DNA from: Prinia subflava
Lineage: Eukaryota > Chordata > Aves > Passeriformes > Cisticolidae
Assembly (NCBI RefSeq): GCF_021018805.1
Contig: NW_026960611.1
Coordinates: forward strand, 1,736,001 to 1,800,000
Reading direction: 5' to 3'
Length of the DNA: 64,000 nucleotides
Shown here: piece after piece, positions 1-64,000 of the stretch
How the letters are laid out: each line of letters starts with the position of its first letter
How positions within the stretch are numbered: the first letter of the stretch is position 1
Position numbers and translations under genes: made by a program
Notes under the pieces: model-generated
What the model was told of the DNA's origin: nothing
What the model saw: the letters and a program-made list of their open reading frames with translations, nothing else
Databases searched by the model: none

Positions 1-2734
1 TAGAAAATCTAGGCTAGTGATCAAATTCATAATTTACATGTGCCAATAAGACTGGGGTTTTTCTGCTTCCTCCCAACCTTCTCTGTTTTGGTACATTCTC
101 ATCTGTTTTTCTCAGGGAAGGTTGTTTTATTTTTGTTTTAACTTAGACAATAATAAATCTGATAGATTATTATTCATGTAGTATTCATTCAGATTACATT
201 GTGAGTTTTTTCCTATTCCAAACACTAAGAGAATAAAAATATCTATTGACAATTTTATTTAGTGTAAGTGTTCCCTATTTTCTTGCTTGCTGAGAGTTAA
301 AACCTAGCATCCATCATGTAAATTGAACTCTTCCTATGGCTTGTTCACGCAGGAAAATTTGACTGGTTTGGTTTCTAGTACTATTTTTAATTATGATATC
401 TATATCTGTGTGACTGAAACTGACTTTTTTTCTTCAGTCAGGTGGGGATGCCTAACCACTGTTTTTTTCTGAGTGTTTGTGAGAGAAGTTTATGTTATCA
501 GAAGCAGATGCAAGATGTATAAACACTATGAAAAATCTACCAAGTGTTTCTAGAAAGTCTTCAGATCTGTCCAAGCAGCTCAATAATCATGTACATTTTA
601 ATAGAAGCTTTCATCTCGAAGAATCTCAAAGGCTAAATCTAACTGGACTTTGTCTCTATGTCAAGAGAGTACCTAAGCTGGTTTTCTGGACTCATTCTAT
701 AGAAAAGTAAATATTGTCTCCCTCTGTACTTGTAGATGGCAAACATGATTTCTTACCTCAGACCCAAGGAAACAGAAAGCAGCCTTTTACATAAACATTA
801 TTTTATCTACATGTAGAGCTTTTCCATTCAGAGATGCCCCTCTAGACAGGACACATCTACATGACCAGCTTTTACCTCTTTCCTATGCTAAAATTCAAAC
901 GCTTCCTTTCTTTAATGAATTGTATCAAGTAGTGTCAGAAGATCATGGTAGTGAACTAATTCCAACCACCTTTCTTACTTCAGGAATGGCAAAAGGACCA
1001 GTCTAAACACTGACAGTCCTTTGCCTTAAGCAAACATACCTGAGTACCCTGCTGACTTGAAATTAATTCCATATTAATATTAAAATGACAGGGCTTAATG
1101 TTTACTTATTTTGATGTGCTTAATTAATATTCTGATCAAAATACAAGCTTAGATCTGCATTTAAAATGCAGACAGGATGCTGTGACTCTAGCTCGAGTTA
1201 TGAAACCTTTCCTATACAGAAGGCATCTATGGAAGAATTAATCCTCAGTATTCAAGGCATAGATTCTGTATCTCATGCAAAAAACACTTTCATCACCAAT
1301 ACAGCAGAATATTGCAGAAAAGAAACTGATAAAAATAATAAAGGTATGATATGTCCAATCAAATTAACTTCTCAACGAAGCAAGGGGAATTATGCTGATA
1401 GACTGTAATGTTAAATGAAAGCTTAAAGAAATCTTGATTCTCTAATCTTGACAATCTGCATAAAGCACCTGAACTTCAGCAAGAAGAGAGAAAAAAAGCA
1501 GGTGTGAAAAATATGAAATTAAGGGTCATCAGGAACAAGTCTGAGATGTGATCTAGCCTGTCCTTCTGGAAACTGAAGAGTGCCATAATTCAGCAAATGC
1601 TTTTTAGTGAATATGAAATTCGAAGAAGACCATTATATATTGGGATTCTGCTCATAGTAAAGGTAGTGTGAATCACACTGGTTTAGCAGAGTTGGGTTTA
1701 AGAGAGAGATGCCTTCTCTTCAGGTGATTTATTTTTGGGTTGGATTTATTAGGATACAACTAGATTTATTGGCATTTCCCAGGAGGTTATGTATTTAGTT
1801 CTCAGTGTCAATAATGCAAATAGCAAAGGACAATTTATTTTTAGCTCTTGTTGATTCATCTGCATCCTAAGCTTAATTTCTCAACTCCACCAATTACATT
1901 TGCTTTTGTCAGGGACAAAAAGAAGTAGTCCATATTCTCATTTCTACGCCATTCAAGCTTCTCTGCTTATCTTTTTCTGTTCCGGAAGGTCAATAAATGA
2001 CCCAAAACCCAAAGCTGTTGATAACTTCAGTAGGTGAGAAGGGAAAAAAAAAAGACATCTCACAGATAACAAAAGCATCATAGAATAAATAAATATGCTG
2101 GGGAGATCATAATTTTGTGAACCTGTTCACTGCTCAGTTAGTGTTGTCATACACTACATTTGTTCTGTCACAGTAACCAAGCCTGGGACAGCATTTCATC
2201 AGCTACTGTGAAAATATGGACTAGAAGGCAATTTCTACCCACAGATTTGTCAGACTGGAAAGCTTAGAGGATCTTTTCCCCCAGTGAGCTCAATTTCCAA
2301 CAGATGACTTGTAGAACTAAACCCTCTTGCACAGAGACCTTGGAATAGGCAGTGAGCATGGGTTTTTTGGTAGAGATGCTTGCATAGCTGTCACAGGAGG
2401 TGTCAGAAGGGAAAAAATCCTGACCATAGCATCTGGAAATGCCATATGTTTTTGTCTGCCTGGGAATTCTCCAATCCTGCTAGAGGAAGGATGGCTGGAT
2501 GGACCCTGTGCAAGGAAGTAGCCTTCTCCATTATGGGATGTTATAAGGTCACTACCTCTGGTAGGCACCAGGACTCAGGGATTTGTGCTGCCCAGCTGCT
2601 GGACACCAGCCTTGTGTGGCTGGAGAGCCAGTGCTCCTTCTGTCTTCAAGGGCAGAATCCTTTTTTCTTAGGGGATCATCTGCTCATTTCTCTAAGTCAA
2701 ATCAATTTACAAAATTGCAGTTTGTTGCGATAGA
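1..2734. other. AT-rich unique sequence, no gene recognised
   Basis: Only short open frames occur here, none longer than about 117 codons and none with a recognisable domain, splice pattern or codon bias. I see no transposon similarity to the rest of the window. It reads like ordinary avian intergenic or intronic DNA. Confidence 0.5.
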
Positions 2735-2870
2735 AATCACAGAACCACAGAAGGGGTCAGGTTGGAAGGGACCACAGTGGGTCATCTGCTCCAACCTCCC
2801 TGCTCAAGCAGGGTCATCCTGTAGCACATGGATTATATCCAGACAATTCTTGGATACCTCCAGCTGATAA
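2735..2870 (-). mobile_element. CR1 LINE 3' fragment
   Basis: The plus strand shows the familiar CR1 tail read backwards: repeated 'cacagaa' units, then 'aggttggaagggacc', then 'ctccaacctccctgctcaag'. The element is therefore on the minus strand with its 3' end at the low coordinate. It is 5'-truncated at about 136 bp, usual for CR1, and carries no coding capacity. Confidence 0.85.
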
Positions 2871-3660
2871 CTCACAAAAACTAAATCTCTGAGAATTTTA
2901 CAGTACCTGTATATTTAAGTAGCCCTTGCACATTATTAAGTCCAACTCTGATAGTCTTATATATGGGGAGACAGATAGAGATAGTGCTGACGGAAATCTT
3001 ACTCCTGATATATTGCAGCTGTATTAATTACCATAGAGTAGGAACAGCCTTGCTCTCACAGCTATGGGTGTGATAAAAGGGTGAGTTAGCTAGTTGGAGT
3101 CATTTGGAGTCTGCTGGTTGTGCTGTGAGGAGGAAGGGATAGGAGGTTGTGTGAGGGAAAGAAAGGGTAAGGTATCATACATGGGACAGATGGGGTTAGG
3201 TGGCTATGCTAGGGATAGGAAGGAGAGAGCTGGAACTGGAGAAGAAAAGAAAGGAAAGAGAAAAAGCCAGAGCTGTTTGGAGCTGCCTTTGGGAGGCTAC
3301 AGAAAAAAGGTAGGAAGGACTTTTAGATAACAAGGTGCTGATGTTTGAAGCCTTCTGATGTTTTACTGAAGCACTCTGATTGTTGTGGCCGTCTCTATGA
3401 CACTTATAAACATTAAAGGTGCCATATTTTAGCAATTAACTATGCCACTGATGCAGTGTTACAGTTCAGTGTTACTGAAATATACATCTGTATGCTGTAC
3501 TGGCTATTCACATTTGATATGGATTGTGGTCTAAAAGGTACATTTCTGTATCAAATTTTTCTGGTGTGCCTGTAATGACTTCATAGCACTGTCTGTTACT
3601 TACAACTGACTCTCACTTCTCTAACTAAACATTAAAACAACAATCAATTATCAGCTGATA
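2871..3660. other. Unique sequence with a purine-rich stretch
   Basis: Nothing recognised. Positions 3110-3300 are rich in G and A on the plus strand (runs such as 'gaggaggaaggg'), which produces spurious open frames on both strands. Confidence 0.4.
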
Positions 3661-3668
3661 ACCACCAA

Positions 3669-4127
3669 ATCACAGAATGGGTAAGGTTCAAAGGGACCAC
3701 TGGGGGTCATCCAGTCCAGCCTTCCTGTTCAAATAGGGTACCCTGGAGCATCTTACTCAGGATTGTGTTCTGGCAGCTTTTGAATATTTCCAGTGAGGGA
3801 AAACGCCGCAACCTTTCTGAGCAAGGTCTTCCAGTGCTCAGTCACCTGCATGTAAAATATGTTTTCTCATGTTCAAGTGGAACTTCCTGTGTTCCATTTT
3901 CTGCCCATTTCCCCTCATCCTATTGCTTGGAACCATTGAGCAGAGCCTGGCTCCATCCTCATGACACCTCCCTTCAGATATTTATAGACCTTGATGAGAT
4001 CCCCTCTCAGTTGCCTCTTCTTGAGGCTGAACAGGCTCAGTTCCTGCCATTGTTCCTCATAAGAGAGATGCTCCAGGCCCCTCACCGTCTTTGTTACCCT
4101 CTGCTGGACCTGCAGCAGGAGACTCAT
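3669..4127 (-). mobile_element. CR1 LINE fragment with 3' end and part of ORF2
   Basis: A CR1 copy in reverse orientation. The 3' tail ('atcacagaatgggtaaggtt') lies at 3669. The body continues through the C-terminal part of the reverse-transcriptase ORF. A 70-codon minus-strand frame at 3915-4127 contains [12 protein letters not shown] and [16 protein letters not shown], which match the last conserved block of CR1 ORF2. Frames are broken and the 5' part is missing, so it is a dead copy. Confidence 0.9.
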
Positions 4128-4323
4128 GAAGGAAGAGCAAAAAACCTGAGGCTTGTCTTGTAATCAGCTGCTGCATCACCTAGTGGGATTCACCAACAGC
4201 AGGTTGCAAGGAAAAGCCTCAATTCTGCTGTCCAAGGGAAAAATCCTGGTAACAGCAGTAACTGATAAACCAAGGCACACATAGAAAAACTAAATAATTA
4301 AATGAATAAAGGTGATATGATCT

Positions 4324-4916
4324 TGTAATATATGTTGGAAAATAAATTTGTGCTAATGACTAAAACTACAGTATCTTTTAATGAAAGCTGAGTGACGGGA
4401 AAGAGCAATATGCACCAAGTGATAAAGGAAAAGGTATTCAACTACCAAGGATGGATTTCTGTCACCAAAGAAGTGTATTCCAGAGGATTTTTCATCTGGT
4501 GAAACCCCAGCGATATGCATTAATGATAAGATAAATATTTGTTGCCAGAAAAGTATATTTCAGGGAATTTTTCATCTAACAGAATTCCAGAGATCAGAGT
4601 ATTCCAGGAAAACTTTCATCAGAAGCGGCCACAAGAAAAGAACATGCATTAATATGCAAAAAAAGATAAGATCAACGAGAGGAAGCAAGAAGACCCCCCA
4701 GTTTCCCGCAAAGCCTGAAAAAACATGTATAAAAAGGGGCACCCTGTAAAAGCGGTATTTCGTGAACTACTGGAATACAGAATTACAGAGCCCGGTCCTG
4801 GTTCACCCAACGCTGATTGCCTGGCTCGGCGCTGTTTTGCTTGTGGCTTTTCCAATTTTACTATGATTGTTTAATAAATTCCTTTAATTATTAAATTGGC
4901 TGATTCATTTATAACA
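4324..4916 (+). mobile_element. Solo LTR, 593 bp, 4-bp TSD (class I type)
   Basis: The sequence begins TGTAATAT and ends TTATAACA and is flanked by ATCT on both sides (4320-4323 and 4917-4920), a 4-bp TSD as made by class I (gamma-like) retroviruses. A TATA box (tataaaaa, 4728-4735) and a poly(A) signal (aataaa, 4873-4878) sit in the expected order and fix the plus orientation. No internal sequence remains, so this is the product of LTR-LTR recombination. Related to no other LTR in the window that I can see. Confidence 0.75.
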
Positions 4917-5113
4917 ATCTTCTTTGATTTTTGGAACGGCCTTCAATGAGTGATATAAAATTTCCAGGTGAAACCTTCATTCTTTTGAGTAAATATCTTT
5001 GGCACCCTGAATAGCTCTCCTCTCCTCTGTAATATAGGGAATGATAGCACTTCTCTGCCTGAGTTATCTGTTTAATTTGCAGGGCTTCTCAGAAAGGAAT
5101 TATCAACCAAAGT

Positions 5114-5450
5114 TATCACCGCGAGCCTAGCTAGATAAGGACACACTCAGGAGACAGAGGTCTGGGTTCAACAGAGCAGCAGGCAGGAGAGCGAGAGCCC
5201 GAGTTTATTTTACAAAACTCAGTTTTATACATTTCCTGTGGGGCCTGTGGATTGGAGGATGGAATTCTACCTCTCAATCCACATTGGTCAAGCCAACTGT
5301 CAATCACCTTTCTCCTCCCACCTAGAAATATGTAAACAATGAAAGACAGTTAGCAAAACATGGCCAGTGTTTATAGTAAGGAGCGTGAGAAGCTGCACAC
5401 TTCTGCTTTAGTATGAACGCTCAGCAAACTAGGAAGATCTCAGGGCAACA
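5114..5450 (-). repeat. 3' LTR of the gag-only provirus
   Basis: Read on the minus strand it begins TGTTGCCCTG and ends GGTGATA, so its 3' terminus is TA rather than CA. The boundary is set by the TSD CAAAGT. A poly(A) signal (tttatt on plus, 5204-5209) lies near the 3' end. A purine tract (TTAAAAGGGTGAGA on minus) abuts its 5' side at about 5451-5464 and is the likely polypurine primer. Confidence 0.85.
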
Positions 5451-5464
5451 TCTCACCCTTTTAA

Positions 5465-6313
5465 CTATACAAAAAAGAAAACAAAAAAAGAAAAATGAAC
5501 AATTGTAGAACAGGAAAAAAGAAAGAAAAAAAACCTGTACAGAGTTCACCGACCTTCATTTCGGTCATGGTGTGAGAGTTGCTTGTTGGCCTGATTCTGC
5601 CTTTGCTGTACAGGGCTTTTTACCCTGAATTCCCTTGCAGTAACCTGCTCAAAATACCTCGAGCATAGTCTACCATGATTTGGCCAAACAACCCTCATTT
5701 TTCAAATTTCTATAAGATGCAAAGGGGATATGGTGCAAAGGCAGGAGCATTCCAAGAAAAAAATCACTCAAATCAAAGTTCTGTCCCTCAAAAGTTCTGT
5801 CCCAAAACCACAACCCCAAACAATGTGCACATTCCCCACAAAGGTCACAATGGCTACAGTACATAAAACTGAACCATCGCAAACAGTTCCTCTGAGTCCT
5901 CGATTAACAGCTTGCTGGCTCATACAGCATCACACTGCTCCACCCAGTCCTGCAACAGGCAGTTCCACAGGATCCAAAACCACTATGGAGGCCATATAGG
6001 AAAGGAGAGGATTGCCAGTCCGTGTCCATGTCAATCAGACCTCGAAGAGGCTTCTCTGATGGGAGGCACCAGGGTGGCACAGAGTACACAAGGTTTCAGG
6101 ATCAGACAGGATCAGTCCAGTGCACCTGAGGCAGCTCAGCAGACTTGCAGCGGCCACCTTCATGACACAGATCCCGGAACCTGAGGACAGAAAACTTAGA
6201 AAACACAAATTGAGTAATTGAATTTTTCTCAAAGAATGCAACATAGAAGGTGGATGTGGGAACCACTGCGCAAGTGTGCACTTTGCAGAAGTCCAAAGAA
6301 AAATTGACCATTG
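5465..6313 (-). other. 3' internal region of the gag-only provirus, no gene recognised
   Basis: About 850 bases between the gag stop and the polypurine tract. In a complete element protease, polymerase and envelope would lie here; none of their motifs is visible in any minus-strand frame. The distal 150 bases are A/T-rich. It may be a remnant left after a large deletion. Confidence 0.6.
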
Positions 6314-7537
6314 CTAAGAATTTTGCTCTTGCTCCAGAGCTTGGGAATCTGTTTCGTTCCCCTGATGTCTTCGACACTTTCTTCGCTTCCGACTTTTCAG
6401 GCTTGGCAAGGGCTCGCCATCATGAACCACCGCTACACATATCTCTGCAGTATGTTCTGGGCTGCCACACCGTGCACAGAAAAACAAGGGAGTCACTTCC
6501 TGTGCCTCCTTTCCCTGTTTTCCACTGGCCTGAACATTTGCCTGTGTCTTATGTTCATTTTTCAGCCCCTTATCAGATGGCTGTGGGGCAGCAGCCGGGC
6601 CAGACACCATAGAAACAGAGATGTCCAGAACTGCACAGGCCTGGACCATTTCCAGGACATTAGAAGTCTCAGGAATGGTTCCAAGGAGCTTCTGGCAAGC
6701 AGAATTAGCATTTCTCCTTGCTAATTGTTCTAACAAAATTTCTTGCAGAGCTCCATCCTCAACTTGCTTCTCTAAAGAATGCATCAGACATCCTACAAAA
6801 TGAACAAAGTTTTTGTCTGGCTTCTGTAGTATATCCAAGAAGTCTTGCTTTATAGAGGAGGATAACATAGTTTTTATCAGTGCAGATATACCTATGTGTC
6901 TGCACAGATTGAGGACAGTCTGAGGAAGGCCAAACTGCACATCAGGATAAGCATATTTGCTTCTCCCGGTAAGCAAATCAGCTCCGACCCCAAACAAGAG
7001 ATCTTCTTGAGACAATTGACTATTTTGGACAGCCACTTCTGCAGCCAGTCATTTCCAATTGTCCTCAAAGATAAAAACCTGAATAGGTTCAAATAATGCC
7101 AATGCTAAGCGTCTAATTTCATAAGGAAGGATCAGATTCTCAAATTCAGCACTGATCCATTGAATTACTTCAGTGAAACCTACATTACTTTTTTCCATGT
7201 CCTTTAAGAAGCAAAACGGGACTTCCCAGGATGGGGCATTGTGGCTGTGAGGCTGTGGAACCACACCCACAGCTCTCTGGAGTGGCTCGAGCAATGCTGC
7301 ATATTCAGACAGCTGCTCAGTTAGCTCTGCGGCCTGATTCGGCTGCAATGCAGGACCAGAACCTACATCGCAATTCAGAAGAGGGAGAGCGTGTATCTCC
7401 GACAATGCTTCAGCCTCATTTTCACCTTTCTCAGCTAACTCGACCTGGCTGGGGCGGCGCGGGGGGGACAGAGACTCACTCAGCCTCTGCTCTGAGCAGG
7501 GCGATTTTCGTCGTGCTGGGCAGGGGCGCGTGGCCAA
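6314..7537 (-). pseudogene. gag: gag, capsid and nucleocapsid part, one internal stop
   Basis: This frame encodes the Gag polyprotein region that would form the capsid and bind genomic RNA. It runs from 7537 to 6314 on the minus strand and is interrupted by one in-frame TGA at 7049-7051. The capsid C-terminal part shows the class II major homology region (around QKPDKNFVHFVGCLMHSLE) followed by LLEQLARRNANSACQKLLG, a hallmark of beta- and alpharetroviral capsids. The nucleocapsid has one zinc knuckle, CARCGSPEHTAEIC, in CX2CX4HX4C spacing; many relatives have two. Upstream it joins, through a GC-rich stretch and a frame change, to the matrix part at 7626-8576. It is broken and cannot make full Gag. 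Confidence 0.85.
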
Positions 7538-7625
7538 TCGGCCACAGCTCTCGGCCCCTGCTCAGTCGGTGGGGGGCTGGGGGGTGAGGCCACGCGAGCC
7601 GGTAGTAGCTCCGTGGCTTCAGCAC

Positions 7626-8576
7626 TCAGCTCCACCCCCTCCGTCTGGGGGGAGCGCGCGAGAGGGAGGGAAGGTTGGTGCGCAGCAGGGACCAGGCCAG
7701 CCCGCGGCGCAGCGGCAGAGGGTGGCGGCAGCGGGCGGCAGCGGGCGGCGGGGGCGGCGGCCACTCTGCGGCATGCGGCACAGGCCGGGCCCGCGAGGGG
7801 CGGGGCGCAGAGCCGTTCCGGCGCCCCGCACGTGGCGAACAATGCGGTGGGGTGGGGCGAGCCAGGGTGGCGGCGGCCAACAGCCCCTCCCACTCAGCGC
7901 AGGGGGGCATTCGCCGCGCAGGAAGGGGCCGCGCGGAGCACGGGGGCTCTGCAGCCACCGCGATCGGTGGCAGGGACCCCGGGCACAGACGGGCCTGCGA
8001 GGGGCGGGGCGCAGGGCTGGCAGAGCGGCGGGAGCTGCGACGAGCCACTTCGGCTCGGCGTGGTAGGGGCTGACGCGGCGTGCGTGGCCCACTGGCACCC
8101 CCTGCGCACAGTGACCTAGCAAAAAGACCCAAAAAAGCCTCACAGCCCTTCCAAGACCCACGCTGGCCATGCCCAACCCCTGATATGGGGCTGGGGATCT
8201 CCTGCGATAGCTCACTCCCTACTTCAAAGCATTCATCGTTGAAAGCGACGGAGCTAGCAGAGGAAGTTCTGCTCTCTGTCAAAAATCCGGAATCTGCTTT
8301 GGAATCTTCCCCACTCTCTTTTAGAAGCAAGAAGACTGTCGCCCAGGTCCCTAAGAGAATGCCTGCATTAGAATCTCCATCCAGGACGGATGAAAAAAGG
8401 CTTTTCCCTAGGGTTTTCCATGGGGCGATTGAGAGTGCTTTCTGAGCACTATAAAAAATTCCATGTGTCCTTCCCCAAGTGTGCAGTTCTCTTACGTGTT
8501 TCCTGGTTAGCTCGGTGTGACGGGACATCAGAAAAGATTGAAGAAGTTCCAGTAGGAGTCTGTCTTCTAAGAACAT
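7626..8576 (-). pseudogene. gag: gag, matrix part and GC-rich linker, frameshifted
   Basis: The minus-strand frame starts at 8576, about 67 bases downstream of the primer-binding site, an unusually short leader. The first 150 residues (MFLEDRLLLELLQSFLMSRH..., then a helical matrix-like segment with HVRELHTWGRTHGIF) are compatible with a class II matrix domain. From about 8080 to 7560 the sequence becomes very GC-rich, with R, P and A-rich translation in every frame, and the reading frame differs from that of the capsid part. Either the linker is frameshifted or the real frame changes inside it. Assignment to matrix rests on position more than on a diagnostic motif. Confidence 0.6.
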
Positions 8577-8642
8577 CGTGGGTTTCTTATGCAGCTGTTG
8601 GACAGGGTTTTCTCTTTTTTTCTTGTCTCATGAGCTTGCAAC

Positions 8643-8660
8643 TTGACCACGTGGGCACCA
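8643..8660 (-). promoter_or_regulatory. Primer-binding site, tRNA-Lys(CUU)-like
   Basis: Two bases from the 5' LTR, on the minus strand, stands TGGTGCCCACGTGGTCAA. It follows the tRNA-Lys(CUU) complement with one substitution at position 4 and one deleted A, then diverges after CGTGG. This agrees with the class II gag. The tRNA sequence is from memory. Confidence 0.6.
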
Positions 8661-8662
8661 GA

Positions 8663-8999
8663 TATCACCATGAACCTAGCTAGATAAGGACACACTCAGG
8701 AGACAGAGGTCTGGGTTCAACAGAGCAGCAGGCAGTAGAGCGAGAGCCCGAGTTTATTTTACAAAACTCAGTTTTATACATTTCCTGTGGGGCCTGTGGA
8801 TTGGAGGATGGAATTCTACCTCTCAATCCACATTGGTCAAGCCAACTGTCAATCACCTTTCTCCTCCCACCTAGAAATTTGTAAACAATGAAAGACAGTT
8901 AGTAAAACATGGCCAGTGTTTATAGTAAGGAGCGTGAGAAGCTGCACACTTCTGCTTTAGTATGAATGCTCAGCAAACTAGGAAGATCTCAGGGCAACA
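8663..8999 (-). repeat. 5' LTR of the gag-only provirus
   Basis: Partner of 5114-5450, with about 7 differences in 337 bp, three of them clustered in the last ten bases of the sense strand. Begins TGTTGCCC and ends GGTGATA on the minus strand; TSD CAAAGT follows at 9000-9005. Confidence 0.88.
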
Positions 9000-9243
9000 C
9001 AAAGTAATTCAACACAGCACTTGCTTGGGGCCATCAATGCTTTTGCAGTACATTTTACAGTAGTAGATGCAATATAAATTAGGTCCTAGAAGAACATGAT
9101 AATCCAGCTAAATATCCTTGGTACTGAAGGCATCTCTGAGGGCTTCTTGAGACCATTTGACTACAGATGCAGGATTGGTTTCTAATCACAGTGTTTCTCT
9201 ATATGCTGCAGAAGGATACTAGGTGAACTTAGTGTAGCCCTAG

Positions 9244-9963
9244 TGTCACGAGCCAAAGGATGGTCATGATGGTTCGTTTTGATTTCAGAGTGCAAAAAGA
9301 GGCAATGATAACTTATTTCCAGTAAAATCAATTGTATCTTTATTGATACACACAATTATGCGATAGAAAAGAAGGGAAAGAAAGAGAGAGAGAGAGAGAG
9401 AAAAGAGAAAAAGGGTGGTATAGCTACCGACTGAACAGACGTGAGTCCTCATGACGCTGGTACCAATAGACCACCTTCGCAGACCTTGTGGCGCAGACCA
9501 ATAGATCCGTCGTTCGCCGGGGAGGGCCTCAGAGTGTGAGTCGCAGGGGGAAGCTTTTATAGTCATTTCAGAAGCAGGGGGCACCCGGCCAATGCAGGCA
9601 GAAGTGGGGGGCACCTGGCCAGCGTGGGGGGAGCACCCAAGAGTAACTGTGAGGAGGCCCGTTGCTCTGGGAATCAGGTGCAACCATTCAGATCAGGCAG
9701 GTTTGGGGCAAGCAGGTCTGGGCTCTGCAGCAGGTACAGCACAGTCAGTCAAAGCAAACACGGCCCAGGAACCGTGACAGTGTCCATTGTTCCTGCATGG
9801 GTCCCTGAGGAGGGTGTCTTGGTCCAGTGGGTGCAGCTGCAGGGAGAAGCTTGGATCTCTCCTCAATCAGTCCAGAACTCCTGTGCTGCAGCCCAGGGTC
9901 CATGGGGGTCTCAGCCTCTGACAGTTGTGAGGCAGATGAGGGATTTTCAGACTGACTCTTACA
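9244..9963 (-). mobile_element. Solo LTR, 720 bp, 5-bp TSD
   Basis: On the minus strand it starts TGTAAGAGTC and ends CTCGTGACA, with CCTAG on both sides (9239-9243 and 9964-9968). A poly(A) signal (tttatt on plus, 9339-9344) supports the orientation. The (AG)n run at about 9384-9400 lies inside it. It belongs to the same family as the plus-strand solo LTR at 51122-51761, which has its own 5-bp TSD. Confidence 0.85.
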
Positions 9964-10873
9964 CCTAGTAACACATTCCCTTGTGTCCTGCTTTAGGACA
10001 AATTTGGGAGAAAACCTCCAAAGGGGACCTCTCTCCCCACCCTAGAAAGCAAAACCATGTGGCCCCTCCCCCAACCAGTTTGGGAAAGACTTCCTCTGAG
10101 AGAAGTGGGAAAAAAAAACCCCTGTTTATTTATTGGCAGAGCATTCCCCAGCTGAATAAATTGAACAATACCAGATTACAAATTCAGAAAAAGTCTCTCC
10201 TGAAATGAACAGGGCTAATGCCTTTATTAATATTCAGTTCTTTATTAAACTGATCAGCTGGGTGGTAGAGCCCAACTGAGTTTTTCCACGCAGCTGTAGC
10301 AATCCAGAGGAGCAGGAAATGTCCCAGTTCGTCACTCAGCTGCAAGCTGTAGGTGCTAGATCCTTGTTCCCAAGGGAACAGCTAGAAGCTCTCTCTGGTC
10401 AACCCCAAGAAGGCAGAGTGGTGCAGGTCTGTTGCTGAAGTGCAAAGCAGTACACATCAGCTCTTTACCCTCGGGGAAAAACCTCCAGAGTTTCTCTCTG
10501 AATCAGTCTCTTGAGCTGGCCCAGTCCCACTCCAGTCAGACTCTTAATAGATCATGGCAAGTCTTCAAACCAGGCCAGGGGGTGCGTACACTTCCTCCTC
10601 GGCCAGGGCACCATCCAGTTCCCCTCCACTGCATCCAGCTCCCCATACTGGGGTACTTTTCCTCTCAAAGAACCCTCCCAATATTCACAGGGTCAGTTTT
10701 ATTTGCATATGCATCCTTCCTGGTCGCTGCAGCATTCCTGCCTAAAAAGGTAGTCACAGCAAAACAATAACAGGGCCATTTAGACAGTAGCCGCTCTTTT
10801 TCACATTCTAATGATGTAGGAAAATGCCACAGGGCAACTTCCTCTCATCTTCAAACTTGCTGGGGTGTCAGTG

Positions 10874-10905
<32 letters not shown>

Positions 10906-11153
10906 TCATCTCCTGCAGGGCTACATCTCACCTAGCTGGGAGGGGGGCCAGCAGCTCCCTAGGGGCAGCAGCATCACCCCAACTATGGGGTTCCCTGCAA
11001 AAAGCCCATTTTTCTAAGAGGCTGGGTGACAGCATGAATTTCAATGGGGCGAGGGGGTTGCATTCTGAGCAATTACCTAACTAGTAACTCTTTTAATATG
11101 CTAGTAGGTGCTCCGCATTCTTCTCTGTGGGGATGGGGCAGCTGTCTTGCTAT

Positions 11154-11909
11154 TGAAAAGAACAGGGCATATGCCTTTATTAATATTCAGCTCTTTATTA
11201 AAGTGATCAGCTCATTATTAAAGTCATCAGCAGGATTGCAGAGTCCGATCAGAGTTTTCTACGCTGCTGTTGCCACCGTCCGAAGGAGCAGGTGCTGTCC
11301 CAGAGGATGCTGAGTCCTTGTTCCCATAGAAACAGCTGGGAGTTCTCTCTGGTCAACCATCAGAAGGCAAAGCAATGGCAGTCAGCTCTTTGCCCTCAGG
11401 GAAAAGCTTTGAGAGCTTCCCATTCTCTGCTTAAGTTGCTTCAGCTGGCTGGTTCCCATTCCATCCGAACTCCTCATAGGTTATGGTGAATCTTCAAACC
11501 AGGCCAGGGGGTGCATCCACTTCGTGCTCGGCCAGGGCATGATCTAATTCTCCTCTGACGCCTCTAGCTTCTTGTCCTGGGGTGCAGTTTTCCTAAAAAA
11601 TCCTCCCAGGATCCACCAGGGTGGTTTTATTTGCATATACACATGCATATGCATTTGTCCTGGTCGTAGCCGAGGTTACTCCTGCTTCTGAATGAGGTAG
11701 TTACAAAGGACAATAGGGCTATCTAGGTGTGGGCAGCTTCTTTTCACATTCGAATTAGGTAGGGAAAAGTTGCCAGGCAACTTTCCTTCAGGGCAGCTCT
11801 CCCTACTCAGATTGGCTGGGGTGTCGGGGGGTTACTCTAGCCAGGAGAGGGTCAGTTGTGGGGTGGGTTGTTTTTAGGTTTTTTTTTTTTTTCCCTTTCG
11901 TTCCTAACA
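11154..11909 (-). repeat. 3' LTR of the edited class I provirus
   Basis: 756 bp, TGTTAGGAACG...TTCTTTTCA on the minus strand. Several aataaa-type signals occur near its 3' end (plus-strand 'tttatt' between 11177 and 11222). A purine tract on the minus strand (AGAAATAGAGGAGGGA, about 11911-11927) abuts it as polypurine tract. CC is not depleted here, in contrast to the interior. Confidence 0.88.
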
Positions 11910-12113
11910 AATCCCTCCTCTATTTCTTTGATCAGGCTGTAGCCCGCATCAACTTGCAGCCTCCTACTGAGTATCCTCTCAGTAGACACTGCTCAAAGAA
12001 ATTTAGGAGTTCTCTAGGGGAATTGCCCAGCGGGAGACTGAGCAGATGTGGGAGGGGTGCTCTTAAACTTGTTTTTTTTATCAGGAATTAAGACACACTC
12101 GATAGCAATTTAA

Positions 12114-12310
12114 CTAGGGATAGGTCTCTTGGTCCCTCAATTGCTGTCTACGTAGAAGAGGTGGCAGGTGGTCCTGTTGGGTCTGGTCTGGCATCAGGGG
12201 CGGTACTGGTCCTGTGACTCCGGTAACGTGGGTCTGACTTCTTTCTGGAGTTCGCACTGCAGTATGTGTAGTGAGCAGCACCTGGAAGGGACTTTGATAT
12301 TTTTTCTCTT
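12114..12310 (-). pseudogene. pol: pol fragment: integrase C-terminal domain
   Basis: A minus-strand frame open over about 60 codons contains PFQVLLTTHTAVR, the conserved C-terminal GPY/F-type block of gammaretroviral integrase. The provirus at 54841-61483 has the related PFQVLLTTFTAVKV at the same place. The frame ends at a TAG (12114-12116). Only about 190 bases separate it from the polypurine tract, so no env exists. Its 5' side is cut directly by the CR1 at 12316. Confidence 0.85.
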
Positions 12311-12315
12311 CTTAG

Positions 12316-13915
12316 TTACAGAATTACAGAATCACTAGGCTGGAAGAGACTTCTAGGTTTAAGTCTAACTCTAATTAAACGATGTCACTAAGTGCTACAT
12401 CTACTCTCTTCTCACCCACATCTAGGAATGGTGACTTTACTACTTCTCAAGGCAGAACATTTTTTTTTTTTTGGCACCGCTGAAGACTGTGTCTTCTTGT
12501 TCTATCAGTTGCTGCTTGAAGAACAAGACTAACTCTCACTTTACTATAACTACCTTTCAGGAAGTTGTAGAGTGATAAGGTTACTTTTGAATCTCTTTTT
12601 CTCTAGGCCAAACAACTTCAGCTCTTCCAGCTAGCATTTATAGGGCTAGTGTTCTAAGCTTCTCACTAGCTTTGTTGCTTTCTTTTGACACGCTCAAGCA
12701 TCTTAATGTCTTTTTTAAACTGAGGGGCTCAGAACTGGGCACAGTACTCAAGGAGTGGCCTCACCAATGCTATGTGCAAGGAAAGGATGACCTTTCTGCT
12801 CCTGCTGGCCACATTATTCTCAATACAGCCTACGATATTGTTAGCTTTGGCCATCAGGGCATACTGCTGGCTCATATTTAGTTGGTTATCAACTAGCACT
12901 TTCAGGTCTTTTTCTGCTTGGGTACTGTCCAGCCACACTACCTTCAACTTGTAAGGTTGCAGGGGGTTATTGTGGCTAAAATGCAACACCTGGGATTTGG
13001 ATTTATTAAACATTATCTTATTGGATTTTGCTTATCTATCTAATCATTTTAGGTTTCTCTACAGAGTCTTCTTACTCTCTAACAGATGGACACATGCTCT
13101 CAGCTTAGTGTCGTCTGTAAATTTACTAATGAAGGACTCAATACTTTCATCTGTGTTATTAATAAATATAATAAATAGAACTGGCTTCAGCACAGACTTT
13201 TGAGGGACACCACTGGTGGCTGGTTGCCTGCTGGATGCAGCACTATTCGTTACTACTCTTTGGGCTTGGGTATCTAGCCAGTTCTTAACTTAGCAAAGAG
13301 TGTTCTTGTATAAGCTGTGGGAAACAGTGTCAAAGACTTTGCTGAAGCCTAAACAGACAACATATACAACTTTTCATGTATCCACCAGGTGGGTCACCTG
13401 GTCAGAGAAGGAGGCTAGTGGGGTCGAACACTACTTACTTCTCTTAAGCTCATGCTGGCTGGGTCTGATACTCTGTCTATCTCATCAGTGCTGCACAATA
13501 GCTCTCAGTATAAACTGCTTTATTATCTTACTCGGTACTTTGGTCAGGCTAACTGGCATATAATTACTAGGCTCTTCTCTACTTTTTATGAATGGGAATT
13601 ACATTGGCTAGCACTCAGTCATCTAGAACTTCACTAGTGAGTTGAGACTGTTGGTAGATGATGGAGTGGCTTTGCAAACTTATCTGTCAGCTCTCTTATC
13701 TCTTTGGGATGGATTTCATGTGAGTGGGCATTCAAGCAAATTACTACTTCTCTGACTACTTTGTTTTTGATAACAGGAGGACTATTCTGTTCTTTAAAAA
13801 TATCTACTGACTCAGTATGACCACTGTCTTGAAGACAAGCTGTCTTCTCACTAAAGACAGCAGCAAAACAAAGCATAAAGCACTTCTGCTTTCTCTTTGC
13901 AATTACTAAATTTCT
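12316..13915 (-). mobile_element. CR1 LINE inserted in pol, strongly CC-depleted
   Basis: The 3' tail (plus-strand 'ttacagaattacagaatcac') starts at 12316. Minus-strand frames match CR1 ORF2: NKSKSQVLHFSHNNPLQ and LKVLVDNQLNMSQQ at 12729-13013, and VVREVVICLNAHSHEIHP at 13634-13876. The 5' limit is blurred, between about 13900 and 14030. Compared with the CR1 at 29009-30340, the second C of plus-strand CC pairs is replaced by T again and again. I counted 22 CC in 12481-13860 (1380 bases) against 27 in 29461-29700 (240 bases) of the other copy. Coding capacity is lost. Confidence 0.9.
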
Positions 13916-14041
13916 TCTTACTTTGAATCATGTTCTAGCTTGGCTAGGGGTTCTCTAGTGAGAAACTGCATAGGGTGATTAATTCTAAGTCACTTGTGTT
14001 CATTATTTTAGAGTCAGTCAACTACTGTTAAGTCTTCTGGC

Positions 14042-14174
14042 TTAGCAATTTCTCTTTTCCAGGATCAACCTTTGGACTTCTTTTATTAGGGTAGCTGTTA
14101 CTGCAACTGTTTGCAGGCAAGTTGGCCATCTCTTAGCTACTGGGTCTAGTAGTTTTGAGAGGTAGACTATAGAC
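14042..14174 (-). pseudogene. pol: pol fragment: reverse transcriptase connection
   Basis: An open minus-strand stretch of about 43 codons includes IVYLSKLLDPVAKRWPTCLQ followed by TVAVTATLIKEVQRLI, which aligns with VAYFSKQLDHVAQGWPGCLK at about residue 43 of the second pol frame (58790-60916) of the intact provirus. That is the junction between polymerase and RNase H. Polymerase sequence upstream of it is deleted, since capsid sequence lies only about 120 bases away (14325-14402). Lysine and arginine replace expected glycines, as G-to-A editing would cause. Confidence 0.8.
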
Positions 14175-14280
14175 TTTGATTCTTCTCACTATCAGGGATC
14201 TATAGTCTCTCATGCTTTGCTTTTTTCTTGGCCTGAATTTTAGCTGGTGTCTATTAAGGGCATCTTATGGTCTCTTGGGT

Positions 14281-14325
14281 GTCACAGTCTATTTTTATTT
14301 ATTTATTTATTTATTTATTTTCTTT
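14281..14325. repeat. (TTTA)n microsatellite
   Basis: About seven tandem TTTA units on the plus strand within the gag remnant of the class I provirus. Confidence 0.9.
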
Positions 14326-14402
14326 ATATCTTTATTTTTGCCATCTGGACTATCTGGGCTTCTTCTGGAGTGAACAGAACCATTAGAATAGAGTTCAACT
14401 CT
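14325..14402 (-). pseudogene. gag: gag fragment: middle of capsid
   Basis: Twenty-five open minus-strand codons contain ELNSILMVLFTPEEAQIVQM, which resembles the capsid segment ahead of the 'TPEE' turn in class I Gag. It stops abruptly at the insertion point of the 14403-18877 element; the matching upstream half lies at 18884-19060. The reading frame is continuous across the insertion if one TSD copy is removed. Confidence 0.7.
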
Positions 14403-14737
14403 TGTTGCTATGGTTTTCGGACGGCACAGAAATAACAACATGACTCTCCATGATGGTAAAGATGAGAGCAAACTTTATTCTTCTACATTCTACTTTTATA
14501 GAGTAGTTCGGTACAAAGAACATGATTGGTTATTCAGCGTCTACACTCTTTAGTAAACATTTCTTTCCAGTAAACACGTTGGAAAAACACCACCTGCAGA
14601 TGGTTTCTCACTTCCCAAGGTTTGTTTGAATTCCTCCTTTAGATTTCTCAGGCTAACATGAGAAAGTTGCTCGTCTGCCTTTCACACAGACACTAGCAGA
14701 GCCTGAAGCCTAAATTCAGACCAATGTCAGGCCCACA
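14403..14737 (-). repeat. 3' LTR of non-coding element copy 1
   Basis: Begins TGTGGGCCTGAC and ends CCATAGCAACA on the minus strand (canonical TG...CA). Poly(A) signal at 14474-14479 (tttatt on plus). The polypurine tract TAAAAGGGGGAGA abuts it at 14738-14750. Confidence 0.9.
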
Positions 14738-14750
14738 TCTCCCCCTTTTA
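14738..14750 (-). promoter_or_regulatory. Polypurine tract of non-coding element copy 1
   Basis: TAAAAGGGGGAGA on the minus strand directly upstream of the 3' LTR; it would prime plus-strand DNA synthesis. The second copy has a near-identical tract at 38908-38920. Confidence 0.85.
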
Positions 14751-15173
14751 GTTTTTGCTGAGGGCGGCGTCTGTGTCTGTGTCCTCTCCTGCAGGGCCCT
14801 TGCAAGAGAAAAAAAGACAAACATGACACCAGAAGTCCCATTAGTAATCAACCAATTACTAAACAGAACTTTCATTGGGCACCAACTTAAATGGTCAGGG
14901 AAGTTCTGTGGCATTTGGTGTTGACCCTTCATAACCATGTCCATGCACCAGCGTCAAGCTTAGCTATTTACTAATTCTAATACAGAAAAAAACAAACCAT
15001 CATTAGCCTGCTCAAAAATGGCAGTCTAATTTGTCAAGATTCATCACTCTAGGAATCATCCTTTCAGATAACAAGGGCTTTTTCTGCCTTTTAGCAAAGG
15101 ACAGTGGTCCTTGCATTACACCTGCAACCGCAAACTGATTTAATTTTCCAATTATTTGGACAACCTGAGTTGA

Positions 15174-15176
<3 letters not shown>

Positions 15177-15219
<43 letters not shown>
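15177..15219. repeat. Poly(T), about 43 bases; poly(A) in the element's sense strand
   Basis: A long homopolymer inside copy 1. The second copy has about 24 T at the same place (39343-39366), so the tract is an inherited part of the element. Confidence 0.95.
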
Positions 15220-15223
<4 letters not shown>

Positions 15224-16861
15224 GCAAAAATGCATGTGATGTTTGAAAGGGCAAAGACCCATTGCAGGATGTGCAGGACTGGACCACTGGTCACTCAATT
15301 GGCCCATGATATCTGTAGGATGTCACCTAGAAAGAAAAAATAAGAATAATAAAATTAATAAAAATATCAATAAAAAGATATCTGACTCCAAAAAAAAATC
15401 TACATGATCCCAAAGACCAGAAAGGCAAAAACCACAAAGTGAAATAACAGCCCTTAATAACTACAAAACATACACCGAAGGCACGTGAAATATTACCTAA
15501 AATACAACTACATCTATGTAGGAAACTTAAATGAAACAACATCTACTATAAAATTAAAACACATGAAAAGAAAAAGTCCATTGAGACAAGATGTTGATCC
15601 TTAGCATCACTGGATGTCTTCTTGAAGTCTGGAGCAGGGAGTGACTCGAGGATGATCGATGAAAACAGGACCATGCTGCTGACACAGGACTTCTGTTGTC
15701 TCCATAACTTCCAACCACATGGTCATCTTTGCAGTCTATATGACAGCCACTAAGGCTATGCAATGTCCCTTTTCACTCCTCAAAGGTGATGGGTAACACG
15801 ACTGCTCAACCTGCTAATGATAAAACACAGGCACATCTTCTCCTTAAGTTAACAAACTTGTCAGGCTCCATTGTCTAAATTCAACATCCAGGTTTCATAT
15901 TTACTCTTTCTTCAGGTTCATAACATAAATGTTACATTGTTACTTGTTATCTTTTTGATAATAATTTTGATCAGCCCAGGAACTGCAAAAGCTGAAGTGC
16001 TTCTTTTCCAGTGAGATCCTGTTCATCCTTCCCGGGCAGGAATTCCAGGTTCACCTCAAAGATCAATTCAGCTATTATATTTAAAGGTCAAACTGTTGAG
16101 TCAAATAACTCATATGTAATTTTTTGCTAAAACATCTGGGCAAACAGGCAATTCCCATCCAGAGAGAGCCAAGGCATGGCCAGTGCCCAGCTCTAACTGC
16201 AGAGGAATCCCTTACACCAATTTTAAAAACAAACTTCTTAAAAATCTTATAATAAGAAACTAATATGGTAATTGACACCTCCTAAATTTGTCAGGGTAGA
16301 GATGCTCTGAGCTCAGCAGGCTCTTGAGATGGTCTGTGACCAGGATTGGAACTGCATCCCAAACCGTCAGGACAGAGGAGGCATTCTTACAAACTCAGAT
16401 AACCTTGTCTGGAAATCTGAAAATATTTAGAAAATCATGAATGCAAAGCTAGCATAGACAGCTAGAAAACAAGGAAAAATTCTTGGCTGACACGTGTCTT
16501 ACAGGCAATTATAGACAAATAGCAAAGTACATGAGAAGAAGAAGCAGAAGCAGCAGCAGTAGCAGCAGCCGGCTGTAGAACTGTGATAACTTTATCATAT
16601 CAGTGAATTCACATCAAATATCTTAAAAACTGAGATAACACTTAAAACTCATAACTGATGGTTATACTGTAGAATTATTAATAATACTTGTGTTATCTGC
16701 GAAAGGCAACAAAGGTTGCTTATTTGTTTTTTGTATTTCTTGTCATTTTTCTTGTATTATGAACAGGCATTTAAGGCTCCAATTCTGTTCACAGAGACGC
16801 CTCGAGAAGAAATGTTTTGAGGGAGGGGGGGAGGGAAAAACCCAAACAAAAATCAACTGTC

Positions 16862-17150
16862 CCTCTAAAGGGAAAAGCTTCTGCTCACCTCAAAGGCGAC
16901 GAAGCTATTTGGCCCTCCCTCAGTGGGGCTTTGGGGGCTCAAGGGCCCCAGGGCCGCCCCGCGGAGCTGGGGGAAATCCAAACAAACGTGGCCCCCATTT
17001 TTCTGTAAAGGAAAAAGCTTCTGCTCACCTCAAAGGCGACGAAGCTATTTGGCCCTGCCCTGAGTGGGGCTTTGGGGGCTCAATGGCCCCAGGGCCGCTC
17101 CGCAGAGCTGGGGGAAATCCAAACAAACGTGGCCCCCATTTCTATGTAAA
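16862..17150. repeat. Tandem duplication, period about 140 bp
   Basis: Two consecutive near-identical units: 'gcttctgctcacctcaaagg' occurs at 16877 and again at 17017, and 'aaatccaaacaaacgtggcc' closes each unit. The second copy of the element has a single unit near 41050-41205. The region lies in the GC-rich part of the leader. Confidence 0.9.
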
Positions 17151-17229
17151 AAAAAAAAAAATTCAAGCGAAGCAACTCCCACAGCATTATCCGCTGTCTA
17201 GAGGAACGGCAAGTTCCTCATGCCCTATT

Positions 17230-17780
17230 CGCAGCCAGCCGCTTGGCCCGCAGGGAAGGAGTGGGGGAGCGAACCCCGCCGCTCATGGCGGGGGGAAGGG
17301 GGAAAAGGAGCGAGGAGACCGCTCCTCCGTTCCTATGACGACTTGCTGTGCAAATTCACGCGGGAAGGAAATGGAGGGGAAACGGAGAGGGGACAACGGA
17401 GCGGTGCTCGGCGGAGCTCAGCCCGCCGCCGCCCTGCCGCCGCCTGTCTCAAGCGGAGAGCCGGTGGCCCCCCCTCCCCGCCCTGGGGGGAAGGGGGGGG
17501 GACGAAGAGGCAAAGCTGCTCCAAGCCGCCCGTCTCAGCGGCACCGCGCGGGGAAGGGACCTGCGCGCCCGCCCGACCCGCGCGCCTGTGGGGAGGGGGG
17601 GAACCGAGTACGGAAAAACGAGAGAGAGAGATTTTGCAGCCGCTGCAGCGCCCTGGAGCAGGGCGGGAGAAAAACCGAGCGAGAGAGAGAAGGCAGGGAG
17701 ATCGCATCCGTGCTGCCATGCCTCTGTCTCACCGCACCCCCACCCCGCACAAGGGAAAGAACAAAGTTAAAACACAGAGA
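17230..17780 (-). other. GC-rich leader of non-coding element
   Basis: A CpG-rich, purine/pyrimidine-patterned block downstream of the primer-binding site in sense orientation. It gives long open frames on both strands through composition alone; none shows a domain. It could hold the RNA packaging signal, by position only. Confidence 0.5.
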
Positions 17781-18522
17781 CACAGAGAAAGACAAGCCCT
17801 AAACTCACACAGGCAATCATAAAACAAGCACAGGTAACGTTAAAAGCATAAAACACTCATAAAGTGAACTTTTCGCCCTGAACACACAGAAGGATACAGA
17901 GGGATCAAAGGTTTTCGATCCCGGTCCCGTCCGCAGGCCAGATGCTGGGCCACGCCGACGAGGAAAGGATCGTTGTGTCACACTCTGGGTCGGAATCTGA
18001 CCAGCTGTATCTTGGACGGGCTAGCATCTTTTAAAGTCACGGTACAGACTAGTCGCAGTGGATGATAGCGCAGGAACCACTGCCAGCCATCCGTGGTATG
18101 AAGAAAGGAGAAGGAAAAGCCAAGGAAGCGCCGTCTCTGCCGGCCGGGAGAGGCTTACAGACGCTCGCTTTGATCTCGGCCAGACAGAACCGAAAGAGGT
18201 CGGGGGAGTGCTGGGCAAGCTGTCGGCAGCGAAGAATTCCAGCTGCTCTTGTCAGGAAAGGCACAAGCTGTCCTCTCTCAGGAGAGGGGTTCCCCAGGTT
18301 TTCTGGAACCTCTGCCCGGCTGTCTTTTCTAGAAATTAAAGTCCAGCTGTGCTGGGTGCCGTCCGACCTGCTGTCTTTTGGCAGGATTGATCTTTTTCCA
18401 TGGTCAGCAGGACCAGCATTCTTTAGAAAAAACGTGGAGATATTTCGCTTACCTCTCTGAGGAGGCAGGTAGAATTTTCAAGCTTTGCTGCATGAATCAG
18501 TCCCGGCTGCGCTGAACTTCTT

Positions 18523-18540
18523 CGAAACGTCAGGTCACCA
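18523..18540 (-). promoter_or_regulatory. Primer-binding site of non-coding element (Trp-like?)
   Basis: On the minus strand, two bases from the 5' LTR: TGGTGACCTGACGTTTCG. The first eight bases equal the tRNA-Trp complement used by alpharetroviruses, and GACGT follows after a 2-base shift; the rest diverges. The tRNA assignment is tentative. Confidence 0.5.
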
Positions 18541-18542
18541 GA

Positions 18543-18877
18543 TGTTGCTATGGTTTTCGGACGGCACAGAAATAACAACATGACTCTCCATGATGGTAAA
18601 GATGAGAGCAAACTTTATTCTTCTACATTCTACTTTTATAGAGTAGTTCGGTACAAAGAACATGATTGGTTATTCAGCGTCTACACTCTTTAGTAAACAT
18701 TTCTTTCCAGTAAACACGTTGGAAAAACACCACCTGCAGATGGTTTCTCACTTCCCAAGGTTTGTTTGAATTCCTCCTTTAGATTTCTCAGGCTAACATG
18801 AGAAAGTTGCTCGTCTGCCTTTCACACAGACACTAGCAGAGCCTGAAGCCTAAATTCAGACCAATGTCAGGCCCACA
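18543..18877 (-). repeat. 5' LTR of non-coding element copy 1
   Basis: 335 bp with no difference from 14403-14737 that I could find. It would start transcription of the element on the minus strand. Confidence 0.9.
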
Positions 18878-18883
18878 AACTCT

Positions 18884-19060
18884 CTCTAGGAATAACTATT
18901 TGGCCTCAGAAGCTGGTCTAGCTGGTTAGACATTCCAGCAGGGTCTACTACTAAACCCTCCCTCTTTCTTAGAGTCCTGGAGTTCAGGGGCTGTCAAAGG
19001 TGCATTTATAAACTTGATCTTTTTAATTAATCTCTAGGAACTTTTCTAAGGGGAAAGACC
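18884..19060 (-). pseudogene. gag: gag fragment: start of capsid
   Basis: In a minus-strand frame KFINAPLTAPELQDSKKE is readable, and in a neighbouring frame DPAGMSNQLDQLLRP. Both resemble the start of the capsid in class I endogenous Gag proteins. Several TAG stops interrupt it, as expected if tryptophan codons were edited. It continues across the 14403-18877 insertion into 14325-14402. Confidence 0.65.
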
Positions 19061-19990
19061 TTCTCTGTTCTCGGTGCTTTGGATCAGGTATTGTAATATA
19101 GCTCTTCTTCTAAAACACCAGGTAGAGGGAGTAGTAGTGGAGACAGAGGCTAAGAGAAACACTGGGCAGGGGTGGTTTCCACTCCCAAGTGGGGGAAGTG
19201 AGGGTATCACAATTGGTGAAGGGGAACTGTTGGAGAGGTTAAGGAAGAGACTGGAGGTACAGCTGGGGTAAGAGGGAGAGTTTGCATATTTTCACATTTT
19301 CATTACTTATAGTTTTCTAGCCAGCAGGCTGCATAAAATAGTTGTTTTACATCAGGGTCTTCTTGGGCTTAGAGATGTTGGTTTAACTGGTTACACATTT
19401 ACTGAATTCGAGTCTTACACTATGACTACTCTCTTAGTAATTTTAATCTCAGCTATATTCTTTTTCTATAATATGTCAACTTTATCTGGACTCTTCGTAG
19501 TCTTTTAAGGATCTTATTGGTCTGACAATTGCTCCAGGGGCCTGTTAGGGAGAATCTTCTTTACTGTCCTTTTGGAAGGGTCTGCTTGTTTACTATAACA
19601 TCATCTCAGTTTTTAGGCCTTAAAATAAAAGGAAAAACGAAGTACTTTAACAGTGCCTCAATCTGAACTGGAATATTCTGATGGACAATCTAAACTTTAA
19701 GATAACTAAAGCTTGTCTGATCTCTCACAACTACACATTCTGAATCTCATCGCTGAACATTAAAGGGTCAAAAACTAATTTCTTGGCACCCCACTTTTGA
19801 CACTTTTTCTTCTGTCTCTTTTAAAACTCTCTCTCTTGGCTATGACACTTACTACTATGACTCACACCCATTGTTTTCTGCTAAGGGTATCTCTCTCTTA
19901 CTTTTCGACTTAAGTCTGAACTTCTTGCTAGGCTTTCTAGGCTTGGACCCCTGCTGAGTCTTGTTTGAACTCTCTAACTTCACAAGGCTT
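19061..19990 (-). pseudogene. gag: gag remnant: proline-rich region and matrix, many stops
   Basis: Upstream of capsid in sense direction, 19080-19300 translates to a proline- and leucine-rich stretch (LLPQLYLQSLP) like the p12-type linker of gamma-like Gag. Further upstream, 19300-19990 should be matrix but is riddled with TAG and TGA and I cannot align it. CC is rare on the plus strand (about 9 in 19321-19860) although GG is common. Assigned mainly by position. Confidence 0.5.
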
Positions 19991-20199
19991 AGGAGGCTTG
20001 AACTCCCTGCCAGGCTGAGGTCGAACGTCCTGCCGAGCCTCACACCTGAACTCCAGCCGAGTCCCCTTTGCATCCCTTTTTGTTTATCTGGCTGCTCTTT
20101 TTGCCTGCCTTTTTTGCTCATAAATCTTGCTTGCCTTCTTGCTTGCCTGTCTGCTTTCTTGTCTGTTTGCTCACCTTTATACCTGCTTTCCTGCTTGCT

Positions 20200-20640
20200 A
20201 ATGATATCTTACTTGCTTGATGGGATATGCTTAAACTCTCTTGGGGACAGCCCGCCTGCCTCCTGGGACATCGTGCCCTATCCTGCCAGGGACTTCCCAC
20301 TTGCCCTACCAGGGATCTTCCTTGCCTGCCTGTCAGGGCATCCTGCCCTGCCCGAGACTTTCTACCTGCCCTGCCGGGGACTTTTTCTCACCTGCCTACT
20401 GGGACATCTTGTTTTGCCATGCCGGGGACATTACCTTGCACCTGCTCTGCCAGGGATCTTCTCTTGTCTGCCTGATGAGGCATCTTGCTGTGCCAGGGAT
20501 CCTCTTTCAATTGCCTTCTGGAGCAGCCCTGCCAGGGACCTCTCACCTGCCCTGCTGGGGATCTCCTCTCATCTGCCTTCTGGGACAGCCCTGCCAGGGA
20601 CCTCTCACCTGCCCTGCCGAGGATCTTACCTCACACCTCA
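20200..20640. repeat. Degenerate tandem repeats, about 60 bp, in the provirus leader
   Basis: Units built on 'ccctgccagggacctctcac' recur; the two best copies (near 20517 and 20579) are about 62 bp apart and nearly identical, and older copies fill the left side. They make long plus-strand frames (312 and 260 codons) with no domain, which I treat as chance. The tract lies in the 5' leader of the class I provirus, outside the CC-depleted zone. Confidence 0.8.
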
Positions 20641-21060
20641 AGAGCCTTTGCACGCTCGACGGGGCCCTCCCCCAAGGAGGCGCCTCAGTCACTCTTCTAT
20701 GCCATTCGCTTCCCGCCCGTTCTCGGCCGGCACCCTCTCGGGAGACTGGAAACGCGATACTAGGGGGTCCACTTTTGCTCTGGGGGTCCGAGCTGCCGGC
20801 CCCCATCTCACTCAAGCACTCATTCACTCGCCTCCCATTTCCGCCACAGATTTATCTCACCCATCTGGTGTTTTTCTGCGTTGCTTGGTCTCACGCTGAT
20901 CCCAGGGCCGATCCAGTGCTGATCCCAGGGCCGATCCAGTGTTCTTCTGCGCTGCTTGGTCCAACGCTGATGCCAAGGTCCGGAGGTAGCCAGCAATTCC
21001 CACGGATCCCTCGAAGCAGATGATCATCCTCTTCGGGGGTGGTCCTTTGTGGGCGTGGCT
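20641..21060 (-). other. Leader of the class I provirus next to the primer site
   Basis: GC-rich, not CC-depleted. It includes a 21-bp direct repeat ('ctgatcccagggccgatcca') near 20898 and 20919. No coding feature is evident. The leader as a whole is about 1 kb, long enough for a packaging signal. Confidence 0.5.
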
Positions 21061-21078
21061 ATCCCAGACGAGTCCCCA
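21061..21078 (-). promoter_or_regulatory. Primer-binding site, tRNA-Pro-like
   Basis: TGGGGACTCGTCTGGGAT on the minus strand, two bases from the 5' LTR. It differs at two positions from the tRNA-Pro complement typical of gammaretroviruses (tRNA sequence from memory). Both differences are transitions. Confidence 0.85.
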
Positions 21079-21080
21079 AT

Positions 21081-21835
21081 TGAAAAGAACAGGGCATATG
21101 CCTTTATTAATATTCAGCTCTTTATTAAAGTGATCAGCTCATTATTAAAGTCATCAGCAGGATTGCAGAGTCCGATCGGAGTTTTCTACGCTGCTGTTGC
21201 CGCTGTCCGAAGGAGCAGGTGCTGTCCCAGGGGATGCTGAGTCCTTGTTCCCATAGAAACAGCTGGGAGTTCTCTCTGGTCAACCATCAGAAGGCAAAGC
21301 AATGGCAGTCAGCTCTTTGCCCTCAGGGAAAAGCTTTGAGAGCTTCCCATTCTCTGCTTAAGTTGCTTCAGCTGGCTGGTTCCCATTCCATCCGAACTCC
21401 TCATAGGTTATGGTGAATCTTCAAACCAGGCCAGGGGGTGCATCCACTTCGTGCTCGGCCAGGGCATGATCTAATTCTCCTCTGACGCCTCTAGCTTCTT
21501 GTCCTGGGGTGCAGTTTTCCTAAAAAATCCTCCCAGGATCCACCAGGGTGGTTTTATTTGCATATACACATGCATATGCATTTGTCCTGGTCGTAGCCGA
21601 GGTTACTCCTGCTTCTGAATGAGGTAGTTACAAAGGACAATAGGGCTATCTAGGTGTGGGCAGCTTCTTTTCACATTCGAATTAGGTAGGGAAAAGTTGC
21701 CAGGCAACTTTCCTTCAGGGCAGCTCTCCCTACTCAGATTGGCTGGGGTGTCGGGGGGTTACTCTAGCCAGGAGAGGGTCAGTTGTGGGGTGGGTTGTTT
21801 TTAGGTTTTTTTTTTTTTCCCTTTCGTTCCTAACA
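21081..21835 (-). repeat. 5' LTR of the edited class I provirus
   Basis: 755 bp. It differs from 11154-11909 at about three bases plus one T in a T run. It would drive transcription toward lower coordinates. Confidence 0.88.
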
Positions 21836-22563
21836 CTATGGGGCCCGGGACAGGGATGGCACAACCCACCCCCCCCTTCCCCGACAGGGGGTTTACCCAT
21901 CCCTGGGAAACACTGGGGTTCCAGTGCTCCCCATTTGCTCTGTTCAGAGCCCGGCCATTGTTCCCACCAGCAGTGGCTGTGCCTGTCAGGGCCGCACGGT
22001 GTGGCTGTGGCTGCCTGGCAGCTGGTGTTCTAGAGACAGAACCCCGCCACATCCCAGGGGCACAGCAGCAACAGGGGCAGCCTTTGGAGCACTCTTACCC
22101 ACTGAGAATTTTTTCATAACATCTCCTGTAGGTGGTCGCTCTGTTCTCAGTCCCTCTGGCGCTAGGAAAAGCTGCTGCACAGGGTAGGCCCCAGTGGGTC
22201 CCAGGTGCAAGCCCCCTGTGCTCCCCTGGGTCTCCAGTCCAGAGCAGGTTTGAACAGTTCCAGGAAAAGCAAAGAAAAACAGTCCAGCAAAGCTTGTCTG
22301 CCTCAGCTAGCTAAACAAACTAACAAAAAAGAAAAAAAAAAATCTCTCAGTGCCTGCCGCTGCTGTACATGTTGCAGACAACACTCCAGGCCAGAATGTG
22401 GAGGAGGGAGTACAGTCTCTGAAAACAAACTGCACGCTTCACCCCCCCCCCCCTCCCCCCCCGCTCCCAGACCCAATCTTTAAGGCACAGAATGCAATAT
22501 CCAGCACAAACCAAACAGATGATTTGGGTTACAAACATCATAACGTCACCCCAGGACACCTTG

Positions 22564-24590
22564 TTTTTCCAAAACCTCACTTTTTAAACACTTAATATTA
22601 ACCTCCTTTTGTCCTCTATTGTGCTGTCTTTTGCCAATGTCATCCAAAAATATTTTCAACACCTCCTGTTGCTTTCCTGACTGATCTACACTGTTTGCCC
22701 ACTCTAAAGGTAAATATAGATTAAAGGAACAGCTGGAAATCAATCTTTCTCTTCTTTAATATTTCAGGTAGATTCATTATCTTCCAAGCTAGTAATTTGT
22801 CACTTTAATTAGTGCCTGAAAAGTAAATTCATTTAATAGGAGCAACTTCTTCATTTATTAGCCAAGTAGCAATTGCAAGTCAGGTGGCAAAGAGATTGAT
22901 GAAGAATGAGTAATGCCTGAATGGTACAGTAAATGTTATTGAACTCCGTTCAACTTTTAGTTTGAAAATAATTAATCTGACATTATCAGTATCTGGTGAT
23001 GGACTGATCAAGCCTTGAGGTCTTTGGCCATTTCAACCTGAGGCTGCCTATATTTTGTCGATGTGGAAAGGCAATCCAAAGTTAGAATAAGAAAAGTTTC
23101 TGTGAAAATTAAAACTAATTTAGGTTATTCAATATGTTGGAAAAAAATCTGTTACCTTGTTCCTTTCTGACACTTTTCCTTTTGAAGCTAGCAAATGTAG
23201 TTCTGGTGGAAAGAAGAATCTCCCCGCATTCTCTGTTCTTTGCTTAGAAAATAGTCATAGAGAAAGCCAAAATTTGAACTGGGTTTTGTACTCGAAGAAA
23301 GCTACAAAGCTCAAATACATGCTGAATTGCTCTGTGCTTGGAGGTGGAGAAAAAGAAATTGTGCATATGCAAAACGGCTGTGAGTTCAAAAAGACCCTTG
23401 CAGGGAAATATTTTCCTGTCATCTTCCCCTCTCCTCTATTGAAGTTTTGGGCTGAGATGTCCCTTTCCTGAAGTCTTTAGTATTTGATGTCCAGAGATGG
23501 CTTTTCAGAGCTCCTCTGAAGACCCTTTCCCAGGACATGCTGGCTGCACGAACACTCCTGGCTTTGTTTGGTGCCCAAAGTATTCTCTGTTCCCACTGCT
23601 CCCATCCTACTCCCAGCTGTGTGTTTAGCCCCTGGAGCTCTCCTCCTCACAAACATGGATCAAAACTCAAGGCTTCATAGTCCGGGGGAACCTTTGACTT
23701 CCACAAAGGCCTTCTTGGTCTCTGTTTTGATGTATGTATTTCCTGTGCTTGGCAATTTTATGCCTCTGTCTGAAGTGGCAGAACACTTTGTGTCTGGAGG
23801 TAACTAACCTCTGTCTTCTTCAGCTTCCTCACCCACCAAATATGCAAGAGCAGTTAAACTTCAGCTTGACCAACATAATGACATTACTCCGCTTTCAGAC
23901 TGCAGCCTGCATACTTGTAAGACAAATACTGCAGTTGTTCAAGCACCTGAACACATTTTCTCATGCAGATTTGTGTGCGTCTGTGCACACACATATTCAC
24001 AAACACAGTGTTTCCAAGGAGAGAGTATATTAAGGTCAAGGGAGTCGAATTTTCCTTGCTCTCAAGCTTTACAGTACCAGGTATTGTCAGCTCTGTCTTT
24101 TTCAGCAGGTTGTGTTTGTTTGTTTGTTTCTACCAAGATCAGATGTTTTCATGAGAGTCTCAGGTCTGATTTAAAAAAGGGGGAAATGTATGTTGTGTTA
24201 CTTTGCAGACATATTAAAATGCTGAAATTATGTCTTAAAAAAGAGAAGCTTATCAAAAGAGCACACATTTACTTGTGTGTATTTTTTCAACTTGCTTGTT
24301 TTGAAATTTGCCACAAGACTTGCATTTGCAGTATGTTATGTTTGGGAAAACAAAGATAAGCAATGCACAATGATATCTCTCTAGCCTGTCTTGTCATGCT
24401 AACATTTGTACAAAAAACGTCCTACAGAACCCACTCAGTGTAGGACAAGACAGGGTACCTAACTGCAAGAAATAATTGTGGAAATAAATTTTTTAAAATA
24501 ACTTTTTAGCCAAGAAACACAAAAGCCTCCCTGTGGATATAAGTGGATCTTCAAGTAGCCCTCTCCTATACAAGAAAAGGCTCTCTCTTG
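22564..24590. other. Unique sequence, no gene recognised
   Basis: AT-rich, with short open frames only (the longest about 128 codons at 23973-24359 plus, rich in K and C, no domain). No transposon match seen. Confidence 0.45.
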
Positions 24591-26001
24591 CCGTGTGTCC
24601 TGGTTTGAGGGGAAGTGAGTTTTTTCAAGAGGCTGTGGTCAAACCAATCAGTGGTCAGGTTTGAATGTTGGCACTTTTAGTGGCCACTGAGGGGTTGGAC
24701 ATGCCTCCAAGGACACAAGGAGTTAAAAGCAAGGCCTCCCAGAGGGACTTCCTCTTTTCTGGCTCCTCTTTAAGGAGAGGAGCACCTTTTCCCTCCTCCC
24801 CTACCCAGGCTGGGTGGGGGAGGGGGGCCACGTGGCCAGGCTGAGGTAGGCCCAGGGCCCCAGGGGTGGAAAAGAGAGCAAACGGGACTGGAGCTGGGCC
24901 AGCCCCATCCAGGATGGAGGGGTGGAGAACTTTGGAGGTGCCTTCCATCCCCCCCCAAGGAGAGAGACTGCTGCTTCAGAGTTTCCAACATTGGCAGCAG
25001 GCAGCAGCGAGGAAAGAGCGGGGGGAGGGGAGAGGAGAAGTTCCCGGCTGTGTAAAGAGGTGCCGAGTCCGGGACCCTGCCGGGAGCCAGGAACTGTTAA
25101 CCCTTTCTTGGCAGAAGGAAACTTTTTCCCAGGCATTGCTTCTCATGGCTAGTGGTTTCAGAAGAGAAAGAGAAACAGCCTGGGACCGAGATGATAAAGT
25201 ACGATTGAAAAGAACCCTATATGGGCAGAGATTGAAGAGGAGTGGCTTCTGAGCTGGACTTTTCTTGCATAATGTTAGCCATAGACTGAACTTGAGTCTC
25301 CTTTGAACATAAACTGCATTTGGGTGGGTGCAGCTGCCTCTGCTTTTGCTACAGTGACTGGCACTTTAAGAGTGGAGTGAACAGAGAAGAGAGGGGGAGG
25401 GTGTGGTGGCGCCCTCTGCCCTCAGGGGAGACCTGCTCTTGGAACCCTCGGCCCCAGGGGAAAAAGGGGGAGAGCCCGGCATGCAAGCATCCTTAAAAGA
25501 GCCCTATATGCAGCTTTGGCCCATGGACAGTGGTGAGAGCACTGGACATGGAAAAGAGAGTGTCACCACGGCAGACTTCTCCGGGCGGTGCCACAGGTGA
25601 CATGGAAACCCATAAGGGGTGGACCTGTGTTTTCTGAGGAGCAGTCTGTGGTGCGAGAGAGACTCCTCTCTCCCTTGCTGAATTGAAGATTAGGTTTTTT
25701 GAGTGGTGATGGTTTGATTTAAAACCCAAGGTTTTGGTCTATGGAGGGTAATGTGTAGGGGGTGGAAATTGGGGGAGGAGAAGAAAATGTTCTGGGAAGT
25801 TTTCATTTCTGTTTTGTGTGTGTGTTTAGAGTTTTCCTTTCTATTTCTATTCTTATGTAATGTAATAAAGTTTTGTTCTCTGTTTTCAAGTTTTGGGCCT
25901 GCTCTGCTCTGTTCTTGACCACATCTCACAGTAGCTCATTAGGAAAAACATACACTCATGGGTGCATTGACATCTGGCCAGTACTAACCCGTGACACCAT
26001 G
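24591..26001 (+). mobile_element. Long solo LTR, about 1.4 kb, 5-bp TSD with one mismatch
   Basis: Begins TGTCCTGGTTTGAGG (24596) and ends CCCGTGACA (25996). The flanks CCGTG (24591-24595) and CCATG (25997-26001) fit a 5-bp TSD changed by one CpG-type transition. A poly(A) signal (aataaa, 25864-25869) about 130 bases before the end fixes the plus orientation. Its terminal motif TGTCCTGG also opens the outer LTR at 9984. The G-rich central part yields antisense frames that I discount. Confidence 0.65.
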
Positions 26002-28258
26002 CCACGAAGAGGAGACACAGTTGCTTTCAGGCCACTAAGAAAACGATCTTGCCCACACACTTTCATCAGAAGCCTCATCGAGGACAAACCTGGAGCTCTC
26101 CAGATGTTTTTGAAGTTGTCATCAAATTCAGGGAGAAATCACAAAAGTAGTAACTTTGGGGAACTGCTTTCAGACTAAAAGAGAAAGGAAATTATTAATA
26201 GTTAGCTCGTTAAGCAGAGGGATATGAAGGAGTTAAAATGGGGTCTTTCAGCTTTCTAACACATCCCATAACAAAATTTCCCAAAAATTAAATAGAAAAG
26301 AAACAAAACATATCTGGAAATGGGAACTGATGTTTAATCCATTGTCATCAAATCATCTTTGAAAACAAAATAAAATTTCTTTCCTAGTGGAAATAGTCCA
26401 AAAAGAGAAAGGACAGAAAGTACATTATCAGCCATTCTGTCCCTGATCACTAGCTATAATTACAGGCAAAGGAGAGAGATATACTTGTAATGAATTACTT
26501 TGTGGTAAGTAGAGTTTTAATAATTACTTCCTTAAATCTAGTTTTTATAATTGATTTCTACTATAAGATCAGATATTGTAAGATCTTTAAAACTGCCAGA
26601 TTTTAAACAATGTCTATTACATTTTTTACTGAGAAAAGGCTGATGTGTGGAAAATTAACTTGTTTTCTCCTCCAGAGCCCTTGGCTTTCTCTTTTTTTGT
26701 GTATTAATGCCTTGGACAGTTAGATCCAATTGTGTTATATTCTGAAAGAACATTTCTGCATAGACCTATCAAATGGACAGCAACAATAATTCATTCCCAA
26801 AGGTTATAGGTTTAACAGATTATTCTTCTTGTCTGGAAAGGGAAATGTAAGAAAAAGTTCCCTAATCCTTGGCCCTGGATTTTAGGATCAGATGCCTGTT
26901 TTATTTGCCTTATCTGTAGAAAGAGAAAATGACATTGAAGACAGCTCTGTTTTTCAGATTTTTAGTTGTCTCTACCTGAAACTATAGGCTTTCTGCTGTC
27001 CTCAAGAGTCTTTTTATCCATGCAAGAGGATATACGCTTTTGGTAAATTGCTGACTTTCTGCTTGGGGCTCTTGTTAAATTAATGCTTCCATTCAAGAAA
27101 TAGCAACAAGAGTGTCAACCCACAAGCACTTATAGTTATTTGGTTTATATTTGTATTTCTTGCTTCAGATGTGTCATAGGGTGAGCTGGTGGGACCTGTT
27201 ATGTGTGTAGACCTTGCTCACGTGTGCTGGGGTATTCTAGGTTTTCTGTTGTGCTAACAAGTGTCCAAGAAGGAGCACAGAATATTTGATCTGTCTGCAT
27301 TTAGAGTAGAAAACACCTTGTTTCCTTTGTCAGAGGTAGATTCTTGCAGAAACGCCCTTGTCTATGTGCATTAGTTTAGCTTATTAACATAAATAGACAA
27401 AATGTAATCAGATCTCCCTAAAAATAGGAACTGTGACACATCGTCCTCAGTGTTGAAACCCCATACAGCTTTTGCTGGGGTCCTCTTTGCTCCATTGATC
27501 AGGAGTCTCCTGGAGCTGTTTGGCCATTCCTTCCTACAGACCCCTCTGCATGCAGTAGTAACTTCAAAGCAATAAAAAAGCTCTTTGTATTAATGGCCTG
27601 ATATGGGAAAAGATGTGGAAGTGATTTGCTTCTCACTGCTGACTGTGACTTCAGCTCTTTCCTCCCAGAGTGCAAGCATCTGGCAGTTAACCTGTCACAG
27701 TATCCCTCAAAAGAAATGAAGGAGTTTTGAATTTACAAACTTGAGGCAGGCCATTGCTTCATGCTGTCTAGGGCCTGAACTCATCTGAGCTTTTCTGTTC
27801 TCTCTGAAGAGGGATGGATTTAATCAGCAGACAGTGATTGTAGTGTGAAATCAATCCTTCTGGACTAAGCAGTGAGATTTTGAGAGTGGCATTTGTCACA
27901 GACATGGTGGAGAAAAAAATATTTCTGTAATACAAAAGTGAATACTGAAATGCCCAGCCAAAACACTAGACTTTCCTAAGCCCTCCTCAGACCCAATGAA
28001 AGGCAGAGTTTAACCAAGTGCCATGGGGCACCCATGTAGATAACAGAAAATATCCTTGTATTGCATTATAAAATGGGCCCCCCAGGTCTAAGCTGTTATT
28101 CATGGTTTGCCAGTGGTAAGAAAGTGAAAGACAGTAGTGTTGGACAGGAGGAGACTGGGCTGAACACACAATCAAAGAGGAGTTCCCTGCAACCCTTCAA
28201 GTGTGTATTTTGATATATTTTGCCTGCTGGCTATGCCATCACAGTTGGTCCCTTGTAC
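26002..28258. other. Unique sequence, no gene recognised
   Basis: AT-rich, very few open frames. Nothing that looks like an exon, RNA gene or repeat family present elsewhere in the window. Confidence 0.45.
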
Positions 28259-29008
28259 CTCTTTCTCTTGGTTTGAAAGACAGATATCTGCTAGGAATGG
28301 GGCAGGACCTCCTTAGAGACGGAGAATTCAAATCCCCTCCCTCTAAATTATTCTAATTTAAAAAATTAAAGGAGCTTTCAGACAGAGGTATGGGGATAGG
28401 AATAACAGTTCTTTACTAGTATATATGACAAAACAACAAACAAACAACAACTACAGCATTAATAATAAACAGAACCAGGAACCTTGAGGGCTTTCTTTTA
28501 CAAAAACGCCCGGGGCAGTTTGATCTCGGTGCCCCTGCAGGACTCCGAGAGGCTGAGCTGGAAGGGAGGAAAGTCCCGGGCTGGTGGATGAGATGAGGAG
28601 CTCTGCGCTGGTAGCTGAAACGGCTGGGGTGTCCTGGCAGGGCTTGGCAGTGCAGGGCTACAGAGCAGCAGGGGAACCTCAAAGCTCCGAAGAAGCAGCG
28701 GCGGTGGGGGGAGGCTGGAGAAAGCGAGCTCAGGATTCCTGGGTACATGAGCAGATGACTGTAGATTTCCCAGGACGAGACAGAGGCAGAGTGATGGCTG
28801 CAAACTCTTCCTGCAACGGGGGGCAGCTTGACTGTCCTCCTCGAGGCTGCGAGAAAGCAAGAGTGAGTTCCCCTCCCCCAGCTCTGTCTTCTTGCCTTTC
28901 CCAAAGCTCGTCATCTCTCCCCTCTGAGGGACACTCCCCGGGACTCAAAAACAATAGGTGTAGCCTTGTGCTGCCATGTCCCTCAAGTACTTCCTTTTGT
29001 TCTAAGTT

Positions 29009-30340
29009 GTCACAGAGTCACAGAATCACAGAATAATGAGGTTGGAAGAGACCTCTAAGATCATCAAGTCCAACCTATGCCTTAACACCTCAACTGGACT
29101 ATAGCACTAAGTGCCATGTCCAGTCTTTTTTTAAACACATCCAGAGATGGTGACTCCACCACCTCCCTGGGAAGACAATTCCAGTTCTTTATTACTCTTT
29201 CAGTGAAAAATTTTTTCCTAATATCTAACCTGTACCTTCCCTGACGTAGCTTGAGACTGTGTCCCCTTGTTCTGTCAGTTGCTGCCCGGTGGAAGAGACC
29301 AACCCCCACCTGTCTACAATCTCCCTTCAGGAAGTTGTAGAGAGCAATAAGGTCACCTCTAAGCCTCCTCCAGGCTAAACAACTCCAGCTCCTTGAAACA
29401 TTCCTCATAGGGCTTGTGTTCCAAGCCCCTCACCAGCCTTGTTGCCCTCCTCTGGACACGCTCAAGCATCTCAATATCCTTCCTAAACTGAGGGGCCCAG
29501 AACTGGACACAGTACTCAAGACGTGGTCTCACCAGTGCCGAGTACAGGGGAAGAATGACCTCCCTGGTCCTGCTGGTCACACAATTCCTAATGCAGGCCA
29601 GGATGCCATTGGCCTTCTTGGCCACCAAGGCACATTGCTGGCTCATATCCAACCGGCTGTCGACCAGCACCCCCAGGTCCCTTTCCGCCTGAACACTGTC
29701 CAGCCACACTGTCCCCAGCCTGTAATGCTGTAGGGGATTTTTGTGGCCTAAATGTAGAACTCGACACTTAGACTTATTAAACTTCATGCTGTTGGACTCT
29801 GCCCAACCATCCAACTGATCTAAGTCTCTCTGCAGAGCCCTCCTCCCTTCCAATAGATCAACACAAGCTCCCAGCTTAGTGTCGTCTGCAAATTTACTAA
29901 TGAAGGACTCAATGCCCTCATCCATGTCATCTATAAAAATATTAAATAGAACTGGTCCCAGTACAGACCCCTGAGGGACACCACTGGTCACTGGTCGCCA
30001 GCTGGATGCTGCACCATTCACCATCACTCTCTGGGCCCGGCCATGCAGCCAGTTCCTAACCCAGCGAAGAGTGCTCCTGTCCAAGCCGTGGGCTGCCAGC
30101 TTATCTAGGAGTATGCTATGGGAGACAGTATCAAAGGCCTTGCTGAAGTCTAAATAGACAACATCCACAGCCTTTCCTGCATCTACCAGACGAGTTACCT
30201 GGTCATAGAAGGAGACCAGGTTGGTCAGACATGACCTACCCTTTGTAAACCCATGTTGACTGGGTCTGATACCCTGGCCATCTTGTAAGTGCTGTGCGAT
30301 ACCACTCAGTATGAACTGCTCCATTATCTTAGTCATCAAG
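29009..30340 (-). mobile_element. CR1 LINE, 5'-truncated, 1.3 kb
   Basis: Minus-strand CR1 ending in the repeat (ATTCTGTG)n at 29010-29034. It holds the C-terminal half of the reverse-transcriptase ORF and lies within the LTR 28264-30412. It is the best-preserved CR1 here and serves as the unedited comparison for 12316-13915. Confidence 0.95.
29082..30339 (-). pseudogene. CR1 ORF2 reverse transcriptase, C-terminal part, frameshifted
   Basis: CR1 ORF2 encodes the endonuclease-reverse transcriptase that copies the LINE RNA at a nicked target. The first frame (30339 to 29359) covers fingers-palm: [50 protein letters not shown], the catalytic FADD in [10 protein letters not shown], then the thumb ([28 protein letters not shown]). 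A frame change near 29359-29408 leads to the last segment ([15 protein letters not shown] to KRLDMALS) ending at 29082. Endonuclease and N-terminus are missing through 5' truncation. It is inactive. Confidence 0.93.
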
Positions 30341-30417
30341 ACCTCTTGGAAACTTACGGGAAAAAATCTGTAAGTGAAAAAAAAACCAAAAAAACAAATC
30401 TAACCCCCAACACTCTT

Positions 30418-31270
30418 GAAATTACATTCTTCACATCCACAGCAGTACCTCTGGATATAACTGTAATAGCCCCACCTTGCTCTGTGCATGTGCTACTGGA
30501 AAAAGAGCTGCAAAATAAGGTTTCTGCTGTTTTCCATGTGAAGGACCTTTCAGTACATTAAGTACATTTAATACTATCAAAATTTCTTAATGCTAACAAG
30601 CTTTTGATCTAGAAAAATTAATGCTAACAAGCTCTCCAAGGTGAAATGTGTCATATATCTTCATCTTAAGAGAATTCCTAAATTTCCTCACACTGCTAGA
30701 GACCTTTAATTCCCTATTGATTTCACCTTTAATTCTGCAAGGCAGTGCTCAAAGCTGGATAGTTTATTTTACTAAATTTTTCTGAGCACTGAAATAAATT
30801 CATAGCAGTTTTCACATATTTGTAGAAATTAGGGATGGAAAAGTTTGAAAGATATAATCCAGATAGCCTGAAATCAGCATTCATAACAAGTGTTTGAAAA
30901 ACAGGGATGTTGCCTTTTCATCTTCTGAGTTTCCATTGTCAGACAAAGTTTCCACTTTCAAACCAGGACATTTTTTCAACAAATCTGAAAAATGAAAGAT
31001 AAAGATCTAACCTGGTCTGTAAAATGTTCTTTGCATTTATTCCAAGAGAAATGAAGCCCAAAAATCTCTTGAGCAACTTCAGAAGCTAAATTTTCCATCC
31101 ATTCTTCGGCAAGGACCAAATTTCTGAAGAGGCCTTTTCTGTGGGAAAGTTTTCATATAGCTCAAGCCTAAAGCCACAGAGTATTTAATTGCTGTCCTGT
31201 GACTGGATTGTTATTTAATGAATGGATCTGATGCTTAACTCCACTACTACAAGCTGAAAGTTTGCTTTGT
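30418..31270. other. Unique sequence, no gene recognised
   Basis: AT-rich, no open frame above 90 codons, no repeat recognised. Confidence 0.45.
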
Positions 31271-31274
31271 TCTC

Positions 31275-31572
31275 TGTCATGATTTAAGCCCAGCCAGCAA
31301 CTGAGGACCACACAGCTGTTTGCTCTTTCCTCCTCCCCCTTCACTGGGATAGGGGAGAAAATTCGAAAAGTAAAAGTGAGAAAACTTTTCTATTGAGATA
31401 AAGACAGTTTAATGGGTACAGCAAAAGCCATGCACACAAGCAAAGCAAGACAAGGAATTCATTTACTTCTTTCTATGGACAGGGAAGCCACGTTTCCAGC
31501 ACAATTCAACATATAGACCCACTCTAGCTACTATGAGGAATACTAATGCTATCCCAGCCAAAACTATCACCC
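31275..31572 (-). mobile_element. Fragment of an avian LTR, internally deleted
   Basis: The start ('taagcccagccagcaactgagg', read in parts), 'gagataaagacagtttaatggg' and the end 'agctactatgaggaata' match a common bird LTR family as I remember it. The middle portion is missing here; a fragment with that middle part lies at 46716-46965. No TSD resolved. Confidence 0.6.
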
Positions 31573-32465
31573 CCTTACAGATTCTTTCCTGAATAAAGTT
31601 CAAGTTACCTTGTCTTCCAGTGCCTCCTAGACCCCATGAGCCAAGGGAAACACTTGAGGCCTGACTCTGGTACAGTTTACTTGATTTTTACACTGAAATA
31701 AATTCCTAGTTTTCAATAAGCTACATGACAGCTGGAACCAAACTTTGATTCTGCATCTTTCCCCAGGGAAGATGAAGTTTCTCTGGAAGAGTCCCAAAAA
31801 TAAAGATGTCAAGTTTACCAGAGATGCCATGAAAGCTGAGGGCATGCTTCAAATAATGTCAGACACATTATTTGATTTATACAATTTAGGTGTTCTCTTA
31901 GCAAAGATCAACACATTCTCAAACCTTGAGGCACATACCAAGGTGGGAAAGTGAGAATGAAAATCAAAGTCACTTTGACAATAATTTGCTTACTAAGTAT
32001 CAAGGAACATTTTCTAGGACTGTGTCATCAAGCACCTATTTGTAGATGTATATATGGGAGCATTTACTTAGGTAGTTTCCATCCTGTTTTACATTTATGG
32101 CTTGTTCATGCAAGAAAAATTATTACAAAAATATGGCCATTTTCCTGATAAAATTAAAATGTATTCATTTTTAACTAACAAGTCTATTGAGGCACTTATA
32201 TACCTGAGCAGGAGCTTTGTGTGATCTATTTTGATTCCTAGATTGTGTTATTAATAATGCATAATGATTCCAAGTGTCAGTGGTGTTTATACCAAGATAA
32301 GATTTGGAACAAAATTTTAGAAAAAAAAGGAAGTAGAATTTACTGTGCTTGCAAATCTGCTGAGTTTGGGAAAGTTCTTTGGATGAGGTTTTAGAGTGAC
32401 AGAGTGATCATATGCTCGATTTCCACTGAAAATGCAATGTGTATTCCTGCTCTTTGAGGAATAAT
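31573..32465. other. Unique sequence, no gene recognised
   Basis: AT-rich; nothing identifiable on either strand. Confidence 0.4.
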
Positions 32466-33063
32466 CAGACATGTTGGGAATGATGAAGTAGAAAGGCCTT
32501 GTAAATATGATGGTTTAGATTCTGGGAGTATGAGTTCAACGAGCGAGATAGAAATGAAAGCAAGCTTTGAGATTTAGGGTGTGAGGTACAGGGTCATCAG
32601 CTAGTGAATAATGATGTGCCAAGCTGAGGGCCAGCTCCCTTGATTAAACAATACCCTTCTGCTTGCCTTAGGTAATGGGACATTTCTATTGGCTGTATGT
32701 AAATGTTGTTATCTTGTATTAGATTGGTTGATCCAACTCATACTATTCAACTTGGAAAGACATTTATTGTACAGTATTCAGAACCTCCTTCTCTTATCCC
32801 GTCCTCTCTTTTGCCTTCCTACCTTATCCCCTCTTCCCTTTTCCCTGCTCTTATCCCCTCTTCTCTTTTGCCCTTCTCTCTTTTTCTCCTCTTCTCCTTT
32901 CCCTCTCTTTCCCCCTCTGTTCCTGCTCTCCTGGCCTGCTTTAGTTGTGCCTAGCAGCTACAAGCAAGGCCCTCACAATAAACCACGTGCTACCCCTGCT
33001 ACTTTGCTTATAGAGATACTTTGTCGCTGACTCTACCGTCACGGAGTAACTCCTTCACAGACA
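32466..33063 (+). mobile_element. Solo LTR, 586 bp, 6-bp TSD
   Basis: From TGTTGGGAATG (32472) to ACTCCTTCA (33057), flanked by CAGACA at 32466-32471 and 33058-33063. Poly(A) signal at 32977-32982. A CT-rich tract (32790-32940) lies upstream of it. A shorter relative with its own TSD is at 48554-49018; most of the length difference is in the CT tract. Confidence 0.85.
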
Positions 33064-34850
33064 TCTTAATAGACATCTTAACACTTCATCAACTTTTGCC
33101 TCTTCATTTCACTCTTTACCAGAACTCTCTGGTTAGTTGAAGACGTATTCCATGGTATGGTGAGCCCAGCAATCATTTCATCTTGTATAACATTGTGCAG
33201 CATATCTCAAGACAGGTAGTTCTATAAATGAATGTATACTATAAAAAATAACAAGTTTACAGAAAAATCTGGTATAGTTTGAACATTCTGCATATTTTTC
33301 TGCAGAGATATATCTTCAGTATCATACAGACAATACACAGTTAAAGTTATATGCACTTTGTCCCCTTTTTTCCCTCAGGAAAAAAAACCCCTTCATCTGC
33401 AAAGTCCTGTAATCCATAAGAGTCTGTAATCCATAAAATATGTTCATTTTCTACAGGCAGAATTCATGTATAATTTCCATGCTACCTTTGTGCATCAGCA
33501 GAGGGCCTTTAGTGTCACTGATTTTGGTAGTGGATAACAATGCCTGCTTTTGATTTAGGGGCACTCTTAAACCCCCTCCCTGCTGCATCCTGCTTGTTAT
33601 TTTTCTGCAATTATAAACATAGATTATAAGGAGTAGCTGGTCTTCAGCACACCCTTAAGAAAATCCTACTTTCGATGATGTTGAGTGGGTTGAAATTTTC
33701 ACTGGAATTCGTGAGCATCACAATGAATTTCTTCTTTAAACCTCAGCCTCAGAGGCTGGGCCAGTCATAGAGGGATGGAATTCAGGTTGTGTTTGTACCT
33801 TTTCTTGGAGGAGCTGTACCATCTGTGTGCTTTCAAGTAGGTGCCTGTAATTAGGCAGGAGCAGAGGGAAAGGCTGTGAAGGATAAAGCACCCCTTTCCC
33901 CACCAGACTGGAAATATATCTGGATTATCCATTTCTTATTTAGAAATGAGAATGTTCTTCCATTCCATAGAAACCTACTGGGTGTTAAACCTGCTGTGTC
34001 ATCCAGCCTATTGTGCTGCAATGCACCTGTGCCCCGCATGCACACATCTTTTTTAACAAAAACTTTCTTCATCTTGGAGCCCAGAATTCATAATCAGTTA
34101 TCTTATTTCCAAGACATGTGAGCACATGGCAGCTGCTCTTTTGCTTCTGATGGAAGTACCATACCATCTTCCTTATTTTTTCCTCGGTATTCAAACTTCG
34201 TACTTCCTACCTTCACTGAATTTGTGTTTTGCCTACCTTTAGCAAACCTCATCCCCTTGTTCTTCCTGTCTGGTGGCCTAGAGGCAACACTCACTATAAA
34301 GTCACATTTACACATCTTGTATTGAATCCCATCCCATAAGTTCTCTGTTGGCTCCTCATCCATCCCCAGGCAGAACTCCACATTCTCCAGCTGATTCCTT
34401 ACCTCACCCACCGAACTCACGACACATCTGGCATCTCACACCTCATCTCACATACCACAACTCACACCCAGCTCTTCTTTCACTCTCCATGTCCCCTGTC
34501 AAGCTCCCACCCTGTGGGACAGTGGGTGGCCAGGTTCTTCCATAGGACAACACAGTCACCAGTATATCCACGGTGCTGAGCAGCTTGAGGCATGTGATGT
34601 CATGGCCCCACTCACAATCAGGATAAATTTAACATTGCCTAAGCAGGATTATTTCATGTGACCTAAGCTTGGGGCAACTTCAGATTATGTCATCAAGAAT
34701 GTCATCTTTCAGGTCAATTTTAAAAAATAACTGTAAGCAGAAGCAGTCAGATATTGTTCATGCTGAGCACTTTGTAAAAACACACTACAAATCTGTTCAT
34801 TACTGCAACATCGTTGCCTGGAAAGGGACACAGAGGCCCTCCCTGAGAAG
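33064..34850. other. Unique sequence, no gene recognised
   Basis: No domain-bearing frame. The 105-codon minus frame at 34103-34420 has no recognisable motif. No repeat found. Confidence 0.4.
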
Positions 34851-35269
34851 CAAGATTATTGTTGTTTAAATTTTGGGGGGCTCCCGGGGAGGGTCCCTCG
34901 GGAGACCCCCGGGTCCTAGGGTCGTGGGATTCCCGTGCTGGCAGGCAAAGAGACTTCAGACGCCGGTGGGGTGCTGATGAGATGAGGGTTTATTCACTGA
35001 GGGAGAGGGGAAGGGAAGGGGAGAGGGGGAAAGGGGAAGAGGGAAGGGGAGCGTCTGGAGGCCTCCAGGGGAAGAGGGGCAAAGAGGCAGAGCCTTCTGC
35101 CTTTGCATTCTTAACACCGAGGTTCAAAGGGGTGCGGTAACATTCTCCAGCCAATGAGGTTACAGATAACTTGATACTGCAGGGAGGTTACAGACTTGGG
35201 ACAAACCATACATTTTCCAGGGGTGAGCCAGAGGAAACCATTTCCATAAAATGCAATCCCACACAAGAT
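34851..35269 (-). mobile_element. Solo LTR, 407 bp, 6-bp TSD
   Basis: Flanked by CAAGAT (34851-34856 and 35264-35269). On the minus strand it starts TGTGGGATTGC and ends ...AACAACAATA. It shares the family of 44719-45175 (compare 'tatctgtaa..cattgg' and the GC-rich 3' end). A poly(A) signal (minus AGTGAATAAACC, about 34987-34998) and a long purine/pyrimidine tract (35000-35060) lie in it. The 3' terminus TA instead of CA may reflect three extra bases. Confidence 0.7.
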
Positions 35270-36583
35270 TGGGTACTGCTTTCTGCATCTCACAAAACAT
35301 ATCAGGTTTGGAACAAAGAGCAATTATTTTGGGCTCTGTTTGCAATCCCTACCATTTTCTAGGAGCAATGCAAATCCCTGGCTGTCATCTACATTCCATT
35401 ACCAGCTTACTTGAGCAGCTAGGAGGTGTTAATGAATGGTTTGAGTAATTTTGGTTATCTAAAGAGAAAACAATATTGGTATCATTTCACCGTCTGTGAG
35501 ACAAAATTGCCCAGAACATAAAAAATCAAAATTTTCTCAGAGCGTGGAAATATTCTTCAAACCCTTCAAACCACTGTCTCACCAGGCAATGCTAAAGTTT
35601 TCCATGAAATACTGCTGCAGAAGTTGTCTTTATTCACTGCTCTGTATCAACAAAATAAACTCTAAATCCAGCTTTCCCTGAAACACAAGTAGGCCCAAAG
35701 AAAGCATAATGAGAACTGAAAATCCACTACAAATTAAACAGCATTAATTGCCACTAGTTGTTTCACACACAGGGAAAAATATAACACCTTGTTTCTTTCA
35801 GGAAGGATCCTTAACAGGATGATAGAGTGAAGAAAAGATTGTCATATATGGCAGTTTAGAATTTACCTTCCCTCTATGTAAATACAGATTTGATAGAAGT
35901 ACTTACAGAGAATGGGAATACTATATAGCAACAATTGCATCCTGATATACCCTTTTAGAACAGCATGCATTGATCAGATGCTAGGACCTGTTTGATGGAT
36001 GTTGCTTATGGGTCTGAGCTTCACTGAAATATACTCTTGTCCTTGATTGTGAGATGGTTCTTCTTTGGAGTGCTCTTTGGAGAGACCAGTCAGCGGTGTG
36101 AGCACTGACAGTCCTTAAAGTCCATGGGCAACCTCACCTGTTCATCTGCATCGTGAGCTCTGCACTGACACACTGGCTTCATGTTGGACCTGCCTTATCA
36201 CCACAAACTTATTTCATAGTTTGGATTCTGTTTCCTTTCCATAGACCTTTCCATAGACTTGGAAAAAAAAAAAAAAGAAAGAAAGAAATCAACCAGCAAA
36301 GCCCACACTTCAGGGAAAAAAAAGAGCCGGCTTCAGTTTTCAACACCATGATTAAAAGTTGCTATGCAAAATTCAGACAAACAGCTACAACTCATATATT
36401 TCCCTATGTATTTTTACAGAGAAGAGAATGCCATGGGTGTTTTTAGGGTAAGTAGTATCTAAATCATCACTTTGGAGCAGTTTCCCTTTAGTAAACAAAC
36501 TGTAATATGATGTACCCATCTACTGGTTTTTAGAACACCTATAAAAGTCTGTCAGATTAAAGACAGCAAAGCTCAGACATTTA
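35270..36583. other. Unique sequence, no gene recognised
   Basis: AT-rich; short frames only. A short A-rich run lies at 36258-36290. Confidence 0.4.
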
Positions 36584-37478
36584 ATATATGTTATGACTGA
36601 ATTCTCAGTGAGTGTGGATGCTCCAAAGGCTGCCCCTGTGTGGCTGCGGTAGCCCGAGATGTGGCAGGGTTATGTCTCCAGAACTCCTGAGACTGATGTC
36701 GCAGCCCCTCTGCCTGGGGAAGCGGCGGCCCCGACAGCTGGCTGAGAGCTGTGGCTGATGGCGCAGCCCCTGTCCCCGAGGAGACAGGCGACCCCCATCC
36801 CTGGAGGGGATGGGCAGCCATCCTGCCGGTCCTGCATTCCTACATTAGCATGTTAAAAGCAAAGTGTCCTAGCTGTGCCTACTGTAATCAGAGCTTACCT
36901 AGTTTCCGTCCCCCATGCTGCCTACTTGAGGAGGGCATATGCAAATAAGACGAACACACAGCACACTGGGAGAGAGTTCTTTGGGGATGAAAGGCACCCC
37001 AAAATGAAAGACTGGACACAGTGAAAAGATCCAGGTGGTGCCCTGGCTGAGGAAGAAGTGGATGCACCCCCCCCTGGCCTAGTTCGAAGACTCGCCATAA
37101 TCTCTTAAGAGTCTGAACAGAATGGGAGCAAGCCAGCTCAAGTGACTGAGACAGACAATGGGAAGCTCCCGTTTTTCCCTGAGGGAAAAGAGCTGACATC
37201 TGCTGGGCTGGACTCTAGTGACAGACCCCTCACTGCTCTGCCCTCTGATGGTTGACCAGAGAGAGCTTCTAGCTGTTCCTGTGGAGACAAGGACTTGGCA
37301 CCTACTGCAGGCAGCTGAGTGAAAAACTGCAACAGCGCCTGCTCCTTCGGATTACCCCAGCAGTGTGAAAAACTCTGATTGGATTCTGCAATCCTGCTGA
37401 AAACTTTAATAAAGAGCTGATAACTTTAATAAAGAGCTGAATATTAATAAAGGCATATGCCCTGTTCTTTTCAATATA
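36584..37478 (+). mobile_element. Solo LTR, 885 bp, 5-bp TSD
   Basis: From TGTTATGACTG (36589) to CTTTTCA (37473), with ATATA at 36584-36588 and 37474-37478; the low-complexity TSD is only moderately convincing. Three aataaa signals crowd the 3' part (37400-37460). It is the plus-strand relative of the second-level LTR of the nest (10201-22121), and its 3' end matches the LTRs of the class I provirus. Confidence 0.8.
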
Positions 37479-37796
37479 TAGTCTAAACATTGAGACCAGA
37501 ATCAGAAAGCTATCTCCAACATTTCATTGTTCTTTTGACAAACACAATACATATAATAACATGAGAAAGTAATCCTTTGAAGTAGCTTTAAAAAGTAAAC
37601 GCCTGTTAATAAAGTTGGTTTGTTGTTCAGCACACCACAATGAAAACCACTGTCACCATGTGCTGGCTGCTGGGGCATTTGTCTCAGGCTACTTGTTTTT
37701 ATTCTCTGCAATGACAGAGTAGCCTGCTGTGTGAAGAACAGAGCCAAAAGCACTGCTCCCACATAGGATTTGCCAGTGAGGATGTACTGTGAATTG
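37479..37796. other. Unique sequence between two LTRs
   Basis: About 320 bases with no recognisable feature. Confidence 0.4.
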
Positions 37797-38575
37797 GAAG
37801 ATGTTGGGGGTTAGATTTGTTTGTTTATTTGTTTTTTCCTTTTCTTATAGAATTTTTTCCCCATAAATTGCTAGCAGATAAATTACTGAGTCTTTGACTG
37901 AAACAAAGAAGTGGCCAAAGGAGATTGTGTCACTGGGCTAACCCATTGTTTTTGGGTCTGGGAGTTTTCTCTCAGAGGGGCGAGATAACGTGAGCTTTGG
38001 GAAAGGTAGAAGACAGCTGGGGGGGCAGTTGCTCTTTCTTGCTCTCGGCATCGAGGAGGATGGTCAGGTGGCTGCTCTCTGCGGGAAGAGTTCACGGTCA
38101 TCGCTCCACCTTGTCCTGGGAAATCTACCATCATCTGCTCATGTACCCAGGAATCCTGAGGTCACCTTCTCCTGCCCTGCTGGGCCAGCCCAGCCCCCAC
38201 CACTGCTGCTTCCTCAGCACCTGGAGACTTTTTCTGCTACTCTGTAGCCCTGCACTGCCCTGCCCTGCCCTGCCAAGACATCCCTGCCATTTCATCTACC
38301 TGCGCAGAGCATCTGATCTCATCCACCAGCCTGGGACTTTCCACTGTTCCAGCTTGGTCTCTCAGAGTCCCGCAGGGGCACCGATATTAAACTGCTCCCC
38401 TCCGGGCTTTGTGAAAGAAAGCCCTCGAGGTTCCTGGTTCTGTTTTTTATTAATGCTGTAGTTGTTGTTGTTCGTTTTGTTTGTCATATATACTAGTAAA
38501 GAACTTATTCCTATCCCCATACCTCTGCCTGAAAGCCCCTTTAATATTCTAAATTAGAATAATTTAGAGGGAGGG

Positions 38576-38907
38576 TGTTGTTATGATTTTCGGACGGCAG
38601 AGAAATAACATGTCTCGCGATATGATGGTGAAAATGAGAGCACCTTTATTCTTCTAAATTCTACTTTTATAGAGTAGTTTGGTACAAAGAACATGATTAG
38701 TTATTATTCTACACCCTTTGTCAACAACCTTGCCAGTAAACATGTTGGAAAAAACACCACCTGCAGATGGTTTCTCACTTCCCAAGGTTTGTTTGAATTC
38801 CTCCTTAAGATTTTCCCAGGCCAGAATGAGAAAGTTGCTTGCCTGCCTTTCACACAGACACTAGCAGAGCCTGAAGACTAAATTCAGACCAATTGTCAGT
38901 ATCCACA
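38576..38907 (-). repeat. 3' LTR of non-coding element copy 2
   Basis: TGTGGATACTGAC...CATAACAACA on the minus strand, with the same layout as copy 1 and several small indels. It is followed by the polypurine tract (AAAAAGGGGAAGA on minus) at 38908-38920. Confidence 0.88.
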
Positions 38908-41294
38908 TCTTCCCCTTTTTGTTTTAGCTGAGGGCGACGTCTGTATCTGTGTCCTCCCCTGCAGGGCCCTTGCAAGAGAAAAAAAAGACAAACACGACAC
39001 CAGAAGTCCCTTTAGTAATCTAACAATCACTAAATAGAACTTCCATTGGGCACTGACTTAAAATGGTCAGGGAAGTTCTCTGGCATTGCTGTCAGAGCCT
39101 TCACAATCACATCCATGTGCCAGCGTCAAGCCTAACTGTTTACTAATTCCAATACAGAAAACAAAACATCATTAGCCTGCTCAAAAATGGCAGTCTAATT
39201 CGTCAAGATCCATCACTCTAGAAGTCATCCTTTCAGGGAACAAGGGCTTTTCCTGCTTTCTAGCAAAAGATGGTGGTCCTTGCATCACACCTGAAACAGC
39301 AAACTGGTTTATTTTTCCAATTATTTGGACAACCTCGTTGACTTTTTTTTTTTTTTTTTTTTTTTTAATGTAAAAGCATGCAATCATGATGGGGCAGAGA
39401 CCCACTGACCCATTGCAGGATGTGCAGGATTGGACCATTGTTCACTCAATTGGCTCATAATACCTGTAGGATGTCACCTAGAAAGAAAGAATAAGAAAAA
39501 TAAAATTAATAAAAATATCAATAAAAGATATCTGACTCAAAAAAAAAAAAAAAATCTACATGATCCCAGTCAACACAAGGCAAAAACCACAAAGTGAAAC
39601 AACAGCCCTTAATAACTACAAAACATACACCGAAGGCACGTGAAATACTACCTAAAATACAACTACATCTATGTAGGAAAATTAAATAAAACAACATCTA
39701 CTATAAAATTAAAACAAATGAAAAAGAAAAGGTCCATTAGAGCCAAGATGTCGATCCTTGGCATCACTGGATGTCTTCTTGAAGTCTGAAGCAGGGAGTG
39801 ACACGAAGAACATCGATGAAAACAGGACCATGCTGCTAACACAGGACTTTTGTCGTCTCCATAACTTCCAACCACATGGTCATCTTTGCAGTCTATGTGA
39901 TAGCCACTAAGGCTATGCAATGTCCTTTTTCACTCCTCAAAGGTGCTGGGTAACACGACTGCTGAACCTGCTAATGATAAAACACAGGCACTTCTTAAGT
40001 TAACAAATGTGTCAGGCTCCACTGCCCTAAACTGGTAACTTGTCAGCCTCCATTGTCTAAATTCAACATCCAGGTTTCATAATTATTATTTCTTCAGATT
40101 CATAACATAAATGTTACATTGTTGCATGTTATCTTTTTGTTAATAATTTTGATCAGCCCAGAAACTACAAAAGCTGAAGTGCTTCTTTTCCAGTGACGAC
40201 CTGTAACTCCCTTCCGGGTGAGAGCCCCAGGTTGACTCCAAAAATGAATTCAGCTATTATATTTAAAGGTCAAATTGCTGAGTCAAATAACTCATATGTA
40301 ATTTTTGCTAAAACATCTGGGCCGACAAGTAATTCCCATTCAGCCAGAGCCCAGGCATGGCCAGTTCCCAGCTCTGACTGTACAGGAATCCCTTACACCA
40401 ATTTTTAAAACAAGATTCTTAAAAATCTTATGATAAATACTAATATAATAATTGATACCTCCTAAATTTTTCAGGGTAGAGATGCTCTGAGCTCAGCAGG
40501 CTCTTGAGATGGTCTGTGACCAGGATTGGAACTGCATCCCAAACCGTCAGGACAGAGGAGGCATTCTTACAAACTCAGATAACCTTGTATGGAAATCTGA
40601 AAATATTTTTAAAAAATCATGAATGCAAAACTAGCATAGACAGCTAGAAAACAAGGAAAAATTCTTGGGTGACACGTTTTACAGGCAATTATAGACAAAT
40701 AGCAAAGTACATGAGAAGCAGAAGCAGCAGCAGCCGGCTGTAGAACTGTGATAATTATCATATCAGTGAATTCACATTATGTAATCAATATATCATCAAT
40801 AAATATCTTAAAAACTGAGATAACACTTAAAACTCATAGCTGATAGCTATAATGTAGAATTAATAATAATATTTGTGTTATCTGCAAAAGGCAACAAAGG
40901 TTGCTCATTTGGTTTTTGTTTTTCTTTTCATTTTTCTTCTATTGTGAACAGGCATTTAAAGCTCCAATTCTATTCACTGGAGATGCCTTGAGAAGAAAAT
41001 TTTTGAGGGAGGGTGGGAGGGAAAAACCAAACAAAGAATCAACTCATCCCTCTGAAAAAACTTCCGCTCTCCTCAGAGGCGGTGGACGCTATTTGGCCCT
41101 GCCCTGAGTGGGGCTCTGGGGCTTCAGGGGCCCCAGGGCCCCCCCACATGGCTGCAGCTCTGTGGGAGAGGAGGAAATCAAAACAAAAGAGGCCCTCATT
41201 TCTCTGTTAAAAAAACCTTTACCTTAAATTTCAAGCGAAGCACCTCCCACAGCGTAAAAGCTGTCTCGAGGCGGTGAACACCCCATTTGCCCTT

Positions 41295-41366
41295 TTGCTT
41301 GCCTGCCTTTCACACAGACACTGGCAGAGACTGAAGCCTAAATTCAGACCAATTGTCAGTACCACA
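41295..41366 (-). repeat. Remnant of the 5' LTR of copy 2
   Basis: Seventy-two bases matching the U3 start of the LTR ('cctttcacacagacactggc' to 'cagtaccaca'). The junction with the interior lies at 'cccttttgctt'. Confidence 0.85.
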
Positions 41367-41447
41367 GGAGGGGATTTGAATTCTCCATCTCTAGAGAGGT
41401 CCTGCCCCTCCCTAGCAGATAGCTGTCTTTCAAACCAAGACAGAAGA

Positions 41448-42124
41448 TCACAAGAGCCTGGTTACTGTGTGTGAGAGGATCTGCTTCTGTGATCTAATCC
41501 TCAGCACTCTCTGCTGGCTTCTGGGCTGGTTTAGCCTTTATCTTCAACTGGTGAATGTGGGTGCTCAGCTGTGTCAGAATAGGGCCCTCCACCTTGGTTT
41601 AAACCTTAAAATTGTAATTCAATGCATGTAATTCCACTCTCCCTACATAATGACTAATGCAACTGTAATAATAGCAGATAAAGATTCCCATTTCATGTTT
41701 TCCTCCTTAAATACCTTGCAGTGATCAACATGGAAAGATCTGTTGGTAGGGTCCCTACCATTTAATATCAGTTTAAGAGCACTGATATACTCCATAAAGA
41801 TAGATGAATAAGCTAATAATACATTAATCCCAGAGCTCAGAATGTAAATCCATTTGAGCAAGCTTGCACTTGGAATTTATCCCCCTATATACAAGAGAAC
41901 ATTGGTTAAGTTAGAAGGTACAGGCAGGTAATACAGAAGGAATATTGCTATGCATTCTTCATAATCTTCAGACTTTTCACCTCCTTGAATGTGCCTTTTG
42001 TTGCTTTGGCAAGAGATATTCTTTTTCTGTACCTGTTATGTGCATTAATGGGGTTCACTTGATATATGTGACTTCACTTCTTTTGAAACTCAGCTCTGGA
42101 AAGTGTAGGGCTGAGCAAATTGTG
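41448..42124. other. Unique sequence, no gene recognised
   Basis: AT-rich, nothing identified. Confidence 0.4.
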
Positions 42125-42466
42125 GTCTAATATCACTGTGGAGGCCTAACCAGGAAAACAGGCTGGAGACACAGATCTGGGTGCAACAACAGCAGCAGGG
42201 CAGAAGCCCCGGTTTATTTACTAAAACCTACTTTTATACTTTTACTATGAGGCCTGTGGATTGGAGGAAGGAATTCCTACCTCTACACCACATTGGTGAA
42301 GGGAACTGTTACACAGTCTTGTTTGTCCTGGCAAGGAATGTAAAAACAATGGCTATGTTTATAGAACATAGCTGATGTTTACATTAAAAGAGCGTGAGAA
42401 GGTACGAACTTCTCTTTTAATATGAACGCTCAGCAAAACCGAGAAAAACTCATGGCAACAGTCTAA
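42125..42466 (-). mobile_element. Solo LTR of the gag-only ERVK family, 6-bp TSD
   Basis: LTR 42131-42460 (330 bp) resembles 5114-5450, flanked by GTCTAA at 42125-42130 and 42461-42466. On the minus strand it starts TGTTGCCATG and ends AGTGATA, so it has the same TG...TA termini as the provirus LTRs. It is more diverged, hence an older insertion. Confidence 0.88.
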
Positions 42467-43372
42467 GATACCCTATAATGATGAGAAATTATATTTACTG
42501 GCCATTCACAATTCTTTGTTAAACTTTAATAAATTCCTGCATCCTTTCTCCCCCAGTCACTAGCTAAGACTTTTTGGATTTTAATTATCAGACCATTGGT
42601 GCTGAGCTGTCTCCACTGAGTAAAATTTTATTAGGGATACCTGCTTTGTGGACTAAAAGGAGGATTTTCTTCTCTAAATTCATATCTGGTTGTGCTTGGG
42701 TCTGAGTAGGGTTTATTGGGTGATGCACTGTTCAAGGGAAAGGAATAGGACGTGCTTTTTTTCTGTGCACATCTCCACTAATCTGGGAAGAGATTTAACT
42801 AAAAAAAATTACCCAGCATCATCCTGGCTATTGCATGGCCAGCTCCTTCCATCAAAATGACACAGGTGGATGAAATATAAGAGCCCAAAGCTTTCACCTC
42901 TTCCCTGGTCCCATGCAGGTTCTCTGCCTCTATGCAAGTGAAAATATTCCAGGTAAGATGTAAACCAAAGTTTTGTCCTCTTTTGTCATTAGACAGTGCA
43001 CTGTGACCAAGAGGTATTTCAAGGTATTGCAACTTCCATGGAAACAGCATCTCAAGAAATATTTTTAGCTCTTAACTACAGTAGCAGGAAAGAAGATGGA
43101 AAAGAAAAAAGTAAAAGGGTAAAAAGATCCATAATGCAAAATGTAGTCAAAAGGATTTTGACTTTTCCTCATTTTCTTTTTCCTTTTTCTTTAGATGTGG
43201 AGAGATTTTGTATGGTTCCCTCCCATCTCACTCTGATTAATTATCTTCACTGGCATCCTTTAAGGCAGTATCAAAGATCATTCCAGTTCTCTTTTAAATG
43301 GAAAGCAAACAAGGGGTGATCTGGAACATCACACAAGTGGAAGTTGTCTACAGCTAGTGGCAGCAGGAATTT
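42467..43372. other. Unique sequence, no gene recognised
   Basis: Short frames only; no repeat recognised. Confidence 0.4.
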
Positions 43373-43505
43373 TCATAGAATTATAGGATATCCTGAGTCA
43401 GAACAGACCTGCAAGGATCGTCAAGGCCATCTCCTGACTCTGCACATGACAACCCCAAAAATCACACCTTGTGTCTGAGAGTATTTTTAAATTCTGGAAA
43501 TATTA
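43373..43505 (-). mobile_element. CR1 LINE 3' fragment
   Basis: 'tcatagaattataggatatc', 'aacagacctgcaaggatcgtc' and 'atcacaccttgtgtctgaga' match the 3' region of an older CR1 subfamily. Minus orientation, 5'-truncated, no coding. Confidence 0.75.
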
Positions 43506-43772
43506 TGTTTCTGGGAGTTCAATGATAACACAATCAAAAGGGGAATCATCTATTATTTGCTTCATTATTTTCAAGATGTAATGAAAATGTTTGGAAAGCA
43601 TTCATGTAATTTAAAAGTATGCTGCAATCTAAATGGCTAGGTCTCCGTTAGCATGTAATTTTCACTGAAAATTTTAACATTAGCATTGCTTTGTGGTAGT
43701 CTCCAAATTAACAGAAAACCGTAGTGGTGTGTAAATGAGTTCTTTATATTTTCTAAGTTTTTCTAAGCTCTC

Positions 43773-44367
43773 TGTAAGATGCTTTGTTCCTTGTAACCCC
43801 GTTTTGCCTTCCTGTTAGTTGCCCCTAAAACTCCTCCAGTAACTGTTAGGTGTCAATCCTTCCCCTCCCCCTCCCTGGAGCCTGCCTGTCACCTCAGAGC
43901 CCTGCCTCAGAGCTAGAAAGTTCTGTGAGGGGCTTCGAGTGATAGGCTAGGTTCGGGGAAAATTCCCTCCTCTCCCTTCTGTGTGGTCCTCGTTTGTGTC
44001 AGTCACCTTCCTAGCCCCTTCTGTATTGAACCCAATTGGTTGTATCCTCCTCACCACCCTCTGTACCACCCCCCCATAAAAGGGGGCCCCAAAAAGCCAA
44101 AAGCGGCTCGGTCAGAGCAGTCCTTGGCAGGTGGGGAGGCTCCGCCTGACCCCTCAAATAAACCCTCTTGGATTTACTTGGCTGGCTCCTCCCTTTATTC
44201 TCTGCTGTCGCCTGCCTCTTGCCACCTGTGCCTCGATGTTTCGTCAGAACCAAAAACCCACTGGATCGGCTTGGCTTGCGCTGGTTGCCAGCCATACCTG
44301 CTGCTTGCCGCGGTGCCTGAGCTAGCCTGGGCAGGGCGGGACCACGTTCTGAAAGGCACCTGCGACA
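43773..44367 (+). mobile_element. Solo LTR, boundaries approximate
   Basis: A promoter and terminator in LTR order: TATA (ataaaagg, about 44076) and poly(A) signal (aataaa, 44157-44162), with a GC-rich U5. Likely ends are TGTAAGATG and CTGCGACA, but I could not find a matching TSD at these positions, so the true start may differ. Frames in the U5 are not genes. Confidence 0.6.
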
Positions 44368-44712
44368 GAAAACAAGCAAGAATATTTGTTTCTACTTTAA
44401 TTCCTTGTTCACGTTTTTTATTTTGCAGCTTGTTGATCAATTATTAGAGAGAAACCAACAATTAACCTTGAAGATTATGCATATATATTTAAAAGGTTTG
44501 AAAGACTTTTATCCACTCTCAAAAGCAGTTCAGAATTAAAGGAGGTATTTTTTTTTATCATTCTTGCATACCCACAAATGCTCATTTTCTTTACCACATG
44601 ACTACCTCTTAAAATGTCTTCCAGATATTGAAATTATTTTACAACCTTAGCAAAATACCCATTTTCCGCTTTAAATTTAATTAGACGTGAGCTTCAGAGG
44701 AAGTTGCACATC

Positions 44713-45181
44713 GTTCCTTGTTGCATTTCTGTGAAATGGTATGCTCTGTGTCACCCCTCGAAAGTGTACAGTTCATTCCAAATCTGTAACCCTCCCCTGA
44801 AGTATCATGTATCTGTAATTCCATTGGCCCAAGTCCTTTTCCGCGCCCATTTTGAATCTCCCTCTTAAGCTGTGCAGGGAGACGAGAAGTCTTTCTCTCT
44901 TGCTCTCTTTGGCTCTCCGCCTCTTGCTCCTGCTCTTCTGCTCCCTACCCTCTCCCGCTATCCCCCTCCCTTCCCCTTTCCCCCCTCCCTTTTTCCCTCA
45001 GAAGCCATGCTGCTCCCCGGCGTGGGACCTCCAATAAATCCTTCTCAGCTAGCACCCCCAGAAGCCGTGTGGCATCCCCTTGCCTGCCTGCTGCCACGAA
45101 CGAACCCACAGCCTAGGAGGGGCCCCCGGGGAACCCCCGGCCCCCCGGGGGACCCCCCCAAAATGCACTGCAACAGTTCCT
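44713..45181 (+). mobile_element. Solo LTR, 457 bp, 6-bp TSD, 7-bp terminal inverted repeat
   Basis: Runs from TGTTGCA (44719) to TGCAACA (45175), a perfect 7-bp terminal inverted repeat, flanked by GTTCCT at 44713-44718 and 45176-45181. A CT-rich tract (44890-45000) precedes the poly(A) signal 'ccaataaatcc' near 45031. Same family as 34857-35263. Confidence 0.9.
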
Positions 45182-46715
45182 TGCAGAGACTTAGTCAGGC
45201 TTTGGACTATAAGCTTGTGTTGCCCATCCTCAAGCTCTGTTCAGAAACTCTCACAGCTTCAGCTCTTCCTGGTCCCTATACACAAACTGTGAACCCTTTC
45301 TAAATTCTTGGCTTTTGCTTCCACCACAGACACTACCCACTGCTTTAGCTCTTGCACAGATATTTCATTACCTCAGTTGACTCCCTGCCGGCACGATTTG
45401 TGGAAGAAAGCTAAATATAAGCCCCCCAGAAGATTTGAAGTTAGCCAGTATTCAGAAAAGGAATTTGGGATCACATCACAGAATATATCATGGACCAAAC
45501 AGTTTTCTGGAATTGTGTTAGGGAAAAAAGTACATTTGTATAAAAAAAATCCATGGAGAAAAACCAATATTCAGAGCAAACAGCCACACCTCTTTGCCTC
45601 TGGTGTTCCTCATCCATTTAATGTGTCCAACTAATGTTTATGACTTTGGACTAAAGAGCACTTAAATGCAATTTATTTGTTGCTCCAAGGATATTTAGAG
45701 CATGATGAGGCTCAATTTGTCTGGTCTCTGGCTACAATTCTTCACTCACACTGACACCACTACCTTATTATGGCCCAAGAAGATATTTACTGCTTGCTCC
45801 ATATTTCCAGTTAAGATGCATTTATGACCATTGTATTACAGTTTTCTGAGACTGATATTCATAACTGAGATAATTGACAGAATGTGCTCTAAACACATTG
45901 CAACACTGACTTGAAGAGTTTGCATGGTGCATATGCTGTGCCTAATTTTTTCTGCCATGTGTAAATAACAGTCACAGTCCTGAAAACAGTTTGAATCCAA
46001 ACATGCACAGTGCCTTTTACATTCTGTCCAATTTTTTACTCCCCTTTATCCTCCATTGTAGGCCCGGCGGCGGAAAATATGAATAACGCCTTCGTTTATT
46101 GGCTAATACAGAATGGAGGCATATTTCCCTGCAGAAGGTTTATGATCCATGAGCCCATTACATTTGGATTGCAGCTAGCAGATTACTTGGAGATTTGTCT
46201 CATTCAGAAAGCATCGACAATGGTGATTCATCAGAATAATTTCACTGAAGGATCTCACAATGTTTCGAGCCACAAGCAAGTGCTCAAATGCCATTCATTA
46301 GGAAAGTCATATGAATGGAGACATTGCAATAAAAATGTAAACATTCTTATTTATTTTGGATGAGAGAAAAATGTGCATGTGAGAGACATTTGTTTACTTG
46401 TGGAGTTAGAACTTTGCTGGGAAAGAAACCTTTGAAGCTCTTAAAATCAATGAATTTGGCAGATATCAGACCTTCAAGTTTCTGTGTTGCCCCTTATACT
46501 GGAAAATGAAATAATCCTCTACATTCTGACTCATTAAAAACCCTAAGAAAACTTGAATATGAGCTGTAATATAAGGGAATGTCTAAATTTAGTAGGCTTT
46601 GTCCCAAACTGTCAAAAGGGGAGCCTACACTTGAGTTAGTAACTGTATTTAATCTCCTCAGTATGTGACCTGAGACAGAATTTGTAGAACTCAGCACAAA
46701 GTGATGGAATTACTG
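45182..46715. other. Unique sequence, no gene recognised
   Basis: It includes an open frame of 117 codons on plus at 46010-46363 without any domain. The stretch 46050-46300 is less AT-rich than its surroundings and could be a conserved non-coding element, which I cannot test. Confidence 0.35.
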
Positions 46716-46965
46716 CTTCCCCCAGCTTTATATAGAATATATTAATATATTAATATGGAATATCCCAGGTGCCCTGCCTGTTGCCCCTCCCAAATTCTCA
46801 TCCACCTCAGCCTGGTGGGGTGGTAAGAGAGGCAGAAGAGACCTTGATGCTGTGTAAATGGTGCTCAGAAATAATGAAAACATCGCTGTGCTATCAAGTT
46901 TCCAGCACAAATCCACAACAGCCCCGCATTAGCTACTGTGAAGAAAACCAGAACAACCAGCAGCC
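46716..46965 (-). mobile_element. Fragment of an avian LTR
   Basis: 'cttcccccagctttatat', 'tatggaatatccc', 'gctggtggggtggta'-like text, 'tcaagtttccagcacaaatcc' and 'agctactgtgaagaaaa' follow in the order of the common bird LTR whose other part is seen at 31275-31572. Orientation inferred from that match. Confidence 0.65.
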
Positions 46966-48547
46966 ACAGGACTGATGACGTTGGATCTGCTCTTATGTTT
47001 GTGCACAGAGCTGGGCACCATGATGATTCAGGGCCATAATATATTACTTAAATTCTCTGGAATGTGCATTCTGAGGAAAAGATTTTTCAATTTAGTTCTA
47101 TGGGTCTTCATACCTAACATACCTTTTGATTTGTTATGCATTTTCTTCATGAGAATCAGCATAGCATAACATTGGGTATTTCACAGAAGGCTCCTTTGGA
47201 AATTTAGTGAACTTTCCCTGGAAATTAACTATCTGACAATTGCATCACTCATTTATCAGTATGACAATTGCTTTAAAAAACACTTTATGTAGTTTACTCC
47301 CAAAGTTTGTTCCACAGACTTCCTCACTGTTTTCCCTCAAATTGTTCACCTATGCAGTTAATTACCCCCTCCTGAGAATAGACCTTGCATTACCTTTAAT
47401 GCCTAGCATCTTATTTTTGATCCTCTGAGCAGCTCTTAGACACAGCTCTCCTGAGCATCCTCAGGACCCAGGATCGTGTGCCTGCTCCTTGTGACCAAAA
47501 TGATCCACCACAGACCCTTCCATGGCTTACAGGTCTGCAGAGGTGAGTGAATATGCAGGCTCTTCTGCTTTGGGTTCCCTTCACAGGTGTATTTGAATGT
47601 AGGATGCTTTTGTAGCTGAGTTTTAAGGGGTTTTCACAACAAAAGACAATATATGCCTTCATTTAAGCTAGTCACTTAATTTTTTATTTTTCTCACTGCA
47701 GGTGAGCTCAGTGTCAAACTCTGCAGAGCTACAAAGCCAGAAGAATCCAGGAGGGAAGAGAAAACATGCAGCCATTTATTTGTTCTTCCTACTACACTCA
47801 AGGCTTTGTCTCTTACAGCTTAGCCCAGTGGACAAACCAATCAATATTTATAGACTTAGGGCTAACAAGCTGTCTGTAAAACATCTCAAGTCATAGGATG
47901 TGCAAAACCACCTGAGGAAGGAACAGCATGACCACTCAGATCCAAAATGTAAATGAAATTATTAAAGGGACCTAAGAGACATCCCAGACCTAGCACATAT
48001 GTTGTAAGGCTTCAGATATATTGTACCATTTCTTCTCTGGCTTAAACAGTGGAACAGATGGCTTGTTGGCAGCCTAATGACAACTCTCCACACTTCCAGC
48101 AGCTCTGCCCAGAAAGAGCTGAATAATATCCTCTGACTCTGAAGAGAGCATTTAAAAGTGTGTGCATGTGTCTAAGTCTGACTCATACTCCTATGATTGT
48201 TGGTTGCCCTGCTTGCTTGCCATGCATTGTGCTGTAATTAGTAGCGCTGGAGAACAGAGCTCTAAAGAGTTTTATAATCTTGCTGAAGTGAGTTATTTCC
48301 CTTGGGTAAATGTCACCTTTTGGAAAGAAAACTGCAAAGTTTTCTGGCAGTACATCTTTTACAGTATTAAGACAACACATTGTTTGTCATAAAACAAGCA
48401 CTCTTCCATGTAATGAAAGTCAATAGTGATTTTATTGACCGTAGGGAATAGCAAAGGCAACTGGAACTGAGAACTTTCCAAATGTCATGGTTGGTTGATT
48501 ATCTTCAGGCAGAACATCATTTTAATCTTCATGAGAACTAATGGGAG
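46966..48547. other. Unique sequence, no gene recognised
   Basis: AT-rich; no domain-bearing frame or repeat. Confidence 0.4.
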
Positions 48548-49024
48548 GATACATGTTGGGAAGGATGAAGTAGAGAGGCCTTGTAAATATGATGGTTTAG
48601 ATTCTGGGAGTATGAGACCAACAAGCGAGATAGAAATGAAGGCAAGTTTTGAGATGTAAAATACCAAGCCATCAGCTAGTGAACAATAGTGTGCCTAGCT
48701 GAGGGCAATCTCCCTTGATTAAACAATACCCTCCTGCTTGCCAAAGGTAAAGGGACAGTTCTATTGGCTGTATGTAAATGTTGTGAGATTGGTATCTTGT
48801 ATTACATTGGTTGGTCCAACACAGACTATTCAACTCGGAAAGACATTTATTGTACGGTATTCAGAACCTCCTTCTCTTTTCCCGCTCTCTCCTGGCCTGC
48901 TTTAGCTGTGCCTAGCAGCTACAAGCAAGCCCCCCACAATAAACCACGTGTTCTCTCAGCTGTTTTGCTTACAGAGATACTTTGTTGCCAACTCTGCCAT
49001 CACCGAGAAGCTCTTACAGATACA
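48548..49024 (+). mobile_element. Solo LTR, 465 bp, 6-bp TSD
   Basis: From TGTTGGGAAGG (48554) to GCTCTTACA (49018), flanked by GATACA at 48548-48553 and 49019-49024. Poly(A) signal at 48938-48943. Same family as 32472-33057. Confidence 0.88.
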
Positions 49025-50194
49025 TAACTTCATAGTAGCAGCAGAGCACACAGAAGTTGCACCACACTCTCAATTTGCTGCTTTCAACAACATGCCAGAT
49101 ATGATGAGTGAATCTGCAAAGGCTGAGAGCTCAGGTTGGTTTCCAAAAACATCTCAAAAGCTTTGATATTTAACATGAAAAATGCTTTTTGTCATTCATG
49201 TCTCTTGTGTATATTTAACAGCACAGTTTTGGGTAGAAAGACCAAGGATAGTGTCTTTAGCTCTTAGTAATCCCTGTGACTCAGTAGAGAAATCTATATG
49301 TGGCCACAGAAGGAAGGTTGCTCTGGACAACCATTCCTTTTAGCACAAAGTTTCACGGGCACATACTGCCATGGGCAGGAAAAGATGCATTTCACAAATG
49401 TGCAGCTACCACTCCAATTTTTTTCTCAGAGATCTGTTCTCTACAATAAACTCATATCCACTGGAATTAAGCCAGGAATCTCTGAGCAAAGCTACGCCCT
49501 GACACTGGGAGCACAAACAGTTTTGATGGAGCACTTATAACAGTACACTGGGTCCAGTGACCTCCTAGAAGTCACTGCCTTCAGCTGGGTTAGGGGTCCT
49601 TAACTACTGGCAGGGCAGGTCCCATGTCATTAGACTGTCACACTCACCACTGCCAAGGCCAGCAAAATTAACAACTGCTGGTCAGTACCCAGGGCAATTT
49701 GCACAATACAGCTTTTTGCAGATACTTCTCCCTGTCCAGAGGCAAAAGACATGTCTAAATGGAAGTCAGAAATATGACAGAGGGAAATGCAGATTTGTCT
49801 CAAAGGAGAAGTTTAGACTAACAAAGTTGTGAGGGATAGTTTGCCTTGGCCAGTTTAATCCCTTAAAGGGATCAGCAAGACAATTAAAAAGGAACACAAG
49901 GAGAGAAAATGTGTGACTATGCACAGGGTAAGCTCTGCAGTAGGAGAAAATGGGCAAGACAAGAAATTGGATCAGGATTATGCAGGAATGGAGAGAAAAA
50001 AAATGGAAATAGAAAATTACTATTTCCTACCTATGCAGATATGTAAATTAGGATGAAAATAAGAGCACTATTTTTTTTTTAATTCTTAATCCTACATATG
50101 TGCCTTTTAAGACACCACGCACAAAATAGAGAGTGTATTATTCTCTGAAATGCTTTGAATATAAGCATAAGATAAAGACCTTGTTGATGGAGAT
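49025..50194. other. Unique sequence, no gene recognised
   Basis: Nothing identified on either strand. Confidence 0.4.
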
Positions 50195-50259
50195 GTTACC
50201 ACCTCTCTGGGCCCCATCCTACATCTGTGCCACTCTCTTGCAGAAGAGTGATTTCTTCC

Positions 50260-50720
50260 TGGCCCATCAGAGTTTCCTATGTTGCAGAGGTACCTGTTGG
50301 CTTCCCCATGAGGGGCATTGCTTTGGCTTTGTCATGTCCTTTTTAAAGTGGCAGATCCAGTTAACTTTCCTTTCTATCAGCATTCTCTTTGCCAGATTGA
50401 ATAAAGCCTACTCCCTCATGGTTTCCTTGTCCAAGACATGACCCAGATTGGAGTATACAGTTGGCTTTTACCAGTGTGTGTACACTGCTGGCTCATGTTC
50501 CACTTGATATTCACTGGAACCCCGAGTCTTTGCAGAGCTACTTCCCAGCTAGTTCCCAGCCTGTCCAGGTTCTGTTCCAGATGGAGACTCCGCATTTTTC
50601 TCTGCTGAATTTCATGAAGTTCATGCTGCCAACTCACATGCCTGGAATCTAAACAGCTGTGAAATGAGGGTGTGCAGCCTTGAGAGCACCACTGTCTGGT
50701 CTAAATTCCCTATCACATTT
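50260..50720 (-). mobile_element. Old CR1 LINE fragment
   Basis: The order of phrases ('ctggctcatgttccacttg', 'ttccagatggagactccgca', 'gctgaatttcatgaagttc') mirrors the CR1 ORF2 thumb region read backwards. The minus frame 50416-50637 is only distantly CR1-like (MSQQCTHTGKSQ). Strongly diverged; limits approximate. Confidence 0.6.
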
Positions 50721-51116
50721 ACACTGATTCTGGTCAAAACTCCTAGCAAGCTGAATCCTATCCATCAGAAGAGGAAGTTTAATCTGTTAATATTCTCCTA
50801 ATGTATAATCCTGTAAGTTTGGGCCATTATGCTTTCAAAAGGCTGCAGGACAACAGGCTGAAGCCAGAAAATTGCTGATAGAGGTATGAGCCATAAAAAT
50901 TACAGTTATAAGTATAAACCAGATAAGCTAATGGTGTAATATAGAGAAGAAGTGAAGCAACAGCTCTGCCCAGCCTTTAAGAATGACAATGCAAAATCTT
51001 CACAAAGTAGTTTGAGCAAGACAGAGAGCTGAGAATTGTCTTCTAGGAGCCAGGGTTGGCCAGGAAATAGCTCTCTCAAATGCAGCAAGAGAGCAGGAAA
51101 TCCACTTCAGTGCTGA

Positions 51117-51766
51117 GGGTTTGTAAGAGTCGCTCTGAAAATCCCTCATCTGCCTCACGACTGTCAGAGGCTGAGACCCCCATAGACCCTGGGCCACAGC
51201 ACAGCACAGGAGAGATCCAAGTTTCTCCCTGCAGCTGTTGTTACTGGACCAAGATGCCCTCCTCAAGGACCCGTGCATGAAACAATGGGGGACGGTTATG
51301 GTTTCTGGGCCGTGTTTGCGGAGGGGTGTTTCTGTACCGACCATACTTGGTGAGGTCCGAGCTGCACCGCTCCCTCTATTGTGAGGAAACACCTGTAATG
51401 CCCACAAGACCTCCCCCCCTTCCTGGCATCTTGCCCTTCGCTTCGAAAAGAACAACCCCACCAAAAGAGCAGGCTTCTGAGGCCTCCCCGGCAGACACGA
51501 CGGCTCCATTGGCCTGTGCGCTACAAGGACTGCGAAGCTGGTCTTGGCTTCCAGCGTCACGAGGACTCTCGTCTGTTCAGTCAGTAGCTATTACCCCTCC
51601 TTTTCCCCTTTTCTCTCTCTCTCCTTTTCCCTTCTCTACTATCGCATAATTGTGTGTATCAATAAATATACAATTGATTTTACTTGAACTAAGTTATCAT
51701 TGCCTCTTTTTGCACTCTGAAATCAAAACGAACCATCACGACCATCCTTTGGCTCGTGACAGGGTT
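51117..51766 (+). mobile_element. Solo LTR, 640 bp, 5-bp TSD
   Basis: From TGTAAGAGTCG (51122) to CTCGTGACA (51761), flanked by GGGTT at 51117-51121 and 51762-51766. Poly(A) signal at 51661-51666. Same family as 9244-9963, in the opposite orientation. The minus-strand frame of 186 codons across it is a shadow. Confidence 0.88.
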
Positions 51767-53730
51767 CCCAGCAGGTCTGACAAAAGGCAAGACGTGATTG
51801 TACATATGTCCCATTCAGTTCCTTGTCCATGTACTCTTTTGTGTCTATGACCTTTCCCACTCCATTGTTCTCAACCTGGTTTATACATCAGATGTCCTTG
51901 TCTGGATAAATCCATAAGCCTCTCCCTTGTACACTGTAACTGAGACTCTGAAATGTAGTCCTTCAAACATGTGGCATTTGAATTTTTCTTTTTCTTTTTT
52001 TTTTTTTCTTTTTTTTCTTTTTTTGAGCTATAAAAAATGTGCACTTTTAAATAGGCCATTGAATTACTTTACAACCCAACTCGTTTGGCAGAGTCTTACA
52101 ATTTCCCTCTGCCCATTTCAATAGGAAAAGATGATTTCAGAATCAACTCGCTTATTTTATTTTCAAATATGAAAATGTGCCTCGTGGAGTTGATTATTAT
52201 TATAAATTGAGCTTCTAAATATCTTTTGCTGTGGTGACTTCTCTCCCTTGACACCCCTTTCTGCCCCCTCCATACCACTCCCTTTTTCTGCCATTCCAGT
52301 TTATTGAAATTCATTTTTCAATTGGGAATTCCAGTATTTCACAACAAGACTTTTTATCTTTCTCTTTATTGTCACTTCCTTTGAAACCTCCTCCTCTGGT
52401 GATTTTATCAGTCTCCCACTTAGTCACCTTCTCTCTGCTTTTCTCAGATCTCCTTGTTTTCTTTATTCACATTCAAATGTTCATGATTTCTGATTGCCTT
52501 AATTAAATATCCTGCTCAAGCAGGGTATTTAAGCAGTCCAGATGCTTCTTGCTTTTTGAAGAACATTTGCAACAGAGCTGGTGGAACCTGTTTACAAATT
52601 AACTCTTATTCTTGCTTTTACAACAATTACATCTTGTTTACTTGCTTTAAAACATCCATATTGCACTGCTCTGAAAAGAACAATATGATCAGATGAGAAC
52701 AGCTTGGGTTTACAGTCTTTTCCTACACAATATCATGCCATGAGCTATCAGATAGCAGAAAATCAAGAGTTACAAGAAGTCAAATTTTGAAACTTTTAGT
52801 TGCATTCCTCACATAAATCCAGACAGTTTCGCTGATGGTTTATTGCTGAAGGACATATATTATTTCAGGCAGATTCTGGCTTTAAACAAAGATGTCCAGG
52901 AATTCAGTAGACCTACTGCTTTTATCTCCATCTGTTGAGCAATCTGCCCTCTGCCCATTGAAAAAAAAACGAAGAAATTGCATAAGACAAGAAAACTTGC
53001 ATAAAAAAAAAAAAAAAAGAAAAGAAAAAAACCCAAGTGTTTTCATTTTCCCTCTGAAAGGTTTCATTTAGAAATTTGGCTGAAATGGTATTTATTATTA
53101 GAGAATTAATAGGCACTTAGAAACAGATTTTTGATCAAGTAAAACATTCTGCATCAGCATGTATATTACGACATCTAGTTGAAAAGAAATGTGTTTGTAA
53201 GGAAATGCCTCACTTTTCAATCTGATTACTGAACCAACTATTTTCACTGCTCTGCAGAATGGTGAGCACCTAAGATATTTGCTATTTTACAACAGAAAGA
53301 GAAGACTGTACCAGTGTTATCTGAAATGATTGTCTTGATCTCACATTTTGTAAAGTTATGGGAATTTTCACATCGAATTGTCTCCTTCTCAAAATCACAC
53401 ATATATATCTTTGCATCTGTTCCAGCTCATTTAACTGAGATCAGCTTTCTAATCTAAGATAACAAATTCATGCCAGGAAAGCTAATGATTCAACCTGCTG
53501 ACAAATTCCATAGATTTTGGCCATAGACCCCTTTGCTCAGAGAGAGCTAAACCCATCCACGGTTATACAGAAAGAAATAAGAGGTTGTGTAAAAGAGCTC
53601 AGATTGTTATATTCTAACTTTTATTTAAAGCTTTACTAAAATCAGTTCCCAATGCTATACACACTTCTGGATTAGCTCCTAACTAGTAAAAAACCAAGCA
53701 AGCAAACAAACAAAAGTCCTAGAAAACCCT
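51767..53730. other. Unique AT-rich sequence, no gene recognised
   Basis: It contains a T-rich tract at 51985-52025 and an A-rich tract at 53004-53030. No gene or repeat recognised. Confidence 0.4.
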
Positions 53731-54202
53731 GATGGAGTCAGGAATACGACCTGACACCCTGTTGGCCAGGGTGATGGAAGCAGTCCAAATAAGTCCTCCT
53801 AGAGTGACAGATGTGGTTCTGTTGGAGTAGAGATGATCCTGAAGTGGCGGTGAGATGAGTCTGGTCTTCCTCTGAGAATCCAGTGGAAAAGAGGATGCTC
53901 TGCTGTTCTGAATCTCAGGTTTTATCCAGGTAGGAATGCTTGGCTCCTCCCACTGGGTGGAGCATCTCACAATGGAATGATTTAATTTTATCAGTCATGT
54001 GGTGAGCCTTAATGGCTCATTAACAGCAGATATCCCCCTGGAGGGAGGATGGGTCATGGAAGAGATAAGGAAAATTGCGCTCCCTGGTTTTAACAGCTGG
54101 CCCATTAAAAGAAAGCACCTACCCCCTCCACCCCAGAGTTATGAGGAATGAGTTATACAAGAGATAAAGAAAAACACCTCACCAACTGGTTTCAACAGAT
54201 GA
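53731..54202 (-). mobile_element. Solo LTR, about 460 bp, 5-bp TSD with one mismatch
   Basis: On the minus strand it begins TGTTGAAACCAG (54197) and ends near 53736. Flanks GATGG (53731-53735) and GATGA (54198-54202) fit a decayed 5-bp TSD. The same family reappears on the plus strand at 63593-64000. Confidence 0.7.
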
Positions 54203-54836
54203 CAAACAGAATACACATTTTTAGTTAGATATTAAAACCCAAGACAATAGGCTGGATAATTTTATGGCAAATAATAGCATTTGTAGCTATAGCTGTTGGA
54301 TACAGTGGGAGTAGCAGGTGATGATTTTCACAGTGCACACTGCTAGCAGCAGGAGCAGCCAAGCCATGTTTTTCTCTCTGGGTTCTTTCAAGAGAAAATG
54401 CTGGTCTTTCCTCTTACCCTTGTCAGCCTGAGGTGTGCAGTGCACTAAGATCAGCCCACTCCTCCATCTAGCCTGAGGAAAGCAGCTCATTCTTCATGTT
54501 TGCTCTGGGAAAGGAACGTCAGGCAAAAGCTCTGGCTGGGCTGGTAAAGTTTGGACCATTCTGAGAATGTGTGTTGGGCACAACTTCAGGAGGCTGGTGA
54601 AAGTTCATCTTCTGTATGTAAAGATGTCCTGGCAGGAGCTGACAGCACAACTCAGACTCAGGATCTTGATGGGTCTTTTGGAGAGCTGAACCATCAGCTT
54701 CTGAGGAAAATCCAAGAAATCCTGCGGTGGCCAGGTAAGCTCCCAGTGGGGGGATTTCTTCCTAATCTTCATCAAAAGTAAATAAGCTCCAGTTCCTCAT
54801 CCTGACAGACACATTGTATGTCTTTGGGAGGCATCT
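54203..54836. other. Unique sequence upstream of the provirus
   Basis: Nothing recognised; short frames only. Confidence 0.4.
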
Positions 54837-54840
54837 AGGA

Positions 54841-55233
54841 TGATGCCTTAGGGCTGGGTTTTTCTGTTTTGTCTGATAGCACTGAGTGGTGCTAGGATCT
54901 TCACAGGGTGATGGGGGTAGGGCAGTCTTGTTCAAGGACATTGTCTCCAAGCTCCAGGCCCGAGCATAAACAACCTGGAAGAGAAGGGCAGGTCGAGAGG
55001 AGGGTGTTCGGTGATTCGGGGTTATTGATTGGATGGTGCATTGCTATATGCAAATGAATGGAAACTTGTAAAAGGGGTAAGATCTGGGGACAAGCCCCTT
55101 TTTTGTCTCCATCTTGGAAATATTCGGGCTGGGCCACTTCTGTGGGTCTGGAGACGCAAGGGCATGGGCTTGAATAAACACTCATTTTGTTCCTTTCACT
55201 CTGTCTAGCCTCTGTTTCAGCCTCAAGGCATCA
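54841..55233 (+). repeat. 5' LTR of the env-less provirus
   Basis: TGATGCCTTAG...AAGGCATCA, an inverted terminal repeat of 8 bases or so (TGATGCCTT/AAGGCATCA). Poly(A) signal at 55173-55178. It differs from the 3' LTR near 54888 (G for A) and at two neighbouring bases near 55033 (TG for CA). Confidence 0.95.
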
Positions 55234-55239
55234 TCTTTC

Positions 55240-55257
55240 TGGCGACTCCGCCGGGAC
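55240..55257 (+). promoter_or_regulatory. Primer-binding site, tRNA-Arg(UCU)
   Basis: TGGCGACTCCGCCGGGAC, six bases from the LTR. It is an 18-of-18 complement of the 3' end of vertebrate tRNA-Arg(UCU) including CCA, as I remember that tRNA. tRNA-Pro is more usual in gammaretroviruses. Confidence 0.85.
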
Positions 55258-55446
55258 GGGGGAGGCGACTGGGAAATCTTCTGTGGACAGAAAGAAGACA
55301 GCCCCCCCCCCCCCCCCCCCCCCGCCTTCACCCTGCCAGCAGAGGTCCAGAAGTGCCGGAGCCAAGAACCTTTGAAACAGAGGCACGTGAGTGAATAAAG
55401 GGGGGTACCAGAAATATTTGTTTTGTTCTTTGTTGTGAATATCAGA
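55258..55446 (+). other. Short leader with poly(C) tract
   Basis: Only about 190 bases separate the primer site from the gag start. A run of about 21 C stands at 55303-55323. A splice donor or packaging hairpin was not identified with confidence. Confidence 0.6.
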
Positions 55447-57396
55447 ATGGGCTGTGTGTTCTCTGGCGAAGGGAATAATGATATCATCCCGAGAGATAGC
55501 CCTCTGGGATTGATAATGAAAAATTGGGTGTATTTGGTCGGGGAGGAATCGGGCCTTTCCATGCCTAAGCTTATTAGGCTGTCGGAGAGGATGTGGCCGA
55601 CGTATCAATTAGATAATGGAAAGACATGGCCTAGATTTGGGAGTGCAGATCCAAAATTGATATCAGATTTGATGTCCTGCCTGCGCTGGGACAGGGCTTT
55701 TGAGGAGTTAAAATATGCTCGGCTCTTTATGGTGTTGGCTTGCGAACAGGACTTGGGTGATAAGAAAGAAAATATATTGGTCTTGGAGGGTAAAAAGAAA
55801 AAACTGACCATTAACAACATGTATAGGAACCCAGAGGAGGCAGAGACCGATCTGATTGCACCTGCCATGAGGGCAGGGCCGGTCCCAGCCGCGCTTGCAG
55901 CAGGCTCGGGCCAAGGGGCGGCCCCTTCCCCGCCGTCCCTTCAGTCACCGTCGCGAGGGGGGGCGGCGGGGGGGCGGGCGGCTCGGGTCAGGCCCCGGTC
56001 GGTGAAGAGGGAGGAAGGCGCAGACCGGCAGCGACGGGCACCGTCCCTGTCGCCACCTCCTTCGCCGCCCCAAGGGGCGGGGAAAGGGGGGAGAGGCTGT
56101 GGGGCTGTGCAGCCGCCCAGGGAAGGGGGGCGGAGGGATAGAGCCTTTCACGGAGAGAGCAGGGAGGGAACTTTCCGAAGGGGGAGGGGTGCCTCCCCCG
56201 TCCTCAGGCCTGTGAGTTACTATAGCAACCCCGAAGGCCAAGGAGCTGCCTCCGGGGAAGATACCTTCAAGGACAGCAGACACGCAGCACAGAGGGTTTG
56301 CCGGAGCAAGTCTTGTGTGACTCTTTCCAGAATTGGGACTAGCCGAGCTGGGCAACTTGTTACAACCGAGTCTGACAGCTCTGAGGGGGAAGAAACTGAG
56401 GACGAAACTGATGAGATCAGTGCTGCCCCAAATAGGCGAAGGAAGGGAAAGATAGCAAGAAGAGCGATTAGAGGGCGGAGCCCAATTGCCCGACGTACTA
56501 GGAAAAAGGAAAGACAGCCAGTTCTGCAAGCTCCGCTGAGACAAGCTGTCGGTAATCAAGGGCCAGTATATGTGAAGGTCCCATACTCCCTCATAGAGTT
56601 AGAACAGTGGAAAACCACTGTGGGGAAGTATAAGGAGAACCCAGATAAAGTAGCACAACTAGTAGAGCGAGCTGTTAACTCCCAAAATCCTGATTGGGTT
56701 GATTTGAATTCTATGTTAGACACATTACTTGATCCTACTGAGAGATGAATGGTTAATAAGGCAATTACTACTTTCGTGGAAGGGGGCATAGCTAGTGGAC
56801 TGCTTCAAGGTACTGTCACTCAGATATTTCCGCTTGAAAACCCAGAGTGGGATCCGAATGTACCAGGACAGATGGAAAGGTTAAAACGATACCAAAACCT
56901 TGTGGTATATGGGTTGAAGCATGGTGTCCCTAAAGCTATAAATTGGTCAAAACTTTATGAAGTGAGGCAAAATTATGATGAATCACCTACTGATTTTTTA
57001 AACAGGTTAAGAGAAACTGCCATCAAATATACTGATCTAGACCCTGAATCAGGTGATGGGAAAGCACATCTGGTTTTGCTGTCTATGGGTCAAGCTACAA
57101 ATGATATAAGAAGAAAACTGCAAAAGATAGAGGGAGTTCGAGATCTAGATAAACTTCTAGAAGTGGCCTGGAAAGTGTTTCGAGATAGAGGTCCAAGTGA
57201 GAGAGGCCAATTTCAACCTGGTAAGAAGGCAACTCAGGAAAAGCCATCCAAGAAAGCTCCCCCTGCAGAGAAAGACCAGTGTGCATATTGTAAGAATTTG
57301 GGGCACTGGAAAAAGGACTGCCCAGTGTTGAAAGGAAAATCCTCAGTCCCCCAACTCCCAGTAGTACAAACTTCAAGCGGCTCAGGATCTGAATGA
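55447..57396 (+). pseudogene. gag: gag, one premature stop
   Basis: Gag builds the virus core. I place the start at 55447 because MGCVFSGEG has the N-terminal glycine needed for myristoylation; an in-frame ATG at 55423 lies upstream. Matrix occupies about residues 1-130 (KNWVYLVGEESG, KLIRLSERMWPTYQ). A GC-rich P/G/R linker follows to about residue 300, with a CpG-rich composition unlike its surroundings, then the capsid: YVKVPYSLIELEQWKTTVGK, then a major homology region (QNYDESPTDFLNRLRETAIK). Nucleocapsid has one knuckle, CAYCKNLGHWKKDC, at 57280-57321. An in-frame TGA at 56746-56748 cuts capsid after 433 codons; the remaining 215 codons are open to the natural UGA at 57394-57396. Family: gammaretroviral p30-type Gag. 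Confidence 0.93.
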
Positions 57397-57450
57397 TGGG
57401 GACCGAGGGTTAACCCCCCAGCAGAACCCTCGGTTATAGCTAAGCTGGGG
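57394..57450 (+). promoter_or_regulatory. gag-pol readthrough signal: UGA plus H-type pseudoknot
   Basis: Gag ends in UGA at 57394-57396 and the same frame continues into protease. After a 6-base spacer, CCGAGGGTT (57403-57411) pairs perfectly with AACCCTCGG (57425-57433). The loop bases CCCCAG (57416-57421) pair with CTGGGG (57445-57450). This is the H-type pseudoknot shape that promotes stop-codon readthrough in gammaretroviruses. The stop there is usually UAG; here it is UGA. Confidence 0.8.
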
Positions 57451-60400
57451 AATGAAGATGTTGAATTTCTGGTAGATACTGGAGCTGCCTACTCCGCGTT
57501 AAATACTTTAAAAGGGAAACTGAGTCACGATACTGCACAGGTTATCGGAGCAACCGGGGTAAGCGAAACATGGCCTTTCTTTGAACCTTTAGACTTTAAA
57601 TTGGGAAAGCATTTGGTAAACCACCAATTCCTCTATATGCCTGCCTCCCCTAGACCATTGATGGGGAGGGACTTACTAGAAACATTGGAAGTAGAAATTA
57701 AGTTTAAAAAGGGAAAGGGTGTACAAGTTATAATACCTGAATCTAAACTTGTTGAAGTTGCTGCACTTTTTGTGCAGGCAGGACATAATGAAATCCCTGC
57801 TGAAGTTGAGAAGGAGGTAAATCCAATAGTGTGGGCTGGTGATATCCCAGGAAGATCCAAACGCGCAGAACCAGTGATCGTTACACTCAAACCAGGAGCT
57901 ACACCAGTAAGGCAAAAGCAATACCCTTTGAAATTAGAGAGCCGTACAGGACTAATGTGTATAATTGAAAAATTCTTAGAACATGGTTTATTAGTGCAAT
58001 GTGAGTCTAAATTTAGCACTCCCATTTTAGCTATTAGGAAAGCTGATGGTAAGAGTTACCGATTAGTACAAGATCTAAGAGCGATTAATAAGATTACAGA
58101 GGACATACACCCAGTAGTAGCCAATCCCTATACCCTTTTGACTGCGCTGACAGACGAATTAGGGTGGTTTACTGTGGTGGACCTGAAGGATGCCTTTTTT
58201 TGCATTCCTGTGCGTAAAAACAGCCAAGAGCTTTTTGCTTTTGAGTGGGAAAACCCTCAGACAGGGAGAAAAACTCAACTTACCTGGTCAGTGCTACCAC
58301 AGGGTTTTAAGTCCTCGCCGACTCTATTTGGAAATCAGCTAGCAAAGGAATTAGAGGACTGGAAAAGACAGGAGCCAAAAGCAGTTATTCTACAGTACGT
58401 AGACGACATCTTGATCCCAGCCGGAACCAGAGAGGACTGTATACAACTTACTGTAAGTTTATTAAATTTCTTGGGACTGAGTGGGTATAGAGTTTCAAAA
58501 GACAAAGCACAGATTGCTAAAGAAACGGTAGTTTATTTGGGGCTTGAGATTTTTTGTGGACATCGACAGCTCAGCAAAGAACGGAAAGAAGCCATCTGTC
58601 GATTCCCAGAGCCCCACACTACAAGGGAAATGCAAGCCTTCCTGGGAATGGTAGGTTGGTGTCGGTTGTGGATAGCAAACTGGGCTGCTGGTAAAACCCT
58701 TATATGAAGCCTTAAAGGATGCTGAGAGAGGGATTATCATATGGACTGAAAAAAGCAGAGCAGCTTTTAAACAGCTGAAGCACTCTCTGATGTCAGCTCT
58801 GGCGCTGGGTCTGCCAGACTTAACTAAACCTTTTGAACTGTTCACATATGAAAGACTGAATATGGCTTTGGGGGTACTAGCACAGCGGCTCGGGAACCAA
58901 CGGAGGGCTGTGGCCTACTTCTCTAAACAACTAGACCATGTTGCCCAAGGCTGGCCAGGGTGCCTGAAGGCTGTGGCAGCCACTGTCATCCTGATTCAAG
59001 AAGCCCGAAAGCTCACCCTTGGGCAACACATTGTGGTGTATGTACCCCATGCTGTAGAAGCTGTACTTGAGCAAAAGGGGGTACATTGGTTATCTGGTAG
59101 CCGGATGCTTAAGTATCAAGCACTGCTGCTAGAGCAGGATGACGTTACTTTGAAAACCACTTCTGTCGTTAACCCGGCTATGTTTTTGTCTCCCACTTTA
59201 ATTGACGGTATGCCTGAACATGACTGCTTACAAACAACTGAAGAAGTCCATTCTAGTCGACCAGATCTGAAGGACAGGCCCCTAGAAGATCCAGATTGGG
59301 AACTCTTCACAGATGGGAGTAGCTTTGTGAAAAATGGTAAAAGAATGACTGGCTATGCTGTGACCACACAGGACAAGGTGATTGAGGCCAAGGCCCTGCC
59401 GGCAGATGTATCATTGCAGAAGGCTGAATTGATCGCGCTGACGAGGGCCTTAGACTTGAGTGAAGGAATGAAGGTAAATATCTGGGCTGATTCTAGGTAC
59501 GCGTTCAGTGTTGTCCATGCCCACGGAACCATCTGGAAGGAGAGAGGACTTCTGAACGCTCAAGGCAATCCAGTTAAACATGCTCAACAAATACTTGCTC
59601 TTTTAGAGAGCATTAAAAAACCCACAGGAGTAGCTATTATGCACTGTAAAGGTCACCAAAAAGGGAAAACTGCTCCAGAATTGGGAAATTGCTTTGCTGA
59701 TAAAGTGGCAAGAGGAATTGCAGAGAAACATATCCTAGCAGCAATTCCACAAAAAGAAATTGATTTATCTGAGTTTACCCCAAAATATGATCAAGCTGAT
59801 CATAAACTAATTAAGTTTCTTAAGGCTAAGATCACAGAGAGTGGATGGGCTGTTACACCAGCAAATCAGGTTGTAGTATCATCCTTGATCCTTTGGGAAC
59901 TAGCCCAGAGAGAACATGAAAACACACATTTTGGAGTTGAGAATCTTCTAAAACATTTAAAAAAGGTAGTGATAGGGAAGGGAATGGCTGACATTGCACA
60001 ATCAGTAGTGAGTAAATGTGAAATTTCTTGTAAAAACAATCCTGACACGAGGAAAAGAGTGGTGTTAGGAGTAACAAAGGCAGGGGATCTTCCTGGGGAT
60101 TACTGGCAAATAGATTTTGCGGAGTTACCACGTAAAGAGGGATACCGATACTTGCTGGTATTAGTGGATACTTTCAGTGGATGGCTGGAAGCTTACCCTT
60201 GTCGCACCAACATGGCTAGGGAAGTAACAAAAGTCTTGCTTAACCATATCATTCCGAGGTTCAGGGTTCCCTTGGGAATGTCATCAGATAGGGGACCACA
60301 CTTCGTTGCAAAGGTGATTAAAGAGATCAGTCAAATCTTGGGAATTACCTGGGACTTGCACACATCATATAGACCCCAAGCGAGCGGTAAAGTTGAACGT

Positions 60401-60916
60401 ATGAATGGGACTCTTAAGACACAAATTAGTAAAATTTGTCAAGAGACATCTATGACATGGGTCCAAGCGCTGCCTATAACCTTACTAAGAATTTGCATCC
60501 AACCCAGGCGAAGGGATAACATCAGTCCCTATGAAATATTGTATGGGAGACCCTATCAAATCCCACATATCCCAGGTGAGATTCATATGAAAGGGAAACT
60601 TGATTTACAAAGATATTTAATAGCTCTAAGTTCTACTTTGCAGAAGCTTCAAACCTATGTCATGTTATCTAGACCCATAGGATTGGATACACCTGTACAT
60701 CCTTTCCAACCTGGAGATTGGGTGTATGTTAAGTGGTGGGACAGTGATCCTTTACAAGCCAAATGGAAGGGACCATTTCAAGTCCTGCTGACCACCTTCA
60801 CCGCAGTAAAAGTCGCTGGCCAAGGACCATGGATCCACTACTCCAGAATTAAGAAGGCTTCTGCCCCTGAGACAATTGCGACAACAAAGACTGATGCAAA
60901 TGATAATACATTGTAA
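57397..60916 (+). pseudogene. pol: pro-pol: protease, reverse transcriptase, RNase H, integrase; one frameshift
   Basis: Read in the gag frame after the UGA. Protease: VEFLVDTGAAYSAL with the catalytic DTGA at 57475-57486, then LMGRDLLE. Reverse transcriptase: FTVVDLKDAFFCIPV, LPQGFKSSPTLF and the catalytic YVDD (58396-58407). A frameshift in about 58660-58705 ends this frame at a TGA (58705-58707); the rest is open in the next frame to 60916. RNase H: FTDGSS, QKAELIAL, WADSRYAF, CFADKVARG. Integrase: HX3H, then a CEISC zinc site, D-D-E at 60113, 60287 and 60395 with exactly 35 residues between the last two, and a C-terminal WKGPFQVLLTTFTAVKV. It ends with TAA at 60914-60916. The frameshift prevents a functional enzyme. 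Confidence 0.95.
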
Positions 60917-60970
60917 ATGAATTCTTTTCTGTGTTTAATTACTGTTTTCTTTACATTTCTGGCTGGGTAA
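60917..60970 (+). other. Short hydrophobic open frame in the place of env
   Basis: An ATG immediately after the pol stop opens 17 codons, MNSFLCLITVFFTFLAG, then TAA (60968-60970). It looks like a signal peptide cut off from its protein. Position and hydrophobicity suggest the stump of an env gene whose body was deleted; with so few residues this is inference. The 106 bases up to the polypurine tract show no env motif. Confidence 0.5.
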
Positions 60971-61076
60971 GACATAATTTTGTTAGATACTCTTACTGTT
61001 AGATATTTATTTTTCGCTAGATACTGGTTGCTATTTAGGTAGAGACTCGACAAGGTAGAGGCCTTGTCAAGCCTCT

Positions 61077-61090
61077 AAAGGGGGGGAAAC
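61077..61090 (+). promoter_or_regulatory. Polypurine tract of the env-less provirus
   Basis: AAAGGGGGGGAAAC lies directly upstream of the 3' LTR and would prime plus-strand DNA synthesis. Confidence 0.9.
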
Positions 61091-61483
61091 TGATGCCTTA
61101 GGGCTGGGTTTTTCTGTTTTGTCTGATAGCACTGAGTAGTGCTAGGATCTTCACAGGGTGATGGGGGTAGGGCAGTCTTGTTCAAGGACATTGTCTCCAA
61201 GCTCCAGGCCCGAGCATAAACAACCTGGAAGAGAAGGGCAGGTCGAGAGGAGGGTGTTCGGTGATTCGGGGTTATTGATTGGACAGTGCATTGCTATATG
61301 CAAATGAATGGAAACTTGTAAAAGGGGTAAGATCTGGGGACAAGCCCCTTTTTTGTCTCCATCTTGGAAATATTCGGGCTGGGCCACTTCTGTGGGTCTG
61401 GAGACGCAAGGGCATGGGCTTGAATAAACACTCATTTTGTTCCTTTCACTCTGTCTAGCCTCTGTTTCAGCCTCAAGGCATCA
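61091..61483 (+). repeat. 3' LTR of the env-less provirus
   Basis: 393 bp, 390 identical to the 5' LTR. Poly(A) signal at 61423-61428 ends the viral transcript. TSD AGGA follows at 61484-61487. Confidence 0.95.
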
Positions 61484-61487
61484 AGGA

Positions 61488-63592
61488 TCATGCCACTACC
61501 TCAGTGATTGTCTGCCTAACAGGTATGTCCAGCAGAGATCAGACAGAGGATTTTCCGATATATTCTTATTCTTCCCTGCATTCAGTTTTCTTCTTTCAGT
61601 CCCTCCCACCCACACTGCTCTACCATCAGATTTACTCTGGGCACTTGCTCATGTGCAAATCAAGTAAAAGTTATACTTGGGGAGAAGGAATACTGAACTC
61701 CTATTGCCATGCAGACACAGAACCCAATCACAAGATGGGGAAAAAAAATCAAGAGACTGGCTTGGTGAGAAAAATGGAATCTTCCACTTGTTTTTATGGC
61801 TTCAACTCAACTCTCAGTAATTTTTCAGCATAGACATACAGGGAATTTAGTTGTCATATATGCTGGTGCCCAGAGCAGTCTTACTTCTTGTTTTCTCTAT
61901 CAAATAGGCCATAGGCAGACTTGCTTTACATACAGCATAAGCTGTAGTGACAGGTACTTATCAAAGTTGAAATCAGAAGCTGTGACTCAATTTGAGATAA
62001 AGGGCCCCATGTGGAGCCCAGAAGCTGGGAATCCATAATGTAAACAAAGGAGATGAAGAAATTTTAAATATTTACAGCCTATCAAATGCAAGAGGTTTGA
62101 AATGTCTTTCAATTAAGCCAATATCTCTGATTTTCAGTGCACACCGAGGTCACAATTTTATCTCTGAAATGCTTTCTTTCACTGTTTGACAAGCTGAACT
62201 CTGCCAGACCTACAGAGTCAGGCAAGCATTTAATCTCAGTCAGATTTCTGCCTGATTAGAGAATGTTTTCAACCTCTGAAAAGCAAGCAGCCCATTTTAA
62301 ATGTATATACAAACAGGTCTTTTATGAAACAGCTCAATGGGAAAGGATGGAGGGACACTTCTTTGCTGCTGTAAGATTTCCATTTACAAAGGACTGCTGC
62401 AAATGCCTAACAAAGTTTAGTCAGGCATGGAGGGGCAGGAGATGTCTTGGACAACCTGAGTTTAATTTGTTCTCCTGGGGCCAAGATTTATGGTTATCAG
62501 AGGGATTATTATATATTTTTTCTGTTCACAGGACTTATTTATTTGAACCTCTCTGCTTGCAGACTTACCAGAGACTTCTAAGCACTTTCTAAGCAAGAGT
62601 GCTATTGAGTATTGGAGACCCTCTGATACGATGAGGAGTCACCTCTTCTTCTCAGGCAGGGAACAGAGGCACAGCAAAAAATGAAGGGATTTGCTCAATG
62701 TCTGCCTTGCAACTGAATGTGAAGTGCACAGATTTGGCAAACCCTGATACCTACCAATCGTCTCAGCCACCGTTAAGCCATCTTGCTCTCTCAGCTTTTT
62801 TCTTTTTTTGTCTTAGCAAGAGTTCTCCTCTGGTTTCTAGCCAGCCTTTTTTTTTTCTTTTTTTTTAATGTTCATGCAAATCATCATTTATACTTGAAAA
62901 TTTCCTGAGCATAATGACTGGTAATGGCATGAATAAGTATTCTTTTAAAAATCCCCTTGCAGTTCTTATTTGCGTTATTCCCTGAGCTCACATAGTAAGA
63001 TATTAAAAGCTGGTAAGATTGTTATCCTAGGTTCGCTACCAAATATTTTTTGCACCTCAAGTTGCGTCGTCATTTATGCTCCAGCTCAAATCTCTACCCA
63101 GTGCTGGTTAATTACCCAATCACTGATTATATCATAACAAATTTATTGGCATTTTAAATGCTGCAGTCTCATGGTGTCAGGAATTTCAGAGATGGCTTAC
63201 AGTTGATTGGTATCATTAAATGTGACATATATAAAGCTGCAAATTTAAACTTTCCACCCCATTCCCAGTGAAGACAAATAAAACTCCCTTTCAGGCACAC
63301 TGATAATGCAGACAAGTAAACTTTGAGAGCACTGTAATGTTTATGAAATACAAGTGTGTCATAAAATCAATCATTAATCAGACAAAATGAAAGACCCGTG
63401 AACTGAAATTTTAAGCATTGTACACCAGTTAGTTCAAGAACTGTAACTGTCTTGGGTTATGTAACCAAAAAAAAGTGTCTTCTATTTCATCTGTAGAATG
63501 CAGTTGGGACATGGTTTCTTTTTTTTTTTTTTTTCTTATCTCTGGTAACTCTGGGGGGGGGGAGGATGGATGCCTTCTGATAATAGACCATC
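61488..63592. other. Unique AT-rich sequence, no gene recognised
   Basis: It holds a T-rich patch (62846-62868) and, at 63520-63562, a T run and a G run. No gene, RNA or repeat family seen. Confidence 0.4.
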
Positions 63593-64000
63593 TGTTAAAA
63601 CCAGGTGGGGCAGTGTTTCTTATCTCTTTCATCAACCTTGTCCACTGTCAAGGGGATATCTTCTGTTAATGGGCCATTAAGACTCACCAATGACATGACA
63701 CATTACATCATCCCATTGTGAGATGCACTACCCAGTGGGGAGGAGCCAACCATTCCCTACCCAGATAAAAATGGGGACACAGGGACCCCAGACATCCAGA
63801 CATACTCTTTTCCCCTGGATTCTCAGAGGAAAACCAGACTCATCTCACCGCCACCTAACCTGTTTACAGGATCATCTCTACTCCAACAGAACCACATCTG
63901 TCATAATCTCTACTCCAACAGAACCACATCTGTCACTCCAGGAGGACTTATTTGGACTGCTTCTAACACCCTGGCCGACAGGGTGTCAGGTCGTATTCCT
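63593..64000 (+). mobile_element. LTR cut by the window end, with a 30-bp tandem duplication
   Basis: Starts TGTTAAAACCAGG and matches the minus-strand LTR at 53736-54197 in opposite orientation up to the last base of the window. A 30-base unit beginning 'atctctactccaacagaacc' occurs twice in tandem (about 63874-63935), but once in the other copy. The TSD cannot be checked because the right end is missing. Confidence 0.75.

Follow-up and report, generated by a model that had tools for sequence, protein, structure and literature searches.

The minus strand of a Prinia subflava contig carries a provirus (positions 11154-21835 of the window, by which we mean the whole stretch of 64,000 nucleotides analysed) whose body is poor in plus-strand CC and whose two LTRs are nearly identical. 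The question raised by this locus is when the body acquired its composition: in the reverse-transcription cycle that gave rise to this very insertion, as a sequence-only reading had proposed, or earlier, in a parent from which this copy and others were made.

Layout and CC depletion of the provirus

The element has the 4-bp target duplication (CTAT) and TG..CA ends of the ERV1 (gammaretrovirus-like) class, for which these criteria are given in PMC6523648. Its features, and the reference copy used below, are as follows; C40 is an unedited element of the same genome.

11154-11909, minus strand: 3' LTR, unedited; the CTAT duplication lies outside both LTRs
11910-12120, minus strand: 3' tail adjoining the LTR, unedited, near to C40
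12121-12315, minus strand: tail piece, edited (the test covered 12121-12290)
12316-13900, minus strand: CR1 LINE fragment in viral sense within the retroviral body, edited; 5' limit approximate
13901-14402, minus strand: gag and pol (RT side) remnants of the unedited-element type, joined by a deletion, edited
14403-18877, no strand assigned: nested LTR element, a later insertion with target duplication AACTCT, not edited
18878-19725, minus strand: edited part of gag; 31 of 44 reference GG are A in at least 90% of 30 copies
19726-19990, minus strand: start region of gag with next to no editing, 85-93% identical to C40 when G-to-A changes are left aside
19991-21080, minus strand: leader and primer-binding site adjoining the LTR, unedited
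21081-21835, minus strand: 5' LTR, unedited
29009-30340, minus strand: unedited CR1 copy, the in-window reference aligned with the edited CR1

Over 756 aligned columns the LTR pair differs by 4 substitutions and a gap of one base, in agreement with the earlier estimate of about 4 differences in 755. The leader holds a tandem-repeat unit that is expanded in other copies. A 100-aa piece of the CR1 is the only minus-strand open stretch of at least 100 aa in the edited core, which codes for no long protein.

The strong loss of plus-strand CC, with GG remaining common, was recovered with exactly the counts first given: 22 CC and 79 GG at 12481-13860, 6 and 29 at 13881-14400, 9 and 26 at 19321-19860; the nested insert and the leader were likewise found to be without depletion. 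Among 254 intervals of 500 bp placed over the 64 kb, 12 of the 13 with the lowest CC/(CC+CT) lay entirely or for the greater part within the provirus body, the remaining one (16251) in the nested insert, the minimum being 1 CC against 64 CT at 13501-14000. At 12121-14402, 37 CC were observed where 92.6 were expected, a value reached by none of 1000 mononucleotide shuffles. The gag part at 18878-19725 is marginal by shuffling (18 CC against 26.0 expected, reached by 26 of 1000 shuffles), and its assignment as edited is based on the comparison with unedited gag instead. The region 19726-19990 is also CC-poor (8 CC where 18.9 are expected, a count reached in 1 of 1000 shuffles); editing does not explain this, because among the 11 GG sites that the unedited relative has in 60-bp bins down to 19740, only 1 is A here.

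Context, strand and limits of the G-to-A changes

Aligning the edited CR1 with the unedited copy at 29254-30334 of the same window, we found sense GG changed to A at 82 of 113 sites, against 47 of 212 for G in other contexts (p=8.5e-19). Tabulated by next base, as the sequence-only reading had suggested, the changes show an excess in GG (82/113) over GA (23/82), GC (11/58) and GT (13/72), and its description of a strand-biased GG-to-AG change in the viral sense strand holds. Sense substitutions comprised 129 G-to-A, 28 A-to-G, 31 C-to-T (of 217) and 29 T-to-C (of 260), and the reverse comparison, GG in the focal copy that is A in the reference, gave 3 of 21. The edited gag compared with an unedited gag of the same genome presents a weaker pattern than the CR1 (GG to A 32/56, other G to A 37/162, p=4.5e-6; reverse 3/18), with 69 G-to-A, 34 A-to-G, 58 C-to-T (58/225, itself a common change here) and 42 T-to-C. 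Of the deletion-joined remnants, 14176-14295 against C40 gag gives 8/15 for GG and 5/18 for other G, and 14065-14177 against C40 pol gives 2/5 and 6/20, alone without a clear GG preference. In a control pair, the nested insert and a sister copy, G-to-A stays at 5-11% whichever base follows and whichever strand is read. Part of the GG-to-A calls represents ordinary divergence, the rate at other G being 22-23%.

These alignments indicate that the changes are the mark of deamination of minus-strand cDNA in CC context, and the CR1 was already inside the genome of the element when it was edited. CpG decay was ruled out as the signal is one-stranded and lies before G. Ongoing mutation of the region was also considered: the nested insert is undepleted yet young, since its LTRs (14403-14737 and 18543-18877) are 100% identical, which is weak evidence against it. 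A low-CC composition produced by slow mutational bias or selection, with no enzyme, would accord with the skewed composition of some retroviruses and with the CC-poor yet unedited region 19726-19990, but we regard it as very improbable: the captured CR1 comes from a LINE with a separate history and has 73% of its GG changed on one strand only, these elements show no skew in LTR and leader, and changes private to single copies (below) show no ongoing bias.

An APOBEC-family enzyme would be the cause suggested by this context. A PF08210 search of the bird's own genome gave 6 exon matches, of which the 4 retrieved were taken as AID, APOBEC2 and a pair of APOBEC1-like sequences, the two APOBEC1-like deaminase domains lying within 24 kb of AID-like exons. 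The earlier remark that birds lack mammalian APOBEC3 leaves these two domains as candidates for the enzyme.

The edited range had been placed at 12316-19990; our comparisons move it to approximately 12121-19725, minus the nested insert. At the lower limit, identity to C40 and editing change together: 95.4% with GG to A at 1/11 (11910-12060), 88.7% with 0/1 (12069-12121), then 74.7% with 5/6 and other G to A at 3/23 (12121-12290), a short piece in which A-to-G (13) outnumbers G-to-A (8). At the upper limit, GG sites that are A in at least 90% of copies number 1 of 12 above 19725 and 31 of 44 from 19725 down. Near the other end, 19991-20633 is 94.4% identical to C40 (GG to A 3/80), and the LTR, on which editing was measured in the 5' copy (3/39), is 92.4% identical.

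The unedited ends differ from the unedited element by 5-8%, and the edited gag is about 22% diverged from it with G-to-A left out (222 of 996 sites, some of which fall in a poorly aligning stretch), and for this reason the ends were probably gained through recombination with an unedited lineage. The nearest relatives of core and ends differ as well: the focal copy is 97.9% identical to the copy L010 in gag and 84.1% in the 3' LTR, in a comparison that took in 16 of 20 other copies (L051, L052 and L055 had no match, L054 no LTR match). In all 4 elements compared the LTR ends with the same 24 bases, the LTR starts being comparable in only 2 of the 4.

The sequence-only reading had seen in the spared leader and LTRs an effect of a single cycle, and the ends could indeed have escaped through brief single-strandedness during the editing cycle, as in an APOBEC3G-type gradient. 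Low editing of LTRs is expected for minus-strand editing, and in other edited copies, mostly older, CC/(CC+CT) ranges over 0.45-0.50 among 6 leaders and over 0.40-0.53 among 5 3' LTRs. The gradient of minus-strand editing is set by reverse transcription and has its maximum next to the polypurine tract. Such a gradient was not seen: the tail just upstream of the 3' LTR, where the maximum is expected, is unedited and the limits of the core are step-like, with the drop in C40 identity (95% to 89% to 75%) falling at the onset of editing. We consider sparing within the cycle a minority reading, unlikely though deserving some weight; later exchange of the ends with an unedited lineage explains them better and can account for the missing gradient.

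Sharing of the edits and origin of the family

The search for further edited copies, also proposed earlier, was productive: CC depletion is present in 30 of 30 fetched gag-side copies, the focal one included. Among these, 32 of 56 reference GG in gag are A in at least 90% of copies and 3 of 56 in 10-90%; hence 32 of the 35 sites that rise above the 10% level also reach the 90% mark. The CR1 stretch, with 28 copies, gives 47 of 68 and 7 of 68, respectively. Changes private to single gag copies amount to 13 G-to-A (4 before G) and 25 C-to-T; because they show no GG-to-A excess, the family appears to have undergone no later editing after its founding. At least 62 places on 21 contigs carry the edited body (at least 93% identity to an edited query), and the unedited gag relatives comprise 5 full copies at 99% or more, C40 included, and 1 partial copy.

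A single burst of editing in the last reverse-transcription cycle of the focal provirus, the interpretation first offered, agrees with the strand and context of the changes and with the near-identical LTRs, but we find it hardly credible, even less so than an origin without any enzyme: many members of the family carry the same changes, an outcome that the sequence-only reading had itself named as a refutation, and the spread of the 62 places over 21 contigs argues against segmental duplicates of the focal provirus. The likeness of its LTRs would come instead from recent insertion off an edited parent, and the focal provirus would be a recent copy that inherited its edits. It is rather unlikely that the edits accumulated over several reverse-transcription rounds on the family stem, or through repeated recombination between genomes bearing different edits. 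One event and several look alike if all fell on the stem, and a few GG sites are polymorphic in gag (3 of 56) and CR1 (7 of 68); against several rounds, the shared edited fraction is similar in gag (31/44, from 19725 down) and CR1 (47/68), and the private changes lack a GG-to-A excess.

C40 has an open frame of 1185 aa that was judged on visual inspection to be pol. Trp-to-stop codons were also counted in its gag frame, a count set aside because the frame itself carries 5 stops in the piece examined. With a body about 22% diverged outside G-to-A, C40 is taken as a cousin of the edited lineage and not its unedited parent; judging from open frames, a C40-type relative would be competent. In their LTRs, young edited copies reach only 87-89% identity to C40, and so their helper may be another lineage. 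We sought it in the flanks of LTR matches at C36:2521292, C45:116981/126609 and C41:832597 (L043-L048), which held no leader, gag, pol or tail match; all that L043 showed was one more LTR match, besides simple repeats. Another element, C52, is 98.1% and 98.3% identical to C40 in pol and 95.2% (gag) and 95.1% (CR1) identical to the focal body, with CC/(CC+CT) of 0.14 in gag, 0.13 in CR1, and 0.41 and 0.42 in pol. By these values C52 is identified as a recombinant in which edited gag and CR1 are joined to unedited pol.

We therefore favour, as highly probable, a history in which a hypermutated core carrying a CR1 gave rise to a family of non-autonomous elements copied in trans. The CR1 fragment would already have been part of an ERV1-type element when the latter suffered heavy CC deamination on its minus-strand cDNA, probably in one event, and lost about 70% of its sense GG. 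The edited core (12121-19725 without the nested insert) would then have served as the body of such a family, whose later copies would have been produced in trans through a relative that is not edited and has the LTR end, the leader and the priming region in common with it. Template switching with the unedited lineage may have supplied the edited core with its unedited ends and one element also with an unedited pol. On this view the focal provirus is one recent copy with inherited edits.

APOBEC-type hypermutation is usually regarded as the end of a retroviral genome. Here the edits did not put an end to the element: dozens of copies are present, apparently multiplied by the machinery of an unedited relative, and within one bird genome at least 62 places hold a body that has lost about 70% of its GG, against 5 full unedited gag relatives. 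We tentatively suggest, while holding it more doubtful than not, that host editing turned a retrovirus into a parasite, a gene-less, GG-poor genome copied by its unedited relative, with defence acting indirectly via competitors for the viral machinery. If true, the GG-stripped genome has nothing left to lose to the same deaminase and now outnumbers its relative by about 10:1 or more. The locus connects deaminase editing with parasite-of-parasite ERVs and makes it testable whether editing feeds non-autonomous families. It also calls for caution: edited composition together with near-identical LTRs need not mean an event of that insertion, and per-copy editing loads can count one event many times over.

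Comparison with known systems

A literature search covering titles and abstract openings returned no amplified hypermutated family, which does not prove that none is described. G-to-A hypermutated LTR elements are known from songbirds (Knisbacher and Levanon 2016, cited in PMC6523648, PMC6497032 and PMC12548423), for example TguERVl1_I-int of the zebra finch with 392 G-to-A in 5,486 bp (PMC12548423, table 3), and the present element resembles these oscine cases; the citing accounts describe edited copies, whereas here one edited core is common to at least 62 places. The mouse proviruses Mtv17 and Mtv23 are likewise a hypermutated provirus copied on with its edits, the sole such example among Mtvs according to PMC12548423, but they represent a single re-copy, involving mouse Apobec3 and another context, and here a family of dozens is found. 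In HIV-1, where the same question of hypermutated genomes reaching later generations has been asked, such genomes add very little to later genetic variation via co-packaging (PMC4871359); here the hypermutated body is the majority form. A further likeness is to D-type non-autonomous elements (MusD/ETn and KoRVA/RecKoRV are named alongside them), with few competent and many non-autonomous elements sharing their ends, a core replaced by a piece of an old retroelement, and recombination between types, all of which have their counterpart here. The edited family also shows the D-type hallmark, no intact genes and yet a leader 94.4% like C40 and an identical LTR end; it differs in that its core is a hypermutated retroviral body with a CR1, and its mobilisation in trans is deduced.

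Provirus layout and sequence context of the changes

The focal copy is a minus-strand provirus with CTAT outside both LTRs, and its body is interrupted by a second LTR element:

11154-11909, minus strand: 3' LTR of the provirus
14403-18877, inside the provirus: nested second LTR element, its two 335-bp LTRs identical, flanked by the 6-bp duplication AACTCT
21081-21835, minus strand: 5' LTR of the provirus

The near-identity of the LTRs noted in the sequence-only reading holds, with 4 substitutions and one single-base gap over 756 aligned columns, and its hand counts of plus-strand CC depletion were exact on recount. A sister of the nested element (38576-41366, 85% identity) lies about 20 kb off in the same window, which also contains older LTR relics at 10201-10840, about 300 bp from the focal 3' LTR, and at 37039-37476 (~66% and ~73% to the provirus LTR).

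The provirus body contains a CR1 LINE fragment in sense orientation, and it was aligned with the unedited CR1 at 29254-30334. This reference differs from it at 143 of 1057 sites by changes other than G-to-A, a divergence of ~14%. Across the alignment there were 129 G-to-A changes, compared with 28 in the opposite direction (A-to-G), 31 C-to-T and 29 T-to-C. Sorted by the next base, G-to-A affected 82/113 sites before G, 23/82 before A, 11/58 before C and 13/72 before T, the reverse comparison giving 3/21, 8/78, 10/57 and 7/70 in the same order. The excess in GG suspected from the sequence alone is therefore confirmed (GG versus the remaining contexts, Fisher p = 8.5e-19). Among the 113 reference GG pairs, 55 read AG in the focal copy, 23 AA and 16 GA, with 12 kept as GG. 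As a control, 14403-17020 of the nested insert was compared with its sister at 38576-41219, and here G-to-A was 5-11% whatever the next base and on both strands. Judged from these alignments, the CR1 pattern is the trace expected if CC in minus-strand cDNA had been deaminated at its second C.

An unedited relative and the sharing of edits among copies

The genome searched, that of a passerine of the Cisticolidae, comprises 1.12 Gb in 537 contigs and contains an unedited relative of the provirus:

C40:680840-691915: unedited element, with LTR (91%) and leader in common with the focal copy

By visual inspection its open frames of 1185 and 302 aa were assigned to pol and gag, respectively. With this gag as query, the best 40 of 145 candidates scored gave 41 rows, five full at 99-100% (the element itself included) and one partial at 95%; the other 35, at 34 places, resemble the edited family. 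Against the C40 element, the edited gag piece has A at 32 of 56 GG sites and at 37 of 162 other G sites (p = 4.5e-6), and non-G-to-A differences at 222 of 996 sites, or ~22%, a figure inflated by the badly aligning 19080-19260. On these comparisons, the C40 element is to be regarded as a cousin of the edited family and not its parent.

Using 18878-19990 as query, the best 40 of 125 candidates scored comprised the focal copy plus 39 places elsewhere that match at 93-97%. All 30 gag-side copies fetched (focal included) have 19-26 CC against 124-138 CT per ~1.1 kb. A single editing burst in this provirus, as first proposed, is contradicted by the presence of the same changes in many family members: of the 56 gag GG sites of the C40 reference, 32 carry A in 90% or more of the 30 copies. 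A further 3 do so in 10-90%, 7 in few and 14 in none. For the 68 GG sites of the CR1 stretch (28 copies), the corresponding numbers are 47, 7, 1 and 13. The edits on the family stem may have arisen in one event or in several. Among the changes private to single gag copies, 13 are G-to-A, of which 4 precede G, and 25 are C-to-T, and these therefore give no sign of ongoing editing.

Twenty of the 30 copies are mutually 98-100% alike in gag and, on this likeness, are a young burst. When one of them was used as query, the best 40 of 126 candidates scored were all at 97-100%, 22 places being new relative to the first list. Matches to edited queries at 93% identity or more occupy at least 62 places on 21 contigs, and at least 12 places are matched solely by the unedited query, at 76-78%, both counts being lower bounds. 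Because the LTRs of the young edited copies are 87-89% like C40, their helper may be another lineage. Contigs C36, C26, C42, C38 and C45, the four of known length being below 11 Mb, carry 42 of the 74 places found and are possibly sex-linked or unplaced sequence (cf. PMC8310711); C53, of 103 Mb, carries 6.

Limits of the edited core and a probable exchange of ends

Adjoining the 3' LTR, 11910-12060 is 95.4% identical to C40 with 1 of 11 GG sites edited, and 12121-12290 is 74.7% identical with 5 of 6 edited, A-to-G being also frequent there (13). On the gag side, 1/12 GG sites are edited above 19725 and 31/44 from 19725 down; the leader 19991-20633 (94.4% to C40) has 3/80 and the focal LTR (92.2% to C40) 3/39. 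Within the core, GG and other G sites are edited at 8/15 and 5/18 in 14176-14295, at 4/7 and 1/12 in 18888-18971, and at 2/5 and 6/20 in 14065-14177, a piece that by itself shows no clear GG preference. Ends and core are thus unlike in how far they were edited and in how far they stand from C40. Between the focal copy and the fetched copy L010, identity is 97.9% in gag and 84.1% in the 3' LTR. The simplest account of these rates and identities is that the ends were probably swapped by template switching; less probably, leader and LTRs escaped during the editing itself.

The leader beside gag (19991-20079) is a tandem repeat. The focal copy has just one unit of it, and L019, L023, L034 and L041, the unedited element among them, have arrays that span 1 to 1.8 kb or more. 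The adjacent 19726-19990 is CC-poor (8 observed, 18.9 expected) though unedited relative to the C40 element. The priming site at 21056-21081, adjoining the 5' LTR and apparently tRNA-Pro-like, differs slightly between the focal copy and the unedited element (L069).

One further element is a mosaic:

C52:116962-124967 (L039, L040, L071, L072): recombinant with edited gag and CR1 around unedited pol

Its gag and CR1 are 95.2% and 95.1% identical to the focal copy, with CC/(CC+CT) of 0.14 and 0.13, and its pol, compared in two pieces, is 98.1% and 98.3% identical to C40, with 0.41 and 0.42. Edited and unedited genomes were therefore probably together in one reverse-transcription complex.

Candidate deaminases and known systems

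An APOBEC_N profile search of the genome gave six exon matches, of which five lie on C3, no more than 24 kb apart, and the sixth on C23:

C3:20407399-20430728: deaminase matches, namely two single-exon ones of APOBEC1-like type (L076, L077) with three more in an AID-like position (L079 read)

The four matches translated all have an HxE...PCxxC-type motif and are read as APOBEC2 (C23), AID and two APOBEC1-like domains, the AID and APOBEC2 assignments being by eye and Pfam, and that of L076 as APOBEC1-like agreeing with how its top-scoring matches are named. One deaminase exon on C3 is 100% identical, over 91% of the query, to a Prinia subflava protein named APOBEC-1-like. A1 homologs outside mammals had, according to PMC3880073, been identified to then in lizard and zebra finch alone, lizard A1a being described there as a potent DNA mutator.

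Birds, chiefly oscine passerines such as zebra finch, are reported, with reference to Knisbacher and Levanon, to have strongly edited LTR elements (PMC6497032, PMC6523648). In mouse, a single hypermutated provirus, Mtv17, is described as having been copied once more, as Mtv23 (PMC12548423); in cattle, 85% of ERVs are given as non-autonomous D-type elements, with evidence for their mobilisation by, and recombination with, C-type elements (PMC10924933); and hypermutation is stated to add hardly anything to HIV-1 variation (PMC4871359). The edited bird family would unite features of these systems, in that its D-type-like core, whose mobilisation we infer, is itself a hypermutated genome.
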